This document shows positions 1-64,000 of a stretch of 64,000 nt of DNA, piece by piece; the stretch's first letter is position 1; each line of letters begins with the position of its first letter. The notes under the pieces were generated by a model that worked only from the letters and a program-made list of their open reading frames with translations, had not been told where the DNA came from and made no database searches. Location: the NCBI RefSeq assembly GCF_002591915.1, contig NZ_NIHB01000001.1, forward strand, positions 721,805 through 785,804. Direction: 5' to 3'. Made by a program: the position numbers and the translations under genes. The stretch is from Marinicella litoralis. GTDB taxonomy: Bacteria; Pseudomonadota; Gammaproteobacteria; Xanthomonadales; Marinicellaceae.

Positions 1-108
1 CCAATGAATCATACCATCAAAATCATATCAGTCCTTTTATTGTTTAAAATAGTCAATTCTGATTTTTACAATCAACTTAAATGTTGTAAACAATAGGTAC
101 AAACAATC

Positions 109-606
109 ATGGGCATGCTCCGCAAGTTTTCGACAAGTCATTCAGCACAAAAATTAAAACGAATCATGAATTGGTATGGACCTTATTTAGGTGCAGGCGT
201 AAAAATTGAATATCTGGCTGATGACTGGCGCGAACTCAGGGTCGCTATGTCGATGAAATGGTATAACCGCAATGCAGTGGGTACTCATTTCGGCGGCTCT
301 TTATACAGCATGATTGATCCACACTACATGTTGATGTTGATGAAAATATTGGGCAATGACTACATTGTTTGGGATAAAGCCGCTTCAATCAATTTTATCA
401 AACCTGGTACCGGTACGGTAAGGTCCACCATGAAAATTACCGATGAAATGTTAGTTAAAATACAACAGGAAACCCAACATGGTGAGAAGTATCTGCCAAA
501 TTTTGAGGTTGAAATTTTCAATCAAAAAAATGAATTGGTGGCTCAAGCAGTTAAAACTTTGTATATCAAAAGGAAGCCGCCAATACCTGGTGAAAACTCA
601 GTTTAA
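109..606 (+). CDS. DUF4442 hotdog-fold (thioesterase-like) protein
   Basis: A 165-residue protein that matches the DUF4442 group of hotdog-fold, acyl-CoA-thioesterase-like proteins. The segment GTHFGGSLYSMIDPHYMLML (about residues 58-77) corresponds to the central hotdog helix with its conserved GG and DP. The following strands, with INFIKPGTGTV at about 94-104, fit the family's sheet. There is no signal peptide or membrane span, so it should be cytoplasmic. Family members are thought to act on acyl thioesters, but the substrate is unknown and I infer none here. The ATG at 109 is the first good start; no strong Shine-Dalgarno precedes it. It stands alone, with a tail-anchored protein gene 85 bp downstream in the same direction. 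Confidence 0.8.
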   Translation: MGMLRKFSTSHSAQKLKRIMNWYGPYLGAGVKIEYLADDWRELRVAMSMKWYNRNAVGTHFGGSLYSMIDPHYMLMLMKILGNDYIVWDKAASINFIKPGTGTVRSTMKITDEMLVKIQQETQHGEKYLPNFEVEIFNQKNELVAQAVKTLYIKRKPPIPGENSV

Positions 607-653
607 TCGTTGTATCAATTTTAACAGTCTATGGCTGTTGCCCACTCCCATGG

Positions 654-683
654 TTGTGAAGACATGAATTAAAAAGATATAAT
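654..683 (+). promoter_or_regulatory. Candidate sigma-70 promoter giving a leaderless mRNA
   Basis: A perfect TATAAT at 678-683 is preceded at 18 bp by TTGTGA (654-659). The expected transcription start (about 690-692) coincides with the ATG at 692. That gene also lacks a Shine-Dalgarno, so the transcript may be leaderless. Confidence 0.45.
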
Positions 684-691
684 TAATCACT

Positions 692-1090
692 ATGAGTAAA
701 ATTGAAATCACCATCAACGGCAAAACCCATACTTTTGAAGCAGGGGATCAAAATGCCATTAAAGACATGCCATGGCAAGAGCGAAAAGAACTCATTGGCA
801 TTTTAGAACAAATCAAGCAAGTTGAATATGTAGACAATAAGCCAGCTGTAGAGAAGCAGGGTCTTTCCATCCTTACCACTGAAAAACAGATCAACCCCAC
901 CCCTTCCGCCACAGCAACACCGGCCTATGACAAAGCGGTGAAACCTGGACAAGGTGATGTGGATTCCATCATGAATCGTTTGATTATGGAGGAAAAGAAG
1001 CATCAGTCCACCGTTCCTGACAGGGGAACTGTGATTAAATGGATGTTGGCGGTGATCGCTGTGATCATGGTGTTGGCATTGTTGTTCTGA
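692..1090 (+). CDS. Hypothetical tail-anchored membrane protein
   Basis: A 132-residue protein of no family I recognise. The first 55 residues are soluble and charged (ubiquitin-like beginning IEITINGKTHTFEAGD, then a helix with PWQERKELIGILEQIKQVEY). Next comes a Pro/Ala/Thr-rich linker (about 66-85). A single hydrophobic segment lies at the extreme C-terminus (about 113-132, WMLAVIAVIMVLALLF). This is a tail-anchor arrangement with the N-domain in the cytoplasm. The start at 692 is set by the ATG directly after a TATAAT box. The function cannot be told from sequence. Confidence 0.65.
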   Translation: MSKIEITINGKTHTFEAGDQNAIKDMPWQERKELIGILEQIKQVEYVDNKPAVEKQGLSILTTEKQINPTPSATATPAYDKAVKPGQGDVDSIMNRLIMEEKKHQSTVPDRGTVIKWMLAVIAVIMVLALLF

Positions 1091-1191
1091 ATGCTGTATT
1101 AACATCTATTGACTGCTGTTGATGTATAATCAATAGATGACGTAGCGATTCGATAGGATGATGGCTTGTTGCGAGTTATTAATACTTTGCG

Positions 1192-1857
1192 ATGAATAAC
1201 ATGCCAAACTTCAGAATCAAATTTCAAACCCTCGAGTTTTCCCACATTGACATTCACTTCAAAACCCTCAGGAGCAATCAAGAATTTGCCGACCCTGAAG
1301 GGGTTGCAGCCTCATTGGGTATTTCATCGGCCCAATGGCCTTTGTTTGGTGTGGTCTGGGAATCCAGCCAGGTGCTGGCGCATTTGATGGATGATTTAGA
1401 TACCGGCAAAAAGCGAATACTTGAGGTGGGATGTGGCATTGGATTATCGAGTTTGTTGCTCAATGCCAGAGGTGCGGCCATTACTGCCACTGATTACCAT
1501 CCTGAAGTGGGTGAATTTTTGATTGGCAATGCGGCATTGAATGAAGGCAGGAAAATCCCTTATTTAAGAACCAGCTGGGACAATCAAAACACCGGTTTGG
1601 GCCAATTTGATTTAATCATTGGCAGCGATTTATTGTATGAAAAGGAACATGTTGAATTGTTGTCGCAATTCATTCATCGCCATGCCAAACTCCAATGCGA
1701 GGTCATCTTGGTCGATCCAGGCCGAGGTTTTCATGCAAAATTCAGCAAAGCCATGATCCTTTTGGGGTATTCCCATAAGCAAAGCCATGTCAAAGCAGAA
1801 AATTATTTGTCAGAGAATTACTCAGGCCAAATACTGCGCTATGCAAAACCAGCATAA
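1192..1857 (+). CDS. Class I SAM-dependent methyltransferase (Methyltransf_16-like)
   Basis: A 221-residue methyltransferase. SAM-binding motif I is ILEVGCGIGLSS at about 76-87, the acidic end of strand 2 is ATDYHP at 99-104, and DLIIGSDLLYE at 140-150 is the post-motif IV segment typical of the METTL21/ETFB-lysine methyltransferase group (Methyltransf_16). Known members methylate lysines on proteins, so a protein substrate is likely but not shown. No membrane segment is present. An in-frame ATG at 1201 is an alternative start; neither has a clear Shine-Dalgarno. Confidence 0.8.
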   Translation: MNNMPNFRIKFQTLEFSHIDIHFKTLRSNQEFADPEGVAASLGISSAQWPLFGVVWESSQVLAHLMDDLDTGKKRILEVGCGIGLSSLLLNARGAAITATDYHPEVGEFLIGNAALNEGRKIPYLRTSWDNQNTGLGQFDLIIGSDLLYEKEHVELLSQFIHRHAKLQCEVILVDPGRGFHAKFSKAMILLGYSHKQSHVKAENYLSENYSGQILRYAKPA

Positions 1858-1885
1858 TCAGCGTGTGATTTTGTGAGCCATCAGC

Positions 1886-1914
1886 TTGTTTGGAATTTCA
1901 AGGCTCGCTATAAT
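1886..1914 (+). promoter_or_regulatory. Candidate sigma-70 promoter of the ToxR-like gene
   Basis: TTGTTT at 1886-1891, a 17-bp spacer and TATAAT at 1909-1914 lie 30 bp before the ATG at 1944. Spacing and -10 are consensus; the -35 matches 4 of 6. Confidence 0.5.
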
Positions 1915-1943
1915 CTTGACTTTTCATCGGTAGCAAATAAAGC

Positions 1944-2822
1944 ATGATATTGACTTTGGGACCTTATAAAGCAGACACAAAGACCTACCGGGTGTCCCGA
2001 TCGGATCAACTGCTTAAATGGGGAGACAAAGCCAGTCAGCTGTTTGTGTTATTACTTGAAAATTCACCACAAACCATTTCCAAAGAAACCATCTTCGCTC
2101 AAGTGTGGCAAGGACGCGTGGTTACAGAAAATTCTTTGTATAAAACCATTGGGACGCTTCGTAAAACCTTGAATAAGGATGGCATTGAAATTGAGTCGGT
2201 GTTTGGCGAAGGGTATAGAATCATTGCTGATGACAGCATGGATTCTGTGCAATCAATTGAATTTACGCAGAAAAACAAAAAGACATCGAAGTTGAAATAC
2301 TTGCCATTGTTGCTGTTGATACCTTTGATTTGGTTCAGCCATGATTACCAAAAAGCCACCCTATTATTTGGCAAAATGAAGCGCTTACAACAAAACCTCG
2401 CAGTGACTAAACAAGCTTTTATCAGCCAGGTGAATGTCAGGAATGAGCTGGGTGAATTGTTGAGCCAACGGTTCGAATTGAACCCTGAAGATTCATGGGA
2501 AAAAAGATTTTATCAATTGTATGATCAAATGAATGCACAAGAGCGATTTCTTTGTCAGCAAACTCGTGCTTACACAGAAGGGCCTTTGTATGAAAAAAAT
2601 CAAGCGGCCTTATCATTGTTGAACAACCATCCTGAGCTGTCTCTTGAGCTGCCTATGGCTCAAGAGTTAATCACCCACTTAACCATTTGGTTGAATAAAT
2701 ACCACCGTGTGTTCAAAGGTTCGGAAAAAATGTGCTTGTTGTATGTCGGGGTTGAAGATGGGGCAAAATACCCATCAGAGTTTGATGCTCAATTAGCAGC
2801 ATGGATCAATCAGCATCAATAG
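1944..2822 (+). CDS. ToxR/CadC-like membrane-anchored winged-helix regulator
   Basis: A 292-residue transcription factor. An OmpR/PhoB-type winged-helix domain fills residues about 1-95; recognisable parts are KASQLFVLLLENSPQTISKE, the recognition region VTENSLYKTIGTLRKTL, and the wing GEGYRI. A lysine-rich linker leads to one membrane span (about 115-130, LPLLLLIPLIWF), then about 160 residues outside the membrane with two cysteines and no known sensor fold. The ToxR/CadC/PsrA-like architecture means it would bind DNA from the membrane in response to a periplasmic signal. No ToxS-like partner lies beside it. The start is set by the ATG 30 bp after a promoter-like TATAAT. Confidence 0.8.
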   Translation: MILTLGPYKADTKTYRVSRSDQLLKWGDKASQLFVLLLENSPQTISKETIFAQVWQGRVVTENSLYKTIGTLRKTLNKDGIEIESVFGEGYRIIADDSMDSVQSIEFTQKNKKTSKLKYLPLLLLIPLIWFSHDYQKATLLFGKMKRLQQNLAVTKQAFISQVNVRNELGELLSQRFELNPEDSWEKRFYQLYDQMNAQERFLCQQTRAYTEGPLYEKNQAALSLLNNHPELSLELPMAQELITHLTIWLNKYHRVFKGSEKMCLLYVGVEDGAKYPSEFDAQLAAWINQHQ

Positions 2823-2848
2823 AGGCTTGTTTCTACAGTGACAAGCCT
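2823..2848 (+). terminator. Stem-loop after the ToxR-like gene
   Basis: An 8-bp perfect stem (AGGCTTGT / ACAAGCCT) with a 10-nt loop starts at the stop codon. No T-run follows on either strand, so termination is only a guess. Confidence 0.35.
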
Positions 2849-2863
2849 GCTATCAACTGATAC

Positions 2864-3607
2864 TTAATTGTTCGATTTGAATGGCGTCACGGCCAACAAC
2901 AGAAGCATCACCACCATCAGCAAAATAACACCGATTGTATTTAAGCCTGGAACAGAGGTGGGCGTTCCTTGGTTGATTGGTGTGATGGGCCCTACACTGA
3001 TGCTGTCGATACCAATCAGGTTACCATTGAATGGTGATTGACCCACATTTTCGACAAAATAAATCAAAGCCAGCCGACCCGCACCATTGACTGGGACATT
3101 GAATTCTGTCCATTGTTCGGGATAAGTCCCAGCCGTTAAATTGGGATTGATCGATAACAAAATTTGAAAATCTCCAAAGTCACTGCCTGCGGTTCCATTG
3201 AATGCCGGTTGTCCGCCAACACATGGACCGGTGTTAATCCCGCCGGATGGACTGTAAGCCACCAGTAAATTGTCTGCTGAAGGAGAATTAGGAACTGTTC
3301 GGGTAAAAAAATTCAATTGTTCTACCATGCCAATGTCTGGCAAAATCAACCAGTCACATAAAATGTTACCGCCAGTTTGGCCAACACCGCCGAGTATGTA
3401 GGAATTGTCTGAACCTGCCTGGGCTGGAAAAACCGAAGCAAAGCCCTGTCCCCAAGACAAGTCGCCGATGAAGTCAGATTGGTTATCAAAAACCCAGCCA
3501 TCTCCCGGTAATTGATTGACCGCCTCAAAGCCTTCTGAATAGCTGCCCGCCGACAGTGGTGCTGACAGCAGTAAAAGTAAAATAGTTAAATATATCGATG
3601 ATTTCAT
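2864..3607 (-). CDS. Secreted choice-of-anchor J-type protein with IPTL-like C-terminal signal
   Basis: A 247-residue exported protein. It has a signal peptide (1-about 20, ending PLSAGS), then a beta-rich domain beginning with EGFEA. The pattern GWVFDNQSD, WGQG, AGSDNSYILGG and WLILPDI is that of the choice-of-anchor J / cleaved-adhesin jelly roll. The C-terminus is a Thr-Pro linker, VPGLNTIGVILLMVVMLLLL and a short tail with one lysine. That tripartite tail resembles IPTL-CTERM-type sorting signals, with VPGL in place of IPTL. The protein is probably surface-retained after processing. No sorting protease is encoded nearby. It converges on the ToxR-like gene. Confidence 0.7.
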   Translation of the reverse strand: MKSSIYLTILLLLLSAPLSAGSYSEGFEAVNQLPGDGWVFDNQSDFIGDLSWGQGFASVFPAQAGSDNSYILGGVGQTGGNILCDWLILPDIGMVEQLNFFTRTVPNSPSADNLLVAYSPSGGINTGPCVGGQPAFNGTAGSDFGDFQILLSINPNLTAGTYPEQWTEFNVPVNGAGRLALIYFVENVGQSPFNGNLIGIDSISVGPITPINQGTPTSVPGLNTIGVILLMVVMLLLLAVTPFKSNN

Positions 3608-3801
3608 GTGTGCTCCATATGCTGGTTGTTAACCATTCACAGCATATTGAAACCAGCGCAAAAGGGTTACTGAATAAATCTGAATAGTTCTGCCAAAACC
3701 TGATTGAAAGGTTGAAAATAAGTGAATGTGTTGAATTTCAATTTTAGACTGATTTTGCTAAAATTCATTGCACTGTATTCAAAACACATGGATGTCAAAG
3801 C

Positions 3802-6459
3802 ATGAAAAACAAATTTAATCGCACCATTCTGACCCACTTTGCTTGGGTTTTCATTGCGTTTTACAGCTTCCCTTTAGCAGCATTGAAGTTCAATGAAAAA
3901 GAATTGATTGTTTTGCATGGGGATGAAAAAGCATTGGCCGCTGATGAGGGGTACTTGTATTTATCTGTGGACAGTGAAAATCATTTTACGACTGTTGTTT
4001 TGGATAGGGTGGGCTCAGGAAAAAGACTCAGATTCACTGATATGGCGGCAGGGGAAAATCATGCTTTGATTCAACTTGAAGCAGGAATTTATTACTGGAA
4101 ATCAATCAGAGGCTATTTGTTATTTGGCTTGAATTGGTTCCACTTTGATGAAGATGATTATTATTTCGAGGTCAAGCCAGGCGTGGTTAATTATCCGGGA
4201 ACTTGGCAATCAAATTTTAAATTAACAGGCTTGCTTCAGGGCTATTTATCTATAAAAGCGACCAACAAAGCAACCATAGAATGGCCTTATTTCAAACAAA
4301 CCTACAGTCAATACACTGGGCAGACGCCTTTTGAGTATGTGGGCCACACCGAAGATTATTACAATACTTATTTGGAAGCTTTGATTGATAAATATGACTT
4401 CAAAGCACGTCAAAAAATAGATTATCAAAACACAGATAAAAGCAACTTACCCGTCAAATATTTTGACATTGATGACGGGGTTGAACTACAGAAAAAACAA
4501 TTTCCCTTGTTGTCAGATTATCTAGACAGCGACGATCAGATATCGGGTGAGATCAATCCGCAAGGCGAGTGGATTTTATTGAGTTCAAAACAGCACAAAG
4601 AAACCATGATCGAGGTGGTAAATATCAAAACACTCAAATCTTATGTGGTATTCAAAGAAAATCTACCGGCAAGGGCGAGGATCCGTCACTTGCAATGGAT
4701 AGACAATGATTCATTCTTATTTGATATTGATTATGAAAAGTACTCATTCAGTCAAGTCTTGCATTTAGAGACTAATGATAACAATGAGTTAACCCGCGCA
4801 CATTCAGTTGAGTTACCCATGGCAGGATCGGTGTTGAGTCCTTTGGTAGCGCAGGATAACCACATGGTTTTTGCTAATCATAAAATGAGTGATGTTGGAG
4901 GTAAAAGCATCAATGGGGTTTACTTGGTTGATACCAGCACCAGCAAAACAGTAAAAAAATCATTCAAGAAGAAATTAGGCAAGACCAAAAGATTTGATCG
5001 TGTGATTGATTGGCTGACCGATGCCAGTGGTGTGGTCAGGTCTGCTATTGAAGTTGAGTATGATGAAAAAGCAGAACAGGTATTGTTTCATCACTGGTTT
5101 TTGACCCAAAAAGGCACTGATGATTGGGTTAAAATTAAAACCAGTTACGCGGATGACGAAATTCCATTACCAGTTAAATTGTCGGAAGATGAGACGTTTT
5201 TTTACGCATTCAGCGATCAATATGGTGATAAAAAATCGGTGCATAAATACAGTGTAAAAGATTACTCATACATTGGCCCTTTTTATGAAGACTCTGAAGT
5301 GGAGATCAATGGCTTGATTGAAGACCCGACCACCCACCAAATCATTGGTTATACCTACATGGAAAATGGCTTGTCCAAGCGTAAGTTTTTTAATGAAAAA
5401 AATGATCGCATCAAAGCACTGCGTGCCAAAAATCCACAGATACAATTGTATGTCAGACAACACTTAGCAGATGCGGGGTTGATGTTGATTTATGGCACCA
5501 CTCAATTCTCCAAAGGGGCTTGGTATTTGTTCCAGCAAAACAACGGACAAATCATCAAGCTATTAGACGAAAGTCCAGTGTATGAAAAGCTGCCAAAAGG
5601 TGATAACTTCAGTTTAAAAATCACGGCTGAAGACGGGGTTGATATTGAGGGTTATTTGGTGGTTCCTTCTTTGCGAGGTGATGATAAGCCACCGTTGGTG
5701 GTGATTCCACATGGTGGTCCGATTGGTGTGAGAGACACTGCCAACAATGATGAGATGCAACATTTTTTTGCTTCAAAAGGAATTGCCACATTGAAAGTTA
5801 ATTATCGAGGCTCTTCAGGATATGGTAAGCAATTCAAAGAAATGGGTAATCAACAGTGGGGGGAAAAAATTGAGTCAGACATTCATAGTATGGTATTGCA
5901 CGCTGCCAAAACCCATGACCTTAACCTCAATAAAGTATGTGCAATGGGTGGCAGTTATGGTGGTTACTCAGCGGTTATGTTAACTGTTTTGTATCCCGAT
6001 GTTTACCAATGCGCTGTGTCGTTACATGGTGTGATGGATTTGCCCTTGTTGTTTGCCAATGACTCCATGTTTAAAGACGATGAATTTTATGCACGATTGG
6101 CGGAAATTGTTGGAGATCCAAAAACTGATTTGGATCGACTGATACAAAAATCACCATTTTACCTGGCTGAAAAAATCACCAAACCGATCAAATTGTTTCA
6201 CGGCGTGAATGATGAGAGGGTGACTTTAGAGCATTCTTTCAGGATGCAGCAAATGTTCACCATTTTGAAAATGAATGCAGATTTAACCCTTTTGATGGAT
6301 GAAGGTCATTCCATGAAATATTTGAACTCCAACATTTTTTATGTGGCTGAGAGTTTGAAATTTATCATCAAACACCTTGACCTACCAATCAAGTATAGCC
6401 CAGATGATGACCAGGAATTAATCCAAGAGGATGATGTAATAGACTATATATTGGACTGA
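3802..6459 (+). CDS. S9 family (prolyl oligopeptidase-type) peptidase, exported
   Basis: An 885-residue serine peptidase. A hydrophobic export signal occupies about 1-27. A long beta-propeller-like region runs to about 600, and the alpha/beta-hydrolase domain ends the protein. The catalytic triad is visible: Ser718 in GGSYGGY, Asp804 in HGVNDERV and His836 in DEGHSM. The oxyanion HGGP motif is in VVIPHGGPIGVRD. This is the layout of acylaminoacyl-peptidase/DPP-like S9 enzymes that trim short peptides, here probably in the periplasm. The propeller is longer and less typical than in cytoplasmic members. Monocistronic. Confidence 0.88.
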   Translation: MKNKFNRTILTHFAWVFIAFYSFPLAALKFNEKELIVLHGDEKALAADEGYLYLSVDSENHFTTVVLDRVGSGKRLRFTDMAAGENHALIQLEAGIYYWKSIRGYLLFGLNWFHFDEDDYYFEVKPGVVNYPGTWQSNFKLTGLLQGYLSIKATNKATIEWPYFKQTYSQYTGQTPFEYVGHTEDYYNTYLEALIDKYDFKARQKIDYQNTDKSNLPVKYFDIDDGVELQKKQFPLLSDYLDSDDQISGEINPQGEWILLSSKQHKETMIEVVNIKTLKSYVVFKENLPARARIRHLQWIDNDSFLFDIDYEKYSFSQVLHLETNDNNELTRAHSVELPMAGSVLSPLVAQDNHMVFANHKMSDVGGKSINGVYLVDTSTSKTVKKSFKKKLGKTKRFDRVIDWLTDASGVVRSAIEVEYDEKAEQVLFHHWFLTQKGTDDWVKIKTSYADDEIPLPVKLSEDETFFYAFSDQYGDKKSVHKYSVKDYSYIGPFYEDSEVEINGLIEDPTTHQIIGYTYMENGLSKRKFFNEKNDRIKALRAKNPQIQLYVRQHLADAGLMLIYGTTQFSKGAWYLFQQNNGQIIKLLDESPVYEKLPKGDNFSLKITAEDGVDIEGYLVVPSLRGDDKPPLVVIPHGGPIGVRDTANNDEMQHFFASKGIATLKVNYRGSSGYGKQFKEMGNQQWGEKIESDIHSMVLHAAKTHDLNLNKVCAMGGSYGGYSAVMLTVLYPDVYQCAVSLHGVMDLPLLFANDSMFKDDEFYARLAEIVGDPKTDLDRLIQKSPFYLAEKITKPIKLFHGVNDERVTLEHSFRMQQMFTILKMNADLTLLMDEGHSMKYLNSNIFYVAESLKFIIKHLDLPIKYSPDDDQELIQEDDVIDYILD

Positions 6460-6498
6460 TTGGGCTTGATTGTGAATGTCCGATATAGCCACGAAAAC

Positions 6499-6527
6499 AT
6501 GGGGTCTGATTAGTCTTCAGACCCCAT
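6499..6527. terminator. Stem-loop between the converging S9 peptidase and TIMP-like genes
   Basis: A 10-bp perfect stem (ATGGGGTCTG / CAGACCCCAT) with a 9-nt loop lies 40 bp after the S9 peptidase stop. There is no strong T-run on either side. It may end transcription from both directions, or simply be a stable hairpin. Confidence 0.4.
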
Positions 6528-6618
6528 CATGATTAAACCGTTGTTATTGTTTTAAATAGGTGTCTAAGAGTATCAAAGACAATCAGTATATTTAAAAACA
6601 TTGGGATGCGTTGGCTAT

Positions 6619-7122
6619 TTATTTTTTACTGTGTATTAAGCGACCTCGTAACCATTGCTTGGTGGGCTTGCCGAGCAGTGCTTTAAGCGTTGGGGTGGCT
6701 TTTCGAAAGGACTTGAGGTGAATCGGGTTGTTTCTACCGCCTAATTTGGCAAAGAAAATGTATTCTTCATCCAATTTCATTGGGCTACATTTATTGTCAG
6801 TGGGTGGTTTGCCTAGGTCTATATCAACAGTTTCAGTGACTTTGCCTTGCCATATTTTCTTGGTTTGGATGTAAGTCATTGGCTTGTTATTAAAGCTGGC
6901 TTCTTTGCGGTAAATACCAGAGAATACATAGGTGAAATTCATCTTTTTGAGTTGATCAAAGTCAACTTGTGCCAGTTCTTTGGCACTGGGTTTGGCCTCT
7001 TGAATCCATTCACCATTGACCAAACGGGGTGGTTTGGATATTTCGGGTTCAGGTGTACATGATGAAGCCATTTGACTCATGGCGATGCCAGATAAGGCAA
7101 TGATCAAAAGGGTTTTTTTCAT
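6619..7122 (-). CDS. Secreted small protein, possibly TIMP/NTR-like
   Basis: A 167-residue protein with a signal peptide (MKKTLLIIALSGIAMSQMASS) followed by Cys. Cleavage just before that Cys could make it a lipoprotein, but the lipobox is weak. The segment YVFSGIYRKEASF, then IWQGKVTETVDID, then CSPMKLDEEYIFFAKLGG follows the strand order and spacing of bacterial tissue-inhibitor-of-metalloprotease/netrin-like OB-fold domains. That call is by eye only. The start at 7122 is preferred because it has a GGAG ribosome site and overlaps the dtd stop as ATGA, which implies translational coupling with dtd. Confidence 0.6.
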   Translation of the reverse strand: MKKTLLIIALSGIAMSQMASSCTPEPEISKPPRLVNGEWIQEAKPSAKELAQVDFDQLKKMNFTYVFSGIYRKEASFNNKPMTYIQTKKIWQGKVTETVDIDLGKPPTDNKCSPMKLDEEYIFFAKLGGRNNPIHLKSFRKATPTLKALLGKPTKQWLRGRLIHSKK

Positions 7123-7559
7123 GGGGTCTCCAGCCAAAAAGTCACAGGGCCGTCGTTGATTAAGCTGACTTGCATGTCAGCGCCGAATTGTCCGGTTTGA
7201 ATCTTTAGACCTGTGTTATTGGCCAGTTTGACCAATTGATTAAAAATAAGTTCGCCGTGTTCAGGTGTGGCACCACGCGAAAAACCCGGGCGGTTGCCTT
7301 TTTTGGTGTCGGCGACCAAGGTAAATTGGGACACCAACAACAATTCACCTTGGATGTCATTCAGTGATAAATTCATTTTACCGGCCTCGTCAGGAAAAAT
7401 GCGGTAACGACAGAGTTTATTGAGTAACTGTTCTGCTTTTTCAGTGCTGTCCTCACGTTCCACTCCGACCAAAGCCAGGATGCCTTGTTGGATTTTTCCC
7501 ACGGTTTTTCCAGCCACATCGACCTGCGCTTGTTTGACCTTTTGGATTAATATTTTCAT
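7119..7559 (-). CDS. dtd: D-aminoacyl-tRNA deacylase
   Basis: A 146-residue DTD, the usual family length when started at MKILIQKVKQAQVDV. It hydrolyses D-amino acids (and Gly-tRNA-Ala) off mischarged tRNA in the cytoplasm. Both active-site signatures are present: SQFTLVADT with the catalytic-region Ser-Gln, and the C-terminal NDGPVTFWLET carrying the cross-subunit Gly-Pro motif. A 9-codon upstream extension is possible but does not resemble the family. The downstream secreted gene overlaps its stop by 4 bp. Confidence 0.95.
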   Translation of the reverse strand: MKILIQKVKQAQVDVAGKTVGKIQQGILALVGVEREDSTEKAEQLLNKLCRYRIFPDEAGKMNLSLNDIQGELLLVSQFTLVADTKKGNRPGFSRGATPEHGELIFNQLVKLANNTGLKIQTGQFGADMQVSLINDGPVTFWLETP

Positions 7560-7690
7560 GGCTGTTGATGTTAGCAGAATTGCCAATAAAAGTGAAAATC
7601 ATCCAGAACTGATGTTAGATTTAATGGCATGGGTTATTCAGCGCGCAGCTGAAAGTTAGGTGATTCAATAGCACTTTTAATCGAAATGGT

Positions 7691-8540
7691 GTCATCCTGA
7701 GCGCAGCGCAGCGCAGCGAAACCGAAGGATCTCATGAGGCTGGATTGGTGTTTTGCTTGAGTGTGCGTGGTCTGTAGGAGATTCTTCGACTGCACTTCGT
7801 TCCGCTCAGAATGACTGTTTTTTTAATCAGAATGCTGTCATCCTGAGTGCAGCGCAGCGAAACCGAAGGATCTCATGAAGCTGGATTGGTGTTTTGCTTG
7901 AGGGTGCGTGATCTGAAGGAGATTCTTCGACTGCACTTCGTTCCGTTCAGAATGACTGTTTTTTAATCAGAATGCTCTCATCCTGAGTGCAGCGCAGCGA
8001 AACCGAAGGATCTAATGAAGCTGGATTGGTTTTTTGCTTGAGGGTGCGTGATCTTAAGGAAATTCTTCGACTGCACTTCGTTCCGCTCAAAATGACTGAT
8101 ATTTTAATCGGAACGGTTCATCCTGAGTGCAGCGCAGCGGAACCGAAGGATCTCATGAAGCTGGATTGGTTTTTTGCTTGAGTGTGCGTGGTCTGAAGGA
8201 GATTCTTCGACTGCACTTCGTTCCGCTCAGAATGACTGTTTTTTTAATCAGAATGCTGTCATCCTGAGTGCAGCGCAGCGAAACCGAAGGATCTCATGAA
8301 GCTGGTTTGCTGTATTAATTGAGGATGCATGGTCTGTAGGAGATTCTTCGACTGCACTTCGTTCCGCTCAGAATGACTGTTTTTTTAATCAGTATGCTGT
8401 CATCCTGAGTGCAGCGCAGCGGAACCGAAGGATTTCATGAAGCTGGATTGGTGTATTAATTGAGGATGCGTGGTCTGTAGGAGATTCTTCGACTGCACTT
8501 CGTTCCGCTCAGAATGACTGATATTTTATTCGGAACGGTT
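7691..8540. repeat. Six-copy tandem array of a 140-bp palindromic (REP/MITE-like) unit
   Basis: Copies start at about 7691, 7837, 7977, 8117, 8258 and 8399, so the period is 140-146 bp. Each copy has a left arm of about 37 bp beginning GTCATCCTGAG and ending GAAGGATCT. A 46-bp core follows, then a right arm beginning AGATTCTTCGAC and ending CAGAATGAC that is an imperfect reverse complement of the left. A T-rich linker of about 20 bp joins it to the next copy. Copies differ at a few positions each. The first has an extra GCGCA. The linker occurs in two versions, one with GAATGCT and one with GGAACGGTT. The array fills the 1.1-kb gap between dtd and the YadA-like gene. Single arms recur elsewhere in this window. 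Short ORFs across it merely translate the repeat. Confidence 0.9.
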
Positions 8541-8562
8541 CAACAAGCGGTCAAAATAATTA

Positions 8563-8571
8563 TGCTAAAAT
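8563..8571 (+). promoter_or_regulatory. Candidate extended -10 promoter for the YadA-head-like gene
   Basis: TGCTAAAAT just after the repeat array is an extended -10 (TG-N-TAAAAT) without a good -35. It would give a leader of about 140 nt before the ATG at 8718. Confidence 0.35.
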
Positions 8572-8717
8572 ATAACAAACGTGTGTAACCATCATTAAGC
8601 CAAGGGTGAGATGGTTGTTTGCTGAGCAACGCTTATTGAACCAGCTTTAATCACAATGCTGCTGTCCAATCTGATATCACACGACATAACTGAATCTATT
8701 AATCATTGGGGGAGACC

Positions 8718-11498
8718 ATGAAACCATTCATCACCTTGTGCCTGTGCGCCATCACCGGACTGGCACAAGCCAGCACTTTAAATATACCGAATACCTTCAC
8801 ACCGAACACACCAGCCCGAGCATCTGAAGTCAATGCCAACTTCAACGCCACAAAATCCGCTGTGGATGACAATGACAGTCGTTTGGCTTCTGTAGAGGCT
8901 TTGTTGACCACCATGCAAAGCAGCATCACTAACTTAGAAAACACGGTGGCCTCACAACAAACCACCATCACCAACCAACAAAACCTGATCAGTCAATTAC
9001 AGTCGGACTTGGCAGCGGTGGAATCCAACAGTGTTTTGGGTTTGGACGGATATTTAAGTTTGACCACATTCAATGGCTATGATACGGCGGAATTTACCGG
9101 TGTTAATGTTCAGATTAACGATGGATCAGGAGACACTGATGGGGTGGTCAACGGCTTGGGCAATGTCATCATTGGTTACAACGAGTTCACTTCTCCAGGC
9201 ACTTTGTTTTGCAGCTTACCTCAATACAGCAATGAAACAGACTGCAACAATTCTGGTGGTACTTGGCAAGAGAACGTAACAAATGGATCTCATAATTTAA
9301 TTTTAGGAAGGGCGCATTCTTTCACTTCATTTTCATCACTGATCTCTGGCCACAGTAATGTCAGTAACAACGAGAATACAACGTTATTGAGCAGTGGATA
9401 CAGTACCAGCAATGGCATCAGAGGAATCATATTAGGGGGCTCCAGTCATTCAATCAATGCCGATTACAGCAGCATCATGGGAGGCGCAGACAATCATGCT
9501 GAGGAAGAACTGACTTCTTTGGTGGGTGGCTTAGGCAATATTGCATCAGGTTACGGCAGCAGCATCACAGGTGGCAATTACAACTCAACCAATGACTATT
9601 ATAGCGTTGTATCTGGAGGGCAATATAATCAAGCCACAGGAAGCTATTCTAGCGTCAGCGGCGGACAGAATAATGAAGCCAGCGGTGATCATGCCAGTGT
9701 CAGTGGGGGAAATCAGCTTGTGGCATCAGTCAACCATCAATGGCGCGCAGGTGATTTGGCTGTTGATATTCAGAATGTTGTTGACTCGAACAGCCAGCAG
9801 TTTAATTCTATTAATCAAAGCATTAATGTCCTTACCAATGATGTTAATTCGACAAACGCAGCGGTAACTTCAAATACAAATGACATTAATTCACTTCAAA
9901 ACAATTCGGTTTTGAGCCTGGATGGTTATTTAAGCCTTATAACAAACAATGGCTATGATACGGCTGTATTCTCTGGAATTAATGTACAAGTAAACAGCGG
10001 ATCAGGCGCAACTCACGCTTCAGTAAATGGTTTAGGAAATTTGATGATTGGTTACAATCGTGATTGGGGTACTGGGAAATATTTTTGCAGTATTTCTGAA
10101 TTCATTGAAGAAAATGATTGCATCAACAACAATGGTACCTGGCAGAAAAATATAACCACCGGTTCGCATAATCTGGTGATAGGAGACAACCATTCATATA
10201 CCAGTTATTCTGGCATAGTCTCTGGATACAGTAATGTCATTAATGCAAATCAAGCCAATGTTTTGGGTGGCAGGGAAAATGTAGCAGGTGGTTCATACAG
10301 CTCAATTGATGGTGGATACAACCATAATGCAACAGGAGACTTCAGCAGTATCAGTGGGGGGCATTCAAATGTTGTGAGTGGATATTCCAGTAGTATCAGC
10401 GGTGGCCGTGATAATCTTGCCAGCGGCGATTACAGCAGTGTCAGTGGTGGCCGACTGAATATCGCCAGTGAAGAAGGTAGCAGTGTTAGTGGCGGTCAAG
10501 AAAATACTGCAAGTTCTTTTTACAGCAGTGTCAGTGGTGGGCATCAGAATGTTTCTGATGCAAACTCTAGCAGCATCAGTGGTGGATTCCAAAACACAGT
10601 AACAGGATCAAGCGGGAGTGTAAGCGGTGGTTGGCAAAGAACCATTAGCTCAAACTTGGGTTGGACTGGAGGAAACTTGTCAACCAACATTCAACCTACT
10701 GTCAATGCTTTAGTCAACGAAATGAGTCAAGTGCAAGACGATTTAATTGCAGTAGAAGATGATGTCATTCTACTGAATTCTGATGTTTCAGGACTAAACA
10801 ACGATTTTTCAACACTGAACACATCTGTCAACACCAATCAAACCAACATCACCAATGTCAGTAATAGCCTAACCGCTGTTCAAAACAACTCTGTTCTGTC
10901 ATTAGATGGCTTCCTCACCCTTTCCAACATCAACGGTTACGACACCGCAGAATTCACCGGCATCAATGTTCAGGTCAACGACGGTTCTGGTACCACCCAA
11001 GGCGTCACCAATGGACTGGGGAATTTACAAATTGGTTACAATGAAGTTACTGGTAACGCCATCTTTTTCTGCTCGGACAACGACTACTACAATCAAAACG
11101 ACTGCACCACCAATGGCGGAGTTTGGGACCAAAATGTCACCACAGGCTCGCACAACTTGATCATAGGTGATGACCATTCTTACACCAGTCATGGTTCGAT
11201 TGTGGCAGGCTTGGCTAATATATCCAATGATCGATTTTCCAGTGTTTTGGGTGGTTGGAGAAACCTGGCCGCAGGGAATGTGTCCACTGTGTCCGGCGGC
11301 AGCTACAACATCGCCAATGGCAGCATCAACAGCGTGACAGGTGGTTACAGCAACACCGCAACAGGCTCCAGAAGCAGTGTAACCGGTGGCCAAGGCAATC
11401 TGGCCTTTGGTGCTTACAGCACGGTCAGCGGTGGCAACGGCAGAACCGCCAACGGTGATGACGATTGGGTTGCAGGTTCTTTAACGGAAGACTTTTGA
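8718..11498 (+). CDS. Large secreted three-module protein with YadA-head-like repeats
   Basis: A 926-residue protein. The start at 8718 has a GGGGGAG ribosome site, and an 18-residue signal peptide ends GLAQA. A heptad-like stalk (about 40-100) precedes three homologous modules starting near residues 104, 395 and 723, each opening NSVL-LDGYLSL or NSVLSLDGFLTL. A conserved Cys pair about 12 apart (FCS...DC) and N-T-GSHNLI-G follow. Then come tandem 14-residue repeats of the SSVSGG-N-ASG type, as in the beta-roll heads of trimeric autotransporters. Coiled-coil-like stretches rich in N and I link the modules. There is no C-terminal YadA anchor, so it is not a complete autotransporter. It is likely a trimeric surface or matrix fibre. 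The small secreted gene 10 bp downstream is probably co-transcribed. Confidence 0.75.
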   Translation: MKPFITLCLCAITGLAQASTLNIPNTFTPNTPARASEVNANFNATKSAVDDNDSRLASVEALLTTMQSSITNLENTVASQQTTITNQQNLISQLQSDLAAVESNSVLGLDGYLSLTTFNGYDTAEFTGVNVQINDGSGDTDGVVNGLGNVIIGYNEFTSPGTLFCSLPQYSNETDCNNSGGTWQENVTNGSHNLILGRAHSFTSFSSLISGHSNVSNNENTTLLSSGYSTSNGIRGIILGGSSHSINADYSSIMGGADNHAEEELTSLVGGLGNIASGYGSSITGGNYNSTNDYYSVVSGGQYNQATGSYSSVSGGQNNEASGDHASVSGGNQLVASVNHQWRAGDLAVDIQNVVDSNSQQFNSINQSINVLTNDVNSTNAAVTSNTNDINSLQNNSVLSLDGYLSLITNNGYDTAVFSGINVQVNSGSGATHASVNGLGNLMIGYNRDWGTGKYFCSISEFIEENDCINNNGTWQKNITTGSHNLVIGDNHSYTSYSGIVSGYSNVINANQANVLGGRENVAGGSYSSIDGGYNHNATGDFSSISGGHSNVVSGYSSSISGGRDNLASGDYSSVSGGRLNIASEEGSSVSGGQENTASSFYSSVSGGHQNVSDANSSSISGGFQNTVTGSSGSVSGGWQRTISSNLGWTGGNLSTNIQPTVNALVNEMSQVQDDLIAVEDDVILLNSDVSGLNNDFSTLNTSVNTNQTNITNVSNSLTAVQNNSVLSLDGFLTLSNINGYDTAEFTGINVQVNDGSGTTQGVTNGLGNLQIGYNEVTGNAIFFCSDNDYYNQNDCTTNGGVWDQNVTTGSHNLIIGDDHSYTSHGSIVAGLANISNDRFSSVLGGWRNLAAGNVSTVSGGSYNIANGSINSVTGGYSNTATGSRSSVTGGQGNLAFGAYSTVSGGNGRTANGDDDWVAGSLTEDF

Positions 11499-11508
11499 GG
11501 ACAGACCC

Positions 11509-11910
11509 ATGAGTCGATACAAAATCATGGCAGTGGCCGCCTTCTTGGCCACCACTGCCCAAACTTTAGCCACTGACCTGATCTTTAAATCGGGCTTTGA
11601 TCCCAATGGCCTGGTTTCTGGTCAAGTCTTGGGTTTGGGTGCAGATCCAATCCAATTAAGACTGTCAGCCACAGGCGTGAATGAAACCATGACCCTGACC
11701 CAATCAGGCGGATTCATCTTCAAAAGCTATGTCACCTCAGGTGATGCTTGGCAAGTCACCATCGAACAGATGCCCGCCCAACAGCATTGCAACCTGACCA
11801 ACGCCTCTGGCACCATGACCACAACCGGTGATGATGCCTTGCAAGTCACTTGTGGCACCTTAGAATCCGAATGGGATGTGATGAACTGGGATGAAGGGGT
11901 CTGGCAATGA
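11509..11910 (+). CDS. Small secreted protein downstream of the YadA-head-like gene
   Basis: A 133-residue protein of unknown family. It has a signal peptide (about 1-21, ending TLAT), then DLIFKSGFDPNGLVSGQVLGLG and a compact domain with a Cys pair (about 96 and 119) that resembles a carboxypeptidase-regulatory or Ig-like beta sandwich. It ends WDEGVWQ with no anchor. The gene begins 10 bp after the 926-residue fibre-like protein and is probably translated from the same mRNA, so a role as partner or cap is possible but unproven. It converges on miaA with only 2 bp between stops. Confidence 0.6.
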   Translation: MSRYKIMAVAAFLATTAQTLATDLIFKSGFDPNGLVSGQVLGLGADPIQLRLSATGVNETMTLTQSGGFIFKSYVTSGDAWQVTIEQMPAQQHCNLTNASGTMTTTGDDALQVTCGTLESEWDVMNWDEGVWQ

Positions 11911-11912
11911 GT

Positions 11913-12869
11913 TCAATTGTGCAGAAATTCATCTACATGTTGTTTTAACACAGACAGGTAATCTGGTTTCATTGGGTCCAGCCAAATGGCATTTTCCTCT
12001 TTGCGCAACCAAGTCAGTTGGCGTTTGGCCAATTGTCGGGTGGCGACGATGCCTTTGAATATGAAGTCCTCTTTGCTGGTTTTGCCTTCCAAGTGCTCCC
12101 AAGCCTGGCGATAACCCACCGAACGCATGGAAGGCAGTTCATCGTGGTTTCTGGGATGTGCCATCAAGGTTCGCATTTCATCGAGGAAGCCTTGTTTGAG
12201 CATCAGCTTAAAACGCATGGCGATGCGCTCATGCAAAATGCTGCGATCTTCAGGTGAGATGATGATTTTTAGGCTGTTGTATTTCAGTTTTTGTCCTTGG
12301 TCCAATTCATACCAGGTACTCATGGTTTGTCCGGTCAATAAATACACTTCATAGGCGCGGTTGATCCGCTGAGGGTCATTGGGGTGGATGCGGGCGGCAC
12401 TTTCAGGATCGACTGCAGCCAATTGTTCATGAACATGTTCCCAGCCCAGGTTATCGGCCATGGATTGGATTTGTTCCCTGGTCTTGGGGTCGGCTTCTGG
12501 CAATTGCGATAGGCCATTTTGTAGGGCGTTGTAATACATCATGGTACCACCAGCCAATAAAGGAATGCGCTGATTATCGACACTTTGTTGCATCAGATTG
12601 ATGGCATCATGACAAAAATTTGCCGCTGAATAGGGTTCCCAGGTTTCACACACATCGACCAATGCATGGGGTGCTTGTTTGCGTGTTTCGGCATCGGGTT
12701 TGGCGGTACCAATGTCCATGCCTTTGTAAACCAATGCCGAGTCGACTGAAATGATGTCGCCTTGATATTCCTGGTGCAATAAAATCGCCGCATCGGTTTT
12801 GCCCGCGGCAGTGGGGCCCATCAAGAAAACGGCCTTTGGTAAGTTTGAATTTTCGGTCACATCACCCAT
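11913..12869 (-). CDS. miaA: tRNA dimethylallyltransferase
   Basis: A 318-residue MiaA, which transfers the dimethylallyl group from DMAPP to N6 of A37 in tRNAs reading UNN codons. The P-loop GPTAAGKT is at residues 18-25. The general-base Asp and substrate region is ISVDSALVYKGMDIGTAKP, and the TMMYYNALQNGL segment and RINRAYEVYLLTG follow as in the family. It starts 9 bp after the mutL stop, the usual mutL-miaA order. The hfq gene that often comes next is absent here. Confidence 0.96.
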   Translation of the reverse strand: MGDVTENSNLPKAVFLMGPTAAGKTDAAILLHQEYQGDIISVDSALVYKGMDIGTAKPDAETRKQAPHALVDVCETWEPYSAANFCHDAINLMQQSVDNQRIPLLAGGTMMYYNALQNGLSQLPEADPKTREQIQSMADNLGWEHVHEQLAAVDPESAARIHPNDPQRINRAYEVYLLTGQTMSTWYELDQGQKLKYNSLKIIISPEDRSILHERIAMRFKLMLKQGFLDEMRTLMAHPRNHDELPSMRSVGYRQAWEHLEGKTSKEDFIFKGIVATRQLAKRQLTWLRKEENAIWLDPMKPDYLSVLKQHVDEFLHN

Positions 12870-12878
12870 GAGCGAAGA

Positions 12879-14711
12879 TTATTGACCACGCAGGAATAAT
12901 TTGTCCAATTGTTTCATGTCTAACTGCGTCCAAGTCGGTCTTCCGTGGTTACATTGGTCCGAACGCAAGGTATTTTCCATGTCACGCAACAAGGCATTCA
13001 TTTCCATGATTGATAATTGGCGGTTGGCTCGAACCGAACCATGACAAGCCATGGTGGACATGATTTCATTGATTTGCGCTTCGATTTTCTGACTGGAACC
13101 CAAGGCCACGATTTCAGACAACACATCTTTGATCAGATTTTCCACATCGGCATTGGCCAACATCGCTGGTATCTTGCGAATCACCAAACTCTCCTCGCCG
13201 GTGATGGTTATTTCAAAACCCAGTTGATCAAACCAATTTCGGTGGGTTTCTACTGCATTGACTTCTCGGCTGGAGACATTGACTTGAATCGGCACCAATA
13301 ATTTTTGGTTACGCAAAGCGTCCTCTGCAAACTTTTCTTTCATGCGTTCATAAGTGATGCGTTCATGAGCGGCATGCATGTCAACAATGATCAGACCATG
13401 TTGATTTTCAGCAATGATAAACACGCCATGGATTTGTGCTTTGGCATATCCCAATGGAGGGATGTCTTGCTGATCATGTTCTGAGGTCGGCAGGTTGTTG
13501 TAATCACCTGCTGGATAGCTGGGCAGGTTTTGGCTGGCTTGGGCTGATTGACTTAAGTAATCAAAACTGGCTTCGTTCACCCCTTGGGATGGTACCGAAG
13601 ACTGAAAATGGCCACCTGAACCGCCACCAGATAAATTCATGCGGTGTTGCATTTGCGAATAATCAGGCAAAGGTTCGGTTACCGTTGCTGACATTTCTCC
13701 GACACGTGTATGAGCCAGCGATTGATGAATGGAACCAAAAATAAAGTCATGGACTAATTTAGAATCGCGAAAACGCACTTCGTGTTTGGTTGGGTGAACA
13801 TTGACATCGACCAATTCCGGGTCAATGTCCAAATACAACACAAAAGCCGGAAAGCGACCATGAAACAACACATCTTGATAGGCTTGTCTGATGGCATGGC
13901 CCACCAATTTGTCTTTGATCATGCGGTTGTTGATGTAAAAAAATTGGCGATCAGGTTGCGCTCGGTTCCAAGAGGGTTTGGCCACCCAGCCTGACATTTT
14001 CAATTTACCTCGTTCTTGTTCCATGTATATGGCGTTTTCAATAAAGTCTTTGCCACACAGTTGATTGATGCGTTGGTGTTTGAGGATGTCTGAATCACCA
14101 CCCGAATGACAGCCCTGGGCATTGCGGATCATTTTACCGTTGTGACTGAGTCTGAAAGTGACATCAAAGCGAGACAATGAAACGCGCTTGATCAATTCAT
14201 CGATGCGCAGGTATTCGGTTTGATCGGTTTTCATAAAACGCCGGCGGGCGGGCGTGTTGAAAAACAGATCTGAGACAATGATGGTGGTGCCAATCGGATG
14301 GGCTGCAGGCATTGGGCCTTCAATTTCGCCGCCATGGGCATTGATTTGATAAGCCATCTCGGCGTCTTGGTGTCGTGAAATCAATTCAAAACGGCTGACC
14401 GAGGCGATACTCGGTAAGGCTTCGCCCCGAAAACCCATTGATAACAGGGACTCTAAATCATCCAATGACTGTATTTTGCTGGTCGCATGGCGTTGCAGGG
14501 CCATGGATAAATCTTGTTGAGTGATGCCTTGGCCATTGTCGGTGATTTTAATGCGCTTTTTACCACCGGTTTGCACATCGATGTCAATCACAGTGGCGCC
14601 TGCATCCAGGGCATTTTCTACCAGCTCCTTAACCACCGAAGCGGGCCTTTCAACCACTTCGCCTGCGGCAATTTGGTCGATCAATTGATTGGGAAGTTTT
14701 CTGATACTCAT
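12879..14711 (-). CDS. mutL: DNA mismatch repair protein MutL, endonuclease-motif type
   Basis: A 610-residue MutL when started at MSIRKLPNQLIDQIAAGEVV; a 9-codon upstream extension is unlike the family. The N-terminal GHKL ATPase has ENALDAGA, DNGQGI and GFRGEAL. A Gly/Ser/Gln-rich linker covers about 340-420. The C-terminal dimerisation domain keeps DMHAAHERITYE (Asp444), ACHGSVRA and CNHGRP, the metal-binding endonuclease motifs of nicking MutL proteins. It therefore probably nicks the new strand itself, fitting a bacterium without MutH/Dam-directed repair. Co-transcribed with miaA. Confidence 0.95.
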   Translation of the reverse strand: MSIRKLPNQLIDQIAAGEVVERPASVVKELVENALDAGATVIDIDVQTGGKKRIKITDNGQGITQQDLSMALQRHATSKIQSLDDLESLLSMGFRGEALPSIASVSRFELISRHQDAEMAYQINAHGGEIEGPMPAAHPIGTTIIVSDLFFNTPARRRFMKTDQTEYLRIDELIKRVSLSRFDVTFRLSHNGKMIRNAQGCHSGGDSDILKHQRINQLCGKDFIENAIYMEQERGKLKMSGWVAKPSWNRAQPDRQFFYINNRMIKDKLVGHAIRQAYQDVLFHGRFPAFVLYLDIDPELVDVNVHPTKHEVRFRDSKLVHDFIFGSIHQSLAHTRVGEMSATVTEPLPDYSQMQHRMNLSGGGSGGHFQSSVPSQGVNEASFDYLSQSAQASQNLPSYPAGDYNNLPTSEHDQQDIPPLGYAKAQIHGVFIIAENQHGLIIVDMHAAHERITYERMKEKFAEDALRNQKLLVPIQVNVSSREVNAVETHRNWFDQLGFEITITGEESLVIRKIPAMLANADVENLIKDVLSEIVALGSSQKIEAQINEIMSTMACHGSVRANRQLSIMEMNALLRDMENTLRSDQCNHGRPTWTQLDMKQLDKLFLRGQ

Positions 14712-14864
14712 GTGATAAATTTTAACATGAGAATGCACAGAAATGATTCATTCCTGGTCGCAACTTTAAGGATATGTTTGACTACATACAGTGTGTGGAA
14801 TGTCCTTGGCTGAACCGATTCGCTGTCAACGTCAGTCCAAGTTTCACTCAATGCCATCAAACCC

Positions 14865-17069
14865 TTACTGGATATTCAGTTGAATGACTTTATTTTGTGG
14901 CTTATTGGCGTGGCGTTTCAGGAAATAATAAAAGGCGTAAAGTAAAGACGCACATGCCAGCAACCAACAGCTGGCAAACACCGGATGTTGGGCAAAAGTC
15001 ACAAGCTGATAAAAACAGGTGGCAATCAAATAAGCGATGCCAGTGGAATAGCTGGCTGAAAACAAGGCCCATTGTTTACCCGTTTCCTTGGCGATGGTGG
15101 CGATGACAGTAACACAAGGGAAATACAACAAGACAAACAGCAAATAGGCATAAGCCGCGAAACCATTTCTGAATTTTTCCTGCAAGATGCCGAATAACTG
15201 GGTTGAAACACCTTGGTTTTCTGCCATGTTTTCCACGGCATCAATTTCAGCCAATGACAGCCCCAAAGGATCGGTTAAGGCATCGGCCAGACCAGCCGCA
15301 TTGTCAGGGATGGTTTGTAAGGCTTCCATCAATTGTTCACCTATGGTGGCATCATCTTCTGTTATGGATTTAGAGTAAATGGCATCCAATGAACCCACCA
15401 TCACCTCTTTGGCCAACAATCCTGTAAATAAACCTACCACGGCAGGCCAGTTATCTTGTTCTATGCCCATGGGAGCGAACAGCGGGGTGGCTATTTGTGA
15501 GCCAGCGGCCAACATCGATTGATCGACGTCTTTGTTGCCCCACGAAAAATCCCTGCCCACCGATGAGATGATTTGGAGAATCAACACAATGACGATAATG
15601 ATTTTACCGGCGTCTATCATAAAACCGCGCAGTTTGAACCAGGTGGATTTGAGGATATAAAAAACGCCAGGAAAACGCCATTGAGGTAGCTCAATCACAA
15701 AAGGATCGGGTTTGCCAGGCAGGATGGTTTTGCGCATCAACAAACCAGTGGCTACGGCCACCAAAATGCCAATTAAATACAGGGAAAGCACGATCAAAGC
15801 CGCATTTTCAGTGAAAAAGGCAGCAACAAACAAGGCATAAACAGATAACCTCGCGCCACATGACATGAAAGGTGCCATCAGGGTGGTGATGATGCGTTCG
15901 TCTTTTTTCGCCAGTTGGCGCGTGGCCATGACCGCTGGCACATTACAGCCAAAACTGACGATCAATGGAACAAAGGCTTTGCCGGAAAGGCCGATTTTTT
16001 GTAACCAATTGTTCATCACAAAAGCCGCTCTGACCATATAACCAGATTCTTCTAACAAGGTCAGGAATAAAAACAAAAAACCAATCACAGGTATAAAGGT
16101 GGCAACGGTTTGAATGCCAGCGCCGATGCCATCTGCCAGCACCACTGTGAGCCAATCAGGTGCATGAACCATAGTCAACAACTGGCTGGTTCCATTGATG
16201 AACAGGGCACCTGTGGCGATGTCGAAAAAGTCCACAAACACGCTGGCCACATTGGTGGCAAAGAAAAACATCAGGTACATGGCAAACATAAAAGCCAAAC
16301 TACCGCTTAATGGACTGGTCAGCCATTGATCGATTTTGCTGAAAGCGTTTTTCTTGTTTTTTCTTGAGGTGTCACTGGGATGTACAGTCACCGATGCAGC
16401 CATGTCCATGGCCTGTTGAAAGCGTGCATCAAAAACACGTTTACTCTCATTGATTACTTCATCCGAGGATTTAACATATTGTTTGATGGCTTCTGCCCGG
16501 GTATCAGCGGCAGGTAAATCAATGTCTTTTGGTAATTCTGTGTGCAAGTGATCTGCGGCTGTCTGATCGGATAGGGCCAGTTCAATGGCATCGAACAAGG
16601 CCTTGATGCCCTCATGATTGATGGCAGTGGTGGTGATGACTGGACAGCCGGTTATCTCAGCGAGTTTTTCAAGGTCGATGACTTTGCCGCTGGCCGCTCG
16701 TTCATCATCCATGTTAAGCACCAAAATGGTGGGAACGTCTAAATCGAGGACTTCGGTGGTTAAGAACAAGCAGCGTTCTAAATTGTTGGCGTTGAGTACA
16801 TTGACATAGACAGCGATATCAGCTTTGTTGATGGCTTGTTTAACCACCAATTCATCTTGTGACAATTCGGCCAATGAAAGGCCATAAATACCCGGTAAAT
16901 CAACCAAGGTAAATTGGGTGTTGTTGCGAATCAGTTTGGCTTTGGATTCACTGACTGTGACACCCGCCCAGTTGCCGGTTTTTTTGTTTTGTCCAGCGAG
17001 GGCATTGAATAAGGTGGTTTTACCGCTGTTGGGGTTTCCAATCAGGGCGACTTTGGCAATAGGGGCCAT
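14865..17069 (-). CDS. feoB: Ferrous iron transporter FeoB
   Basis: A 734-residue inner-membrane Fe(II) importer. The N-terminal G domain has G1 GNPNSGKT (11-18), G3 DLPG and G4 NMDD. A helical spacer follows. The membrane part has about ten spans with the two Gate segments; the first carries SFGCNVPAVMATRQ with its conserved Cys. G4 is NMDD rather than NMMD, which keeps the required N--D. It lies 12 bp after feoA. No feoC is seen. The operon carries a Fur-box-like site upstream, so repression by iron-loaded Fur is likely. Confidence 0.96.
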   Translation of the reverse strand: MAPIAKVALIGNPNSGKTTLFNALAGQNKKTGNWAGVTVSESKAKLIRNNTQFTLVDLPGIYGLSLAELSQDELVVKQAINKADIAVYVNVLNANNLERCLFLTTEVLDLDVPTILVLNMDDERAASGKVIDLEKLAEITGCPVITTTAINHEGIKALFDAIELALSDQTAADHLHTELPKDIDLPAADTRAEAIKQYVKSSDEVINESKRVFDARFQQAMDMAASVTVHPSDTSRKNKKNAFSKIDQWLTSPLSGSLAFMFAMYLMFFFATNVASVFVDFFDIATGALFINGTSQLLTMVHAPDWLTVVLADGIGAGIQTVATFIPVIGFLFLFLTLLEESGYMVRAAFVMNNWLQKIGLSGKAFVPLIVSFGCNVPAVMATRQLAKKDERIITTLMAPFMSCGARLSVYALFVAAFFTENAALIVLSLYLIGILVAVATGLLMRKTILPGKPDPFVIELPQWRFPGVFYILKSTWFKLRGFMIDAGKIIIVIVLILQIISSVGRDFSWGNKDVDQSMLAAGSQIATPLFAPMGIEQDNWPAVVGLFTGLLAKEVMVGSLDAIYSKSITEDDATIGEQLMEALQTIPDNAAGLADALTDPLGLSLAEIDAVENMAENQGVSTQLFGILQEKFRNGFAAYAYLLFVLLYFPCVTVIATIAKETGKQWALFSASYSTGIAYLIATCFYQLVTFAQHPVFASCWLLACASLLYAFYYFLKRHANKPQNKVIQLNIQ

Positions 17070-17081
17070 ACGTGTGGCTGC

Positions 17082-17324
17082 TTAAATCAGTGAAACTGAA
17101 ATGGAATTGATTAAATCTGAGCCTACGGCGATGTTGCCAAAAGGGGTTTTGATGACGGCGCCGTGTTTATACAATGCAACCAATTCAATCATCATGCCTA
17201 AACCCAATCCCATTAAGGTTAGTTTTTGGCTTAAAGATTCAGAGCATGCATTTTTACAAACTTGGTAGGTATTACCCGCTTTGGCTTTTGATAATTGTAC
17301 TGAATGGTCAGTTGTTGCTGTCAT
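17082..17324 (-). CDS. feoA: FeoA, ferrous iron transport accessory protein
   Basis: An 80-residue FeoA of SH3-like fold. The conserved core LTLMGLGLGMMIELVALY and the C-terminal GNIAVGSDLINSISVSL are visible. Family members are cytoplasmic and needed for FeoB function. An N-terminal extension with two Cys (about 23 and 27) is slightly longer than in minimal FeoA. First gene of feoAB, directly behind the Fur-like site. Confidence 0.92.
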   Translation of the reverse strand: MTATTDHSVQLSKAKAGNTYQVCKNACSESLSQKLTLMGLGLGMMIELVALYKHGAVIKTPFGNIAVGSDLINSISVSLI

Positions 17325-17341
17325 GGCAAGATGTTAATCTA

Positions 17342-17363
17342 AATAGTAATGGTTCTCATTATT
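17342..17363 (-). promoter_or_regulatory. Fur box upstream of feoAB
   Basis: On the minus strand AATAATGAGAACCATTACTA matches the Fur consensus, with inverted halves around AATGAGAA and CATTACTATT. It ends 18 bp before the feoA start codon. Position and downstream genes support the call. There are a few mismatches to the 19-bp consensus. Confidence 0.7.
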
Positions 17364-17548
17364 AGGTATTGTTCTGAATAAATCAAGACCCTTTTACTTA
17401 AATTTCATAAAAGTTTGACTCAAATCAAGCAGCAAGGCGCTTAATTAAAATGGATAAATGGTGAACCAGTCATAAACTGGCTTTAATTGTTTGGTTTAGT
17501 GCCGTGCAATTTGATAAAATGAACCGTTTATTTTGACTGGAATCATTG

Positions 17549-19330
17549 ATGATTGGACACATTCAGGAGTTGATTGAAAACGCTTTGGAACATTTACAAG
17601 CCAAAGGTGAATTTAATTTAGAACAAAACCCAACAATCAACATCGAAAGAACCCGCAGTAAAGAGCACGGTGATTATGCTTCTAACGTTGCATTGACCTT
17701 GGCCAAACCCTTGCAGTCAAACCCGCGTGCCATTGCGGAAAAAATCATTGCCGAGCTGGCAGAATCCAGCCATGTGAGCAAAGTGGAAATTGCTGGGCCT
17801 GGGTTTATTAATTTTTACTTAACCGATGCTTGTCGCTTACAAGTCCTCAAACGCATCATCAAGCTGGGCAAATCCTATGGCAGCAGCCAATTGGGTGCGG
17901 ACAAACGGATTACCGTGGAGTTTGTATCGGCCAACCCAACCGGACCACTGCATGTGGGTCATGGCCGTGGTGCCGCTTTTGGATCGAGTTTATCCAACAT
18001 CTTAAAAAAAGTCGGTTATGACGTGCATGCCGAATATTATGTCAATGACCATGGACGCCAAATGGATATTCTGGCAGCTTCGGTGTGGTTACGTTATTTG
18101 GAATTGTGTGGTGAACCGATCACTTTCCCTGCCAATGGCTACAAAGGGGAATACATCGTCGACATTGCACGCAAAGTCAGGCAAAAATACGGTGATGACT
18201 TCAGGTACAGTCAGGCTGAAGTGTTTGCTCAAGTCAGTCCAGATGAACCCGCTGGTGGCGACAAAGAACAACACATTGACGATTTGGTGATCAATGCCAA
18301 GGACATTTTGGATAAGGGTTACCATAAGATTTTTAAAATTGCTTTGAAAAATATATTGTCAGGCATTGAAAATGATTTGGAAGATTTCAATGTTCACTAT
18401 GACGAATGGTTTTCAGAAAAGTCATTGCATGAGTCAGACACCATCGAACGTGCTTTGGCCAAATTAGAAGCGGGTGGACACCTCTACAAAAAAGAAGGTG
18501 CCCTGTGGTTCAACGCCACCCATTTTGGTGATGAAAAAGACCGTGTGGTGATGCGTGAGAATGGTCTGAAGACTTATTTTGCTTCAGACGTGGCTTACTT
18601 GCTGAATAAATTTGAACGTGGTTTTGAAAAATCCATCTATATATTTGGTGCCGATCATCATGGGTATATCCCACGCTTGAAAGCAGCGACCAAGGCTTTG
18701 GGTTTTGATGCCGATCAAATTGACATCTTGTTGGTGCAGTTTGCGCATTTATTCAAAGGCGGTGAAAAACTAAAAATGTCCACCCGTTCGGGGGAATTTG
18801 TTACTCTGAATGAACTGGTGTCTGAAGTGGGTTGTGATGCTTCTCGATTTTTCTATGTGATGCGTTCGCATGACCAGCATTTAGATTTTGATATGGATTT
18901 GGCCAAGTCACAATCCAATGACAACCCAGTGTATTATATTCAGTATGCCCATGCCAGAATTTGTAGCATTTTAAGAAAACTCGAAGAACAAAACATGATG
19001 CACAACATCGAGATCGGTCACGTTTCGGTTGAGTTGTTGGTTGAAGAGCAGGAATTGGATTTGATCAAAGCCTTGTCGCAGTATCCAGAAGTGGTGGAAA
19101 AAGCGGCACTTAATTACTCGGTACATTCATTGTCTAATTATTTACGTGAATTAGCCCAGCTTTTTCACAGTTATTACAATGCCCATCAGGTACAAATAGA
19201 TAACGAAAATTTACGCAACGCAAGGTTAAACTTATGTTTAGCAACGCGTTATGTGTTAGCCGATGGTTTGGCCCTGCTGGGCTCATCGTCGCCGAAAGAA
19301 ATGCGTTCAGAGGACCGTAAAGAAGTATGA
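17549..19330 (+). CDS. argS: Arginyl-tRNA synthetase
   Basis: A 593-residue class I synthetase charging tRNA-Arg. The N-terminal Add1 domain comes first, then the catalytic fold with VSANPTGPLHVGHGRG (HIGH-type motif HVGH). The KMSKS-equivalent is KMSTRSGEFVTL. The C-terminal DALR anticodon-binding domain ends the protein (HSLSNYLRELAQLFHSYY). An ATG at 17549 with an upstream TGGA is preferred over the TTG three bases earlier. Its stop overlaps the following ftsN-like start as ATGA, so the two are translationally coupled. Confidence 0.97.
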   Translation: MIGHIQELIENALEHLQAKGEFNLEQNPTINIERTRSKEHGDYASNVALTLAKPLQSNPRAIAEKIIAELAESSHVSKVEIAGPGFINFYLTDACRLQVLKRIIKLGKSYGSSQLGADKRITVEFVSANPTGPLHVGHGRGAAFGSSLSNILKKVGYDVHAEYYVNDHGRQMDILAASVWLRYLELCGEPITFPANGYKGEYIVDIARKVRQKYGDDFRYSQAEVFAQVSPDEPAGGDKEQHIDDLVINAKDILDKGYHKIFKIALKNILSGIENDLEDFNVHYDEWFSEKSLHESDTIERALAKLEAGGHLYKKEGALWFNATHFGDEKDRVVMRENGLKTYFASDVAYLLNKFERGFEKSIYIFGADHHGYIPRLKAATKALGFDADQIDILLVQFAHLFKGGEKLKMSTRSGEFVTLNELVSEVGCDASRFFYVMRSHDQHLDFDMDLAKSQSNDNPVYYIQYAHARICSILRKLEEQNMMHNIEIGHVSVELLVEEQELDLIKALSQYPEVVEKAALNYSVHSLSNYLRELAQLFHSYYNAHQVQIDNENLRNARLNLCLATRYVLADGLALLGSSSPKEMRSEDRKEV

Positions 19331-19905
19331 CCACAAAAAAAGCAGTGCGCAAAACCACAAAAAAAAGAACCGCCCGCAAAGCCGGACACAAAAGACCTGT
19401 TCCAGGTTGGATAATTTTATTGAGCGGTGTGCTTTCAGGTTTGTTATTGGCGGTGTTTATTTACGTCAAAGGTTGGGTGCCTGAACCCATCCAAAACACC
19501 CAGAATCCGGTTCCAGGTGTGGCTCAGGAAACAGTGAAACCGGTAGAAGACGTCAGCAAAACGGTGTCGAAGAAACCAGATTATGATTTTTATTCGGTGT
19601 TACCTGAGATGGAGGTGGTGATTCCGAAAGAAGAGTTGGAACAACAAGCAGCCAGGGACAGCAAAGAATACAGTTATATCTTACAGGTGGGCTCATTCAA
19701 GAGTCGCTCAGATGCAGAAGAATTAAAAGCACGTATTGCTTTTTCAGGACAAATAGCCCATATCCAAGAAATCAAAGTGAATGGGACCCAATACCACAGA
19801 GTCAGGGTCGGCCCTTTTGACTCCAGCAGAGAAGCTGATAAACAAAAAAGACAATTGGAGCAAGGAGGTCACAAACCTCTGGTGCTCAAAGAAACAAAAC
19901 CATAG
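19327..19905 (+). CDS. SPOR-domain cell division protein (FtsN-like)
   Basis: A 192-residue bitopic membrane protein. A very basic cytoplasmic N-terminus (1-27) is followed by one span (about 28-50, GWIILLSGVLSGLLLAVFIY). A Pro-rich periplasmic linker leads to a SPOR domain at about 117-190 (YILQVGSFKSRSDAEELKARI, then YHRVRVGPFDSS). SPOR domains bind denuded septal peptidoglycan, and FtsN-type proteins activate septal wall synthesis. Position after argS matches the FtsN-like gene of many gammaproteobacteria. The FtsN activating helix is not evident by eye, hence no symbol. Confidence 0.88.
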   Translation: MTTKKAVRKTTKKRTARKAGHKRPVPGWIILLSGVLSGLLLAVFIYVKGWVPEPIQNTQNPVPGVAQETVKPVEDVSKTVSKKPDYDFYSVLPEMEVVIPKEELEQQAARDSKEYSYILQVGSFKSRSDAEELKARIAFSGQIAHIQEIKVNGTQYHRVRVGPFDSSREADKQKRQLEQGGHKPLVLKETKP

Positions 19906-19914
19906 GTGAAGATT

Positions 19915-22900
19915 ATGAAAAACATTATATTTTTATTATTATTGAGTGGTCTGGCACACAGCCAAAACAAAGAGACGACTTATTATTTGCCTGCGATTGA
20001 TGTGGCTGCAGAGAAAAGCCAGCTTCCAAAATCAAAAGGACCTTTGAAATATGCCATTAATACCATTGTCAATGACATTAAGATAAATGACGGCAAATCA
20101 ACTACCGGTCAATGGCGTGCGGACAAAACTGGCTACAGCATATGGACTATTAATATACAAGCAGACAACGCAACCAGTTTGGACTTTGGATTCAAAGAAT
20201 TTTACTTACCGCCCTCGGCAACTTTAACCGTATATAACAATGACGAAACAGTCATTAAAGGACCTTACACAGGGGCAGTGAATAAGAAAAATGGTTATTT
20301 TTGGCCGGGTACTGTACCAGGTGATTCTGCCAGAATAGAAATTGTTGTGGCCGATAAATTTAAAAATTATTTAACCTTTAATTTGGCAAATATTTACCGG
20401 GGTTTTTATAAATTTTGGGAGCAACCCCTTGCTAGTAAAAGTTTGTCTTGTAATATTGATGTCAATTGTCCAGAAGGAGATGACTGGGAAAATCAAATAA
20501 ATTCTGTGGCACGGTATTCATTTGCGACCAACAATGGCGCTTCACTATGTACAGGCCAACTGATTAACAACACAGCGCAAAACGGTACACCTTATTTTTT
20601 GACAGCCAATCATTGTGGTTTTGAGGGGGCAACCACTCAAAATCAAAAAGAAGCCATTGCGGCTTCTATGAACATCTGGTGGAATTATCAATCTTTATCT
20701 TGTCGGACACCAGGCTCGGCACAAAGTGGTACCCAAATATCTACAGCGGGATTCAATGACACCCAATCGGGAGCCAGTTATATTGCCAATAATTCCGACA
20801 GTGATTTTGCTTTAGTTAGTTTAAATCAAGTTCCAAACAGCAATTATGGCGTTGAGTACACCGGATGGGATCGAAGTGACATCGCGCCTGATTCAGCTGT
20901 TTCAATTCATCATCCTCGTGGACATGCAAAAAGAATTGCCATAGAAAACAACCCGTTGTCAATCACTTCACCTTTTGCATCACAAGGGGTCAACAATACG
21001 CACTTATCAATCAATGTCTGGGATGAAGGCTTAACTGAACAAGGTTCATCTGGAGGTGGACTGTGGAACAGTGGTGGGCTTTTGGTGGGACAGTTGCACT
21101 TTGGAGATTTGGCACAAGTCTGTACTGATCCAGTATCTGACAGTTATGGTCGATTTAACACCTCATGGGATCAAGGCGCCAATACACAATCTCGGCTTAA
21201 AGAATGGTTGGATCCATTAAACACCGGCCAAATGACCCTTCAGGGAACCGGTGGTTGTGATGCACCGGCTGTTAGCATCATCAATAACTCCAGCAATGCA
21301 GTCGGTGATAATTTGATTTTTGAATCACAAGTGAGTGGTGGAATTGGGCCGTATACTTATGAATGGGACATCAATGGTGATGAGCTGATTGATGGCCAGA
21401 GCAACACAGTACAGGTCAGGTATCCTAAACAGTATGTAGGTAATGTGAACTTAAGTGTTAAAGACTCCACAGGTTGTGAGTCCAATGCATCTCAAGCGGT
21501 GGTGATTGAAGGCCCCTATCTTGAGTTACAACAATTGGATAACATCCGAATCAATTTAGATTTGGTTTGTGGTAATAATGACGAAGTAATCGACCCAGGC
21601 GAACGGTGGACATCAACCATCGAAGTCAGTAACGTGGGCAGCAGTACTGCCACAGATGCCTTTGTTGCGATGGGAGTTGCCCAGACATCAGTTTTGAATG
21701 GGGTTGCTGATAATTACGGTAATGTAGTGAGCAGTTGTGACCGTTTATTTATTGATATCAGCTCAACGGGTGACCTCATTCCTTGGGAAGCTGCAGCGAA
21801 TGTGACTGGTACCGATGCTGCCGATGAAGGATCTGCCTTGATTCAATTGTCTCAGGCTTTTGAACACTATGGTCAAGCGGTCAATCAACTGAGGGCATCA
21901 ACCAATGGTTTCCTCAGTACTTCTGCCAATGCAACAGGAGGTGACTGGGATAATGACTGTCCATTGCCACAAGCACCAGACAAGGACAATGAAGGTGCCA
22001 GGATTGCTCCGATGCATGATGACTTGAGGGATGCTTTGTTTTACCACCAATCATTCAGCAGTTGTCCCAGAGCATCAGAAATGGGTGGTGATTTGGCTTG
22101 TGAAGTGTTTTTATGGAAGGGGGCTGATTTATATGACACCCAAGGAGTGATTGAAAGCATTGATATACAAGCGATATTGTACCCAACCACTTCTCAATGG
22201 GTTTACCAATACAGTGGTACCGGTTTTGATGGTTCATCATCCACCACAGGCATGCAAAACCCCTCAGCCACTGATGGTTTGACTTTTGCTTGTAATACCG
22301 CCAGCAGCATCAATAATACCGATGCCGTATGCACCTTTAATAAAAATCATTTGCCAGAATCTGATGGAGCGGACTTTGTTAAACTTGAAATTCCAGCCAT
22401 TCCAGTGGGGAACCTGGCTGCCAATCAAAGTGGCGGCAACATTTTAGAGTTTTCGGTGGCAGAAAATGCCACCTGTGGGACCTCGTTTGCTTTCAACCAT
22501 GAAGCATCGGTCTATGATCAAGGGTTCAATGCAGGTAAAGACAATATATTTGTTGGAACCATTGGAAACAACGGGGTGTGTAATCCAGTGACCCATTGTG
22601 ATGTGGCAGATAATGGCAATGACATCGATCCACGAGATGGTTTGTGGTGGAATCCCAATCGATCGGGAAATGGCGTGGACTTACATGTCACCAATCAGTC
22701 TTCATTGTTGTATGTGATGTATACAGGCAACCCTGATCGTTCGCCCATTTGGTACATCGCCAACAATGCCGAGTCAGCGCACAATCAATATTACAACGAC
22801 ATTTTGAAAGTTGAATACCCAGGTGGTTTTGCGGCCAACAACCAACAAATCGAAACAGTGGGTTGGTCAAACACCACTTTCACCAGCGACACCTCAGCAA

Positions 22901-23349
22901 TTCAAGTGCGCAGGATCAATGGTGAGTTGAGTGCAGAAAAAATCATCTTGGATCAATTTGCAGCTGATCCAACACCGAATATGCACACGGGTCATTATTA
23001 CAGTCCAAGTGAAAATGGTTGGGGTCAATCAATCATTACCCTGGGAGATGTGCGGGTTGCTATTGGTTATATCTATGACCAGTTGGGTGCACCATTTTGG
23101 ACCATAGCCAGTGGCAGCAACGATGGCGGTGAAAAAACGGTGGTGACAGCAGATACCTTCTGTCCTCATTGTCCTTCGCTGCCGCTTGATGTACACACCA
23201 TCGGTACATTGCGTATGGATTTAAATGGCCAGTCAAATGGGACCATCAATGAATACATCATCAGCTATCCACCGGAAGCGGCTCAACCGCAGGCTACTTG
23301 GAACAAGAGTAATTTGTCGATTGAAAATTTAGTCCCAGCGGACAATTGA
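19915..23349 (+). CDS. Secreted lysyl-endopeptidase-like serine protease, multidomain
   Basis: A 1144-residue exported protease. The ATG at 19915 follows an AGGTGA ribosome site; the upstream GTG at 19906 is less likely. A short signal peptide ends GLAHSQ, and a propeptide-like beta domain runs to about 160. A trypsin-fold domain follows with His in FLTANHCGF, Asp in NNSDSDFALV and Ser in EQGSSGGGLW, as in Achromobacter/Lysobacter lysyl endopeptidases. Next are a PKD-like domain (about 455-530), a long beta-rich region, and a C-terminal domain starting DGLWWNPNRSGNGVDL, with GHYYSPSENGWGQS as its repeat. It probably digests proteins outside the cell. Confidence 0.85.
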   Translation: MKNIIFLLLLSGLAHSQNKETTYYLPAIDVAAEKSQLPKSKGPLKYAINTIVNDIKINDGKSTTGQWRADKTGYSIWTINIQADNATSLDFGFKEFYLPPSATLTVYNNDETVIKGPYTGAVNKKNGYFWPGTVPGDSARIEIVVADKFKNYLTFNLANIYRGFYKFWEQPLASKSLSCNIDVNCPEGDDWENQINSVARYSFATNNGASLCTGQLINNTAQNGTPYFLTANHCGFEGATTQNQKEAIAASMNIWWNYQSLSCRTPGSAQSGTQISTAGFNDTQSGASYIANNSDSDFALVSLNQVPNSNYGVEYTGWDRSDIAPDSAVSIHHPRGHAKRIAIENNPLSITSPFASQGVNNTHLSINVWDEGLTEQGSSGGGLWNSGGLLVGQLHFGDLAQVCTDPVSDSYGRFNTSWDQGANTQSRLKEWLDPLNTGQMTLQGTGGCDAPAVSIINNSSNAVGDNLIFESQVSGGIGPYTYEWDINGDELIDGQSNTVQVRYPKQYVGNVNLSVKDSTGCESNASQAVVIEGPYLELQQLDNIRINLDLVCGNNDEVIDPGERWTSTIEVSNVGSSTATDAFVAMGVAQTSVLNGVADNYGNVVSSCDRLFIDISSTGDLIPWEAAANVTGTDAADEGSALIQLSQAFEHYGQAVNQLRASTNGFLSTSANATGGDWDNDCPLPQAPDKDNEGARIAPMHDDLRDALFYHQSFSSCPRASEMGGDLACEVFLWKGADLYDTQGVIESIDIQAILYPTTSQWVYQYSGTGFDGSSSTTGMQNPSATDGLTFACNTASSINNTDAVCTFNKNHLPESDGADFVKLEIPAIPVGNLAANQSGGNILEFSVAENATCGTSFAFNHEASVYDQGFNAGKDNIFVGTIGNNGVCNPVTHCDVADNGNDIDPRDGLWWNPNRSGNGVDLHVTNQSSLLYVMYTGNPDRSPIWYIANNAESAHNQYYNDILKVEYPGGFAANNQQIETVGWSNTTFTSDTSAIQVRRINGELSAEKIILDQFAADPTPNMHTGHYYSPSENGWGQSIITLGDVRVAIGYIYDQLGAPFWTIASGSNDGGEKTVVTADTFCPHCPSLPLDVHTIGTLRMDLNGQSNGTINEYIISYPPEAAQPQATWNKSNLSIENLVPADN

Positions 23350-23408
23350 TACCTCACCATAATCTCTACTGCAGTATTGATTTGGTGCATAAGTAAACAT
23401 CCGACCTT

Positions 23409-23427
23409 GCCCCACCTGATGTGGGGC
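23409..23427. terminator. Terminator-like hairpin between the protease and acyltransferase genes
   Basis: A perfect GC-rich 7-bp stem (GCCCCAC / GTGGGGC) with a CTGAT loop, followed on the plus strand by CTTGGTTTT. It lies 60 bp after the protease stop, between convergent genes. Confidence 0.55.
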
Positions 23428-23453
23428 CTTGGTTTTGCTGTCAGTTTACAGGC

Positions 23454-24341
23454 TTAATTGGATGGTTTTTGATAAGGTTTAGAGCCATCGGCTTGGATGC
23501 TGAATCTTTTGTATGTCCATTGGTATTGACTTGGGTTGATCGCGACCAGACTGGCTATGGTTTTATTCATGGTAATCACTGATTCATTGACATCATTGTA
23601 AATGGTGTCAGCTGCCAGCTTGAAATGTAAATCAAAACCCTTTCCATCGCTCAATCTTTCGGCCACCGCAAACACCACCGGTACCTTGGTTTTACCCGCA
23701 ATTTTAGCAAACAATGTCATGGTATAAGCCGCTTGTCCCATGAAGGGTGCATATACGCCTTGACCATTTTTGGGTTGTTGATCGGGTAAAATCGCCAGAA
23801 TGTTGTTTTGTTTTAATACTTTGAATATTTTTCTCACACCTTTGGCATCTGCGGTGATTTGGTTGGCGCCGCCAGAGCCACGGTATCTCAACAACAGCTG
23901 TTCAATTTTTTTGTCTTCAGGTGGCTTGTAGAGAAAAGAAAAGCCTTGATGACGGGAAAGCCATAAATTCAAGACCTCCCAGTTGCCGAAATGTGGCACT
24001 GCCATTAACAAACCTTGCTGTTTAGCCAAAGCAGCCTCCAAGACATCCAAACCATGGATGTTGTTGATGAGGGATTCGATGCTATTTTTGTGTTTTTTCC
24101 AAACAACGCCCATTTCAAACATGGATTTGATGGTTTCTTTTAAAGCCTCTTGAGCCAGTTTAATTTGTTCATCCGTGCTCAGCGTTGGGTAACACAGTTT
24201 GATGTTGGTGAGGGTGATGCGCCGTTGTTTTTCAGACCACCGCCAAACCATTTTGCCGATGAATGCTGCCCATTGTTGTGCTGTTTTCAGTTTGAGCCAA
24301 CTGGTGATGTGGATGATGAATTGAAACAAAAATGATCGCAT
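23454..24341 (-). CDS. LpxL/HtrB-family acyltransferase (lipid A-type)
   Basis: A 295-residue membrane-associated acyltransferase. A hydrophobic N-terminus (FLFQFIIHITSWL) precedes the HX4E/D catalytic motif in VPHFGNWEVLNLW (His about 117). The FLYKPPEDKKIEQLL segment and LAILPDQQPKNGQGVYAPFMG are the substrate-binding blocks of the LpxL/LpxM family, which adds secondary acyl chains to lipid A using acyl-ACP. Which position it acylates cannot be read from sequence. It lies downstream of the sRNA terminator and has its own start (ATG at 24341). Confidence 0.88.
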   Translation of the reverse strand: MRSFLFQFIIHITSWLKLKTAQQWAAFIGKMVWRWSEKQRRITLTNIKLCYPTLSTDEQIKLAQEALKETIKSMFEMGVVWKKHKNSIESLINNIHGLDVLEAALAKQQGLLMAVPHFGNWEVLNLWLSRHQGFSFLYKPPEDKKIEQLLLRYRGSGGANQITADAKGVRKIFKVLKQNNILAILPDQQPKNGQGVYAPFMGQAAYTMTLFAKIAGKTKVPVVFAVAERLSDGKGFDLHFKLAADTIYNDVNESVITMNKTIASLVAINPSQYQWTYKRFSIQADGSKPYQKPSN

Positions 24342-24380
24342 GGCAGCTATTTTAATTCATTTCAAATAAATAGTTGGGAC

Positions 24381-24411
24381 AAAAAAAACCGTTGCCAAAA
24401 TGACAACGGTT
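24381..24411 (-). terminator. Rho-independent terminator of the Rsm-type sRNA
   Basis: On the minus strand AACCGTTGTC-ATTT-TGGCAACGGTT forms a stem of about 9 bp, followed by eight T. This defines the 3' end of the sRNA. Confidence 0.88.
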
Positions 24412-24571
24412 AATTTGCGAAGGAACAAACACGATCCTTCCTATCCATGATCCCCGAGAGTGGTACTTCATGTACCTGATTGTTAGTCCTTGTAAGCAAT
24501 CATTTAGAATCAGTTCCCTGATCCTTCCTTAGTGTGCCTCATTGGCTGGTAAATCCAATTACCGTTTCCTT
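24381..24571 (-). ncRNA. RsmY/RsmZ/CsrB-type CsrA-sequestering small RNA
   Basis: An RNA of about 190 nt with ten GGA motifs on the minus strand, seven of them ANGGA. Several GGAs sit in hairpin loops: GGTAATTGGATTTACC (24548-24563), ATCAGGGAACTGAT with a GGAA tetraloop (24509-24522), and CAAGGAC in a TTG-TTA/TAA-CAA stem (24480-24499). A cluster of four GGAs lies between 24430 and 24455. This is the defining pattern of RNAs that titrate CsrA/RsmA. A rho-independent terminator ends it and a GacA-box palindrome lies upstream. No ORF fits the segment. The assignment rests on motif content and context; the exact 5' end is estimated from the -10 box. Family name (RsmY, RsmZ or CsrB) cannot be assigned. 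Confidence 0.85.
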
Positions 24572-24577
24572 GGGGAT

Positions 24578-24610
24578 ATTATGTGATGTGGGCCCAGAAA
24601 AATCTGTCAA
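24578..24610 (-). promoter_or_regulatory. Promoter of the Rsm-type sRNA
   Basis: CATAAT (24578-24583) serves as the -10. TTGACA (24605-24610) is 21 bp upstream, too far for an ordinary -35, so activator dependence is likely. Confidence 0.55.
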
Positions 24611-24626
24611 CAAATTCTGAAAAGCT

Positions 24627-24644
24627 TGTAAGAAATTTCCTACA
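24627..24644 (-). promoter_or_regulatory. GacA (UvrY/LetA) upstream activating box
   Basis: On the minus strand TGTAGG-AAATTT-CTTACA matches the GacA consensus TGTAAG-N6-CTTACA at 11 of 12 fixed positions. It is centred about 64 bp before the predicted sRNA start, where such boxes lie in Pseudomonas rsm genes. Confidence 0.8.
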
Positions 24645-24666
24645 AGCATTCTTCGTAGATGATGTT

Positions 24667-24906
24667 TTAGCTCGATGAATTGGTGGGCTTACTTTCGGCT
24701 TTTTTGGGTTCTTTCGCTGGTTTTTTGGTCTTAAAATCAGTTTCGTACCAACCTGTGCCTTTCAACCTAAACCCGGCAGCCGAAACTTTTTTCACCAATG
24801 AAGGGGCTTCACATTGTGGACAATCACTCAGTGGTGCATCTGACATTTTTTGTAATTTTTCTAATTGGTGGTCACAGTCTTGACACTGGTATTCATAAAT
24901 AGGCAT
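24667..24906 (-). CDS. FmdB-family zinc ribbon protein
   Basis: A 79-residue protein beginning MPIYEYQCQDCDHQLEKLQK, the hallmark of the FmdB/CxxC_CxxC_SSSS putative regulatory family. Two CxxC pairs (CQDC and CPQC) should bind one zinc. The segment VKKVSAAGFRLKGTGWYETDFK is the family's conserved tail, followed by a Lys/Pro/Ser-rich disordered end. The precise function of the family is unknown. The stop lies about 20 bp before the GacA box of the sRNA. Confidence 0.92.
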   Translation of the reverse strand: MPIYEYQCQDCDHQLEKLQKMSDAPLSDCPQCEAPSLVKKVSAAGFRLKGTGWYETDFKTKKPAKEPKKAESKPTNSSS

Positions 24907-24939
24907 ACAAAATCTCTGCTAAAAAGGGTTGATTCACCA

Positions 24940-24972
24940 TGGGCAGCCATCAATTTGATTGATGACTGCCCA
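24940..24972 (-). terminator. Strong hairpin after clpB
   Basis: A 15-bp stem with one mismatch (TGGGCAG-CATCAAT / ATTGATG-CTGCCCA) and a TTG loop lies 17 bp past the clpB stop. A T-run occurs about 14 bp further on. It probably ends clpB transcription. Confidence 0.6.
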
Positions 24973-24989
24973 CATTATTTCTGCGACCC

Positions 24990-27572
24990 TTAGTGGGGTT
25001 GTTTGGCAATGAATTCAAGCTTTTGATTGGATAAATTCACTTCAATGATTTGTCCGGGTGAAAAATCACCTGCCAACAATCGACTGGCCAATGGGTTTTC
25101 TAACTCATCTTGAATGGCCCGTTTTAACGGTCTGGCGCCATAAACAGGATCAAAACCCACATTGCCCAAGAAGTCCAAAGCCTCGTCACTGATTTGTAGA
25201 TGTAAATCACGAGCAGCCAAGCGTTTTTTGACTTTGTTGATTTGAATCTTGGCAATCAAACGGATGTGTTCTTGTTTCAATGGATGGAACACCACAATGT
25301 CGTCCACTCGATTGATGAACTCTGGTCTGAAATGTTGGCCGACCACAGTCATTACCGATTCTTTGATTTCTTTATAAGGGTCGTTGATCTTGGCCTGGAT
25401 CAAATCAGAGCCCAAGTTCGAAGTCATGATGATGACGGTGTTTTTGAAATCCACCGTTCGACCCTGGCCATCGGTTAAGCGGCCGTCATCCAATACCTGT
25501 AACAACACATTGAAGACATCCGGATGGGCCTTTTCAACTTCATCCAACAAAATCAATGAATAAGGTTTGCGCCGTACCGCTTCGGTTAAATAACCGCCTT
25601 GGTCATAACCCACATAGCCTGGGGGTGCGCCGATTAAGCGAGCGACTGAATGTTTTTCCATGAATTCTGACATGTCCAAACGAATGATGGCGTCTTCCGT
25701 ATCAAACATGAATTCAGACAAGGCTTTACACAATTCCGTTTTACCCACGCCGGTTGGCCCCAAGAACATGAATGAACCAATGGGTCGATTGGGATCAGCC
25801 AATCCTGAACGCGAACGTCGAATCGCATCTGCCACTGATTTCACGGCTTCTTCTTGGCCAATCAAACGTTGATGGATCACTGACTCCATTTGCAATAATT
25901 TTTGTTTTTCACCTTCCATCATCTTGGTCACAGGGATGCCAGTCCACATTGAGACGATTTCCGCAATCTCCACTTCGGTGACTTTGTTGCGCAGTAATTG
26001 AAATGAACTCATGTCCACCTCAGTGGCTTGCGCAATTTGTTTTTCCAATTCAGGAATCTGGCCATATTGTAACTCTGACATTTTGGCCAAATCACCAGCT
26101 CGTTGAGCCACTTCGAAAGCAGATTTGGCTTCTTCCAACTCTTCTTTCAGGTGAGTGGTGCCTTGGACAGCGGCTTTTTCACTGTTCCATATTTCTTCCA
26201 AGTCAGAATATTCACGACCCAGAATCTCAATGTTTTCTTCCAATTCGGCCTGGCGTTTTTTTGACGCCTTGTCTTTTTCACGCAACAAGGATTCACGCTC
26301 CATTTTAAGCTGTATCAGTTTGCGGTCTAATTTGTCCATCTTGTCAGGTTTGGAATCAATTTCCATGCGAATGCGACTGGCCGCCTCATCCATTAAATCA
26401 ATGGCCTTATCAGGCAAATTACGATCAGTGATGTAGCGATGAGACAATGTGGCCGCTGCAATGATGGCCGGATCAGTGATTTCTACGGCATGGTGCACTT
26501 CATAGCGCTCATTCAAGCCACGCAATATGGCGATGGTGTCTTCCACCGATGGTTCTTCAACCAATACTTTTTGAAACCTGCGCTCCAAAGCTTTGTCTTT
26601 CTCAATGTATTTGCGGTACTCATCCAAGGTGGTGGCACCAATACAATGTAATTCACCACGGGCCAACGCCGGTTTCAACATATTACCGGCATCCATTGCA
26701 CCTTCGGCTGCACCAGCGCCAACCATGGTATGTAACTCATCGATGAATAAAATCACCTGACCTTCTTGTTTGCTCAAGTCATTCAACAAGGCTTTTAAAC
26801 GTTCTTCAAATTCACCGCGGTACTTAGCACCCGCAATCAACGCGCCCAAGTCCAAAGACAACAATCGCTTGCCTTTGACCCCTTCGGGCACTTCATTGTT
26901 CACGATGCGCTGAGCCAAGCCTTCCACAATGGCGGTTTTACCCACTCCCGGTTCACCGATGATGACTGGGTTGTTTTTGGTGCGGCGTTGTAAGATTTGG
27001 ATGGTGCGTCTGATCTCAGCATCACGCCCAATGATTGGGTCCATTTTCGACTGTTCTGCGCGTGCCGTTAAATCAACGGTGTATTTTTCCAAGGCTTGGC
27101 GGTTTTCTTCAGCACCAGCATCATCAATTTTGTTGTCACCACGGATGTCATCAATGGTTTTTTCCAATGAATCACGTTGGGCGCCGGCTTTTTTCAATAA
27201 CTGTGCGGTGGTGTCATTGGAGTCCAATAAGGCCAATGCAAACAATTCGCTGGCAATGTATTGATCTTCACGTTGTTGTGCCAACTTGTCCGCCAGGTTC
27301 AAAACCTTGACCAAATTATTGGATAGGTTGACTTGACCCGTGTTGTTACCAATCACCGGCATCATCTCAATGGTTTCATCAACGCTTTTACGCAACAGGT
27401 TGACATTGACCCCTGATTTCATCAACACGTGTTTCATGGATGAGTTTTCTTGGTCCAGTAAAGCAGCCAATACATGGGCCGATTCAATCACATTGTGGTC
27501 TTTACCCACAGCGATGGATTGCGCTTCGTTCAGTGCTTGCTGGAAATTGGTGGTTAATTTATCAAAGTTCAT
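24990..27572 (-). CDS. clpB: ATP-dependent disaggregase ClpB
   Basis: An 860-residue Hsp100 chaperone that pulls proteins out of aggregates with DnaK. The start at [18 protein letters not shown] has a GGAAATT spacing. The Clp N-domain repeats occupy 1-145. AAA-1 has Walker A GEPGVGKT near residue 204 and Walker [11 protein letters not shown]. The coiled-coil M-domain lies at about 400-520, and AAA-2 has Walker A GPTGVGKT near 604 and [13 protein letters not shown]. The long M-domain separates it from ClpA/ClpC, and no ClpP-docking IGL loop is seen. A sigma-32-type promoter precedes it. Confidence 0.97.
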
Positions 27573-27603
27573 AATTTCCAATTAAATTTATAGATTAAAA
27601 CAG

Positions 27604-27632
27604 AAATGGGGATGGCTTAAGTGTTTTTCAAA
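27604..27632 (-). promoter_or_regulatory. Sigma-32 (RpoH) heat-shock promoter of clpB
   Basis: On the minus strand TTTGAAA, a 14-bp spacer and CCCCATTT match the sigma-32 consensus CTTGAAA-N13/14-CCCCATNT with one mismatch. It ends 31 bp before the clpB ATG. Confidence 0.8.
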
Positions 27633-27777
27633 TCAGCAACATAACTACCAGTGGCTTATTTGATTGATATCAAGTTTTCTTACATGCTTTCTTCCTTGGC
27701 AACCACAAGTGGTAGATGTGAAAAAAAAATCCAAGGCCGAAAAACCATGCATTGTGACCAGTTTGAATGCGGTTACA

Positions 27778-29073
27778 TCAAATCTTATCAAATTTTTGTT
27801 GTTCAGCTTTTAGGTTGTTCAAGTCATCCTCATTGTCGAGTTTTTTCTTCGCATCACTTATGATGTTTTGCGCTTGTTTCTTCATCGCCTTTTTATACTG
27901 CTCGTTGGCACATTCTTGTTGCAACAGATAGTCACACATGCGCAATAATTTACTGACAATGATGATGTCGTGAGAACAGTATGCCCTGAATGGTGCGAGG
28001 ATGGTGTAGAGCAACTGATCAAACGGTGTGATGTTGATTTGTACTTTGAGCTTTTGATTTTTTCCAATCAACATGCGGTCTGATTTTTTTATACGCAAAG
28101 CAAGCAGTTCAGTGAGGTAGTCAATACAGGTTAAGGCGGTGCCGGGATCATTGATGCCTGGTGACATGGCTTTGATGGCTATTTCTGTTATCAGTTGAAA
28201 TGCCAGGGCGTAATTTTCACTCATTGACTCGGTGTCATCGATGATGAACTGGTCTAAAAACTTTTCTGCGGTGGTTTCATCTAATTTTTGTTTAGATTTA
28301 AATATCGGAATGCCTTTGAGCAAGAAAGTGCTTTTTCTGGGCAATATTCGGATCACAGTATTCGATTGATCAATCAGTTCCAATAAGTTATTGATTCTCA
28401 TGGTTTGAATGTACCCAGAATGGGCTGAATAATATTCATGCCAATCTGAGGTATCATTCAGTTGCTTGTCTTCTTCAATCAGCGATTTATTTTCTTCGTC
28501 ATAAGTGATTAACAGCTCCAGGCGTTTTTTTGCAGTGGTGAATATCGATTTCAAAATATGGTCAACTTGAATCGACTGCGAAATGGAGTGAATAAAATAT
28601 ATGAAGGCCGCCAAAGAAACGGTGATAAAGATAATGGCTACCAATACCGAAAACCCTGGAAGCTGGTAATTTTTATCGGTGGGCTCAATCGAAATCAGGG
28701 TTATCAGACAATAAAACACGCCAGACAAGTGAATGCCCAGAATGCTTTGGTGTTTTTTGTTTGAGATTAATCCAGGCAGCAGCCTGGGTGAAAAATTACT
28801 GGAAGCTTGATTGAGAATGATCATTACCATGGAAAAGCTGAACACCAAGATTGAAATCAAACCTCCAATCAAACTACTCAAGATAACCCTGGCGGTTGCT
28901 AAGTCATTGATAACCAAAACAGGCAAGGCCTCTTGTAAATAATCTGAAATGCCGTGTTGTTCAGCTGACACCATCAACAAGGCAAAAATCACCCCCCAAA
29001 TTGCAATCAAACTGGGATAAAACGCGATTTTGTTTTCAATTTTCCAGAAGTATTGGATGATTTTATTGAACAT
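27778..29073 (-). CDS. DUF2254 integral membrane protein
   Basis: A 431-residue inner-membrane protein matching DUF2254. Four hydrophobic spans lie in the first 170 residues: one near 15-35, one at 63-90 with the conserved SFSMVMIILNQASSNFSPRL, one near 110-125, and one around 140-165 ending in FIHSISQSIQVDHI. The remainder is cytoplasmic, with AMSPGINDPGTALTCIDYL, the family's conserved block. The function is unknown. An ATG at 29073 is preferred over the TTG two codons upstream. It is a single gene on the minus strand, separated from clpB by the heat-shock promoter region. Confidence 0.88.
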   Translation of the reverse strand: MFNKIIQYFWKIENKIAFYPSLIAIWGVIFALLMVSAEQHGISDYLQEALPVLVINDLATARVILSSLIGGLISILVFSFSMVMIILNQASSNFSPRLLPGLISNKKHQSILGIHLSGVFYCLITLISIEPTDKNYQLPGFSVLVAIIFITVSLAAFIYFIHSISQSIQVDHILKSIFTTAKKRLELLITYDEENKSLIEEDKQLNDTSDWHEYYSAHSGYIQTMRINNLLELIDQSNTVIRILPRKSTFLLKGIPIFKSKQKLDETTAEKFLDQFIIDDTESMSENYALAFQLITEIAIKAMSPGINDPGTALTCIDYLTELLALRIKKSDRMLIGKNQKLKVQINITPFDQLLYTILAPFRAYCSHDIIIVSKLLRMCDYLLQQECANEQYKKAMKKQAQNIISDAKKKLDNEDDLNNLKAEQQKFDKI

Positions 29074-29215
29074 AGCCAAGTGTCAGTTGCAAAATTATTG
29101 AACATTTATTATAGACTGGTGGCAGGAATTTATTCAGTATCATTTTGGTTTGCTTGGAGCCATAAGCTAAGACCCATCTCAATTGAGATGGGTTGTAACC
29201 TTGTTTTACAAGCGA

Positions 29216-31444
29216 TCAGACCAAAGTTAAATTTTTCAACGGTAACCTTCGGTGCCTTACACCATTGGCCGCAAAGATGGCATTACAAAATGCCGGTGCG
29301 AAAGGTGGCAGCCCCGGTTCACCGACACCCGTCGGAACGGCATCACTTTTGATGATGTGGGTGTGGATTTCAGGGATTTGGTTGATGCGTGACATTTGAT
29401 AGCTGTCAAAATTACCTTGTTCAATCGCACCGTCTTTGGCGGTGATTTCACCATAAAAGGCCAGTGATGTACCAAAAATGGCTGAACCTTCCATTTGTGA
29501 TTTAACCCGATCTGGGTTAAGTATTTTTCCTGCATCGACAGCCATGTGAATGTCTTCAATTTTGACTTTGTTGCCATCGGTGGAAACCTTAACGACCACC
29601 GCGATATAACTCAAAAAACTGCGCCAAGCGGCAATGCCCATACCAGTGCCTTCAGGCAACTCTTGGCCCCAACCGGCTTTGTCTGCTGCCACTTGAATCA
29701 CATTTTTTAAGCGGCTGGTTTCTGCTGGGTATTGTTCTGGAGATTCGCCGTAATTGCTGTATTTGAAGTCATCAGCGGCAAAGTCTTCGATTCGGTCGCT
29801 GCCAATCATTTGCAACAAAAAGTCTTTTGGGTCTTGTCCAGCCAAATGGGCCAACTCATCAGCAAATGAAGACGCGGCGAATACATTGTTGATGTTGGTC
29901 ACTGAGCGAACCCAGCCTATGCGCATAAAAGTATCGGTTTCTCCCAGTGCTATTTTGATGTTAGGTACATCAAACATCATGTCGCCTTGACCCAAGTCGG
30001 TACTGCCGGCTAATTTTGCCGCTGGATCAAAGGTGGCACCGATGGGGTGATTGACCATGGCGTGGTACCAGCTGGTGACTTTGTTATCAACATCCAATGA
30101 GCCGCTCAGTTTTTGATAGCTGGGCGAATGGTAATAACCATGTTTGATTTCATCTTCACGGGTCCACAACACTTTAACCGGAAATTTGCTTTCATTGGCC
30201 AGGTAAGCCGCTTCAGCGACATAATCGGGTTTCGATTTGCGACCGAAGCCGCCACCCAAAAGGGTGACATTGATTTCCACATTGGCTGCCTTTTCTTTGG
30301 GGATTTCTAAAGTCGCCATGACGTTGCCTTGAGCCGCTTGTGGGGTTTGGGTACAAGCCCAAACTTCAACCCGATCACCATTGATTCTTGCTGTGGCAGC
30401 GGGTGGTTCCATGGTGGCATGGGCCAAACCAGCCACATGGTATTCAGCTTCAAGGTGTTTGCTGGCATCTTTTTTGGCTGCTTCAACATCGCCTCGATTT
30501 CTGACCACTTCCTTGGGGTTTTCCAATGCCTGGATAAACACTGCTTCGTGGTCTTTGGTGTTGTAACTGGCATTACTGCCATGATCCCATTCAATTTTTA
30601 AGGCTTCACGGCCTTTGATGGCTGCCCAGGTGTTGTCTGCTATGACGGCGATACCGCCGAGCATTTTAAAGGCAGCCGGTGGTGTTAATGCAGGCATTTC
30701 AATCACTTTGACCACACCAGGTACTTTTAGGGTTTCACTGGCATCGAAACTTTTTACTTGACCAAACACCACGGGAGGACGGGCAATCACGGCAGTTTTC
30801 ATGCCTGGAATCTCGATGTCATAACCAAATTTTGCTTGCCCAGTGACCACTTCATGAGCATCCAAGTTTTTCATTCCTGGCTTGCCTATGTATTTTTGTT
30901 CGGCTTCGGTTTTTAGTTTCAATGATTCGCGTGCCGGAACTTCTAGGGTGCTGGCAATTTTCACCAAGTTTTTAAAGTCAATGGTTTGATTTTGGTATAT
31001 GGCTTGGTGATTTTCAATCCGCACTTGGTCAATGGGAACCGCCCACACATTGGCAGCCGCTTGTTGGATTAAGGTGCGCATGATGGCACCGGCTTCTTTA
31101 AGTTTGGTGTAATTTTTTCTGACACTGCGCGAGCCATCGGTGTTTTGACTGCCGTATTTGGCATCGCCGATGGCTTGTTTTACGGTGACGCGTTGCCAAT
31201 CAGCTTCCATCTCGTCAGCCACCAGCAAGGGTAAGGTGCTGAGAATGCCTTGTCCCATTTCACTGCGATGAGAAATGATGGTGACTTGACCGGTTTCATC
31301 CATGGAAACAAAGACATCGGGTGAAAATGACATCGGTTCATGGTTGGCAGCAAAAACAGGTGCGAATTGAACGCCCAATACCAATGTGCCTGAGGCCAAG
31401 CCGGTGCCTTGAAGAAACTTCCTGCGACTGACTTTCTTAATCAT
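29216..31444 (-). CDS. Molybdopterin-binding aldehyde/isoquinoline oxidoreductase large subunit, Tat-exported
   Basis: A 743-residue xanthine-oxidase-family subunit of the isoquinoline 1-oxidoreductase beta (IorB) or periplasmic aldehyde oxidoreductase type. It begins with a twin-arginine signal ([19 protein letters not shown]), so it works in the periplasm after folding with molybdenum cytosine dinucleotide. Motifs include GGGFGRK for cofactor binding and the C-terminal [14 protein letters not shown] with the catalytic Glu. The start at [10 protein letters not shown] overlaps the 2Fe-2S subunit's stop by 4 bp. There is no FAD subunit, so electrons probably leave through a cytochrome not encoded here. 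The substrate cannot be predicted. Confidence 0.9.
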
Positions 31445-31917
31445 GAGGTTTCTCCATTGCTGTTGTTGGTGGATTTGGCTGCCAACTTGATGGCTGCACG
31501 AATTCTTGGGTAAGTGCCACAACGACAAATGTTGCCTGCCATTGCATTATTGATGTCGTCATCTGTTGGGCTGGCATTGTTAGCCAACAGGGCTGATGCC
31601 GACATGATTTGACCGGTTTGGCAGTAACCACATTGCGCCACATTCAATGTTTGCCAAGCTTGTTGGACTGGGTGGTCGCCTTTTTCTGACAAACCTTCTA
31701 TGGTGGTAATGGTTTTGTCTTTGGCATAAGACATGGGCGTGATGCATGAACGCATGGCTTGGCCATCAATATGGACGGTACAAGCACCACATATGCCTTT
31801 ACCGCATCCATATTTGCTGCCTGTGAGTTTGGCCACATCGCGCAGAGCCCATAACAATGGCATGTCTTCGCTGACGTCTAAAGTGGTGAGTTGGCCGTTG
31901 ATGTTGAGTTTAATCAT
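31441..31917 (-). CDS. (2Fe-2S) small subunit of the molybdenum hydroxylase
   Basis: A 158-residue iron-sulfur protein with two clusters. The N-terminal plant-ferredoxin fold has CGKGICGAC plus a distal Cys; the C-terminal four-helix part has [10 protein letters not shown] and CRCGTYPRI. This is the CoxS/IorA-type electron-transfer subunit. It lacks its own export signal and should travel folded with the Tat-targeted large subunit. The ATG at 31917 is chosen; the upstream TTG adds nothing like the family. It is first in a two-gene operon. Confidence 0.92.
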
Positions 31918-32423
31918 TGTAGTGCCCAAAAAGATAATGCAGATAATTATAGCTTAATTTATTGGCATTTCTTTTTCAAAAAACAGCTAAAAGTGCACGA
32001 TTTAATAGAGACATTCAATTTTATTCATAATCGAGTCGGCTAAAGCCAACAACCCAAAATAAAGTTGTAGGATTTTATTGAACTGGGTTGTTGACTTCAG
32101 TCAACCCAAAACTTTCAGTTTGTCATTGCTTTTATGTAACCGTGAGGTTTGGGGTTATAGTCTGGTTTCAGTTTATATTTTTAGGTCTGAATTTTAGAAG
32201 TTTTTTGAATCAGCTCATGACCATAGACCACCACACAAGCCATGATAATCTAGGGTAGCCATTCAGCGTTTTACATATGAATGATAAAGCCACTCAACAA
32301 CGCCAGAATGGGCGGTATTAAAATCAGAACAATTGTCATAAGTATCTTGATGTTTAGTTCAGCCAGATGATTGTACATGACTTTGAACTGCAATCATGTG
32401 TTTAGCTATGAATAACAATATAC

Positions 32424-32689
32424 TGTCATCCTGAGCGAAGCGGAGCGCAGTCGAAGGATCTCCCTCAGCTGATGGGAACATCCTTATTTAAGCCAAGTAT
32501 CCTGAGATTCTCGATTTCGTCCAATTTGAAAGCGTTGAACTTGAAAGAAAAAGGAAAGTCTGATCAATCAAATTAACCCAAACTGGCAAGACTTAGATTT
32601 GGATTTGCAAATGGTGTGGTGAAGTTAATTATAGGTCAGCCCAGTAAAATGAGATCTTTCGACTGCGCTCCGCTTCGCTCAAGATGACA
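32424..32689. repeat. Inverted pair of 39-bp REP-like arms
   Basis: The left arm 32424-32462 (begins TGTCATCCTGAGCGAAGC) and the right arm 32651-32689 are reverse complements with only two mismatches. They enclose 188 bp of non-coding DNA. The arms belong to the same family as the array at 7.7-8.5 kb, but with a different core. Confidence 0.85.
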
Positions 32690-32756
32690 AATGACTGGTG
32701 CACAATTCAATCATTGATTTACTTCAATCTTCACAGCTTAACTGTAGCTGTTGGGC

Positions 32757-32762
32757 TATAAT
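32757..32762 (+). promoter_or_regulatory. Candidate -10 of the GMC oxidoreductase gene
   Basis: A perfect TATAAT lies inside the longest possible reading frame, which argues that translation begins downstream, at the TTG at 32793 or 32772. No good -35 at 16-18 bp. Confidence 0.4.
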
Positions 32763-32792
32763 AACGAACGTTTGAAAGATAAAAATATAAAC

Positions 32793-34373
32793 TTGAAAAA
32801 ATTTGACTATATTGTGGTTGGAGCAGGCTCAGCTGGCTGTGTTTTGGCCAACCGACTGTCTGCTGATGGCAAACACACTGTGTTGTTGGTTGAAGCGGGC
32901 GGCACCGATTGGAATCCCATGATCCATATGCCAGCGGGTTTGGCTAAATTGGTGGGCTTTAAATCGATCAATTGGAATTATGACACTGAACCAGAGCCGC
33001 AGTTGAATAACCGCAAGTTGTATTGGCCACGTGGCAAAGTTTTGGGCGGGTCTTCGTCGATCAATGCCATGTGCTACTGTCGAGGTCACCGCAAGGATTA
33101 TGACCATTGGGAAGCCCAAGGCAATGCAGGCTGGGGCAGTAAAGACGTGTTGCCTTACTTCATGAAAAGTGAAAACAACCAAAGGTTGAAAAATGAATTT
33201 CACAGCCAAGACGGTTTGTTGTCCGTATCAGACCATATATACACCAATCCACTGAGTGACGTATTTCTTGATGCTGCAGCAGAAGCTGGCTACCAACGCA
33301 CCGATGATTTCAATGGCCTGCGTCAAAGGGGTTTTGGTTATTATCAAGTGACCCAAAAAAATGGCCAACGCCACTCCACAGCCGAAGCGTTTCTAAAACC
33401 TGCCAAAGGGCGCAGCAACCTAACAGTGTGGACCAAAACTTTGGCCCAAAAAGTTATTTTAAAAGACAAAAAAGCCACCGGTTTGCTGGTTAAAAAAGGA
33501 GGGCAGCTACAGCAGCTGAAAGCCAATAAAGAAGTGATTTTGTCCAGTGGCGCGATCAACTCACCGCAATTGTTGATGCTATCAGGTATCGGCAACAGCG
33601 AAGAACTGGCACACCATGGCATCCAGTGTCAGCATGAATTACCCGGTGTGGGGAAAAACTTACAGGATCATTTGGATGTGTGTTTGGTTCAGCATTGTAG
33701 CCAGGACATAACTTATGACACCGTCAATGAAGTGCTGTCAGGTTTGAAATACTATTTGTTCAAAAAGGGCCCAGGAACGTCTAACGTTGCTGAAGCTGGT
33801 GGTTTTTGGCAAAGCCCAATGGCCATCGATGATCGACCCGATTTGCAATTTCACTTTGTTCCAGCCATGCTTGATGACCATGGACGCAACCGTTTGAAAG
33901 GCAACGGATATACCTTGCACATGTGTGTGTTAAGGCCTGAAAGCCGTGGCGAAATTAAACTCAAATCAGCCAACCCAGAAGACCCACCACAGATTCAAGC
34001 CAATTACCTTGCGGTCGAACATGATTTGAAAATAATGGTTGAGGGTTTCAAAATTCAACGCAAAATTTTTGCTGCCAAAGCATTTGATGAATTCAGAGAC
34101 GATGAAATATTTCCTGGCAGTGAGGTGCAAACCGACGAGGAAATCATCGATTTTATTCGCAACAAAGCCGAATCGATTTATCACCCAATAGGTACCTGTA
34201 AAATGGGCAGTGATGACATGGCAGTGGTTGACCAAAACCTCAAAGTGCATGGCATTGAAGGTTTGCGTGTGGTGGATGCATCGGCAATGCCCACATTGGT
34301 TTCGGGCAACACCAACGCCCCGACCATCATGATGGCCGAAAAGATCAGCGATGTGATTATTAACCAACGGTAA
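32793..34373 (+). CDS. GMC-family FAD oxidoreductase (choline dehydrogenase-like)
   Basis: A 527-residue flavoprotein. The FAD dinucleotide fold is at the start (FDYIVVGAGSAGCVLANRLS), with the GMC signature WPRGKVLGGSSSINAMCYCRG. The active-site His is in IYHPIGTCKMG and the C-terminal block is GNTNAPTIMMAEK. Enzymes of this group oxidise alcohols, including choline to betaine aldehyde. There is no betB or betI neighbour, so the substrate is open. There is no in-frame ATG. A TTG at 32793 just before the FAD motif is preferred, with TTGs at 32772 and 32751 as alternatives. Confidence 0.85.
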   Translation: MKKFDYIVVGAGSAGCVLANRLSADGKHTVLLVEAGGTDWNPMIHMPAGLAKLVGFKSINWNYDTEPEPQLNNRKLYWPRGKVLGGSSSINAMCYCRGHRKDYDHWEAQGNAGWGSKDVLPYFMKSENNQRLKNEFHSQDGLLSVSDHIYTNPLSDVFLDAAAEAGYQRTDDFNGLRQRGFGYYQVTQKNGQRHSTAEAFLKPAKGRSNLTVWTKTLAQKVILKDKKATGLLVKKGGQLQQLKANKEVILSSGAINSPQLLMLSGIGNSEELAHHGIQCQHELPGVGKNLQDHLDVCLVQHCSQDITYDTVNEVLSGLKYYLFKKGPGTSNVAEAGGFWQSPMAIDDRPDLQFHFVPAMLDDHGRNRLKGNGYTLHMCVLRPESRGEIKLKSANPEDPPQIQANYLAVEHDLKIMVEGFKIQRKIFAAKAFDEFRDDEIFPGSEVQTDEEIIDFIRNKAESIYHPIGTCKMGSDDMAVVDQNLKVHGIEGLRVVDASAMPTLVSGNTNAPTIMMAEKISDVIINQR

Positions 34374-34710
34374 TCAAAATTCGTTACTTCATCAAAACCA
34401 GGGGTCAGTTTTTTTGATCCCCCGTCATTCTGAGCAAAGCAAAAACACAGCCATTTAAATCGATTGGATGGATTGCACTCAGGATGGCACCATTTCATGA
34501 TGAAATCCTGAGGGTTCGTTTTATCATTCCTGCGAAGGCATGAATTTTATCTGTTAAACTGAGGCCATTCAAAGCTTGGGATAATTTTAAACAACAGGTA
34601 TGAAACACCCCTTTAAATACAGTCTTGCCAGTCAATCGCAAACCCATTAATAACTGTATGGAAAGTTATTTAAAAGACAAGATAAAATCGACACAGGTCG
34701 AATCCAGACA
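34374..34710. other. 337-bp non-coding stretch
   Basis: No gene. A hairpin with GGGGTCA/TGATCCCC arms around 34401-34423 may terminate the GMC gene. Degenerate REP-like arms follow (GTCATTCTGAGCAAAGC near 34424 and TGCACTCAGGATGGCA near 34475). The remainder leads into the ABC transporter; no clear promoter seen. Confidence 0.5.
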
Positions 34711-35634
34711 ATGATTCAAATGTTGGTCAAACGGTTGCTTTGGGGAATCCCCGTACTCTGGTTGATCTTGACCTTGACCTTCTTTTTGTTGCGGGCTGCA
34801 CCCGGTGGTCCCTTTGATCAAGAGCGTGAACTGTCGGCTGAAGTTGAACAGTTGATTGCCCAAAAATACCAGTTGGACCAACCGTTGATGACTCAATATG
34901 GCAACTACCTTAAATCTGCTGTGCAAGGCGATTTGGGTCCCTCATTCCAGTATGCAGATTATTCAGTCAATCAACTGATTGCTTTGGGGCTGCCTGTGTC
35001 ATTGAAAATTGGCTTTTATGCTTTGTTGTTAGCCTTGTTTTTCGGCGTGTTGTTGGGTGGTTTTGCCGCCACTTATGCCAATCGCTGGCCAGATTTGGTT
35101 GCCATGATCGTGGCAGTCATTGGTATCAGCACCCCTAATTTTGTGATTGCCCCATTATTGATTCTTGGGTTTTCAGTCCACATGCAGTGGCTGCCAGTGG
35201 GTGGTTGGTCAGGTGGTCAGTGGCCCTATTTGGTGTTACCTGTGGTGACTTTGAGTTTTCCTTTTGTGGCAGCAATTGCCCGTTTGGTGCGCAGTGGTTT
35301 GTTGGAGGTTTTGAGCCAACCATTTATCCAAACCGCCAGAGCCAAAGGCTTGTCTACATACCAAGTGCTGTTTAAGCATGCTTTGCGGCCAGCGATGTTG
35401 CCTGTGGTCAGTTACTTGGGGCCGGCTGCCGTCGGTTTGATGACAGGTTCGGTGGTGATTGAACAAATTTTTGGGATTCCAGGAATGGGTCGCTATTTTG
35501 TACAAGGTGCTTTGAATCGAGACTATACTTTGGTTTTGGGTGTGGTCTTGGTGATTGGTATCATGATGATGTTATTCAATTTGTTGGTTGACATGCTGTA
35601 CCGATGGTTGGATCCAAGGGTGGCGAAAACCTGA
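34711..35634 (+). CDS. Dipeptide/oligopeptide ABC transporter permease (DppB/OppB type)
   Basis: A 307-residue inner-membrane permease with six spans. The N-terminal LVKRLLWGIPVLWLILTLTFFLLRAAPGGPFD and the EAA-loop region ARAKGLSTYQVLFKHALRPA are characteristic. The C-terminal segment IFGIPGMGRYFVQGALNRDYTLVLG is a family hallmark. It forms the membrane channel with the DppC-type gene whose ATG overlaps its stop codon. The peptide or related substrate is not defined, because no binding protein is encoded beside it. Confidence 0.92.
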   Translation: MIQMLVKRLLWGIPVLWLILTLTFFLLRAAPGGPFDQERELSAEVEQLIAQKYQLDQPLMTQYGNYLKSAVQGDLGPSFQYADYSVNQLIALGLPVSLKIGFYALLLALFFGVLLGGFAATYANRWPDLVAMIVAVIGISTPNFVIAPLLILGFSVHMQWLPVGGWSGGQWPYLVLPVVTLSFPFVAAIARLVRSGLLEVLSQPFIQTARAKGLSTYQVLFKHALRPAMLPVVSYLGPAAVGLMTGSVVIEQIFGIPGMGRYFVQGALNRDYTLVLGVVLVIGIMMMLFNLLVDMLYRWLDPRVAKT

Positions 35635-36434
35635 TGAAATTGAAATTGGGTTTGTCATTGCTGTTGATGTTGCTTGTTGTGGTGCTGTTTGGGCCTTGGT
35701 TGACTGGTTTTAATCCAGAGACCATACATTGGGATGACATGGCGGCAGCCCCAGATGGCATTTATTGGTTTGGTACCGATGTGATGGGCCGAGACCTGTA
35801 CATTCGTACCTTGTTGGGCGGACAGGTGTCTTTGATGGTGGGTTTATTGGCCACCTTGGTGAGTGTCTTGATTGGTGTCACCTATGGCATGATTGCGGGC
35901 TTTTTTGGTGGACGGGTCGATGCCATCATGATGCGCACAGTCGATGTGCTGTATGCTTTACCATTTTTGTTTTTGGTGATTTTGTTGCTGGTGTTTTTTG
36001 GACAAAACATGTGGCTGTTGTTCGCTGCGATTGGGTGTTATTTGTGGCTTGATATGGCGCGAATCGTTCGAGGTCAAACATTGGTGTTGAAAGAGCAGGC
36101 ATTTGTTGAATCGGCCTATGCCATTGGACAAAAAGATGCTTACATTTTGCTCAAGCACATATTGCCCAATTTGATTGGTGTGGTGGTGGTCTATGCCACA
36201 TTGACCATACCTCAAGTGATCATGATTGAATCTTTTTTGAGTTTCTTGGGTTTGGGTATTCAGGAACCGATGACATCATGGGGCGCTTTGGTCAATGAAG
36301 GAGCCAGTTATATGGAAATGGCACCGTGGTCATTGTTATTTCCCGCTTTATTTTTATCATTGACACTGGTAGGATTCAACTTGGTGGGGGATGGTCTCAG
36401 AGATCGTTGGGATCCTTCAATGAAAAACCAATGA
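35634..36434 (+). CDS. Dipeptide/oligopeptide ABC transporter permease (DppC/OppC type)
   Basis: A 266-residue second permease. The first span LGLSLLLMLLVVVLFGPWL is followed by GTDVMGRDLYIRTLLGGQVSLMVG, the conserved OppC entry segment. The EAA-loop is ESAYAIGQKDAYILLKHILPN and the end is SFLSFLGLGIQEPMTSWGALV. The ATG at 35634 overlaps the previous stop (TGATG), so translation is coupled. Slightly shorter than typical DppC (about 300) because the N-terminal arm is short. Confidence 0.92.
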   Translation: MKLKLGLSLLLMLLVVVLFGPWLTGFNPETIHWDDMAAAPDGIYWFGTDVMGRDLYIRTLLGGQVSLMVGLLATLVSVLIGVTYGMIAGFFGGRVDAIMMRTVDVLYALPFLFLVILLLVFFGQNMWLLFAAIGCYLWLDMARIVRGQTLVLKEQAFVESAYAIGQKDAYILLKHILPNLIGVVVVYATLTIPQVIMIESFLSFLGLGIQEPMTSWGALVNEGASYMEMAPWSLLFPALFLSLTLVGFNLVGDGLRDRWDPSMKNQ

Positions 36435-36483
36435 TTGCAGCCATTAAATATTTCCAATGAGAGAAATACCGAGAACACCCGAG

Positions 36484-38196
36484 ATGAATAACAATCAACT
36501 ATTGAGCATCGAACATTTATCGATTGAATTCAACACCCATGAAGGTGTGGTTCGTGCTGTGGATGATTTGAGTTTTGCCATCAAGGCAGGACAAACCATT
36601 GGTTTGGTCGGTGAAAGCGGTTCGGGCAAATCAGTCACCGCTTTGTCTGTCTTGGGATTGATACCACAACCGCCAGGTAACATCACATCAGGCGCTATCA
36701 ACTATTTGGGCGACGACCTGCTTAAAATGCCTGAAAAACAATTGAGGCAGATTCGAGGCAATGACATTTCGATGGTGTTCCAAGAGCCGATGACCTCATT
36801 GAATCCAGTCTTTCGTGTCGGTTATCAAATCTCAGAAGTGTTGCGGCTGCACAAAAACCTCAGTAAAAAACAAGCCTGGCAAAAGACAGTGGAACTGATG
36901 GATTGGGTGGGTATACCTGAACCACACCGCCGAGCCAGGTCTTACCCCCATGAATTATCAGGGGGACAAAAACAACGTGTCATGATCGCCATGGCAATCG
37001 CCTGTGAACCTAAATTGTTGATTTGTGATGAGCCGACCACGGCCTTGGATGTCACCATTCAACAACAGGTGCTGGAATTATTACAACAACTGCAAAAGGA
37101 TTTGTCCATGAGCATGTTGTTCATTACCCATGATTTGGGAGTGATAGCTGATTTGGCTGATGAAGTGGTGGTGATGTACCGCAGCAAAAAAGTGGAACAA
37201 GCAATCACGGCTAAAATTTTTACCGAAGCCCATCATCCGTATAGCAAGGGTTTGTTGGCATGTCGTCCTAAATTGCACGATAACCCCCAAAGGTTGTTAA
37301 CGGTCAGTGATTTTATGAATGCTGCAGGCGAGGAACTGACACCTACCTTGGCACAACAACAGCCGCAAATCAAAGCAGATAAAAACCACCATGAGGTGTT
37401 GTTACGAGTGAATGAATTAAAAACCCATTTTCCCATCAAAGGTGGTTTTTTTGGCCGAGTTCAATCACATGTCAAAGCGGTTGATGGTGTCAGCTTTACA
37501 GTGAAGAAAGGTGAAACACTTGGCTTGGTGGGCGAATCCGGTTGTGGCAAGACCACCTTGGGACGAACCTTGTTGAAATTACAGCGAGCCACCAGTGGTA
37601 GCGTCCATTATGATGGGATAGATGTGTTCGCACAAAGCCCAAAAGACATGCGCCGTTTGCGTTCCCGCATGCAGATTATTTTTCAGGATCCTTTTGCTTC
37701 ATTGAACCCCCGAATGACCATTGGTCAAGCCATCATGGAGCCCTTGAACATCCACCGACCAGAGGACAGCAAAGTCTTGCGTTGGGAGCGGGTGGCTGAA
37801 CTGATCAAACAAGTCGATTTGAATCCCGATCAACTGAACCGTTTCCCTCATGAGTTTTCTGGTGGTCAAAGACAGCGCATCTCAATTGCCCGAGCCCTGG
37901 CCGTTGATCCAGAATTCATCGTTTGTGATGAATCAGTGTCTGCCTTGGATGTCTCAGTACAAGCACAAGTGCTGAACTTGTTGTTAGACCTTCAGGCCCA
38001 ACGTGATTTAACCTACATCTTTATCTCTCATGACCTATCGGTAGTGAACTTCATTGCTGATCGCGTTGGGGTGATGAACCAAGGCAAGATAGTCGAGCTG
38101 AACACCGCCGAAGAAATCTACCGCAATCCACAGAATCCCTACACCCAGAAGCTGCTGGATGCGATTCCGAAGGGTGTGCCTAGAGCAACTAAATAA
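36484..38196 (+). CDS. Fused double ATPase of the dipeptide ABC transporter (DppD-DppF type)
   Basis: A 570-residue protein with two complete ABC domains. The first has Walker A GESGSGKS, signature LSGGQKQRV and Walker [13 protein letters not shown]. The second, from about 320, has [19 protein letters not shown] and [12 protein letters not shown]. It therefore replaces separate DppD and DppF subunits. In the second Walker B the usual Pro after DE is Ser, while the catalytic Glu is kept. An ATG at 36457 would add nine residues; 36484 lies closer to the family start. It completes the importer with the two permeases 50 bp upstream. Confidence 0.92.
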
Positions 38197-38228
38197 GGCT
38201 CGCCGACAAAAGTGCAAAAAAGCACATT

Positions 38229-38265
38229 GTCATCCTGAGTGGAGCGAAGCGGAACCGAAGGATTT
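38229..38265 (+). repeat. REP-like left arm (solo)
   Basis: A 37-bp copy of the left arm of the 7.7-kb array (GTCATCCTGAGTGGAGCGAAG ending GAAGGATTT), with no right arm nearby. The next right arm is at 40523, beyond three genes. Confidence 0.8.
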
Positions 38266-38292
38266 CCTGAAGTTCCATAGATGGTTAATATT

Positions 38293-38322
38293 CGTCATCC
38301 CGGCGAAGGCCGGGATCCAGTG
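38293..38322. repeat. Second palindromic repeat type (GTCATCCCGGC...GCCGGGATCCAG)
   Basis: A 7-bp perfect hairpin TCCCGGC-GAAG-GCCGGGA within the common bacterial intergenic motif GTCATCCC...GGGATCCAG. It is distinct from the other repeat family. It may also act as a terminator after the ABC operon. Confidence 0.7.
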
Positions 38323-38429
38323 TCTTTCTGAAGGATCATTAACTTGCTATTAAACTAATGTCTTTTTCATGAGTCTTTCAATAGCTTGATTAATGAGTTT
38401 TCAATAAATTCAAATTTAATTAATAATTT

Positions 38430-39329
38430 TCACTCATCTACACAAACCAACTCTTTCCGTTCTGGTAAATTTTCCGGAGTCTTGAAATTAGCAGCCAAAC
38501 CCACTTTTTCCAAAACCAATAATACCCACCATCCAGGATCCCATTCACCTGGATACAGAGAAAATTTTGCAGAGTTTGGATAGGCATGGTGGTTATTGTG
38601 GTGGCTTTCGCCCATGGTCATTAAGGAGGCAAACTTAATGTTATGGCCTTGTACGGCAGCGCCTTCGACATGCCAGTGTTGCCTTCCTTTATTGTGGGCA
38701 TAGTAGCCGATTAACCAATGACCGGTGACTGACACAGCCACCCTGACATTGATGCCCCAGATCACCCAAGAGATGCCGCCGAAATAAAACAACAAGAAAG
38801 CCCAAGGAATCTGTTGCCACATCCAGGTTTTTTCCATCCAGTCATAAACCTTGTCTTTTGCAATGGCTTTTGGGGGATCAAAAGTAGGTGGACTGTCAAA
38901 GACAAAATCACAATGTAGTTGCCAATACCAATCTTTGGCCAGTGATTGTTGATGGCCAAAATATCCATGACATTCACGCTGCCTCTGGGCCCAGTCACGG
39001 GTATCGTGGGTTTGTAACATACCCTTCGGGCCTGCCAGTCCGACCAGTACACCCAAATGTACGAAAAGATATTCCAGTAATCGGGGGCATTCATAGCTTT
39101 GGTGAATGAGCCGCCGGTGCATACCGAGGGAGTGGCCAAAACACAAGGTGATGGCAGTAAAAAAGATGAACACCAACAATGCTGCAAAATTAAATGTCAT
39201 GTATCCGCCGATGATGGCTGTCAGATAAAAAAATGAAACCCAAATTGATTTTACCGGTGACCATTTAACAGTGCCTTTGAATGCACTTGAATTTAATTTT
39301 GATTGGATACTTTGGTTTTCATATTTCAT
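38430..39329 (-). CDS. Acyl-CoA desaturase (delta-9 type, membrane di-iron)
   Basis: A 299-residue integral membrane desaturase. The three His boxes are GHSLGMHRRLIH, HDTRDWAQRQRECH and ESHHNNHHAYP, which bind the di-iron centre. Four or more hydrophobic spans are arranged as in stearoyl-CoA/acyl-lipid desaturases. It would introduce a cis double bond into acyl chains and adjust membrane fluidity. It is divergent from an ArsR-family regulator across a 98-bp AT-rich gap, suggesting that regulator controls it. The first box is GHSLGMHR instead of the common HR-xxH layout, which is typical of one bacterial subgroup. Confidence 0.9.
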   Translation of the reverse strand: MKYENQSIQSKLNSSAFKGTVKWSPVKSIWVSFFYLTAIIGGYMTFNFAALLVFIFFTAITLCFGHSLGMHRRLIHQSYECPRLLEYLFVHLGVLVGLAGPKGMLQTHDTRDWAQRQRECHGYFGHQQSLAKDWYWQLHCDFVFDSPPTFDPPKAIAKDKVYDWMEKTWMWQQIPWAFLLFYFGGISWVIWGINVRVAVSVTGHWLIGYYAHNKGRQHWHVEGAAVQGHNIKFASLMTMGESHHNNHHAYPNSAKFSLYPGEWDPGWWVLLVLEKVGLAANFKTPENLPERKELVCVDE

Positions 39330-39402
39330 GTTAGTTTCCTTCCTTACTTGGACACAGCTATAAAACTGTTATAAAATACAAGTTATTTAATTAATTAAGT
39401 AT

Positions 39403-39418
39403 TTAACTAATAGGTTAA
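39403..39418. promoter_or_regulatory. Candidate operator between desaturase and ArsR-type regulator
   Basis: TTAACTAATAGGTTAA is an inverted repeat (TTAAC-N6-GTTAA) just before the regulator gene. The flanking AT-rich DNA holds a TATAAAAT and TTAATTAATTAA. A dyad of this form is plausible for an ArsR-type dimer. Confidence 0.4.
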
Positions 39419-39427
39419 TTATATCCA

Positions 39428-39745
39428 ATGAACGACACTTTTCAAGCTTTATCGTCTACTGTCAGAAGAAAAATTTTGGCTTACTTATCAAAAACTGACT
39501 TAACAGCGGGTGAAATATCTGACCGGTTCGAAATGTCAAAGCCTGCCTTGTCAAAACACTTAAGCATTTTAATGAATGCCGGATTGATCCAAGGCGATAA
39601 AAAAGGCCAATTTGTGCATTACAGCCTGGTCAAAGAAAACCTGTTTGCCAATATGAATGATTTTCTGGTTAATTTTTGTCCGCAGGGGAGGCCGTTGAAA
39701 ATGGAGAGTGCGGAATTGGCTAAGAACAAAAACTCGAGTGAGTAG
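39428..39745 (+). CDS. ArsR-family winged-helix transcriptional regulator (SdpR-like)
   Basis: A 105-residue regulator. The winged helix spans the whole protein: LSSTVRRKILAYLSKTDLTAGEISDRF, recognition helix MSKPALSKHLSILMNAGLI, and wing DKKGQFVHYSL. The metal-binding CxC of ArsR/SmtB is absent; a lone Cys lies near position 88. That points to the SdpR-like, non-metal subgroup. It is divergent from the desaturase gene and probably controls it and itself through the AT-rich dyad. A DUF4272 gene starts 4 bp downstream. Confidence 0.88.
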   Translation: MNDTFQALSSTVRRKILAYLSKTDLTAGEISDRFEMSKPALSKHLSILMNAGLIQGDKKGQFVHYSLVKENLFANMNDFLVNFCPQGRPLKMESAELAKNKNSSE

Positions 39746-39749
39746 CTTT

Positions 39750-40400
39750 ATGTTTACATCAAAGATAAGTCCAGAAAAGGTCAAAGCGAAAAATACTAAA
39801 GTACTAAAAAAGCAAGGAATTGAGGTTATTGAGCATTTGCCTTACTTGGATTTGATGGATTTTCGAAGTCCGGAAGAAGTTGCAAAAAGGTGTGTAATTT
39901 TGTCTGCTTTACTTCAGCTTCACTTTGAAGCTCCAAATGCTTTTATCAGAGAATATTTAGAAGAGAATAGTCTCATCGATGAGTTATCTAAAGAAGAAAA
40001 TAAACGGTTAGATCTAGAATATAATAACTGGCAAGAACAAGAAAAAATTGACTTGTATTGGTCAATTGAAGCTATATGGGCATTAGCCTGGGTAGGAAAA
40101 ATCCATGATAATCTAACTTTTAACACAGGTGTTGAAGAAACCCTGGCTTCATTTTTGCCTGAATTTCAGGAGAATGAACCTGCAAAGAAATTCATTACCG
40201 GTTTTTCTTTAAGGTCTAAAAAGGAAATCTTTTCTATGTTGGATAGATTCTATCGCGTGCATTGGTACGCTAGAAACCTATCGCTAACTGGTAAAAAATC
40301 ACAACTTGTTGATATCGATATTGTCATGGAGAGAAGAAAAGCCCTTGAATGGGCTTGTAACAAGGAAGAAATTTGGGAAGATATTTCTCTTGATACCTAA
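39750..40400 (+). CDS. DUF4272 domain protein
   Basis: A 216-residue soluble protein matching DUF4272. KRCVILSALLQLHFEAPNAF is its N-terminal block, WSIEAIWALAWVGKIHD is its most conserved block and YRVHWYARNLSL its C-terminal one. Family function is unknown; members often occur as stand-alone genes in environmental bacteria. The start at MFTSKISPEK has a GAGTGAG ribosome site. It lies 4 bp after the ArsR-type gene and may be in one operon with it. Base composition is a little more AT-rich than its neighbours. Confidence 0.8.
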   Translation: MFTSKISPEKVKAKNTKVLKKQGIEVIEHLPYLDLMDFRSPEEVAKRCVILSALLQLHFEAPNAFIREYLEENSLIDELSKEENKRLDLEYNNWQEQEKIDLYWSIEAIWALAWVGKIHDNLTFNTGVEETLASFLPEFQENEPAKKFITGFSLRSKKEIFSMLDRFYRVHWYARNLSLTGKKSQLVDIDIVMERRKALEWACNKEEIWEDISLDT

Positions 40401-40522
40401 TTATTTGGATGATTAGAATTAATATAATGAATTTAAGCCCATGAAAAATGGATCCCCGAGTCTAGCCCGAGAACGATGGTGGCCGGGCTGGCAATAATCA
40501 AAGGAGATTACATGGGCTGTGG

Positions 40523-40560
40523 GAGATTCTTCGACTTCACTTCGTTATGCTCAGAATGAC
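40523..40560 (+). repeat. REP-like right arm (solo)
   Basis: A single 38-bp right arm (GAGATTCTTCGACTTCACTT ending CAGAATGAC), the inverse of the arm at 38229. It touches the end of the OsmC fusion gene. Confidence 0.75.
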
Positions 40561-40565
40561 AAATT

Positions 40566-41783
40566 CTATTGTGAATTTAATTCAGTCCTCACCTCAATCT
40601 TATTATGTAAGGTTCGGTGCACGGGGCATTTATCCGCAATAATCAAAAGTTTGCTTATCTGTTCTTCAGTTAAATCGCCAGCGAATTCAATGTTGCGGTG
40701 GATCACATCTATTTTGGGGTGTTGGTCGTCGCAGGATTGGCAGTCTTCGCCGTGTTCGCGGTCGTGTGATAGGTTGACAATGACATTGTCCATGGGGATT
40801 TTTTTTAAGTTGGCGTACATTCTTAAGGTCATGACGGTGCATGCGCCCAATCCGGCTAGCAGGTGTTGGTAGGGGTCGGGGCCGGAGTCACTGCCGCCGA
40901 CTTTAAGCGGTTCGTCAGCGATCCATTGGTGTGATGCGGTTTGTACATCACATTGAAATTTATGGTCTATTTCAGTCACCCTCACCTGACCAGTTGGAAC
41001 TTCTGTGCGCGTTGGTTTTGTCGTTTCATTGGATTCGATGAATTTTTCTGACCATGCAGCAATCAGTTTGGCGGCATAGGTGGCGTCTTTTTTATGGGTT
41101 AATAAATGATTGGCATGGTCTAAGCTGATAAAGCTTTTAGGGTGTTTGGCCGCGACGTATATTTTCTCAGCTTCATTGATGGAAACCGTTTCGTCTACCG
41201 GTGAGTGCATCACCAACAAGGCTTTTTTTAATTGGCTGATGTGGCTGGTGTCTTGTTGATTCAAGTCGTCAATGAATTGTTTTTTGATGTTAAATGGGCG
41301 GCCGCCCAGATTCACTTCTGCTTGGCCATGTTGATCGATTGAATCCAGCTCACAATGGAACAAATGTTTAACATGGGAGGCATCGGCAGGTGCTGCAATG
41401 GTGACTACCGCCTTGGCATCTGGTATTTGTGCAGCGGCTTTTAGCACCGCGGCACCACCCAATGAATGGCCAATCAACAGACTGGGTGCCTGGTAGTTGT
41501 TTTGTAAAAAATCAGCGGCGGCCACCAAATCCTCAACATTGGAGCTGAAGTTGGTGTTGGCAAAATCACCATCCGAGTTACCCAAACCGGTAAAGTCAAA
41601 TCTGAGCACAGCAAAGCCCAATTTCACCAAGGCTTTGCTGATATGGGAAGCGGCAATAAAATCTTTACCACAGGTGAAACAATGCGCAAACAACACATAG
41701 GTTTTGCTGTTATCATCACTTTGTTCCAATAACCCCGCCAACTGGCCTTGACTGCCTTCAAATGATACTTTCAGTTTTTTCAT
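40566..41783 (-). CDS. Alpha/beta-hydrolase fused to OsmC
   Basis: A 405-residue two-domain protein. The N-terminal half (1-about 250) is an alpha/beta hydrolase with nucleophile GHSLGG, the [13 protein letters not shown] oxyanion region, HSPVDETV and a His in SLDHANHLL. The C-terminal half (about 265-405) is an OsmC-type peroxiredoxin-like domain with its two reactive Cys in [15 protein letters not shown] and DKCPVHRTL. OsmC proteins reduce organic hydroperoxides with thiols. The fusion exists in other proteobacteria, but its combined role is not established. Confidence 0.9.
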
Positions 41784-41906
41784 TGATTTAACCCCTGTGT
41801 TTGATCATGCATGGTAGATGACCCAATGCGTGATTTATTCTTACAGAATCTCTGCTGATGATTGATAACTGCAGTAAAATACAGTTTTATCCGTATTGAG
41901 AATAAC

Positions 41907-42284
41907 ATGATTCAACATGAAAGCCTGAATGTTTATGGAGAGGTGCTGGAGAGCTGCTGTGAAGATCCGGTCACTGGTTTTTTTCGTGATGGGTGTTGTA
42001 ATACGGCCGATGAAGACCATGGTTTGCATACGGTTTGTGTGAAACTAACTGATGAGTTCTTGCAGTACTCTAAAAAAATGGGCAATGATTTATCGACGCC
42101 TCACCCTGAATTTGATTTCCCTGGCTTGAAGGCAGGTGATCAATGGTGTTTGTGCGCTCTGCGGTGGTTGCAAGCCCATCAAGATGGATGTGCGCCTAAG
42201 GTCAACATCAGAAGCACTCACCTAAGGACATTGGATGTGGTGGATATCAATTTATTAAAGGCCTATGCTGCTGACTTACAATGA
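41907..42284 (+). CDS. DUF2237 family protein
   Basis: A 125-residue small protein of the DUF2237 family. It opens MIQHESLNVYGEVLESCCED and carries the family blocks TGFFRDGCCNT, DHGLHTVCV and LSTPHPEFDFPGLKAGDQWC. It ends KAYAADLQ. Multiple Cys (two CC pairs) are conserved in the family. The function is unknown. The ATG at 41907 fits the family; an extension upstream does not. Confidence 0.9.
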   Translation: MIQHESLNVYGEVLESCCEDPVTGFFRDGCCNTADEDHGLHTVCVKLTDEFLQYSKKMGNDLSTPHPEFDFPGLKAGDQWCLCALRWLQAHQDGCAPKVNIRSTHLRTLDVVDINLLKAYAADLQ

Positions 42285-42317
42285 TTCTTAAGTGATGTCA
42301 CCTTGTGGGTTTTGGCA

Positions 42318-43208
42318 TTACTTTACCGGTTTTCTTTTGATCAATCTCATCATGGGCTGCCAGCTGAGAATGAACAAAGCCAGCCAGATACCGGTGAAAG
42401 CGACTTTGTGTCCGAAAGTGAACACTTCACCAAAGAAATATACAGCAATCAAAAAACTGATGGTTGGCGCAATGTATTGTAAAAAGCCGATCACAGTTAG
42501 GGTCAGTCGCTTGGCTGCATAATTGAACCCAATCAGCGGTAGGATGGTGATTAAGCCCGAAAACACCAACAACCACATGGTACTCATATCAAGATTGCTG
42601 GACGTTTGGTTTGATGACAGCATGGTCAAGAATACCAAGGCCGGAATCATCAGTAAGGCCGTTTCCCAAAATAAACCGATTAATGGCCTGACATCCAATG
42701 TTTTTCTGACCAAGCCATACAAGCCAAAAGTTATCGCCAGTGCCAACGCAATCCAAGGCGGCTGACCGATAAAAATTCCCAAGTAAATGGTGGTTGATGC
42801 GGCAAGAGTGAGGGCAATGATTTGTACTTTATTCAATCGTTCTTGTAAGAACAACATGCCCAGAAATACATTGACGAGGGGGTTGATGAAATATCCCAGT
42901 GATGTGGCCAGGATTTGTCCATCATTGACAGCCCAAACAAACAACAACCAGTTGCTGATGACCAATGAACCACTGATAAAGAGGATCAACAGCTGTTTTT
43001 TAGTGACCTTGAGTGAGTGAATCAGTTGTTGTCTTTCTCTGATGGCTAAGAACAACAATAAAAACAGGGCCGCCCAAATAATGCGATGGGCAATGATTTC
43101 GATGGCAGGTACATGCTTGAGTAGCTTGAAATATATGGGTGCAAAACCCCAAAAAATAAAACAAAATAATCCGGCCTGTAAACCTTTGTTGTGTTCAGAA
43201 ATTGGCAT
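42318..43208 (-). CDS. rarD: RarD, EamA-type drug/metabolite transporter
   Basis: A 296-residue ten-span membrane transporter of the RarD group. The start GLQAGLFCFIFWGFAPIYFKLL, the block IIAHRIIWAALFLLLFLA and the late segment IGFLQYIAPTISFLIAVYFFGE are its signatures. Family members are described as chloramphenicol-sensitivity proteins, but the physiological substrate is not settled. It converges on the DUF2237 gene. Confidence 0.9.
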   Translation of the reverse strand: MPISEHNKGLQAGLFCFIFWGFAPIYFKLLKHVPAIEIIAHRIIWAALFLLLFLAIRERQQLIHSLKVTKKQLLILFISGSLVISNWLLFVWAVNDGQILATSLGYFINPLVNVFLGMLFLQERLNKVQIIALTLAASTTIYLGIFIGQPPWIALALAITFGLYGLVRKTLDVRPLIGLFWETALLMIPALVFLTMLSSNQTSSNLDMSTMWLLVFSGLITILPLIGFNYAAKRLTLTVIGFLQYIAPTISFLIAVYFFGEVFTFGHKVAFTGIWLALFILSWQPMMRLIKRKPVK

Positions 43209-43300
43209 TCGGGTATTGTAGTCTTAAAAATCCACTGATGCTTTAAACAGATTGAACTATTTCGTCATACAATGGGTTTAATTGTTAATTTTGGATGCGC

Positions 43301-44161
43301 ATGAAAAACCTGCTATCAATCATTCTTATTTTGCTCAGCGGTGTGGTTGATTCTCATGAAGTCGTTAAGCCAGCCATAGCGGTTCGTTCGGTTGGGGCAC
43401 TGACTGGAGAGGTGACCTATTTAGGCAATACGGGTCTAATGGTCAGTCATGGCGATCAACAAGTATTGTTCGACCCATTTTTTCACCGCCATTTTAATCA
43501 TTACCAGCTGGTGCCAGCAGACATCAAATCAGCCATTTTTGCCAAAAAGCCGCCATATGATTCGATTGAAATGATTTTTATCAGCCATGCCCACGGTGAT
43601 CACTTTGATGCCAAGGACGTGCTTGAATATTTGAAACTCAATCCTGTGACCCAATTGGTGGCGCCAAGCCAGGCGGTTGATCAATTGAAGGTCTTGTCAG
43701 GATACCAAGCCATAAAGAAGCAAGTTGTTGGCCTTGAATTGAACTATGGAGACCAACCGATTGAGATGACTTTTGTGGGAATTGATGTTGGGGCAGTCAG
43801 AATCCCGCATGCCGGGTGGCCAGGCAGGGCCGATGTTTCCAATTTGGTATATCGAGTGACTTTAAACAAACAAGTGACTGTGATGCACATGGGTGATGCC
43901 GACCCTGATGACCTTCATTTCAAACCTTGGGCCAATTATTGGGCGCAAAAAGTGACTCACAATGCCTTTCCGCCTTATTGGTTTTTGACTCACTCTGTTG
44001 GCCAACAAATTTTAGCTGAAAGAATTAACTCGCTGCACCATACCGGCATTCATGTACCGGTTGTGGTTCCTGATCAGTTACAGTACAGTGGAGAAGATTA
44101 CTTTTCTGTACCCGGAAAAACCATTAAACTGAAACAAATCAAAAACACTTTAACCAAATAA
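43301..44161 (+). CDS. Exported MBL-fold metallohydrolase (UlaG/PhnP-like)
   Basis: A 286-residue protein with a signal peptide (MKNLLSIILILLSGVVDS), placing it in the periplasm. The metallo-beta-lactamase fold is signalled by YLGNTGLMVSHGDQQVLFDP, the metal motif ISHAHGDHFD and VMHMGDADPDD with the third ligand Asp. This is the UlaG/L-ascorbate-lactonase-like subgroup; its substrate is not predictable. An ATG two codons upstream (43295) is possible, but the TTGGA ribosome site overlaps it. It is 13 bp upstream of the M24 peptidase and probably co-transcribed. Confidence 0.82.
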   Translation: MKNLLSIILILLSGVVDSHEVVKPAIAVRSVGALTGEVTYLGNTGLMVSHGDQQVLFDPFFHRHFNHYQLVPADIKSAIFAKKPPYDSIEMIFISHAHGDHFDAKDVLEYLKLNPVTQLVAPSQAVDQLKVLSGYQAIKKQVVGLELNYGDQPIEMTFVGIDVGAVRIPHAGWPGRADVSNLVYRVTLNKQVTVMHMGDADPDDLHFKPWANYWAQKVTHNAFPPYWFLTHSVGQQILAERINSLHHTGIHVPVVVPDQLQYSGEDYFSVPGKTIKLKQIKNTLTK

Positions 44162-44174
44162 AATCAAACTTAAT

Positions 44175-45551
44175 ATGAATAGAAATATGAATAGAATAAT
44201 ACTAATCATCAGTTTGTTGGTGATGCAAACAAGCTTTGCTGACACACCCAAAATCCTGCCGCTAAAAACCCAAGCGGCGGTGATTGATCGCCTGTTAGAG
44301 GATAAAGTTCAAACGGTGTTGCCACAATTAATGCGTGATAACAACATTGATATGTGGATTGTGATGGCTCGTGAATACAATGAAGACCCTGTGATTCGAA
44401 CCATGTTGCCAGCCATTTGGCATGCCGCCAGACGCCGAACCATATTGGTGATGTATGACTCAGGTGAATCCAATTCCACTGCTGCGGCTGGCATAGAAAC
44501 CATGGCAGTGGCCAGGTACGATGTGGGTTCGGTTTTTAAAAAGTCTTGGGACAAAGCGCAACAACCCGATCAATGGGCACGTTTGGCAGAAATCATTGAA
44601 GAGAAACAGCCAAACAAAATTGGGCTTAACTTTTCTAACCACTTTGGCCAAGCCGACGGCGTGACACATTCAGAATTTCAACAGTTTAAAGATTCATTGA
44701 AGCCAAAATGGCAAAATCGAATTGTCAGTGCAGAAAAGTTGGCTGTGGCCTGGTTGGAAACCAGAACACCAGCAGAAATGGCTGTTTATCCCCAAATTGT
44801 GAACATTGCTCACACCCTCTTGGCTGAAGGTTTGTCGGAAGTGGCTGTGCAGCCTGGTGTAACCACGACTGAAGATTTGGTTTGGTGGTACCGTGAAAAG
44901 ATCAAGTCATTGAAATTAGACACTTGGTTCCATCCTTCTGTTTCTGTTCAAAGGGCTGACAATGATAAATTTGACCATCTGCGAACTTTTGATAAGCGAC
45001 CGGCTGAAAACATCATTCAAGCAGGTGACTTGATTCATGTTGATTTTGGCATCACCTATTTGCGTTTAAACACCGATACCCAACAGCATGCCTATGTTTT
45101 AAAGTCTGGTGAAAAAGCCGCGCCAGATTATTTGCAGCAAGCTTTGCAAAATGCCAATCGTTTACAAGACATTTTTACTGGTAATTTCAAAGTCGGCAGG
45201 ACCGGCAATGAGGTTTTGGCCATGTCCAGAAAGCAGGCCATTGCTGAAGGCATCACCCCGTCCATTTACACCCATCCCATAGGCTACTATGGACATGCGG
45301 CTGGTACTACATTGGGTATGTGGGATGCTCAAGAAGGCGTGCCGCATAAAGGTGATTACCCCTTACACGCCAACACAGCTTATGCCATCGAACTGAATGC
45401 CTCTACATTCATTGAAGCATGGAACAAGGAAGTCAGAATCATGTTGGAAGAGGATGCTTTTTTTGACGGAAAATCGGTGCGCTATATCAATGGCAGACAA
45501 ACACAATTGTTGTTGATACCCAGGCAAAATCATCAAGTCCTGGGTCAATAA
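44175..45551 (+). CDS. Exported M24 family metallopeptidase (Xaa-Pro peptidase-like)
   Basis: A 458-residue protein with a signal peptide (about 1-22, SLLVMQTSFA). An N-terminal creatinase-like domain precedes the pita-bread fold. Metal ligands are in DLIHVDFGITYL (the first Asp pair), HPIGYYGHAAGTTLG (His), IELNAST (Glu) and VRIMLEEDAF (second Glu). The pattern is that of periplasmic Xaa-Pro aminopeptidase-like enzymes. It pairs with the S9 peptidase at 3.8 kb as another peptide-degrading activity in the envelope. Gene order: MBL-fold protein then M24, 13 bp apart. Confidence 0.85.
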   Translation: MNRNMNRIILIISLLVMQTSFADTPKILPLKTQAAVIDRLLEDKVQTVLPQLMRDNNIDMWIVMAREYNEDPVIRTMLPAIWHAARRRTILVMYDSGESNSTAAAGIETMAVARYDVGSVFKKSWDKAQQPDQWARLAEIIEEKQPNKIGLNFSNHFGQADGVTHSEFQQFKDSLKPKWQNRIVSAEKLAVAWLETRTPAEMAVYPQIVNIAHTLLAEGLSEVAVQPGVTTTEDLVWWYREKIKSLKLDTWFHPSVSVQRADNDKFDHLRTFDKRPAENIIQAGDLIHVDFGITYLRLNTDTQQHAYVLKSGEKAAPDYLQQALQNANRLQDIFTGNFKVGRTGNEVLAMSRKQAIAEGITPSIYTHPIGYYGHAAGTTLGMWDAQEGVPHKGDYPLHANTAYAIELNASTFIEAWNKEVRIMLEEDAFFDGKSVRYINGRQTQLLLIPRQNHQVLGQ

Positions 45552-45561
45552 CCAGCAAGAA

Positions 45562-46635
45562 TCAATGAAACAGTCGCTGTTTGATGTGGTTTGACATGGC
45601 CATCAATGGTTTTTCAATCAATAAATAATGAACCACACTATAAACAACGGTCAGTAACATAAACAAGCCAACCCACAATCCTGGTGATTGGCTGTTGTTT
45701 TGAACCCATGAATGCCAGCCCAGTGCAATGGTCAAAGCAATGAATATGGTGTGAGATAAGTAGATACTGTAAGAAGCGCCACCAAGGATCAAGGAAAGGT
45801 GTTTTAGCAGCACCTGTCCCCGTTTTTCTAATTCAATCAGTGCTGCCATAATCAGCGCGGCGGCTGAGCCAAAAAAGCAAACCCTTAATATGACATGCTG
45901 TTGGCTGATCAGTGATTGTTGTAAAACGTGTGCTTGATAATAAACAGCAGTGGCTAATAAGGCCAGACCCAATAACAATGGCCAGAAGTGATTACATCTT
46001 TGGGTCTGAAAGAAACGACCCAGCAAGCATCCAGCAAAAAACTCTAAACAATAGGGTGACAACAGAAAGTCGACGGCAGTAAAGTCGCTATGGCTGTGTG
46101 TCGATGAAAATCGAGAGGCGATCTGGTACACGATAATGAGGGCCACAATGGCCCAAACGGCATTCAGCTTGTGCTTGCTTGGTAGCAACATCAACAAACC
46201 AAACAATACATAGAAATACAACTCATACTGTAATGTCCAGGCCACTTGGATCAACAGGTGAGTGGTGTCAGGCTCAGTCAAGAAAAATGAACCCCACATG
46301 TTGGCATTGGCAGGTTTGAGCTGTGGATAAAAATACAAAATAAGCAATGCCAGTAAAAAATATGGCCAGTAGCCTAAATAAATGCGGCTGAAACGTTTAA
46401 ACGCAAAATTCAATACCGGCGATTGTGTGGATGCGCGCTTGGTGGTGACCCACATGATGTATCCACTGATCACAAAAAAGAAATCCACACCTGCATAGCC
46501 AATCAGATTAAACAGGTCAAAAAAGCCATGTGCCTGCCCGGGGTTGATGGATTGGTATTGCAGTGAAAAATGATAAAACATCACAGCCAGTGCGGCCACA
46601 GCACGCAAAAATTGAATGTTGACGATGGGTTTCAT
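45562..46635 (-). CDS. Acyltransferase-3 family membrane protein
   Basis: A 357-residue integral membrane O-acyltransferase with about ten spans. IQFLRAVAALAVMFYHF carries the conserved R/H of the family, GVDFFFVISGYIMWVTT follows, and ASYSIYLSHTIFIALT occurs near the end. Such enzymes acetylate or otherwise acylate surface polysaccharides. It overlaps the TPR-sulfotransferase stop by 4 bp, so a sulfated and acylated glycan pathway is plausible here; the target is unknown. Confidence 0.85.
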   Translation of the reverse strand: MKPIVNIQFLRAVAALAVMFYHFSLQYQSINPGQAHGFFDLFNLIGYAGVDFFFVISGYIMWVTTKRASTQSPVLNFAFKRFSRIYLGYWPYFLLALLILYFYPQLKPANANMWGSFFLTEPDTTHLLIQVAWTLQYELYFYVLFGLLMLLPSKHKLNAVWAIVALIIVYQIASRFSSTHSHSDFTAVDFLLSPYCLEFFAGCLLGRFFQTQRCNHFWPLLLGLALLATAVYYQAHVLQQSLISQQHVILRVCFFGSAAALIMAALIELEKRGQVLLKHLSLILGGASYSIYLSHTIFIALTIALGWHSWVQNNSQSPGLWVGLFMLLTVVYSVVHYLLIEKPLMAMSNHIKQRLFH

Positions 46636-48224
46636 GGATTTGTTCGCCCTGTATTCACATCCAGCATTTTAATCAGGGGTTGTAATTGTTGTTCATAATG
46701 GCGCCACAAGTCCACGGAGCCGGTGTACAATTTTTGTCTCACTTGACTTGCGCTGGCCGTCGCAGTGGGTTGTCGGTTTTTATGAAAGTCTAAACATTGA
46801 GGTTGCCAAGTCAAGTTTAAGAAGGCCAAGATGTCTTTGGCTTGGTGGGTTAAATCTTTGACCAAATCTTCATAATATACGGTTTTAACCGAGTCGCCAC
46901 CGATTTGCTGCCAGTGGTTCAATAATTGATTGTGCTGATTATAATAGGCAGCCATTTCTTCCAGGTCATAAGAGAAAGGGTAAGAGTCTTGGCTGAACAG
47001 TTGTTTGTACACCGCATAGCAGATGGCCACAGGGTGACGTTGCATAATGATGATTTTGGCGTTAGGCAAAGCTTTTAAGATCATGCCGACATAGTAGCTG
47101 TTTTGTGGAAATTTATCGGTAAACCTGGGCTTGCTCCCAGTCCTTGCGCTTGAGGTTTGTAGATAGTCTTGGCCGAATCGGTCGAAATCCATTCGTTTTG
47201 AGGCGGTGACCATTGCTGTTCTGGATAACTGTGGGTTCAACTTAAGTTGTTGTAGTCCTTGTAACATGCATCGGTTGATTTGTTTTAATTCACCAGCGGC
47301 TTTGACATCATCATGACTGCTGATGATGCGGTCTAATAAAGTGGTGCCTGAACGAGGCAGCCCAACAATGAAAATGGGTCTTTCAGATGTGTTTTTCGAT
47401 GATTTTTGTCGAACAAAATCAGCATCGTATTCAAGCTGTATTTGACGCATAAAATCAATGTCAGATTGAAGGTCGTATTGAAAGCTTTGGCGGAACAGTA
47501 CAGAACCTTTGTGTCGGGCCTTAAAACTTTCAGCCCATTGGCTGCAATCTTCCAACTCTTTGGCCAAAGCATAATACAGTTTGGTTTTTTCTGAAGGTGG
47601 AATCAGCTGGGAGTCGCATGCTGTACGCAAACGGTCGATGTGGTTGTCTGTAAGCGTTTGTTTTTTTAGGTGGCTGCGCAAAAAATGGCCGTCGGCATTA
47701 TTGGGTTCTGTGTCAAGCGCTTGATCACAAAGTTTGGTGGCCTGGGCGATGTTGCCAAGGTTCTGCTGTGCAGTGGCTTGTTTCAATAGCCAGTTGACTT
47801 GGTTGCCTTGTGTGATGGCCATGTATTCATATAATTTTAATGCACTGGCAAAATCTTCATTGGCTTCAAGAATCAGTGCCAACTTTTCATTCATTTGTTG
47901 GTTGGGTGGTGGGTTGGCGGCCAGTTTCTGAGCCAGTGGCAACACTTTATCAGGCCGGTTCAAGCTGTCAAACATCATCACTTCTTGAAACGCGTAGGTA
48001 AAATTCTCTGGTTCCAATTGTTTGGCCATGTTAATCGCATCCGCGGCTTCATTGATTTCACCACTTTGGAACAACAAAAATGCACAGTTGAACCAGGCAG
48101 CTGCAAAATCAGGGTGATCTTGGGTGATTTTTTTGATTAAAGTCAAGGCTTGTGAGAATTGCTTTTGTTGCACCAGGTCATTAACTTGGTCAAGCTTTTG
48201 TTGTTGCATCAAGGTGGCGGTCAT
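46632..48224 (-). CDS. TPR-repeat sulfotransferase
   Basis: A 531-residue protein. Three to five TPR-like helical pairs occupy the N-terminal 240 residues (for example FAAAWFNCAFLLFQSGEI and EPNNADGHFLRSHL). A sulfotransferase domain follows, with the PAPS 5'-phosphosulfate loop FIVGLPRSGTTLLDRI near 286-297 and the 3'-phosphate region IIIMQRHPVAICYAV. The fusion type is seen in bacterial tyrosyl- or glycan-sulfotransferase-like proteins. I start at MTATLMQQQ (48224), because the 68-residue upstream extension is non-homologous and collides with the divergent gene. Confidence 0.85.
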   Translation of the reverse strand: MTATLMQQQKLDQVNDLVQQKQFSQALTLIKKITQDHPDFAAAWFNCAFLLFQSGEINEAADAINMAKQLEPENFTYAFQEVMMFDSLNRPDKVLPLAQKLAANPPPNQQMNEKLALILEANEDFASALKLYEYMAITQGNQVNWLLKQATAQQNLGNIAQATKLCDQALDTEPNNADGHFLRSHLKKQTLTDNHIDRLRTACDSQLIPPSEKTKLYYALAKELEDCSQWAESFKARHKGSVLFRQSFQYDLQSDIDFMRQIQLEYDADFVRQKSSKNTSERPIFIVGLPRSGTTLLDRIISSHDDVKAAGELKQINRCMLQGLQQLKLNPQLSRTAMVTASKRMDFDRFGQDYLQTSSARTGSKPRFTDKFPQNSYYVGMILKALPNAKIIIMQRHPVAICYAVYKQLFSQDSYPFSYDLEEMAAYYNQHNQLLNHWQQIGGDSVKTVYYEDLVKDLTHQAKDILAFLNLTWQPQCLDFHKNRQPTATASASQVRQKLYTGSVDLWRHYEQQLQPLIKMLDVNTGRTNP

Positions 48225-48379
48225 GACTGGGCGGCGTGGATAATTAAAGGTGTATACCGATTGTACTTGACCAGATGCGGATAAATCAACTTCGCTCAGA
48301 TTGGAAAAGAATGAATCTGATATTGAGCCTGCATATTTAATGTTTATAATGATTTGATTTTCAAAGCTAAGGTGACAAT

Positions 48380-49225
48380 GTGGGAAATATATTATGGATA
48401 GCGTCTTATCCAAAGTCTGGGAATACATGGGTAAGGGCTTTTTTACATAATTATTTGGACAACAAAAACACAGCTGTTGATATCAACACCTTACATCGGG
48501 ACTTTGTTGATGAGGTTAAAGCATTCAGGTACCAACCTTTCTTGACCAAAGGGCAATCAACCACAGATTTGTCAATAGAAGAGGTTTGTGCCATCCGCCC
48601 TATGGTACAGGCTCAAATGGCAGCAGAGGCGCCAGCCACCCTGTTTGTCAAAACCCATAATTTTCAAGGCGCATACAAAGGATTTCCTTTGCATAATTGG
48701 CAAGTATCATCAGGTGCCATATATATTGTAAGAAACCCACTTGATGTGGCCGTTTCTCTCAAACATTACTTCGATTACAGCTACGATGAAGCCATTGCTT
48801 ATATGGCTGCTGATATGGCAGGGACGCCCAATGAGGTCGAAAACGTACCTCAAGTTATTTCTTCTTGGAGTCAACATGTGGCCAGTTGGACCCAGGAAGA
48901 AGGTCGAAACATGCTTGTTTTAAGGTATGAGGATTTGTTGGCTCACACGCAACGCAGTTTTCGAAAAGTAGAATCGCTGTTGGGTTTGAAAAAAGACGTT
49001 AAAAGATTGGCCAAAGCCATCCGGTTTTCATCATTCAAACAATTAAAGCAGCAAGAGCAACAAACTGGTTTTGCAGAAAAACATGAAAATGCGGGACATT
49101 TTTTTCGCAAAGGGCATACCGAACAGTGGCGTGAAGAATTGTCGGATGCTCAGATCAGACAAATCATTACAGATCACAAGACTCAAATGCAGCGATTCAA
49201 ATACATACCTAAAGATTACATATAA
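48380..49225 (+). CDS. Sulfotransferase domain protein
   Basis: A 281-residue PAPS-dependent sulfotransferase (Sulfotransfer_1). The 5'-PSB loop is ASYPKSGNTWVRAFLHNYL at the very N-terminus and the 3'-PB motif is IYIVRNPLDVAVSLKHYF. Catalytic His is in FVKTHNF. FRKGHTEQWREELS is the C-terminal GxxGxxK-like loop. The start is GTG at 48380 with an AAGGTGA ribosome site; the ATG two bases upstream is out of frame. It is divergent from the TPR-sulfotransferase. Confidence 0.9.
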   Translation: MGNILWIASYPKSGNTWVRAFLHNYLDNKNTAVDINTLHRDFVDEVKAFRYQPFLTKGQSTTDLSIEEVCAIRPMVQAQMAAEAPATLFVKTHNFQGAYKGFPLHNWQVSSGAIYIVRNPLDVAVSLKHYFDYSYDEAIAYMAADMAGTPNEVENVPQVISSWSQHVASWTQEEGRNMLVLRYEDLLAHTQRSFRKVESLLGLKKDVKRLAKAIRFSSFKQLKQQEQQTGFAEKHENAGHFFRKGHTEQWREELSDAQIRQIITDHKTQMQRFKYIPKDYI

Positions 49226-49675
49226 ACCAGTACAGGGGCGGCTCCCAAGACTGGCATGATTGACTGCTAAGTTCCGCGCAGAGGGTAATCCACCCAGCCT
49301 ATCCAGGCCAGGTGTATAAACAAATAGACCCGCTGGCTTAAAAAGATAAAAAAACAGCTGTTTAATGTTTTATTTTCTTTATTTTAACAATATTTAGCGT
49401 GAATTGTTAAGGTTGGTTTTAGGCGAGTTTGACACATTGAAAATTGGAATAATGCTGACTGCGATTGATTATAAAGTGTTTTTTGGCAGGGTCGGCAATA
49501 TAGGCTGGAATTAAATAAGCCGTTAAACAAAGAAGTAAATGTTAAGAAAATGTGAAAAAAACGAAATTGTATCTTTTTTTTAATAAATGAAAGTGTTAGT
49601 ATGTGCCGGATAGGGAATCTATATAGATGCAATTTTTTGAGTTAACTCATGGATAACAATTTGGAGAACATATAA
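49226..49675. other. 450-bp non-coding leader before the TonB-dependent receptor
   Basis: No gene. 49235-49345 is clearly GC-richer than the rest and has small hairpins (GGGTAATCCACCC, CCTATCCAGG); no known riboswitch could be recognised. The remaining part is AT-rich, with TTGTAT near 49568 and TTAGTAT near 49595 as possible promoter parts. A GGAG ribosome site at about 49664 precedes the receptor ATG. Confidence 0.55.
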
Positions 49676-52267
49676 ATGAAAATGAAACGTAATCCTATTA
49701 CTAATGCTGTACAAAAAGCATTATTTACAGGTTTTATCGCTTCTTCTGCTTTTGGTACTGTTGCTTTAGCACAGGACGAAGATGCAGTTGAAGAGCAAGG
49801 TAAAATTACTGTAACTGGTTCGCGAATTAAACGTTCAGACGTTGAAGGCGCTTTACCAATTACAGTTATAACAAGAGAACAAATCGAATTAAGTGGTGAA
49901 TCTAACGCTGCTGACTTCATTCGTAACCTAACTTTTAACAGTGCAGGTTCTTTCAGACCACAATCAGGTAGCTCAGCTCAAGGCGAAGCCACTGTTTCTT
50001 TACGTGGTTTGGGATCATCTAGAACTTTGGTGTTGATCGACAACCGTCGTTTACCAAAATCACCAGCAACTGGTTCATCACAAAACTTAAGCACATTACC
50101 AATGGGCGCGATTGAAAGAATCGAAGTTTTGACTGACGGTGCTTCAGCTGTATATGGTTCTGACGCGATTGGTGGTGTAATTAACATCATCACACGTTCA
50201 GACTATCAAGGTGCTGAGTTGATGTTAGGTGCTGCTGATGTTTCTATCCCATCTAACGGTGGTGAAAGAGAAGAAGGTTCTGTCGTATTTGGTGCTTCTT
50301 CAGATCGTTCTAGCTTATTGGCTGGTGTATCTTGGAATGACCGTGAAATCGTTTTTGCTCGTGACTTCCCTTGGGTTAACCCAGGTGCTTCAGTTTACGG
50401 AAACAGCTTCACTACAATTACTGACGGTTTTGACAACTTCGATTGGACTTCTTATGCCAATGGCGTAGGTTGTGACTTCCCAGGTACTGGTTTTTACACG
50501 GTTCCTAACTCGAATTCACCAAACGGTACTCGTTGTGCATACGACTTTACTTTGGTATCAGCTGATGAAGCTTCTACTGAAAACAAGTCTTTCTATGCCA
50601 AAGCAACACATGAAATCAATGACAACTGGGAATTGTGGTCTAACGCTACTTTCTCACAAGCTGAGTCATTTGGTCGTTACGCACCTGTTCCAGATTCATC
50701 GTACTTCTCAGTACCATTGACTTCTAGCAGCCCTAACAACCCAACAAACCCAGCTTCACCATTGTATGATCCTTCTTTAGGTTTGGATCCACAATCAGTT
50801 AACTGGTGGCATCGTTTTGACGCATTGGGTAATCGTGACGGAACTGTTACAACACAGCAATTGGACTTCTTGATTGGTACTACTGGTCAAATCGGCAATG
50901 CTGAGGTTGAGTTTGGTTTACGTCATACTGACAACAGAACTTCTGATGTTGGTAATAACTACTTGCTACGTTCAGCTGCTGCTGCATTGATCGAAGACGG
51001 TTCTTATAACTTGGCTGATCCTTACAGTTCACCTGACAATGTTTTGAATGCAATGAAAATCACCATTTTCCGTAATTCAAAATATGATCAAGACGAATTA
51101 TTCGGTTCTGTAGCTTTCGATTTATTTGATATGGATGGTGGCCCAGCTTCAATGTATGTTGGTGCTGAGTACCGTCAAGAAAAATATTCTGATCAATACG
51201 ATCCACAATCAGAAGCTGGTCAAGTTGGTGGTTCTGCTGGTAACTCAGCTGCTGGTGACCGTGACGTGACTTCTGTGTTCTTCGAAGCCTTGTTCCCAGT
51301 ATTGGACAACTTAGAGTTCAACTTAGCTGGTCGTTATGATGACTATTCTGATTTCGGTGATAACTTCTCACCTAAATTGTCAGCAAGATGGCAGCCATTG
51401 GATAACTTAACTGTACGTGGTTCGTATGGTCAAGGTTTCCGTGCGCCAACTTTGGACATCTTAACTCAGAAGCCTTCGTTCTCAGCAACTTCAGTACGTG
51501 ATCCACAATCTTGTGTTGCACAAGGTCAAGATCCAGGTTGTTCATTACAAATCAATGACAACATCGTTGCTAACCCATCTCTACAACCAGAAGATTCAGA
51601 TCAGTTCTCTTTAGGTGTGGCTTATGAGCCAGTAGATTGGTTTAACTTCACTGTTGATTATTGGGACATCGAAATTACGAATCGTATTCGTAGCTTTGGC
51701 GCTCAAACATTGATTAACAATGAAGGTAATGGCGTTTCTAATCCTCCTGGTTTAGGTTGTACTAGAACACCTACCGGTGCAATTCAATTCTGTACTTCAG
51801 GTTTTGGTAATGACGGTACTGTTGATACTTCAGGTGTTGACTTGAATGCCAGATTTACTTATGAGTTGTTTGGTGGAAACATGAGTTCTAGTTTCCAATT
51901 GGCTCATATGCTAGATTACACAATTGATGGTGGTAGTGACTTAACTAAGTCTCCAGGTTTACCAGAGCAACGTGCTGTATTGTCTAATCAATACTCATAT
52001 GGCGATTGGAGCTTGGCTTACAACATCAACTACATCGGTGATCAAGACGCTGACTCAGTTGATTCTTCAGCTCCATCATGGACTACTCATGATGTACAGT
52101 TGAACTACCATGCACCTTGGGATGGTCGTTTCACAGTTGGCGTACGTAACGCTGGCGAGAAATTCCCACCAATCAATCGTGGTGCTGTAGGTTCACGTGA
52201 TTATGACTTCAATCTTTATGATGGTTTTGGTCGTGTGACTTACTTCAGATACACTCAAACTTTCTAA
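49676..52267 (+). CDS. TonB-dependent outer-membrane receptor
   Basis: An 863-residue receptor. The signal peptide ends TVALAQ. The plug begins with the ITVTGSRIKRSDVEGALPITVITREQIE region and has EATVSLRGLGSSRTLVLIDNRR and IERIEVLTDGASAVYGSDAIGGVINI. A 22-strand barrel follows, with YGQGFRAP and ending in FGRVTYFRYTQTF, the aromatic C-terminus of outer-membrane barrels. Codons are strongly biased to GGT, GCT, TCT, GTT and CGT, unlike neighbours, implying very high expression. The substrate is unknown; the closest style is the large receptor group for peptides or carbohydrates in marine gammaproteobacteria. A UUCG terminator follows. Confidence 0.93.
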   Translation: MKMKRNPITNAVQKALFTGFIASSAFGTVALAQDEDAVEEQGKITVTGSRIKRSDVEGALPITVITREQIELSGESNAADFIRNLTFNSAGSFRPQSGSSAQGEATVSLRGLGSSRTLVLIDNRRLPKSPATGSSQNLSTLPMGAIERIEVLTDGASAVYGSDAIGGVINIITRSDYQGAELMLGAADVSIPSNGGEREEGSVVFGASSDRSSLLAGVSWNDREIVFARDFPWVNPGASVYGNSFTTITDGFDNFDWTSYANGVGCDFPGTGFYTVPNSNSPNGTRCAYDFTLVSADEASTENKSFYAKATHEINDNWELWSNATFSQAESFGRYAPVPDSSYFSVPLTSSSPNNPTNPASPLYDPSLGLDPQSVNWWHRFDALGNRDGTVTTQQLDFLIGTTGQIGNAEVEFGLRHTDNRTSDVGNNYLLRSAAAALIEDGSYNLADPYSSPDNVLNAMKITIFRNSKYDQDELFGSVAFDLFDMDGGPASMYVGAEYRQEKYSDQYDPQSEAGQVGGSAGNSAAGDRDVTSVFFEALFPVLDNLEFNLAGRYDDYSDFGDNFSPKLSARWQPLDNLTVRGSYGQGFRAPTLDILTQKPSFSATSVRDPQSCVAQGQDPGCSLQINDNIVANPSLQPEDSDQFSLGVAYEPVDWFNFTVDYWDIEITNRIRSFGAQTLINNEGNGVSNPPGLGCTRTPTGAIQFCTSGFGNDGTVDTSGVDLNARFTYELFGGNMSSSFQLAHMLDYTIDGGSDLTKSPGLPEQRAVLSNQYSYGDWSLAYNINYIGDQDADSVDSSAPSWTTHDVQLNYHAPWDGRFTVGVRNAGEKFPPINRGAVGSRDYDFNLYDGFGRVTYFRYTQTF

Positions 52268-52290
52268 TAGAAGTTTGATAAACTGAATAA

Positions 52291-52317
52291 AAGGCGTACT
52301 TCGGTACGCCTTTTTTT
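52291..52317 (+). terminator. Rho-independent terminator of the TonB-dependent receptor
   Basis: AAGGCGTAC-TTCG-GTACGCCTT followed by T7: a perfect 9-bp stem with a UUCG loop, 23 bp past the stop codon. Confidence 0.95.
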
Positions 52318-52328
52318 ATTGAATTAAT

Positions 52329-53261
52329 ATGTCAAAAAATCATTGGACAGCCTATTGGAAGTCAGGCGTACTCACTTCCTTACCAGCAGACTTTAAAGTC
52401 AACTATGATGGCGAACTGGCCGATTATTGGCTATCTGTACTTCAACAATACGATCAAGAAATTACCACCTTAGATGTTTGTACTGGTAATGGTGCAGTGG
52501 CAATTTTAGTCAAACAATTGGCACAACAACTAGATCTCAATATCAATATGACGGCAGTTGATGCATCAGACATCAAACCTGCATCAATCTTAAATAATTT
52601 CCCAGATATGCAAGATGTGATTAATCAAATTGATTTTATTGGAAATTGTTTGATTGAGAATATGTGTGAGAAGATAAATTCGAAATTTGAATTGATCGTC
52701 AGCCAGTATGGTATTGAATATTGTGAAACTGAACCGGCTGCGCAGAACATCGTTAAATTGCTTAAAGAGAAAGGTAAGTTTGTGTTTATATCACACGCCC
52801 CTGAAACAGCAATGATGGCATATATGCAAACAGAAGAACAAGTGTATCAAGTTCTGGAAGACGTAAAAGCCTTTGAAATTCTGCATCAATTTTCAAATGA
52901 TAAAACCACTGTCAATGGTTTTAAGATTAAGTTAAAGGCGTGCTTGGCAGCCATGAGTTTACATGCTGCGTATAGAAGCAATGCTTTGTTCAATACTTGG
53001 GGAAATACCTTGTCTCAATTACTGAATATGCCTAATGCTGCTTTGAAACAGCAAAGAATAAAGGCCAAGGAATTTTCACAACAATATGAATTCGCCAGAG
53101 CAAGGGCCAATGACATGTTGCGTGTCAGTGATAAATTGTTGAATGATCCCAAATGGTATCAAGCGTTTGAACGTGCGGGATTGACCTTAATAAATCAAGG
53201 TGATATTAGATACCAGAATACACACAATGTGGGGCATTTTTATGAATTCACTAAAGACTAA
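52329..53261 (+). CDS. SAM-dependent methyltransferase
   Basis: A 310-residue class I methyltransferase. SAM motif I is TLDVCTGNGAVAILV (about 47-61), the acidic residue AVDASDI is at about 79, and FELIVSQYGIEYCE is the region IV equivalent. The C-terminal third is helical and lacks any known partner domain. No Shine-Dalgarno is evident; the gene starts 12 bp after the terminator and may depend on its own promoter. It converges on gmk, overlapping its stop by 4 bp. Confidence 0.75.
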   Translation: MSKNHWTAYWKSGVLTSLPADFKVNYDGELADYWLSVLQQYDQEITTLDVCTGNGAVAILVKQLAQQLDLNINMTAVDASDIKPASILNNFPDMQDVINQIDFIGNCLIENMCEKINSKFELIVSQYGIEYCETEPAAQNIVKLLKEKGKFVFISHAPETAMMAYMQTEEQVYQVLEDVKAFEILHQFSNDKTTVNGFKIKLKACLAAMSLHAAYRSNALFNTWGNTLSQLLNMPNAALKQQRIKAKEFSQQYEFARARANDMLRVSDKLLNDPKWYQAFERAGLTLINQGDIRYQNTHNVGHFYEFTKD

Positions 53262-53884
53262 TTAATGAGGTTTCTTATCAGCCGTTGATTGATGATCTGC
53301 TGTTTGGATGTGGTCATCCGATTTGATTTAACTATGGCTTTCAGGCTTTTCAACGCTTCTTCAAAATCATCATTGACCACCAGAAAATCAGCTTTGTGGT
53401 AATGTTTTAACTCCGCTATTGCTTTGGTCATTCGTGTTTCAATCACTTCTTTAGAATCTTGTCCCCTGTTTTCTAATCGGTCTCTCAATGCCTGAATACT
53501 GGGTGGCAAAATAAATATACTGATGGCTTGTGGAAATCTGTGCTTGATTTGTTCAGCACCTTGCCAATCTATTTCGAGCACCACATCATGTCCATCATCC
53601 AACATTTTTTGAACGGTGTCTTGTGAGGTGCCATAGTGGTTTCCGAACACATTGGCCGATTCCATAAAAACACCTGCTGATTCCATTTGTTTGAATTTGT
53701 CTTCACTGATGAAGTGATAGTTGTAACCGTCAATTTCTTTTGGTCGTGGGTTCCTGGTGGTGTGGGAGATTGAAAGCTTCAAATGGTTGGTGTCCCGAAC
53801 CAAGGCATTGACCAACGATGTTTTACCGGTTCCTGATGGGGCAGAAACAATATATAAGGTGCCGATGAGTTTACTTTTTTTCAT
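53258..53884 (-). CDS. gmk: Guanylate kinase
   Basis: A 208-residue guanylate kinase converting GMP plus ATP to GDP. P-loop SAPSGTGKTS is near residues 14-23. The GMP-binding block is HTTRNPRPKEIDGYNYHFI, and the LID region RGQDSKEVIETRM follows. It starts 2 bp after the yicC stop, the usual yicC-gmk pairing. rpoZ and spoT do not follow here. Confidence 0.96.
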   Translation of the reverse strand: MKKSKLIGTLYIVSAPSGTGKTSLVNALVRDTNHLKLSISHTTRNPRPKEIDGYNYHFISEDKFKQMESAGVFMESANVFGNHYGTSQDTVQKMLDDGHDVVLEIDWQGAEQIKHRFPQAISIFILPPSIQALRDRLENRGQDSKEVIETRMTKAIAELKHYHKADFLVVNDDFEEALKSLKAIVKSNRMTTSKQQIINQRLIRNLIN

Positions 53885-53886
53885 GG

Positions 53887-54753
53887 TTATTCTATGTTTT
53901 GTATTTGTTCACGCATTTGTTCAATGGCCACTTTAAGGTCAATACTGGCATTTGAAGTTTTTATGCTGGCAGATTTTGAACCAATGGTGTTGGATTCACG
54001 ATTGAGTTCTTGTATCAAGAAATCTAATCTTCTGCCAACTGGCTCAGATAGTTCAAGTACTCTGTTGAATTCTTTGACATGGGCATCAAGTCGATCGAGT
54101 TCTTCTGTGATATCAATTTTCTGTAATTGCATGGCAATTTCTTGTTCAAACCGGTCTGGGTTCACTTCAACATCCAATTCTGCTAATTTGTTTTTTAGTT
54201 TGCTGGAAAGCTGGGCATTGATTTCTGGAACAAAGGTACGTATCTCGTTGGTTAATGATTCAATCAAGTTAACTTTGTCTTTTAATACCAGCTGCATTTC
54301 TTTGCCTTCACGTTTGCGAGATTCAATCAACTGTTGCACGCTGGTTTGAATCAAATCAATGGATGTTCTGTTGAGCTCTGAAGTGTCAGTTGGTTTTTGT
54401 ACAATGACATCAGTCCAATTCATCAGTTGATTCACTGACAAGCGATTGTCCAGTTGGTGTTTGGTTTCGATATCAGTGGCACAGGATTTCAGTTGTTTAA
54501 CCAAAGCATGGTTAACCGTTAACTCTGTCAAGCTGATGTTGTCATTAGGATAAAACCGAATAAAAACCGAAACTTTGCCTCTAGAAATTGAATGACTAAA
54601 AAGTTTTCTGAATGCACTTTCACTGGCGCGCAGAAAATCAGGACACTTGATGGTCAATTCTAAAAAGCGTTGGTTGACTGAGCGAATTTCACAGGTAAGC
54701 CTACCTAAGTGATTTTCAACTTCGTGAGAAGCAAATGCGGTCATTGATTGCAT
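53887..54753 (-). CDS. yicC: YicC/YloC family endoribonuclease
   Basis: A 288-residue protein matching YicC. It opens MQSMTAFASHEVENHLGRLTC and SVNQRFLELTIKCPDFLR. The C-terminal DUF1732 block is RLDFLIQELNRESNTIGSKS with the conserved acidic KVAIEQMREQIQNIE. YicC is reported to act as an endoribonuclease, including on the sRNA RyhB in E. coli; here the role is inferred by family only. Upstream of gmk in the same operon. Confidence 0.93.
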   Translation of the reverse strand: MQSMTAFASHEVENHLGRLTCEIRSVNQRFLELTIKCPDFLRASESAFRKLFSHSISRGKVSVFIRFYPNDNISLTELTVNHALVKQLKSCATDIETKHQLDNRLSVNQLMNWTDVIVQKPTDTSELNRTSIDLIQTSVQQLIESRKREGKEMQLVLKDKVNLIESLTNEIRTFVPEINAQLSSKLKNKLAELDVEVNPDRFEQEIAMQLQKIDITEELDRLDAHVKEFNRVLELSEPVGRRLDFLIQELNRESNTIGSKSASIKTSNASIDLKVAIEQMREQIQNIE

Positions 54754-54887
54754 ATCTGGGAATTGCTGATTTAAGTAAGTCGACTATTATAAAGTATAGT
54801 CATTAAAAGAATGAACAAGATGTGACTAATAGGCTAATGAATTTTTCATAGTTAGCCTGTATAGTGTATAAAAAAAGAGGAAAATCC
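54754..54887. other. Divergent promoter region with two dyads (yicC / BNR gene)
   Basis: Holds GACTAT-N8-ATAGTC (54782-54801), which covers a possible minus-strand TATAAT. A second inverted repeat has AGGCTAA and TTAGCCT arms (about 54832-54858), just before a TATAAAA box and the AGAGG ribosome site of the BNR/VPS10-like gene. Operator function is only possible. Confidence 0.4.
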
Positions 54888-57800
54888 ATGAAAAATATCA
54901 CTTGGGCCCTGTTGTTAATGCTGGTCATTAATGTTTCAGTGGCAGATGCAAAAGAACCTACAAAAGATGATCCGTTTTCGGGCATTAAACTACGTAGCAT
55001 AGGGCCTGCACTGATGTCGGGTCGGATATCTGATGTCGCCATAGATCCAAACAATGAAAATATCTGGTATGTGGGAGTGGCTTCAGGTGGTGTCTGGAAG
55101 ACTGTCAATTCAGGAACCACATGGGAACCCATTTTCGATAAGCAGCAAGTCTATTCGATTGGTTCTGTCACCTTGGATCCACAAAACAGCAACAGAATTT
55201 GGGTTGGAACCGGTGAAAACGTTGGTGGTCGACACATGAGCTTTGGCGATGGCATATACCTCAGTGAAGATGGCGGTGGAAGTTGGAAAAAAAAGGGTTT
55301 AGAGCAATCTGAGCGCATTTCTACCGTGGTGGTTCACCCTAAAGACAGTAATACCCTTTGGGTTGCTGCGCAAGGGCCTCTGTGGTCAAAAGGTGGGCAG
55401 CGCGGATTATATAAAACCACGGACGGTGGAAAACAGTGGAAAAAGGTATTGGGTGATGATCAATGGACAGGAGCCACTGATGTGGTGATGGATCCACGTA
55501 ACCCCGACCGTTTGTATGCTGCCACTTGGCAAAGACACCGAACAGTGGCTGCTTATATGGGTGGAGGACCTGAAACTGCGATTTATAAAACCGAGGATGG
55601 TGGTGACAATTGGGTTAAATTATCCAATGGATTACCCAAGGGTCCGATGGGCAAGATTGGATTGGCCATTTCACCACAGAAACCAGATGAAATATATGCT
55701 GCCATAGAAGAGCAAAGACGAACTGGAGGAATCTACAAATCATTTGATCAAGGCGCTTCTTGGAACAAGCAGTCTGATGCAGTGTCGGGTGGTACCGGAC
55801 CTCATTATTACCAAGAGCTTTACGCCTCACCGCACCATTATGATTTGCTGTATTTAATGAACAACAGTTTGTTGATCTCTGAAGACGGCGGAAAAAATTA
55901 CAGGTTAATGAATGAAGGCAATAAACATGGGGATAATCATGCAATCGCCTTCAAAGCCAGTGACCCTGATTATGTATTGGCCGGGAGTGATGGTGGACTT
56001 TATGAAAGTTTTGATCTCACCAATACTTGGAAATATGTGGCCAATTTACCCGTCACTCAATTTTATAAAGTGGCAGTTGATGATGCCGAACCCTTTTACC
56101 ATATTTATGGTGGTACCCAGGATAACAACACCCAAGGCGGACCTTCCAGAACTGATAATTTACAGGGCATCAGAAATTCAGATTGGTATGTGGTTCTTTT
56201 TGGTGACGGGCATCAGCCGGCTACTGAGCCAGGTAATCCAGATATTGTCTATGCTGAATGGCAACAAGGTAACTTGGTACGAGTGGATAAAACCAATGGT
56301 GAATTGGTTTACATCCAGCCGCAACCCGATGAAGGCGAGCCAGCTGAACGTTTCAATTGGGACGCGCCCATATTGGTTAGTCCACATGAGCCGACCAGAC
56401 TGTATTTTGCCTCGCAAAGGCTTTGGCGATCAGATGATAGAGGTGACTCATGGCAAGCCATATCAGGTGATTTAACCAAAAACCAAGAGCGCATGCAGTT
56501 ACCCATTATGGGTGGTCAACAAAGTTGGGACATGCCTTGGGATGTTTTGGCCATGAGTAATTACAACACCATTACCTCTATTTCAGAATCACCGCTGCAA
56601 GCCGGGCTGATTTATATTGGTACGGATGATGGCTTGATACAAGTCACGCAAAATGGTGGGGACAACTGGCAATCAATCAAAGTTGGCTCACTACCGGGTG
56701 TCCCGGAGGCCGCATTTGTTAATGACATCAAAGCTGACCTGCATGATGTTAATAAAGTATATATTGCCCTAGATAATCATAAGTATGGAGATTTTAAACC
56801 GTATTTATTGATGAGTAAGAACCAGGGTAAATCTTGGCAAAGTATCAATCAAGGTATTGCAGCAAAGAACTTGGTGTGGCGAATTGTTCAGGATCATATT
56901 GATGCTTCTTTGCTGTTTGCGGGCACCGAGTTCGGTTTGTACGTAAGCCAAAACTCAGGAAAGAATTGGTCTAAGCTTGATGGTGGCATGCCGACCATAG
57001 CTGTTCGAGACTTGGCCATTCAACAAAGAGAAAACGACCTGGTTGCTGCGACTTTTGGCCGTGGATTTTATGTGTTAGATGATTACAGTTTTATGCGTCA
57101 TGTCAATTTTTCTCAAGCCAAAGGTGCGCAACTGTTCCCCGTTAAAACAGCACTGTGGTATTTGCCCAGGGTGGTGTTGGGCTTCAATGAAAAAGCATCG
57201 CAAGGTGATGCCTTTTACAATGCAAAAAATCCACCATTTGGTGCGGTGTTTAATTACTACTTGGCAGATGAGTTGAAAACAGCCAAAGCCAAAAGAAAAG
57301 CAAAGGAAGAACAATTGCTTAAAAAAGGCGAAGATGTCTCATTTCCAGGTTGGGCTGCTATTGATGCTGAGAATCAAGAACCAGCAGCAAAAATTTGGCT
57401 CACTGTGAAAAATGATGCTGGCAAAGTGGTTCGCAGGGTCGAAGGTACCGATGATAAAGGATTTAATCAGGTTGCATGGAACTTGCGTTATCCTGCTTTT
57501 GGTGTTTTAGGTAAAGGTGGTGGTTTCTTTTCAGATGAACCGCAGGGAATGATGGTGGCACCAGGGAAGTACCAGGTATCACTCAGCCAAGAAGTCAATG
57601 GTGTCATCACTCAATTGTCGGACCCTCAAGAATTTGAAGTTGAAAGCTTGAGACCTGGTGCGTTGAAAGGGGCAGAGCCAGAAGAAGTGGTGGGTTTTTG
57701 GAAACAACTTTCTGCCGTACAAGATGAAGTGGCTGTGACCAATACCATCCTGGCTGAGGCATTAAAGCGTTCCGAACAAATTCAAATGGCATTGAAGAAC

Positions 57801-58127
57801 AGTTTGGCTGAACATGGAGAATTGGATCTAGAATTGTTTCAAATGACCCGTGAGTTGAATGACATTCAACAAGCAATGAACGGCTCTAAGGCAAAACAAG
57901 AAATAGGTGAAAAAACCAAAGTGACTATCGGATCAAGGTTGTCAGCAGCCACCATAGGAACATCCTTGTCTACTTATGGCCCGACCCCGACCCATAAGAA
58001 GAGTCTGGCAATTGCAGAAAAGGAACATGCGAAAATAAAATCCAGATTGATGGAAATCGTAGATGTTCAAATGCCCGCCTTGGAAGAAAAACTACAATCC
58101 ATTGGAGCACCTTGGATTTATAAATAA
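54888..58127 (+). CDS. Exported BNR/VPS10-sortilin-like beta-propeller protein
   Basis: A 1079-residue protein. The ATG at 54888 has an AGAGGAAAA ribosome site and a signal peptide (1-about 22, ending SVADA). The body is a beta-propeller of BNR/Asp-box repeats: GVWKTVNSGTTWEPI, GIYLSEDGGGSWKKKGL, GLYKTTDGGKQWKKV, GLYVSQNSGKNWSKL. These are the sialidase/VPS10-like repeats found in many glycosyl-hydrolase-related exported proteins. The last 300 residues hold a beta-sandwich and a coiled-coil tail. The FSGIKLRSIGPALMSGRISD opening is the group's signature. It may be a peptide- or glycan-binding or hydrolysing protein; no catalytic residue is assignable. Confidence 0.82.
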   Translation: MKNITWALLLMLVINVSVADAKEPTKDDPFSGIKLRSIGPALMSGRISDVAIDPNNENIWYVGVASGGVWKTVNSGTTWEPIFDKQQVYSIGSVTLDPQNSNRIWVGTGENVGGRHMSFGDGIYLSEDGGGSWKKKGLEQSERISTVVVHPKDSNTLWVAAQGPLWSKGGQRGLYKTTDGGKQWKKVLGDDQWTGATDVVMDPRNPDRLYAATWQRHRTVAAYMGGGPETAIYKTEDGGDNWVKLSNGLPKGPMGKIGLAISPQKPDEIYAAIEEQRRTGGIYKSFDQGASWNKQSDAVSGGTGPHYYQELYASPHHYDLLYLMNNSLLISEDGGKNYRLMNEGNKHGDNHAIAFKASDPDYVLAGSDGGLYESFDLTNTWKYVANLPVTQFYKVAVDDAEPFYHIYGGTQDNNTQGGPSRTDNLQGIRNSDWYVVLFGDGHQPATEPGNPDIVYAEWQQGNLVRVDKTNGELVYIQPQPDEGEPAERFNWDAPILVSPHEPTRLYFASQRLWRSDDRGDSWQAISGDLTKNQERMQLPIMGGQQSWDMPWDVLAMSNYNTITSISESPLQAGLIYIGTDDGLIQVTQNGGDNWQSIKVGSLPGVPEAAFVNDIKADLHDVNKVYIALDNHKYGDFKPYLLMSKNQGKSWQSINQGIAAKNLVWRIVQDHIDASLLFAGTEFGLYVSQNSGKNWSKLDGGMPTIAVRDLAIQQRENDLVAATFGRGFYVLDDYSFMRHVNFSQAKGAQLFPVKTALWYLPRVVLGFNEKASQGDAFYNAKNPPFGAVFNYYLADELKTAKAKRKAKEEQLLKKGEDVSFPGWAAIDAENQEPAAKIWLTVKNDAGKVVRRVEGTDDKGFNQVAWNLRYPAFGVLGKGGGFFSDEPQGMMVAPGKYQVSLSQEVNGVITQLSDPQEFEVESLRPGALKGAEPEEVVGFWKQLSAVQDEVAVTNTILAEALKRSEQIQMALKNSLAEHGELDLELFQMTRELNDIQQAMNGSKAKQEIGEKTKVTIGSRLSAATIGTSLSTYGPTPTHKKSLAIAEKEHAKIKSRLMEIVDVQMPALEEKLQSIGAPWIYK

Positions 58128-58172
58128 GGATTGATTAATGGTGAGCTGGATGACTTTGGGTAATGCAGTTCA

Positions 58173-59042
58173 TCAATCGCCTGGCGAGTCAATCAGTGCT
58201 CGCCACTTAAGATTAATGCTTTTGAAGTCGGCGATTGCTTTGGGGCTTAGTTCTTGTTTGATGAGGTTTTGACATTGTGCCTTGGCCCAATCAAATAAAT
58301 CAATGTCTGCGCGATTGTGCTCCAAAATCAAGTTGAGCACGGCATCGCTCAATTCATTTTTGGTAATAAATTGTGTCGATTCATTGACCCTCTGATAATA
58401 AATATCCTTTAAGCCCAATCTGTTTTTTAACAACAACAATCCTTCGTCAAACAAACAAGTGGTCAAAACCAAAGAGAAACATTGAGACAAGACGTCTTTG
58501 GCTTCATTGAAGTAAGTTTCAGGCGAAGCTGAACCAGAATGCAAGTAACCACTGAACCTGCGTGACTGGCCATTGATTAACTCTGGACTTGGGTTAGCAG
58601 TTAAAAATTTTTCTAGGGAGTTGTTGGCGTGTGGATGCATCGGGTGGTCTTTTTTGCCTTTGACATAGTTAAAATATGAGATGACACGGTCCAAGGGATT
58701 GCGCAGTTGGGTAAAGTGAAACAATGGTTTGTCTGCAATCAATCGATACAATTGGCCATGTATAGGATGGTGACCACAGATGAACCTTGGGCCGTTCTTT
58801 TTTAAATCGATGAGCTCTGGTAATCGATTCAAATCTGGCGCATTGATATGCAGTACATCCGAAGCTTTAAAATTTTTTGCAACAATCGATTCTAGACTGG
58901 TACCAGCTGTTTTGGGTACATGAGAAAAGCAGCAAAGGTCAGTGTTTATGTCATAAGTGTTTGTAATTAAAAACTTATTTAGGTTTTTTTTGTGAATGAT
59001 AAGATTTGTTAAATCTTCTGAAGTTTGCCAAGTGTTTTGCAT
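58173..59042 (-). CDS. Sulfotransferase family 2-type protein
   Basis: A 289-residue sulfotransferase of the Sulfotransfer_2 (heparan/chondroitin sulfotransferase-like) type. The PAPS loop is FSHVPKTAGTSLESIVAK; the 3'-phosphate motif is FTQLRNPLDRVISYFNYV. A weakly conserved C-terminus follows. No signal or anchor is evident. It is the third distinct sulfotransferase in 13 kb. The start is the ATG at 59042; a TATAAC lies only five bases upstream, so the mRNA may be leaderless or begin elsewhere. Confidence 0.85.
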   Translation of the reverse strand: MQNTWQTSEDLTNLIIHKKNLNKFLITNTYDINTDLCCFSHVPKTAGTSLESIVAKNFKASDVLHINAPDLNRLPELIDLKKNGPRFICGHHPIHGQLYRLIADKPLFHFTQLRNPLDRVISYFNYVKGKKDHPMHPHANNSLEKFLTANPSPELINGQSRRFSGYLHSGSASPETYFNEAKDVLSQCFSLVLTTCLFDEGLLLLKNRLGLKDIYYQRVNESTQFITKNELSDAVLNLILEHNRADIDLFDWAKAQCQNLIKQELSPKAIADFKSINLKWRALIDSPGD

Positions 59043-59138
59043 TTTTTGTTATAATCTATTCTATGCCATGTGCTGAAAGTTTAGCATATCTTTGTAGCTT
59101 GGCATGAAAATTGAAAGATTGGTGACAATTAGTGTCAG

Positions 59139-59154
59139 TGGCCAAACGATTGCA
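59139..59154 (+). promoter_or_regulatory. Sigma-54 (RpoN) promoter of pilA
   Basis: TGGCCAAACGATTGCA has GG and GC exactly 10 bp apart, the -24/-12 spacing. A second, weaker match (TTGGCATGAAAATTGAA) lies 40 bp upstream. Sigma-54 with PilR drives pilA in related bacteria. The leader would be about 150 nt. Confidence 0.65.
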
Positions 59155-59312
59155 GTTAAATTGTGAATTATATGGCCTTGAAAGTTAACAATCTGGATGA
59201 TATCTGTGAGAGTTACTAAAAATGAGAACTGGATTCTTGTGTAAAAACGGTTAATCCAATAATCTAATCACATGGATGAACTATTAATAATAATTTTTTG
59301 AGGTAAATTGAA

Positions 59313-59720
59313 ATGAAAAGAAATCAACAAGGTTTTACATTAATCGAGTTAATGATTGTAATCGCGATTATCGCGATCTTAATGGCGTATGCATTACCTG
59401 CATATAAAGATTACACCATTCGTACTAAAGTGGGCGAAGGCATGACTTTAGCCAGTGCATCTAAAATTGCAGTGACTGAGTATTACCAATCTGAAGGTTC
59501 TTGGCCAACTACGAATACAGAAGCTGGTGTTTCTTCAGGTAATGGTAACAATGTATCAGCGACAGCTGTTGGCGCCAATGGCGTAATTTCTGTTACTTAT
59601 TCTGGTATTGCTGAAGTGACTGACGATTTAACATTGGTTCCTACAGATATTTCAGGAAGCATTCGTTGGAACTGTTCGACTGCAATCGAAGCTAAATACG
59701 TACCTTCTTCTTGTAGATAA
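59313..59720 (+). CDS. pilA: Type IV pilin major subunit
   Basis: A 135-residue pilin. The leader peptide MKRNQQG is cut before the methylated Phe of FTLIELMIVIAIIAILMAYALP, with Glu5 preserved. The globular part has AYKDYTIRTKVGEG and a C-terminal disulfide loop (WNCSTAIEAKYVPSSC). It polymerises to pili for adhesion, twitching and DNA uptake. The codon bias favours GGT, TCT and ACT, as for highly expressed genes. A GAGG ribosome site, a sigma-54 promoter and a terminator frame it. It ends SSCR; Ser residues near the end are possible glycan sites. Confidence 0.96.
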   Translation: MKRNQQGFTLIELMIVIAIIAILMAYALPAYKDYTIRTKVGEGMTLASASKIAVTEYYQSEGSWPTTNTEAGVSSGNGNNVSATAVGANGVISVTYSGIAEVTDDLTLVPTDISGSIRWNCSTAIEAKYVPSSCR

Positions 59721-59747
59721 TCGTATTTAACAAAATATGTGTTATAA

Positions 59748-59775
59748 AGCACCACATCAGTGGTGCTTTTTTTTT
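59748..59775 (+). terminator. Rho-independent terminator of pilA
   Basis: AGCACCAC-ATCA-GTGGTGCT, a perfect 8-bp stem, followed by T8. The next gene starts 15 bp later, so some readthrough may serve it. Confidence 0.92.
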
Positions 59776-59789
59776 GCTTTAATTAAATT

Positions 59790-61718
59790 ATGAATAGTTA
59801 CATCAAGCCAATTTTTTTGTGTTCTTTGATTGTTTTAATCGTTGCTTTTGTTTACTTGCCGGCATTAAGTGGTGGGTTTATATTTGATGATTTTAACAAC
59901 CTTAATTTGCTGGCCTTTATGCAAGGTGAGTTCAGTTGGGAGCACTTGCAAACCTATCTAGCCAGTCAAAAATCAGGTCCGGTAGGCAGGCCGATTGCTT
60001 CCTTGTCTTTCTTATTAGATGCAATGAACTGGCCAGTTGAAAGTGAGCGGCCTTTTAAGGTGACAAACTTGATCATTCACTTGATAAATACTGTGTTGTT
60101 GTTTGTCTTGTTGGTTAAATTGTTTGGTCTTTTTGAAGCCAAAAAGCAACATCGGTATTGGTTGGCTTTTATTGCCTGTTTTTTGTGGGCGGTTCATCCG
60201 TTTTTTGTTTCAACCACCATGTATGTGGTTCAAAGAATGGCCATGCTTCCTGCCACATTTACCCTGATAGGCATGCTGGTTTACATCAAAGGCCGCACAA
60301 TGTTGCCGAATAAACCAATGACTTCACTTTTATTGATGGTGTTTGGTGTTTGGGGCTGTTCTTTGTTGGCTATTCTCAGTAAAGAAAATGGGGTGTTATT
60401 ATTGGTTCATATCTGGTTACTTGAATACCTGTTGCTGAGAAAACAGTTGGCGAACCCTTTGCCAAAAAAACCTTATTACATCATCATTGTAATGCCCGTA
60501 GTTGCTTTGCTTTGTGCGCTGGTTTACAAGCTGCCTGATCACATCAGTTACTATGATGTTCGGAATTTTGACATGTATGAGCGCTTATTGACGCAAAGCA
60601 GGATGATGTTCAAATATTTATATTATTTGTGGGTGCCAGATTATTTGACTGAAGGTGTTTTCAACGATGGTATAGTTATTTCTAAAAGCCTTATGCAGCC
60701 TGTAACAACGCTGTTTTCATTGTTCGGTGTTGTGTTGTTACTGGTTACTGCTTGGGTTTTCCGAATCAAATGGCCTTTGTTTGCTTTTGCTGTTTTGTTT
60801 TACTTTATTGGTCATGCATTGGAATCGACATATTTACCGCTTGAACTGTATTTTGAACACAGGAATTACTTACCGGCCATGTTCATGTTCGTGCCTGTCA
60901 GTTTGCTGATGTTTAAGTTAAGAAATCAACCCAAGTTGTATTACACCATACCCTGTATATTGATTTTATTTTTAACCTTCCTGACTTTTTTAAGAGCCAA
61001 TGTCTGGGGTAATAACTTGATGCTGCATTACGAAACGGCACAAAAATACCCAGAATCGGCACGAGCAGCCAACATGACAGCCAGTTTGTTTGCATGGGAA
61101 GGTCAGTATGACAAGGCATTAGAAATGTTAGATTACGGCATTCAAAATCACCCTAAAATTCAACTAAGATTAAATAAAGTGGCTGTGTTGTGTGAACTGA
61201 ATAGAGTCAAGGAGGTTGATTTAAAAAATGTTATTATTGACATCAAGAAAACTGACTTGGTAAAGGATGACTTGACGGCATACCGTGATTTTGTGCGCAA
61301 CTTAATTCAGCGTGATTGCTATAATAATTATGGCGAAGCATATGCCCAAAAATTTTTAGATGCGTTTAAAAACAACAACTTATTTAACGCATCACAAACA
61401 GCAAGAAAGTTTTATTACTTTCAAAATGCAACGATACAAGCTAAATTATTTAAGCTACAAGCTTCCTTAGAGTCCTTCAAAAGTATTATCAGTGAAGTTG
61501 ATGGTTTAGCTGATGATCCTGTTTTTGAATCTACAGCTTTATCAGCTGTTGACTATTTAAAACAGTTTGATGTGGATAAGGGTGTAGAACTGGCTGAGTA
61601 TTATAAAAATTACTGTTTGCAAAATTTCACTGATTGTGACAGTATTTTCCTAAATAAATTGAGAGAAAAAATTGAAAATGAAGGCAAAAATAACACTGAT
61701 AATCCCAGCCAAAAATGA
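59790..61718 (+). CDS. Polytopic membrane protein with TPR tail, GT-C/TMTC-like glycosyltransferase candidate
   Basis: A 642-residue protein. About ten membrane spans lie in the first 410 residues. The luminal-type loops carry GGFIFDDFNNL (a DD-type acidic pair after the first span), GPVGRPIASLSFLLD and HPFFVSTTMYVVQRMA. These blocks are typical of TPR-containing TMTC/O-mannosyltransferase-like GT-C proteins. The C-terminal 230 residues are helical, TPR-like. In this place, directly after pilA, it may glycosylate pilin or another exported protein, using a lipid-linked sugar made by the next gene. That is inference. No clear ribosome site is seen. Confidence 0.65.
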   Translation: MNSYIKPIFLCSLIVLIVAFVYLPALSGGFIFDDFNNLNLLAFMQGEFSWEHLQTYLASQKSGPVGRPIASLSFLLDAMNWPVESERPFKVTNLIIHLINTVLLFVLLVKLFGLFEAKKQHRYWLAFIACFLWAVHPFFVSTTMYVVQRMAMLPATFTLIGMLVYIKGRTMLPNKPMTSLLLMVFGVWGCSLLAILSKENGVLLLVHIWLLEYLLLRKQLANPLPKKPYYIIIVMPVVALLCALVYKLPDHISYYDVRNFDMYERLLTQSRMMFKYLYYLWVPDYLTEGVFNDGIVISKSLMQPVTTLFSLFGVVLLLVTAWVFRIKWPLFAFAVLFYFIGHALESTYLPLELYFEHRNYLPAMFMFVPVSLLMFKLRNQPKLYYTIPCILILFLTFLTFLRANVWGNNLMLHYETAQKYPESARAANMTASLFAWEGQYDKALEMLDYGIQNHPKIQLRLNKVAVLCELNRVKEVDLKNVIIDIKKTDLVKDDLTAYRDFVRNLIQRDCYNNYGEAYAQKFLDAFKNNNLFNASQTARKFYYFQNATIQAKLFKLQASLESFKSIISEVDGLADDPVFESTALSAVDYLKQFDVDKGVELAEYYKNYCLQNFTDCDSIFLNKLREKIENEGKNNTDNPSQK

Positions 61719-62550
61719 GGCTGAAAGTTTAGTCAATTTATTGCCTGAATTACAACAAGCAGTACCAGCAGCAGAAATCGTTGTGGTCAATGATGGTTCC
61801 ACAGACAACACCCAGCAAGTGTGTGAGTCGGCTGGAGTTAAGGTGGTTAAGCATCCATACAGCAGGGGCAATGGTGCTGCGATTAAATCCGGCGCACGTG
61901 CAGGCAGTGGCGATGTTTTTGTATTTATGGATGCCGATGGCCAGCACCAGCCGAAAGATGTGGTCCGATTGCTCAAACGATTTGATGAAGGATACGACAT
62001 GGTTGTGGGGGCACGTGGTAGTGACTCTCAAGCATCCAAAGCCAGGTTATTTGGCAATGGCCTTTACAATCGGATTGCTGGTTACATGACGGGACAAAAA
62101 ATCGCAGATTTAACTTCTGGTTTTCGCGTTGTAGATGCCGCAAAATTCAAAAGTTTTTTGTACCTACTGCCCAATGGTTTTTCTTATCCTACGACCATTA
62201 CCATGGCGTTTTTCAGGGCTGGTTTTGGTGTTGCTTATGAACCCATCGTGGCACCAGAAAGGATTGGTAAAAGTCACATCAATTTAATTAAAGATGGGAT
62301 GCGTTTCTTTTTAATTATTTTTAAAATAGGTACTTTGTACTCTCCGATGAAACTGTTTTTCCCTGCGAGCTTGGTATTTTTTCTGGTTGGCCTTTTTTAT
62401 TATATTTATACTTTTCTTACCGATGGACGGTTTACCAATATGGGCGTTTTGTTGTTCAGTACATCCATATTGATCTTTTTAATGGGACTGATTTCTGAAC
62501 AAATCACCTCATTGTTCTATCAGTCAAGTGCACAAAATAAAGAAAATTAG
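61678..62550 (+). CDS. GT2 glycosyltransferase, polyprenyl-phosphate-sugar synthase-like
   Basis: A 290-residue GT-A enzyme like dolichol-phosphate mannose synthase and bacterial polyprenyl-phosphate sugar synthases. VVVNDGSTDNT, DADGQHQP (DxD) and LTSGFRVVDAAKF are visible. Two C-terminal membrane spans (about 225-280) anchor it. It would load a sugar on undecaprenyl phosphate for a GT-C enzyme, fitting the preceding gene, which it overlaps by 41 bp. The start ATG at 61678 is used; a TTG six bases earlier is possible. Confidence 0.88.
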   Translation: MKAKITLIIPAKNEAESLVNLLPELQQAVPAAEIVVVNDGSTDNTQQVCESAGVKVVKHPYSRGNGAAIKSGARAGSGDVFVFMDADGQHQPKDVVRLLKRFDEGYDMVVGARGSDSQASKARLFGNGLYNRIAGYMTGQKIADLTSGFRVVDAAKFKSFLYLLPNGFSYPTTITMAFFRAGFGVAYEPIVAPERIGKSHINLIKDGMRFFLIIFKIGTLYSPMKLFFPASLVFFLVGLFYYIYTFLTDGRFTNMGVLLFSTSILIFLMGLISEQITSLFYQSSAQNKEN

Positions 62551-62778
62551 TGGTTGAATAATCGAAACTACAAACTTGAGGCTAAAGGAAATTTTTGTTG
62601 GTCTGAGGGTTCTGGTTAATCAACGGTTGGTGTTGAGTTGAGTTACGTTCAGTGAACTTATATCAATGATAAACAACGCCAGAAGAAACCCATGGTGATA
62701 AAGTCAGAGGACTTTATTTGTTTTTTGCAGTCAATGCTTGTGAATGATATTTATTCAATTTATACAGTGAACTAAATT

Positions 62779-63672
62779 ATGCGAAAAATAAGCTACACAA
62801 CTGCAGCCAAAACGTTGGGCCTCATGCTGACACTGGCATCGCTTTATTATTTGGGTCAGAGTTTATTCCAATATTCAGAAGATGTTTTGTCGGTATTGAA
62901 CCAGCCTGCATTTATGGCTATTTTTGTTATTGGCGTTATCATATATGCGTTAACATTTCTTATTGTCGTTATTTCTTGGTACATTCAGTTACATCAAAAG
63001 TGTCCACATTTGAGGTTTGCAGAACTATTTAAAATTGTAGGTATATCGCAAATTGCCAAATATTTACCTGGCAATGTATTTCATATTGCCAGTCGATTTT
63101 ATATGGCAAAGAAACGGGATATCAAAGCCTCGGTCATCACAAGCTCTTTAATTTTCGAGACGATATTGATCATTATTTCTGCATTATTGGTTGGCAGTAT
63201 CTTCTTCTTTTTGCACAGCTTCCCCATTATAAATATTGAAATAAATTATATATATTGGTCGTTGTTTTTGTTTATTTCTACCCTGGTGATGCTCTATTAC
63301 CTGAATAAAAAAGAAAATGTGCTTGAGTTGATATCAGGTTATCGGATTGTCTCCATCTTGACTTTATTTGTTGGATCGCATTTTCTCCTTGGTACCATTG
63401 TCTTTATAGAAAACCACCTTTTATTTTCTGGTGATTCATCCTTGTTTGTTTTAACCTCTATGCTTGCGTTGTCATTTGTTGTTGGGTATGTAACGCCGGG
63501 CTCTCCAGGTGGGATCGGAATTAGAGAGTTTGTTTTTGTTAAACTGGCTGTGGCTGAATTGGACGAAGGTGTTGCCTTAAGTTTAATACTTAGTTTAAGG
63601 CTGATTTCGGTTTGTGGAGATTTATTGATATATTTGATTGCATTGAAATTTAACAGACGGCCTGGGATTTGA
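62779..63672 (+). CDS. LPG-synthase-TM/AglD-type membrane protein (UPF0104)
   Basis: A 297-residue membrane protein with about eight spans. The family signature GYVTPGSPGGIGIREFVFVK is near the C-terminus, and ISQIAKYLPGNVFHIASRFYMAK is the N-terminal block. Members of the lysylphosphatidylglycerol synthase transmembrane family are suggested flippases or partners in lipid-linked sugar transfer. Here the neighbours suggest a role with the GT2 enzyme. A 228-bp gap without visible features precedes it. Confidence 0.82.
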   Translation: MRKISYTTAAKTLGLMLTLASLYYLGQSLFQYSEDVLSVLNQPAFMAIFVIGVIIYALTFLIVVISWYIQLHQKCPHLRFAELFKIVGISQIAKYLPGNVFHIASRFYMAKKRDIKASVITSSLIFETILIIISALLVGSIFFFLHSFPIINIEINYIYWSLFLFISTLVMLYYLNKKENVLELISGYRIVSILTLFVGSHFLLGTIVFIENHLLFSGDSSLFVLTSMLALSFVVGYVTPGSPGGIGIREFVFVKLAVAELDEGVALSLILSLRLISVCGDLLIYLIALKFNRRPGI

Positions 63673-63751
63673 GTCACATTTTAAGTCTATTGTATTAACA
63701 GGGTTTATGGGTTTGAAATGATCAAATGTTTATTGATTTTAGGATTTAAAA

Positions 63752-64000
63752 ATGATTACTTGCATTATTGGAACTAGGGCACAATTGATAAAAATGGCTC
63801 CGGTTATCAAAGAATTGGAATTACATGAGTTGAAATTTCAGATTCTACTGACCGGGCAACACAAGGAAACCATGGATACACTGTTGAATGACTTTGCAAT
63901 CCAAACAAAGCCTATACAACTTGAAAAACCCAACGAAATATCCAGTATTTTCAGAATGGTGTTTTGGTTCCCAAGAACTTTGATTAAGATGTTTATCAAA
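63752..64000 (+). CDS. UDP-GlcNAc 2-epimerase-like protein (partial)
   Basis: The first 83 residues of a gene cut by the window end. It opens MITCIIGTRAQLIKMAPVIK, the N-terminal block of WecB/MnaA-type UDP-N-acetylglucosamine 2-epimerases, followed by the strand-loop ILLTGQHKETMDTLL. Such enzymes make UDP-ManNAc for surface glycans. An AGGA lies before the ATG. The family call rests on the N-terminus only. Confidence 0.8.
   Translation, partial: MITCIIGTRAQLIKMAPVIKELELHELKFQILLTGQHKETMDTLLNDFAIQTKPIQLEKPNEISSIFRMVFWFPRTLIKMFIK

Follow-up and report, generated by a model that had tools for sequence, protein, structure and literature searches.

The GacA site is given as TGTAAG-N6-CTTACA in PMC4950607, which locates the P. 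aeruginosa palindrome at -75 for rsmY and at -196 for rsmZ. In E. coli, according to PMC4682653, UvrY binds an inverted repeat at csrB, TGTGAGAGATCTCTTACA, that is centred at -183/-182. Sequestration requires several GGA motifs, as described in PMC2375449. A review of the cascade (PMC7366521) gives several sponge RNAs for Pseudomonas or Vibrio and, for Lysobacter, LadS and RetS alongside GacS and GacA. RsmA-type RNAs were predicted in PMC5568370, the main text of which names neither Marinicella, Lysobacter nor Xanthomon. Our literature search for Marinicella with CsrA or small RNA retrieved nothing relevant, and the matches for Marinicella and small RNA concern microbial communities, judging by their listing.

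We analysed a stretch of 64,000 nucleotides (the window) from a 3.35-Mb genome in 21 contigs, which is placed in the genus Marinicella (Gammaproteobacteria, Lysobacterales, Marinicellaceae). Its minus strand carries a locus that we read, with high confidence, as a GacA-activated, CsrA-sequestering RNA of the Gac/Rsm (BarA/UvrY-Csr) cascade in Marinicellaceae. As far as sequence can tell, our data support the same reading in the preliminary description of the locus, and the sRNA very probably adds a new example, specific to the family, to a well-known kind of control circuit. The elements of the locus and its neighbours are compiled in the table.

Table. Elements of the predicted sRNA locus and neighbouring genes (positions refer to the window).
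Feature	Position	Strand	Remarks
Small RNA, ~190 nt (predicted)	24381..24572	minus	5' end deduced from the position of the -10; covariance model R1 match 24381-24577
Putative GacA/UvrY-type palindrome TGTAGG-AAATTT-CTTACA	24627..24644	minus	18 bp; TGTAGGAAATTTCTTACA
-10 element CATAAT	24578..24583	minus	43 nt past the palindrome
TTGACA-like element	24605..24610	minus	21 nt from the -10
Hairpin GGUAAUUGGAUUUACC, loop with GGA (24554-24556)	24548..24563	minus	MFE fold
Hairpin GGAUCAGGGAACUGAUUC, loop with GGA (24515-24517)	24507..24524	minus	MFE fold
Hairpin UGAUUGCUUACAAGGACUAACAAUCA, loop with GGA (24487-24489), stem covaries	24477..24502	minus	MFE fold
Hairpin GGUACAUGAAGUACC, loop without GGA in the window	24462..24476	minus	
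Rho-independent terminator AACCGTTGTCATTTTGGCAACGGTTTTTTTT	24381..24411	minus	
Upstream neighbour, FmdB-family zinc-ribbon protein	24667..24906	minus	context
Downstream neighbour, LpxL-like lipid A / lysophospholipid acyltransferase family protein	23454..24341	minus	context

The preliminary description had counted ten GGA motifs on the minus strand, at least three of them inside hairpin loops, and had placed a rho-independent terminator at 24381-24411; all three statements hold. Between 24579 and 24383 (197 nt) there are 10 GGA, 5 of which are fully unpaired in the MFE fold, 3 of these in clear hairpin loops, and the terminator lies where it had been placed. The predicted RNA has several GGA that are unpaired or in hairpin loops, a property of the CsrA-sequestering class. 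Ten is also the maximum among all 127,608 segments of 197 nt on both strands of the window. It is reached by 67 segments, 63 at the sRNA locus (24373-24631, minus) and 4 at 55401-55600 (plus), the latter inside a 1087-aa frame. Dinucleotide shuffles of the stretch attained 10 GGA in 9 of 2000 cases (mean 5.5) and mononucleotide shuffles in 0 of 2000; given the former, the GGA density by itself is just moderately unusual. The fold has an energy of -64.3 kcal/mol (z -4.67), and equal stability was seen in none of 200 shuffles.

A comparison with the Rfam models for RsmY, RsmZ and CsrB, proposed in the preliminary description, returned no match. Neither the window nor seven related loci reached the gathering score for CsrB, CsrC, RsmX, RsmY or RsmZ, and up to E 10 the region 24340-24670 yielded only chance-level PyrR, Hrs1, mir-451 (twice) and DLEU2_6. 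The sRNA thus falls outside the catalogued RsmY/RsmZ/CsrB sequence families. With RsmX, RsmY and RsmZ of Pseudomonas it shares unpaired GGA motifs, an upstream 18-bp GacA palindrome and a CsrA-family protein in the genome, but it differs in the missing Rfam match, the box centre at about -64, the half-site TGTAGG and the single copy found. It resembles CsrB and CsrC of E. coli in being, by prediction, a CsrA-sequestering RNA with a UvrY-type inverted repeat, whereas the csrB repeat lies at -183/-182 and the Rfam match is again missing. Its predicted length is about half that of CsrB. The circuit logic is also that of Legionella RsmY/RsmZ under LetA/LetS (PMC7366521, table); unlike there, no Rfam match was obtained, and the best kinase candidate of the genome reaches 278 with the LetS model, whose cut-off is 1650.

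To follow the RNA through related genomes, we employed sequence patterns, BLAST and covariance models. A degenerate pattern of the conserved 3' part retrieved 15 records, 10 of which match the RNA model: Marinicella marina, M. sediminis, M. pacifica, M. gelatinilytica, four uncultured Marinicella, one 'Lysobacterales bacterium' and one 'Proteobacteria bacterium'. The pattern matches in Segetibacter, Spirosoma, two Clostridia and Bacillus gave no RNA-model match and were taken as chance. BLAST with the locus detected 15 of 61 genomes, its own included; the three BLAST matches in genus g3 are palindrome matches beside other genes. Covariance model R1, built on 12 sequences, matched 17 of 121 genomes, namely 15 of the 18 of the genus and 2 in the sister genus g4. 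With model R2, the count at E 0.1 rose to 28 of 33 family genomes, the matches in genus g3 being weak; eleven R2 loci that were fetched (ten from g3, one from the genus) all share one anatomy, as judged by eye. Under strict filters, model R3, trained on 28 sequences, matched 29 of 33 Marinicellaceae genomes and 0 of 365 other genomes of the order (398 in total). Genome G032 lay outside the R3 training set, which included its close relatives, and was matched at E 2.5e-10. The four family genomes without an R3 match are three drafts in 300-470 contigs (G014, G015, G024) and G018, which comprises two contigs and is 100% complete. One copy was found, in a search that could miss an unrelated second sponge RNA.

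The RNA structure is conserved. In alignment A5 (28 rows, 3 opposite-strand partial matches left out), 92.7% of 939 cells are paired, and double-sided changes occur in 26 of 38 pairs and 176 cells, compared with 19.0 pairs and 56.1 cells in shuffles and no more than 49 double-changed cells in slid structures; A5, like A3, was fitted to the structure, so that these pair counts lean towards it. For A1, a sequence-only alignment of 12 sequences, RNAalifold showed 15 of 38 pairs to have double changes. The RNA and its GGA motifs are conserved family-wide, with compensatory base changes. Among the 24 of 28 loci with a placeable promoter, 94 of 204 GGA are fully unpaired in MFE folds (43.7 expected) and 21 loci have at least 8 GGA; the sequences are related, and hence these counts are not independent. 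Loci L054 and L095 have only 3 GGA each, which counts against a sponge. Several relatives, among them L004 and L007 with GGUACAGGAGUACC, do carry a GGA in the loop of the hairpin that corresponds to 24462-24476.

Upstream of the RNA, we confirmed the 18-bp palindrome at 24627-24644, a TGTAAG-N6-CTTACA-type element ahead of a promoter as known from GacA/UvrY targets. Its centre lies ~64 bp from the presumed RNA start, a distance calculated from the inferred start and in line with the preliminary description. The half-sites show a single change from the canonical form, TGTAGG for TGTAAG, and the palindrome is consistent with both the GacA site of PMC4950607 and the UvrY repeat of PMC4682653. It is the sole zero-mismatch TTGTARGNNNNNNCYTACAA site in the 3.35-Mb genome, where a reversed-pattern control also gave 1. 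With up to 2 mismatches, we counted 35 sites, this one included, against 53 in the control, i.e. no excess; we do not claim a wider GacA regulon, since sites with 1-2 mismatches are no commoner than in the control.

The locus has a conserved -10 in addition to its terminator, and a sigma-70 scan found no promoter with a spacing of 16-18 and no ordinary -35 there. The TTGACA-like element, conserved as T/G-GAC in 12 aligned genus loci, is separated from the -10 by 21 nt in 11 of these and by 22 nt in one. A gap of 21 nt is too long for an ordinary sigma-70 pair, and such a spacing outside the usual range would fit an activator-dependent promoter. A palindrome-like site with at most 6 mismatches, a loose limit, precedes a -10-like hexamer by 42-44 nt in 24 of 28 loci, compared with 0.23 of 28 in shuffled upstream sequences. 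The preliminary description had let its reading depend on the GGA motifs and the palindrome being kept in close relatives. This was borne out family-wide for the RNA with its GGA motifs, and for the palindrome in part: 15 of 28 loci have at most 2 mismatches to TGTAGGAAATTTCCTACA (0 in shuffled upstream sequences), 9 have 3-6 mismatches with one half decayed, and in 4 no palindrome was found at the usual distance from the -10. In genus g3, 7 of the 10 fetched loci have a perfect TGTAGGAAATTTCCTACA, and by eye an extra TTCCTA half-site precedes most of the g3 palindromes. The palindrome of L059 (genus g4) is also perfect and is located further upstream.

The genome contains both protein partners for which a search had been proposed. 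The 83-aa CsrA scores 114.4 bits (cut-off 73), has 47 of 54 residues in common with a solved CsrA chain and is canonical; its gene lies downstream of an alaS-like frame, by eye. The GacA homologue has 219 aa with a receiver and a LuxR-type domain. Its best model, NF007018, gives 262.3 bits over residues 1-215, followed by 148.8 for the next family; we counted GacA/UvrY as present despite the NCBI cut-off of 280 bits, which this score does not reach. No clear GacS/BarA was found in the genome: the best candidate (L026:871-3525) scores 400 with the BarA model against a cut-off of 890, and its sensor half is unmatched. This 884-aa hybrid kinase contains HisKA, HATPase, REC and HPt as well as several membrane segments (by eye), a layout that may resemble RpfC. 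It is a candidate for the phosphodonor of GacA or, alternatively, for an RpfC-like sensor.

Across the family, a GacA-like protein above 250 bits is present in 30 of 33 genomes (none in G018, G025 and G032), CsrA was found in 26, and sRNA, CsrA and GacA occur together in 22; only G018 has none of the three. The sRNA is present while CsrA was not found in five drafts (G008, G010, G028, G030, G031), and it is present while no GacA orthologue was found in two further drafts, G025 (370 contigs) and G032 (600 contigs). G018, 100% complete in two contigs, possibly represents a loss of the sRNA/CsrA/GacA circuit as a block. A link between a missing GacA and decay of the palindrome was considered and dropped: the palindrome is altered in G025 by one extra base between its halves, but perfect in G032.

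These observations bear on whether the RNA binds CsrA but is activated by another LuxR-type response regulator with a similar palindrome. We regard this as improbable. In its favour, the half-sites are TGTAGG/CCTACA-like instead of the canonical TGTAAG, the genome encodes similar regulators (17 GacA-model matches at E <=0.001), and such palindromes occur elsewhere in related genomes, perfect in L013, L014, L069 and L070 and with one change in L015. The sRNA is moreover kept in G025 and G032, where a GacA orthologue was not found. Both are heavily fragmented drafts, however, and one of them retains the perfect palindrome; the exact 18-bp layout, unique in the genome, and the GacA-like protein in nearly all family genomes likewise argue for GacA as the activator.

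Still less probable, and in our view very unlikely, is that the RNA constitutes a 5' leader or attenuator of the LpxL-like acyltransferase gene. The terminator lies 40 nt ahead of the acyltransferase start codon, and this gene is directly downstream in 14 of the 17 loci obtained first (the contig of L016 ends) and in 10 of the 11 fetched next. Against this stand the two loci of the sister genus g4, L057 and L059, where 1.9-3.1 kb of fetched sequence contain no acyltransferase, FmdB or ClpB and where the long mechanical frames nearest the RNA 3' end converge on the RNA from the other strand. The downstream acyltransferase is also absent at L091, and in the window, L009, L055 and L058 the gene has a -10-like element of its own just before the ATG. 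Furthermore, across 28 loci 99% of the cells of the terminator stem are paired. FmdB was not detected at L010, L011 and L012, where the sRNA is kept. Judging from these loci and from the other neighbours in g4, the sRNA is probably neither an acyltransferase leader nor an fmdB 3' product. A chance cluster of GGA in an AT-rich gap with an incidental terminator, for which the dinucleotide shuffles reaching 10 GGA might speak, is refuted by conservation, covariation and promoter geometry in three genera.

For the GacA-activated sponge, we infer transcription, GacA binding, CsrA binding and an effect on targets from the observed sequence elements, conserved RNA structure, promoter geometry, csrA and gacA homologue, and family-wide conservation. 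Phosphorylated GacA would bind the 18-bp palindrome ~64 bp upstream and activate a promoter that has a good -10 and no properly spaced -35. The resulting RNA of ~190 nt would terminate at its own terminator and display up to ten GGA, several in hairpin loops, to bind CsrA dimers. Capture of CsrA by the RNA would, in turn, free the mRNA targets of CsrA.

More tentatively, and with somewhat less than even confidence, the family may have a minimal Gac/Rsm cascade with a single gene each for CsrA, GacA and the sponge RNA and essentially a single GacA site in the whole genome. Its RNA would then have arisen or diverged independently of the sponges of Pseudomonas and the enterobacteria, and in G018 it would have disappeared in one block together with CsrA and GacA. 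Our analysis places a Gac/Rsm-type circuit with an apparently single sponge RNA in a marine Lysobacterales family. Because this RNA family is absent from Rfam, Rfam-based annotation misses the sRNA. A system with a single RNA and a single perfect GacA site could allow the cascade's output to be examined free of the multiple sponge RNAs listed for Pseudomonas or Vibrio.

Palindromes of this kind were also seen in other contexts. Those of L013, L014 and L015 in genus g3 adjoin protein frames, among them a small unnamed frame and, by eye, a phosphoglycerate-mutase-like frame, and the GacA-box-like site may control more than the sRNA in this genus. At L068, in a genome from another family of the order (G036) whose GacA scores above the NCBI cut-off, a perfect palindrome TGTAGGAAGTTTCCTACA lies at ~1500 on the minus strand; counting the box, this and the following sequence contain 9 GGA within 340 nt, overlapped on the opposite strand by a mechanical frame of 205 aa. 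This stretch is a possible unrelated sponge RNA. At L069 (G040; 1500-1722, plus), a perfect palindrome precedes a strong fold (z -3.24) with few GGA and a terminator-like hairpin end, possibly a GacA-controlled RNA.
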